A DNA stretch of 6,908 bases from Candidatus Heimdallarchaeota archaeon (GTDB taxonomy: Archaea > Asgardarchaeota > Heimdallarchaeia > JABLTI01). The stretch covers positions 1 through 6,908 of the forward strand of contig JAGMDP010000276.1 of NCBI GenBank assembly GCA_023128635.1, in the 5' to 3' direction. The translations under genes were made by a program, and so were the position numbers. Of the stretch, positions 1 through 6,908 are shown piece by piece. Below the pieces are notes generated by a model. The model had not been told where the DNA came from, made no database searches, and saw only the letters and a program-made list of their open reading frames with translations. Each line of letters opens with the position of its first letter. Position 1 is the stretch's first letter.

Positions 1-1098
1 GATGGAATTGTTCAAGCAATTTCTCCGGAAGTTGTCGTTGGATGCTCGACAAATGGTGAAATCGCTTCTGGTTATTGGAGAGAGAGTGTTATTGCAATTA
101 CTCTTTCAACTGATTACATGAGGTTTGGTATAGCAACAGAATCAAATGAGAAACTGGCTTCTGGGTCAAAAGAAGTCTATCAGCAATTCTATGAGCGAGC
201 CATTAAAGATTTGCGAAATAAGATGATTTTTCATAAATCAGAGATGACTGTTCCAGTTAATCCTCAAAATATCACCCCTGATTTCGGTATGGTTTTTCTT
301 CCGGGAACAGATACAGAACTCGATCCAAAAGCGAATGAAGTAGTCATTAATTTAAGAGAGTTCTTAGGAGATATACCCTTAATTGGTGGAGTGATAGGAG
401 ATGATTGCAATTATGAAACTGGTTATGTTATCTTCAAAGATGAATTCCTTGAAAATCACACCATTTTAATTCTTGGTCGCTCTGATTTAGAGTTTTCAAT
501 GGCTCAGAAACATGGATATCATCCAAAGAAAGAATTTTCTGTAACAAGTTCAAAAGGAAATAATCTTCTAACATTAGATAATCGTCCTGCTTCTGAAGTT
601 TATTTTGAAACTCTGAATTTACCAGTAGTTGAGATTTCGGATATGCGGGATGAAATTTGTGCGATAAATCCTCTTGGAATTAAAAATCCCATTACTGAAA
701 ACTTGGATATTCTCTTTCCAATGTCTCGAGGAAGAGATGCAACAGATCTAGTGGTTTCACAAAAAATTCCAGAAGGTTCTAAGATATTTGTTACTGAAGC
801 AGATGCCGAGGAATCCAAAAAAGCAACTTTAGAATCAATAAAGGAAGCCTTTTCCTCTGGACGAATTAAGGATCCTCGAGTTGGCATTATCTTTTCTTGC
901 GTCGGACGTAGCACTTTTTACTTTGACCGAGCTTTAGCAGAAATTGAAGAAATAAGGAATCGATTCAAGTATACAGATATTGGTGGTGCTTATTTGTATG
1001 GTACAATATGTGGAAAAAGTACCGGGATATCAGAAGGAACTTCCAGTACTCTACTAATAGGTAATAATCTCAGAGATAGAAGTAAAGAATCGAAATGA
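1..1098 (+). CDS. FIST-domain sensory protein (5' truncated by window edge)
   Basis: The frame is open from base 1 through the TGA at 1096-1098, so the gene begins upstream and the ATG at 118 is internal. The visible 365 codons match the FIST_N plus FIST_C layout. Codons 11-21 read VVVGCSTNGEI, the characteristic Gly-Cys-Ser-Thr-x-Gly turn of FIST_N. A GGVIGDDCNYETG segment followed by a beta-rich stretch marks the end of the N-terminal domain. The C-terminal half contains a GIIFSCVGRSTFYF strand-turn and ends with GGAYLYGTICG-like sequence typical of FIST_C. FIST proteins are cytoplasmic sensors thought to bind small ligands, possibly amino acids, and often work with histidine kinases or cyclic-di-nucleotide enzymes. 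No kinase or output domain is visible in this part, and the ligand cannot be deduced. The gene converges on the lipid kinase gene with 21 bp between the stop codons. Confidence 0.8.
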   Translation, partial: DGIVQAISPEVVVGCSTNGEIASGYWRESVIAITLSTDYMRFGIATESNEKLASGSKEVYQQFYERAIKDLRNKMIFHKSEMTVPVNPQNITPDFGMVFLPGTDTELDPKANEVVINLREFLGDIPLIGGVIGDDCNYETGYVIFKDEFLENHTILILGRSDLEFSMAQKHGYHPKKEFSVTSSKGNNLLTLDNRPASEVYFETLNLPVVEISDMRDEICAINPLGIKNPITENLDILFPMSRGRDATDLVVSQKIPEGSKIFVTEADAEESKKATLESIKEAFSSGRIKDPRVGIIFSCVGRSTFYFDRALAEIEEIRNRFKYTDIGGAYLYGTICGKSTGISEGTSSTLLIGNNLRDRSKESK

Positions 1099-1101
1099 TT
1101 G

Positions 1102-1109
1102 TTTTTTTT
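1102..1109 (+). terminator. T-tract terminator after the FIST gene
   Basis: A run of eight T lies three bases after the TGA of the FIST gene, in the 21-bp gap before the convergent gene. Archaeal RNA polymerase terminates at T-rich tracts without needing a hairpin, and no hairpin is seen here. The opposite strand has no comparable T-tract in this gap. Confidence 0.45.
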
Positions 1110-1119
1110 ATTCTCAACC

Positions 1120-2055
1120 TTAAAGATTATCAGAGAAAGTGACAGCATTATGCCATCCTTCTCTTTTTAGAATTTCATCAGACATTCTAAGTATTTTCAA
1201 TTTCTTTTGTAAACAGACAAATGTATGAGGTAATTCACCAAGTAATTCCCCCATAGCGTGTGCATGCACTTTCTTCTCAGATTCTGTACTAAGAACGATT
1301 TTTTTCCCTCTTATAATCTCACACTTGGGATGAGTTATATGCGTTCCATTTTTGAGCTTGGTTGAGGTAATTAAAGTTTCAAGAATTCTCGTGTTACCAA
1401 TAATAACCACCTCAAGTAAACCATCGTCAATTATTGCATTGGGGGCAACCATTTTCTTACTACCAGCTCTTTGACCATTCCCAAGCATAACAGTTAGAAC
1501 TTTACCATCTCTAACTACACGTCCATCGTCAATGTCAATCCGCATGTGTCTTGGACGGTAGGTTAAGATAGAACGAATCAAACCAATATTATAGATGATT
1601 CTCGTGCTTTTTCCGTGAACGATCTCAGAAAGATAACCATCTATACCTGCCCCAGCTATTCCCATGCAATATCTATCACCATTATTAATCTCCATACAAT
1701 CTATTATCCGATGTTGCTTCTCTGTGAGCATTTCAATTATATCTTCGATTTTATTGGTTTGTCGTATATTGAAAGCATTATCATTCCCTCTTCCCGAAGG
1801 AATAATTCCTAGCGTAGTCTTGAATCCAGTTTGACCGATACCAGTAATAATCTCATTAATAGTACCATCCCCTCCGTAACCAACTATTACATCATGATCA
1901 TCAACGGATTCTTTGACAATACGAATAGCATCATTCCTTCCTTTAGTCCATTCAACTTCGAAATCTAAGCCGGCCTCTTTGAGAGCCTTAACAACTTTTG
2001 GCCAAGCTTTTCTGGCTTTCCCACCATAAGTAGCTGGATTGCAAATTATTTTCAT
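1120..2055 (-). CDS. Diacylglycerol/sphingosine kinase-like lipid kinase (YegS/DAGK family)
   Basis: This 311-aa protein has the length and motif order of single-domain lipid kinases, which transfer phosphate from ATP to diacylglycerol or a related lipid at the inner face of the membrane. The nucleotide-binding signature GGDGTINE is at residues 61-68, preceded by the Asn-Pro (residues 6-7) of the first strand. GIIPSGRGNDNA at 83-94 corresponds to the usual G-x-x-P-x-GTGND, with Arg in place of Thr. GAGIDG at 135-140, GNGQRAG at 192-198 and APNAIIDDGLLEVV at 204-217 follow in the expected positions. Near the C-terminus the expected Asp-Gly-Glu appears as MGE (268-270), which keeps the Glu but loses the Asp. 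The ATG is preceded by AGGAG at 2066-2070 with a 10-base gap. An archaeal lipid substrate is likely but cannot be read from the sequence. Confidence 0.85.
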   Translation of the reverse strand: MKIICNPATYGGKARKAWPKVVKALKEAGLDFEVEWTKGRNDAIRIVKESVDDHDVIVGYGGDGTINEIITGIGQTGFKTTLGIIPSGRGNDNAFNIRQTNKIEDIIEMLTEKQHRIIDCMEINNGDRYCMGIAGAGIDGYLSEIVHGKSTRIIYNIGLIRSILTYRPRHMRIDIDDGRVVRDGKVLTVMLGNGQRAGSKKMVAPNAIIDDGLLEVVIIGNTRILETLITSTKLKNGTHITHPKCEIIRGKKIVLSTESEKKVHAHAMGELLGELPHTFVCLQKKLKILRMSDEILKREGWHNAVTFSDNL

Positions 2056-2158
2056 ACTTGTTGTTCTCCTGTTATACGAATCTCAAAACCATCCTCAAAG
2101 TAATATCTAATGACGATTTTTAGTAGTTTCGAAGATTCTTTGCAAAAACATTCATTTT

Positions 2159-2176
2159 TTAGAATTTAATTTCTAA
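2159..2176. repeat. 18-bp inverted repeat TTAGAA-N6-TTCTAA
   Basis: Two perfect 6-base arms flank a TTTAAT spacer in the divergent promoter region. The geometry suits a dimeric wHTH regulator. It could equally be chance in AT-rich sequence, and no second copy was found in this window. Confidence 0.3.
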
Positions 2177-2296
2177 TGGTCATTTAACAAAACTTATTTT
2201 AACATAAACGTTAACAAAAAGTGAGTAGTTAAGGAACAAGAAAAACGCACTCATTTACAAATCAAATTTCCATTAATTTCATCTATTTATTACGAA

Positions 2297-2310
2297 TTCC
2301 TTATGAGGAA
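2297..2310. repeat. Short dyad TTCCT-TATG-AGGAA upstream of the longin-like gene
   Basis: Perfect 5-base arms around a 4-base loop lie 32 bp before the start codon, between the presumed TATA region and the ribosome binding site at 2327-2331. It could be an operator or a small leader hairpin. Chance is also possible at this size. Confidence 0.2.
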
Positions 2311-2341
2311 AGATTAGGTATATTGCAGGAGTTATAGAAAA

Positions 2342-3094
2342 ATGCCCATCGCTAGACAAGTTATGATACTGACAAAAGAGGGGTTATTACTTCTAGATTA
2401 CAAATTCAGAGTGGATGATGCAGATTTAATGGAAACTGATCCTGATCTTCTATCCGGTATGTTATCAGCAATTCTCGCTGTAGCTAAAGAAACAACAGGC
2501 GGGTTAGTACAAACCATAAATCAGGACAAATATAATGTGCTAATAAGTGAAGGGGAAAAAATCTATGCGCTGCTCTTTATTGATGAAGAAAGCAGAGAAC
2601 TTGATAACATAGCAAAGCTGATTGTAGGAAGATTTGAAGCAAAATACAAAGAAGAATTGAAGGAAATAGTCACAGATGTTTCAGTGTTCAAAACCTTCCT
2701 GAAAGACCTAGAAGAGATTTATGCTCAAATATTCAAAGTAGATGCAGAACTACTCACGAAAATCATACCAGAAGTAACCAACATAAAAAACGTCTCTATA
2801 TTTGAAAAACCGATGAATCATCAAGTATACACCGGACCAAGAGATCCCTTCGTAAGTGACTATGAACATTATTTCCAGGAATTTGCTTTGAAACTCATCG
2901 AAAGCCAAGCAGAATTTTCAGAGAGGACTCTACAATTTCCAAATAGAACAATATTGGATTTCGGAACAAGAGTTATTGTACTAGAAGATCTTGGTTCACA
3001 CGTGTTAATGATAATAGGCGAAAATGCAGATGATATATTATCAAAAATAAAGAAAATAAGAAGGAAAGCAGGATTACAATCTCTTAAGAGATAA
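2342..3094 (+). CDS. Longin/roadblock-like domain protein
   Basis: This 250-aa protein begins with a strand and turn (VMILTKEGLLLLDYKF, residues 7-22), then a helix LSGMLSAILAVAKETTGG (37-54) and two strands (YNVLISEGEKIYALLFID). The pattern of strand, strand, 'LLSGMLSAI' helix, strand pair and final helix is that of longin or roadblock/LC7 modules found in many Asgard archaeal proteins, where such folds are thought to partner small GTPases or membrane-traffic-like machinery. Residues about 170-245 repeat a helix-strand-strand-helix order and may be a second, diverged module. There is no signal peptide or membrane segment. The ATG is preceded by AGGAG at 2327-2331 with a 10-base gap. No GTPase gene is adjacent, so the partner is unknown. 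The fold assignment rests on sequence pattern only. Confidence 0.5.
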   Translation: MPIARQVMILTKEGLLLLDYKFRVDDADLMETDPDLLSGMLSAILAVAKETTGGLVQTINQDKYNVLISEGEKIYALLFIDEESRELDNIAKLIVGRFEAKYKEELKEIVTDVSVFKTFLKDLEEIYAQIFKVDAELLTKIIPEVTNIKNVSIFEKPMNHQVYTGPRDPFVSDYEHYFQEFALKLIESQAEFSERTLQFPNRTILDFGTRVIVLEDLGSHVLMIIGENADDILSKIKKIRRKAGLQSLKR

Positions 3095-3144
3095 TTGTTG
3101 CCGGGCATAAGCGCAAGCGGAGTAATTTTATTCGCAATTTTTCA

Positions 3145-3162
3145 CAAGTTTTAAAATACTTG
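3145..3162 (+). promoter_or_regulatory. Putative TATA box inside an 18-bp dyad, promoter of the HD gene
   Basis: The sequence reads CAAGT-TTTAAAAT-ACTTG, with 5-base inverted arms surrounding a TATA-like core. About 25 bases downstream of the core falls near 3178, which would give a short leader containing the GGAG at 3190-3193. A TATA box enclosed by a dyad suggests control by a repressor that competes with TBP. Both the promoter and the operator are inference. Confidence 0.4.
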
Positions 3163-3189
3163 AGAAATTAAACAAGGCAAAGACTAATT

Positions 3190-3193
3190 GGAG
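3190..3193 (+). promoter_or_regulatory. Ribosome binding site that decides the start of the HD gene
   Basis: GGAG lies 8 bases before the ATG at 3202 but only 2 bases before the in-frame TTG at 3196. The spacing favours the ATG, so the protein is taken as 182 rather than 184 residues. Confidence 0.55.
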
Positions 3194-3201
3194 TTTTGGC
3201 A

Positions 3202-3750
3202 ATGCGAGAAGACGTGAAGAAAATTTGGCCAGAAATAGAATGGATAAAAGATAAGACACTAAAAGAAAATGTCTACAAAACATGGGAATACGCATTAGAA
3301 CAGAGCGTTTTAAGTGCAGAAGATTTAGAGAAAATACCATTTACATTATTGATTAAGGATTGCAAAGTTACTTTTATGGAGCACAAAAGAGCAGTCGTAT
3401 CCATAGCAGTGGAAGCAGCAAAAGTCATGCAGAAGTTTTTCGGAGAGAAACTACCAATAAAAATGGATTTACTAATTGCTGGAGCGATACTCATTGACGT
3501 CGGAAAACTATTGGAATACGTTCTAGAAGATGGAAAAGCAGTGGTAGGAAAAACAGGGAAACTACTACGACACCCATTTACAGGTGTAGGGGTAGCAATG
3601 ATGTTCGACATACCAGATGAAGTGTGCCACATGATAGCAACACACTCAAAGGAAGGAGACCTAGGAAAAAGAACAGTAGAAGGCATAATAGTACATCACG
3701 CAGACTTTATCAGCTATGAACCATTCAAAGCAGATACACTACGAATATAA
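3202..3750 (+). CDS. HD-superfamily phosphohydrolase-like protein with altered HD doublet
   Basis: The 182-aa protein has the helical HD-domain order: His61 in MEHKRAV, then AGAILIDVGKLLEY at 93-106, RHPFTGVG at 123-130, HMIATHSKEGD at 143-153 and HHADFISYEP at 165-174. These match the metal-ligand positions of HDIG-type hydrolases acting on phosphate esters or nucleotides. The HD doublet itself is I98-D99, so one of the usual metal-binding histidines is missing while the aspartate and the other His/Asp positions remain. The protein could be a variant single-metal hydrolase or a non-catalytic binder. It is cytoplasmic, with no signal or membrane segment. It seems to be a single-gene unit with its own promoter, ending 68 bp before the tRNA gene. 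The substrate cannot be deduced. Confidence 0.7.
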   Translation: MREDVKKIWPEIEWIKDKTLKENVYKTWEYALEQSVLSAEDLEKIPFTLLIKDCKVTFMEHKRAVVSIAVEAAKVMQKFFGEKLPIKMDLLIAGAILIDVGKLLEYVLEDGKAVVGKTGKLLRHPFTGVGVAMMFDIPDEVCHMIATHSKEGDLGKRTVEGIIVHHADFISYEPFKADTLRI

Positions 3751-3818
3751 GAGAAACCATATTCTTAACAAACGAAAGATTCAAAAAGAAAAAAGAAGGA
3801 AAAAAGAATCACTCCCGT

Positions 3819-3895
3819 GGGCGGGTGATCTAGCCTGGTATGATACCTCCTTGACGTGGAGGAAGTCGGGGATTCAAATTCCCCCTCGCCCACCA
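3819..3895 (+). tRNA. tRNA-Val (anticodon GAC)
   Basis: The cloverleaf folds fully. The acceptor arms are 3819-3825 (GGGCGGG) and 3885-3891 (CTCGCCC), with one G-T pair. The D arm is 3828-3844, with the conserved GG in the loop. The anticodon stem is CCTCC/GGAGG at 3846-3862 with loop TTGACGT, so the anticodon is GAC at 3853-3855 (valine, codons GTC and GTT). The T arm is GGGGA-TTCAAAT-TCCCC at 3868-3884. The discriminator is A (3892) and CCA is encoded (3893-3895). There is no intron. G follows the anticodon at position 37, where valine tRNAs usually have A. The gene is intact and its 3' end marks the start of the Cas1-bearing segment, as expected for an integration target restored by the inserted element. 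Confidence 0.95.
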
Positions 3896-3916
3896 TTTTT
3901 ACTTTTCTGTTTTTTC
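3896..3916 (+). terminator. T-rich terminator of the tRNA gene
   Basis: T-runs of five, four and six bases directly follow the CCA end, the usual archaeal tRNA termination signal. The same bases encode the C-terminus of the opposing 195-aa gene (stop codon at 3899-3901). The terminator is therefore supplied by what appears to be the end of the inserted element. Confidence 0.5.
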
Positions 3917-4486
3917 ATATCCAAGTGTTTTTTGCTTATTTTTCTTTAGGAATTCTTCAGTTATTTCTTTCGGCTCTTGAGTATCAGTTATTCCCTTTAT
4001 TATTTCCTCTTGGAATTCCTCATCTTCTCTTTTTGTTATTTCTCTGTATTTTCCTTTTTCTTCTATTTTCTCTGCTAATTTTTCTTCCAGTTCATTCTTT
4101 CTCTGTATCAGTTTCCATACTTTGCTTATCTTTTCTTTTTCTTTGTATCCTGTTTCGTTGTAATAATTCCATATCCTCTTTACTAGTTCGTTTTCTTTAT
4201 TTAGTGCATATTTTCTTTTTTCGTGTTTTAGTACTCCTTCTTTCACTACATTTTGCAGTTTCTTTATCGACCTGCTTTTTTTCCACGGTAATTTTTCTTG
4301 TAGCTCTGTTAGTGTATAGTTTTTTGTGTATCCTCTTTCCATTTTTTCTTTTACTATTAGCATTATTATTTGGTAACTTGCTTCTCCCTCATTTTCCACT
4401 ATATTTCTTATTTGTTCTGCTAGTCCTTCTCCTGATTTTTCTTTTGTCGTTTTTGCTAGTTTTCTTAGTTCTTCTTCCAGAGCCAT
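3899..4486 (-). CDS. Winged-helix/coiled-coil protein next to the Cas1 homologue
   Basis: This 195-aa Lys/Glu-rich protein belongs to no family that I recognise. Residues about 55-96 (from YTLTELQEKL through HEKRKYAL) have the order helix, turn, helix and beta-wing of a winged helix-turn-helix DNA-binding domain. Residues about 120-165 form a charged helix likely to be a coiled coil. The ATG is preceded by GGAG at 4493-4496 with a 6-base gap. It lies 22 bp after the stop codon of the Cas1-like gene, so the two are almost certainly cotranscribed. The stop codon is 3 bp from the tRNA 3' end, so the gene runs right to the presumed element boundary. It may help recognise the element end, act as a repressor, or assist the integrase. 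These roles are guesses from position and the DNA-binding fold. Confidence 0.7.
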   Translation of the reverse strand: MALEEELRKLAKTTKEKSGEGLAEQIRNIVENEGEASYQIIMLIVKEKMERGYTKNYTLTELQEKLPWKKSRSIKKLQNVVKEGVLKHEKRKYALNKENELVKRIWNYYNETGYKEKEKISKVWKLIQRKNELEEKLAEKIEEKGKYREITKREDEEFQEEIIKGITDTQEPKEITEEFLKKNKQKTLGYEKTEK

Positions 4487-4508
4487 TATTTTCTCCCACC
4501 ACTTTTCA

Positions 4509-6392
4509 TTAATTTACTTCTCTTATTGTTAATGGTTTGAACCTTGTTTTCTGATGTTCTTGTCTTAGAAATTTGATTAGCTTATTTTTCTCTTCTTTTC
4601 CCATCATGCTCCAAACATTTTCTTTTACTATTGCCCAAGGTTGGTAATCTATTCCATGATGCTTTACTTCGTAATAATTGCTACTTCTTTGTAGATCTTT
4701 TAGCCATTGTTTTCCTTGCCTGCGATGCTCTCTTATTATGTGCTTTCCTTTCTTTCCATTTACTATTTGATTTTGCGACTCCTCAACAATTTCTCTTAAT
4801 TGTTCATACAATTCTGTTCCTTGCTTTACGTAGTAGATTTTCTCTCTATTTCTTCCTCTATGATATGGCACTTCTTTTGGGTTTATCCTGCCGTCTTTTA
4901 TTGCTTTTAGCAAATTCAGTATTGGCAGTATTTTTTCTGGCTCCCTCAAATCCAAATGAAATCCGAACACTCCTCCTTTTGTTTTTTTATGACATAGTCC
5001 TGGGTACCCATCCCAGCAAAAGTCTATTTCTATACAATATTCTTTCACAAAATCTCCACTAATGCCAAAAATACTATTTATCAGAGCGTCAATTTGCGAA
5101 TAAGCGTAATATTTCAGATATGGTAGTGATGGATCATTTACCTTTCTACTTTTCACTCTCCCAGGAAATGCTATTCTCAGTTTTCCTAAATATGCGCTAA
5201 TTACTCCCCACATTTCTTTTCCTGCTCTCATCTCGAAAACATTCCATTCTTTAGGGGTTATCTGAGGTTTTTCTTTTACTTCATTGATTATTTGTTCGAT
5301 TGATTTTATTGCCTTTCTTACCAGAATTTCTTTTTCTCTATCAAAAAGTTCATGTGTCAGTTTAATTATCAATATTCTGTTTTCCAGCATTGGCATGCAA
5401 AAATCTTTGTTTGCAATATTTGTTTTTCTTAGTAATCCCAATAAGCCAATGTGTTGTTTTATTGGATGTGGACTGACTAGTTTATCGTCCCCTAATATGA
5501 TATCAATCTCATATCCTTTTGCTGGTAATATCTCTTCCAGATAATCTGAATCCTCTTTTCTTTTCGTTACGATATACATTATGTTATTCAATTTTCCAAC
5601 TAAATTGTTCACTGTTAATGTTCGATTTCTAAAATTTAAGTTACATTCTCTTAAATCATGGATAACTATTCCATACTTATCACTTGAATACAAATCTTCA
5701 GGCTCAATTTCTTTTGTCACTCTTAGGAAGTTTCTTTTGTATTCCTTTCCTTTTTCTGTATTATAATGAACATAGAATGCTTTCTTTTTATGATTGTAAA
5801 TTGTTTTATAAAATGATTCACACTCCTCACATCGTACAACTGAGCTTCCCAATTTAGCAATAAATTCGTTACCTAGCACTGGTAGTTCTGCGTTACATTC
5901 CTCGTTTGCACAGTGATAGCTTATCTTTAGTTTATTTTCTGCATCGGTTATTTGTCTGTTCTTATCTAGAAATTCTTCCAATCGTCTACGACACCAATTC
6001 ATTTTCCTCTCTATAAATCCCTCATCGCAAGCATAGGTAAATTTTGTTAGCTTAACTCCGACACGATCTGGTCTGATAATAAATCCTCGTTCTGCTAACT
6101 CTTCATGAAAAGTACAATCTGCTATCGAGCTTTTAACATGACATTTAAAACATCTTTTTCCGAGATTCTTTGGCCATTCAGCTTTTGGTGTTTTGTAGAA
6201 GACAATTCCACCCTTTGTTCTAGCAACCCGTTTAGCATCAAGCAGTTTCATTTCCTTTAGTTTAGTGATGTGCCTATGAATTAAACTATTAGAATATCCT
6301 AGTTTCTCCACCAGGTCATTTATTGTAACTGGATAATTATCCGAATTACTGGTTATTTTATCAAGTATTTCTGTTTGAATTTTGTTTAGCAA
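4509..6392 (-). CDS. Cas1-family integrase with N-terminal winged helix and zinc clusters (casposase/solo-Cas1-like)
   Basis: This 627-aa protein, about twice the usual Cas1 length, would catalyse DNA integration. Residues 1-68 form a MarR/ArsR-like winged helix. C81-x2-C84-x8-C93-x2-H96 and C161-x4-C166 with C188-x2-C191 are candidate zinc sites. Residues about 240-330 resemble the Cas1 N-terminal beta domain (AKGYEIDIILGDDKLVSP). The catalytic alpha domain follows. EMRAGKEMW at 387-395 matches the Cas1 E-G-x-A-A-x-x-Y-W helix with E387. FPGRVKSRKVNDP at 409-421 and the DALINSIFG helix match the next conserved blocks. GLCH at 465-468 supplies H468, and FHLDLREP at 478-485 supplies D481 and E484, the Cas1 D-x-x-E/D position. 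Residues 506-627 are basic and may contain a further DNA-binding domain, as casposases have. The start is TTG at 6390-6392, preceded by GAGG at 6400-6403. An in-frame TGA lies four codons upstream, and the first in-frame ATG (M48) would destroy the winged helix. No other cas gene is near. Confidence 0.82.
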   Translation of the reverse strand: MLNKIQTEILDKITSNSDNYPVTINDLVEKLGYSNSLIHRHITKLKEMKLLDAKRVARTKGGIVFYKTPKAEWPKNLGKRCFKCHVKSSIADCTFHEELAERGFIIRPDRVGVKLTKFTYACDEGFIERKMNWCRRRLEEFLDKNRQITDAENKLKISYHCANEECNAELPVLGNEFIAKLGSSVVRCEECESFYKTIYNHKKKAFYVHYNTEKGKEYKRNFLRVTKEIEPEDLYSSDKYGIVIHDLRECNLNFRNRTLTVNNLVGKLNNIMYIVTKRKEDSDYLEEILPAKGYEIDIILGDDKLVSPHPIKQHIGLLGLLRKTNIANKDFCMPMLENRILIIKLTHELFDREKEILVRKAIKSIEQIINEVKEKPQITPKEWNVFEMRAGKEMWGVISAYLGKLRIAFPGRVKSRKVNDPSLPYLKYYAYSQIDALINSIFGISGDFVKEYCIEIDFCWDGYPGLCHKKTKGGVFGFHLDLREPEKILPILNLLKAIKDGRINPKEVPYHRGRNREKIYYVKQGTELYEQLREIVEESQNQIVNGKKGKHIIREHRRQGKQWLKDLQRSSNYYEVKHHGIDYQPWAIVKENVWSMMGKEEKNKLIKFLRQEHQKTRFKPLTIREVN

Positions 6393-6454
6393 ACCAAAAC
6401 CTCAACAAATTTGTTACTAATACATTCCAAATTCATCTCATTATTACCCATCAT
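6386..6454 (-). CDS. Possible 22-codon leader ORF overlapping the start of the Cas1-like gene
   Basis: Two adjacent in-frame ATGs (6452-6454 and 6449-6451) open a 22-residue frame, MMGNNEMNLECISNKFVEVL followed by VC. Its TAA stop (6386-6388) overlaps the TTG start of the Cas1-like gene in the sequence TTGCTAA. It begins 10 bp after the stop codon of the 138-aa gene, with a weak AGGT upstream. If translated, it could couple translation onto the weak TTG start. It is short enough to occur by chance, and the GAGG before the TTG already gives an independent initiation site. Confidence 0.22.
   Translation of the reverse strand: MMGNNEMNLECISNKFVEVLVC
6400..6403 (-). promoter_or_regulatory. Ribosome binding site supporting the TTG start of the Cas1-like gene
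   Basis: On the minus strand GAGG stands 7 bases before the TTG at 6392-6390. With the in-frame TGA at 6402-6404 just upstream, this fixes the start within a few codons. Confidence 0.55.
6404..6415. promoter_or_regulatory. Perfect 12-bp palindrome AACAAATTTGTT before the Cas1-like gene
   Basis: The perfect dyad lies directly upstream of the GAGG ribosome binding site. A dimeric winged-helix protein could bind here, and both the Cas1-like protein and the 195-aa neighbour carry such domains, so autoregulation is possible. No second copy was found in the window. Confidence 0.3.
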
Positions 6455-6464
6455 TTTCTACCTT

Positions 6465-6881
6465 TTAGTTGGCTTGAATGAAATCCTCCTCACTATTACT
6501 TTCCCCATATTTTGAGAACATCTCTGATCTGAACAAAGTTAGTTCGTCTCTAATGAATTCTTCAAGAGATTTGTTCACATTGCCATATGTCCTGCTTGAA
6601 AAGATGCGCTCAACAAATTTTTCAATATCTTTATCTGTTATCTTTTTGATTACTGATTCTCTAATCCTATTTTCTTCTTGTTTTCTAACTTTTGTTTCTT
6701 TTTTCACCCTAAGTTCTTCCTCTAATCTTACAATTTCTTTTTTTAGGTCTTCTTTTAATTCTTGCAGTGATTGAGGTTGGTTATACATGTCACTGATAAA
6801 AGCCATTCTTGAGTAGAGTTCTTCCTCTGAGAGCGTTTGTTTTATCCAAATGGTATTTTGATTTTTTTGAGTGGTAATCAT
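6465..6881 (-). CDS. Small Lys/Glu-rich coiled-coil protein, first visible gene of the element operon
   Basis: This 138-aa protein is of unknown family. Residues about 35-82 form a long charged helix with Leu/Ile/Val spacing typical of a coiled coil (LKEDLKKEIVRLEEEL). A second helical block follows at about 83-122 (DIEKFVERIF, LEEFIRDELTLF), and there is an acidic tail. There is no membrane segment or signal peptide. It lies 72 bp before the TTG of the Cas1-like gene on the same strand, so cotranscription is likely. The ATG at 6879-6881 has no good ribosome binding site within the 27 bases visible upstream, which would fit a leaderless transcript or a start further in (Met26 or Met32). It may be an accessory or regulatory factor of the element. 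No direct evidence of function is seen. Confidence 0.6.
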   Translation of the reverse strand: MITTQKNQNTIWIKQTLSEEELYSRMAFISDMYNQPQSLQELKEDLKKEIVRLEEELRVKKETKVRKQEENRIRESVIKKITDKDIEKFVERIFSSRTYGNVNKSLEEFIRDELTLFRSEMFSKYGESNSEEDFIQAN

Positions 6882-6896
6882 GTTCTTTTTCTTTAG

Positions 6897-6906
6897 TTTT
6901 TTAATT
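6897..6906 (-). promoter_or_regulatory. Weak TATA-like box before the 138-aa gene
   Basis: The minus strand reads AATTAAAAAA, 16-25 bases upstream of the ATG. This spacing puts the transcription start near the ATG itself and fits a leaderless mRNA, in agreement with the missing ribosome binding site. Only 27 bases are visible upstream, and the surroundings are AT-rich. Confidence 0.22.
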
Positions 6907-6908
6907 GC

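Follow-up and report, generated by a model that had tools for sequence, protein, structure and literature searches.

The window, by which we mean the whole 6,908-nucleotide stretch of Candidatus Heimdallarchaeota DNA that was analyzed, carries a tRNA gene and, on the opposite strand, a gene that the earlier note had described as a Cas1 homologue. This open reading frame (4509-6392) was found to be real; it lies on the minus strand and encodes 627 aa, and the same stretch on the plus strand is riddled with stops. The genes and features at the locus are as follows.

3819..3895, plus strand: tRNA-Val (GAC), a host gene
3895..3896, no strand: putative element border, tRNA 3' CCA / element, placed by analogy with relatives
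3899..4486, minus strand: accessory gene, winged helix-turn-helix (wHTH)-like with long helices, 195 aa
4509..6392, minus strand: gene of the Cas1-like putative integrase, 627 aa, TTG start
6183..6392, minus strand: N-terminal wHTH domain, residues 1-70
5820..6152, minus strand: conserved Cys region, residues 81-191, from conservation in the alignment
4512..5696, minus strand: Cas1-like core, residues 233-627
5232..5234, minus strand: codon of E387, position of the Cas1 catalytic Glu in profile alignments
4989..4991, minus strand: codon of H468, position of the Cas1 catalytic His in profile alignments
4950..4952, minus strand: codon of D481, position of the Cas1 catalytic Asp in profile alignments
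4941..4943, minus strand: codon of E484 (E in 48 and D in 4 of 52 aligned sequences)
6465..6908, minus strand: second wHTH gene, 5' part cut by the window end, wHTH profile E 1.2e-49

The cysteines conserved in the alignment (C81, C84, C93 and C122; C161, C166, C188 and C191) were read as zinc ribbons, and this part of the protein may bind zinc. Within the core, the segment of about residues 233-300 appears by our reading to be a beta region, and residues 302-627 form a helical domain that aligns to Cas1. The predicted structure had pLDDT values below 50 at residues 463-481. Searched alone, the window protein had no Cas1 match in Pfam, NCBIfam, PHROGs, PADLOC or PDB sequences; the same library searches returned N-terminal winged helix / HTH matches and noise only, and the HTH matches to Csa3/CARF proteins were taken as uninformative.

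Cas1 is best known from two settings, casposons and CRISPR. The residues assigned to the Cas1 catalytic blocks in the earlier note, E387, H468, D481 and E484, were printed from the alignment and lie where they had been placed, with 81 residues from E to H and 13 from H to D. The long E-H distance is real, since two genuine Cas1 proteins of related genomes (L024 and L089) have 65, with an H-D distance of 12; this comparison covers L024 and L089 only, L093 and L025 having been dropped after the distance script picked the wrong residues. In profile alignments the surplus fell between the PGR and SxID segments. The motif positions were near-invariant across 27 aligned sequences and again among 52 members from five classes, and the Cas1-type motifs of the window protein are therefore not a matter of chance. 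H468, D481, R412 and R416 were each present in 52/52, while position 387 was E in 44 and D in eight (all six of class B and two of class A). The 52-sequence set comprises the window protein and 51 of 61 profile matches, the other 10 being left out with a core absent or partial, or with no class.

It was noted that a profile-profile comparison of these 52 sequences with Cas1 gave an hhalign E-value of 8.8e-11 (control, 0.2). A fold comparison found the Cas1 fold, and the class A member L007, on a 15.7-kb contig, matched Pfam PF01867 with 25.6 bits against a curated cut-off of 22.3. Just one of 19 A2 members matched PF01867, and hmmsearch with either of our family profiles (A1, or A2 from a broader core alignment) returned no Cas1 among PDB chains. 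The profile match to Cas1 that the earlier note had asked for was thus obtained with the family and not with the single window protein. The relationship itself was upheld by the profile-profile comparison, the fold and the PF01867 match of L007, which support the window protein as a distant, diverged relative of Cas1.

The distribution of the family was then assessed. The protein database yielded 26 homologues among 7996 scored candidates, and the alignment used as query added two more pieces; all of the named homologues (7 of 28) are from Candidatus Heimdallarchaeota. A scan of GTDB contigs gave three loci, again all from Heimdallarchaeota, and the two genomes behind them had 11 and 9 profile matches, so the family is multi-copy and diverse. 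Two scans of IMG/VR turned up no relative. Profile A1 had matches in 15 of 58 genomes of the class, of which six (G039, G041, G044, G045, G047 and G048) matched through the HTH part only, leaving nine, two of them (G057 and G058) with partial matches only. Profile A2 gave 60 matches, some of them fragments, in 11 of the 58 genomes with at most 18 per genome, and these include frames of ~1000 aa in G039, G041 and G044. Text searches in listings of open-licence PMC papers turned up no description of this Cas1-like family, which does not prove that none has been published.

Classes A-E were defined by length and motif. Class A comprises proteins of ~627 aa, as in the window, class B of ~700 aa and class C of ~670-710 aa; class D proteins have ~1000-1400 aa with a long N-terminal part, and class E proteins have ~500 aa and are split. 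The N-terminal part of class D looked helicase-like by eye, with no helicase match in Pfam. Cas1-like or HTH parts also lie inside frames of about 900-1400 aa at L014, L016, L021, L023 and L078, whose N-terminal regions appeared helicase-like by eye; Pfam helicase matches were absent in the ones scanned.

In relatives, the Cas1-like gene was found within a conserved module whose other members encode a LAGLIDADG protein, a Cas4-family nuclease and the wHTH-like accessory protein; the accessory gene adjoins the Cas1-like gene at the loci of classes A and B that were read. Among 25 contigs with the Cas1-like gene, 19 have the Cas4-family gene, 21 the accessory gene, 18 the LAGLIDADG gene and 12 the second wHTH gene, although for loci of classes A and B these matches are partly built in, since the LAGLIDADG and wHTH profiles were built from class A loci and the accessory and Cas4 profiles from A and B loci. 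None of the seven class C contigs was used for the profiles, and they contained Cas4 in seven, LAGLIDADG in seven and, weakly, the accessory gene in six. The Cas4-family gene was present in all 19 class A, B and C contigs complete on that flank; of the six contigs lacking it, three are cut off by the end of the sequence (the window, L001 and G057:C380) and the others are loci of class D or E. The second wHTH gene was found in all six class A loci with complete flanks, in the window piece and in 5/6 of class B. In the window (6465-6881) it also matched Pfam 2CompARG (30.9, cut-off 27), probably through a helical stretch, and this identity was taken as uninformative.

In an alignment of 12 sequences, the Cas4-like proteins share one N-terminal and three C-terminal cysteines (12, 12, 11 and 11 of 12) and PD-(D/E)XK-type motifs, the exception being the copy on C6 (L036). 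PADLOC Cas4 models matched two of the three Cas4-like proteins scanned, with no match for L036. The earlier description of a Cas1 homologue with no CRISPR-cas context stands for the window, which has no repeat array, effector gene, cas2 or cas4 that could be found. Within the range searched it also stands for arrays, effectors and cas2, but it does not extend to Cas4, as relatives carry an adjoining Cas4-family nuclease.

Some elements carry extra genes for a NERD nuclease, a RadA-like protein, Orc1/Cdc6 or TnpB. TnpB genes were encountered in or near five module loci (L038 1304-2932; L064 17683-18876; L069 4263-5456; L072 18937-19998; and G002:C6 38059-39702, outside the tRNA-bounded element), identified by Pfam in three loci and by profile in C6 and G056C9. 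They may be either cargo or separate insertion sequences.

We next consider cas2 and CRISPR arrays. Matches to cas2 above the cut-off numbered four in nine genomes, every one beside a genuine cas1, and three weaker matches fell below it (E 0.02-0.06). Two of the weak matches lie at most about 1.2 kb from a class E Cas1-like gene, on G056:C110 and G001:C397, inside ~780-aa frames (weak matches and frames at G056:C110 37274-37459, G001:C397 2241-2405 and L111 11409-13736); on G002:C11, a frame comparable in length and location encodes a DEAD helicase whose C-terminus has a weak Cas3-like match below the cut-off. The accessory protein was considered as a Cas2 and rejected, its low-confidence model (pTM 0.42) giving helices and a wing-like hairpin. 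No CRISPR array was detected in 37 contig pieces (702 kb) with a simple finder that recovered arrays in 5/8 stretches with genuine cas1. Near the module, neither an array nor a cas2 above the cut-off was found, and the arrangement of a CRISPR-Cas adaptation module, with cas2 and a CRISPR array beside cas1, was not seen.

The window lies at a tRNA-Val locus that is also represented in L001, C13, G054 and G055, as judged by the FIST, DAG-kinase, 250-aa and 184-aa genes found in common order in the window and L001; the tRNA-Val itself has no intron in the window (3819-3895) and a 31-nt intron in L001 (2146-2253). From the end of the accessory gene to the tRNA 3' CCA there are 3 bases in the window, 5 in L001, 1 in C13 and 61 in C43, where the tRNA is tRNA-Ala. 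By analogy with these relatives, the 3' end of tRNA-Val would form one border of an element in the window, with the far border lying beyond it.

Genome G002 contains three class A copies at three different tRNA genes, and displaced copies of the tRNA 3' end were found on their far sides: at 10.3 kb and again at 13.1 kb in C43, at 10.6, 11.1 and 14.1 kb in C13, and at 8.0 kb in C6, where the tRNA-Leu is on the other side of the module. The nearest far borders are thus 8.0-10.6 kb away, and the three copies are flanked by direct repeats of the kind expected of a target site duplication. In C13, a truncated second accessory gene and then a further remnant follow the middle displaced copy, which indicates older insertions at the same site. 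In genome G054 the same tRNA-Val has another occupant, a CopG-PIN cassette (Pfam names) that adjoins it directly. The counterpart of this cassette in C13 (87.7% identity across 891 nt) is found beyond the outermost displaced copy, so G054 lacks the 14.1 kb present in C13. In G055, the same tRNA-Val is followed by a decayed module with a Cas4 gene.

Among the eight loci of class A that were read, a tRNA 3' end forms one border in five, and displaced far-side copies were found in three of these. The other three (C364, G055:C48 and G054:C20) have no intact tRNA 3' border, and G054:C20 has just a decayed tRNA-like end, seen by eye. C364 contains tRNA-like inverted repeats. A class A module in L038 is bracketed by 32-nt inverted copies (965-996 / 9426-9457; 91%) of a tRNA 5' half, unlike the 3'-end borders of other loci. 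No tRNA border was found in the stretches of class B and C loci read, save for a tRNA-Asp near G002:C17. The copied tRNA length is variable, roughly 26-42 nt. Among 21 pairs of displaced and reference ends, mean similarity was at background before position -36, in a profile whose positions -23 to -1 are inflated because the copies were picked by pattern, in which the first G002C21 copy is not an intact tRNA and several references were judged by acceptor pairing alone.

These tRNA borders bear on an alternative that we regard as quite improbable, in which Cas1, Cas4 and the LAGLIDADG protein form a host-serving adaptation or defence module that captures foreign DNA and is not a mobile element. 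Cas1 and Cas4 are a CRISPR adaptation pair, several genomes have single or few copies of the modules of classes B and C, and toxin-antitoxin genes lie inside tRNA-bounded cassettes, all of which would suit such a module. It fits poorly with class A at three different tRNA genes of one genome with displaced tRNA ends, with a single tRNA at which the module is present, decayed or replaced across related genomes, with the remnants of older insertions, and with the lack of a nearby CRISPR array or a cas2 above the cut-off. We consider instead that the window protein is probably a diverged Cas1-family integrase of an integrative, tRNA-targeting mobile element of Heimdallarchaeia.

It was also observed that one- or few-gene cassettes split by copies of the tRNA 3' end form integron-like arrays in L107 (G054:C89, 4877-18862) and L109 (G002:C21, 5263-11498). 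These cassettes contain methyltransferase genes and, in L109, a HicA/HicB pair (Pfam); apart from a NERD-like ORF, the stretches read contain no gene of the module. Integrons rely on IntI and attC sites, whereas the Heimdall cassettes are separated by tRNA 3' ends. A likeness lies in archaeal integrons being gene-cassette platforms enriched in Asgard archaea (PMC9668308).

Displaced tRNA-Leu 3' ends also occur in G007 (L115, G007:C47) and G005 (L117, G005:C1). Neither A1 nor A2 detected a Cas1-like gene in these two genomes, and both have a genuine Cas1. The idea that displaced tRNA ends are confined to carrier genomes was thus ruled out, as was that of raised tRNA 3' end counts in carriers (20-50 per carrier vs 0-43 elsewhere). 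In C13 the displaced copies are closer to the tRNA-Val of L001 and G052 than to the intact tRNA-Val of C13 itself, which differs from them in its acceptor stem.

Tyrosine recombinases were searched with PF00589 in seven genomes, with G052, G053 and G057 outside the search and serine recombinases and DDE transposases outside its scope. Matches were found in six, the exception being G007. In the five carriers searched (G001, G002, G054, G055 and G056), no contig with a module of class A, B or C has such a match; G002:C19 and G055:C78 each have a tyrosine recombinase tens of kilobases away from a Cas1-like match that is distant or fragmentary. The scanned element genes included no recombinase besides RadA and TnpB.

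Because displaced tRNA ends are present in two genomes without the family, the role of the Cas1-like enzyme is one that we infer, and a true Cas1 homologue that is not the integrase was weighed as an unlikely alternative. Another enzyme would then act in trans, either a tyrosine recombinase encoded elsewhere or LAGLIDADG cutting together with recombination, and the Cas1/Cas4 pair would process or repair element DNA. The displaced ends in G005 and G007, the recombinases encoded elsewhere in all five carriers and several short tRNA-bounded cassettes with no visible integrase gene point in this direction. Pointing away from it are the module contigs of those carriers, where no tyrosine recombinase was found, and G007, which has displaced copies and no PF00589 match; the integrase-like gene common to module loci is the Cas1-like one, with its catalytic positions. 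We consider the Cas1-like protein the best integrase candidate because of its homology, constancy and position.

If the Cas1-like protein is the integrase, the Cas4-family nuclease may trim the free element ends, and the N-terminal wHTH and Cys-rich part, together with the accessory wHTH-like protein, may guide the Cas1-like protein, which would recognize the T-arm and 3' end of a tRNA gene. Insertion by two transesterifications spaced about 30 nt from each other, a staggered-cut chemistry, would leave the element immediately 3' of the tRNA and the tRNA 3' end in two copies, one in the intact host tRNA and the other, comprising the final ~26-42 nt, displaced to the far border. Successive insertions at a single tRNA would give stacked elements with the newest adjoining the tRNA.

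The earlier suggestion of a casposon or solo-Cas1 locus was partly retained, in that the protein may work like a casposase, and partly set aside. PolB was absent among the Pfam-scanned element genes of C6, C43, C13 and C364, and none of four pairs of 200-bp ends had terminal inverted repeats above shuffles (32, 58, 146 and 222 of 300 shuffles scored as high as the real ends); the three G002 copies had no terminal inverted repeats, PolB or tyrosine recombinase that could be found. A canonical casposon of a known family appears highly improbable, even though a Cas1-family integrase, nucleases, HTH proteins, tRNA 3' targets and Cas4/NERD homologues are all reported for casposons (PMC4046053, PMC6563490 and PMC6614799). 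Casposons target tRNA 3' ends in some cases, with an overlap of 4-7 nt in the euryarchaeal ones (Krupovic et al. 2014, PMC4046053), and here the copied tRNA stretch takes in the T-arm. Tandem insertion and Cas4 and NERD cargo are likewise described (PMC6563490). At the tRNA-Pro target, the A. boonei casposase recognizes TCAAATC and gives a target site duplication of 14-15 bp (PMC6614799); TCAAATC is the T-loop sequence of the Heimdall tRNA ends, and their copy of ~26-42 nt including the T-arm is longer.

Both groups have a non-CRISPR Cas1-family protein, in the Heimdall elements a putative integrase, and elements with nucleases and HTH genes (PMC4046053). The putative Heimdall integrase has an N-terminal wHTH and Cys-rich part, whereas family 2 casposases have a C-terminal HTH; the conserved partner is LAGLIDADG and not HNH, and most members are too diverged for PF01867. 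We thus regard the protein as casposase-like in its working, yet do not file the element as a casposon, since PolB and terminal inverted repeats were not found and the T-arm is copied.

Other known systems resemble the module in part. The Cas1-Cas2-Cas4 adaptation module of CRISPR shares the Cas1 fold, the catalytic positions and a Cas4-family neighbor, but the Heimdall loci have no cas2 above the cut-off or nearby array, their repeated unit is a tRNA 3' end, and their inserts are kilobase blocks of genes. Solo-Cas4/MGE-Cas4 also has a four-cysteine Cas4 nuclease in a mobile element, although the Heimdall Cas4 is linked to a diverged Cas1-like gene (compare Hudaiberdiev et al. 2017, PMC5704561, for solo-Cas4). 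Aloposons and other mobile elements of Heimdallarchaeum are similar as Heimdall-group elements at tRNA genes, but aloposons are defined by giant genes (PMC8813620); casposons, Cas4 and Cas1 go unmentioned in that main text.

A further reading, which we hold to be unlikely, is that the Heimdallarchaeia Cas1-Cas4 pair builds arrays at tRNA genes. The tRNA would serve as the leader, and the repeat would be the final ~30 nt of the tRNA, including its palindromic T-arm. The inserts would be genes or cassettes (toxin-antitoxin pairs, methyltransferases and whole elements), with the newest adjoining the tRNA. If true, such gene arrays would be CRISPR-like and would illustrate, in living cells, how a Cas1 integrase might move from transposition to array building. 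The family forms a large and very diverged branch of Cas1 in archaea that stand near the eukaryotes. It has conserved partners of its own, a Cas4-family nuclease among them, and the copied target consists of tRNA 3' ends with a length like that of CRISPR repeats. The family provides a further system for asking how Cas1 selects its targets, whether Cas4 served Cas1 before CRISPR and how arrays originated, and it may show the activity of a Cas1 enzyme outside CRISPR.
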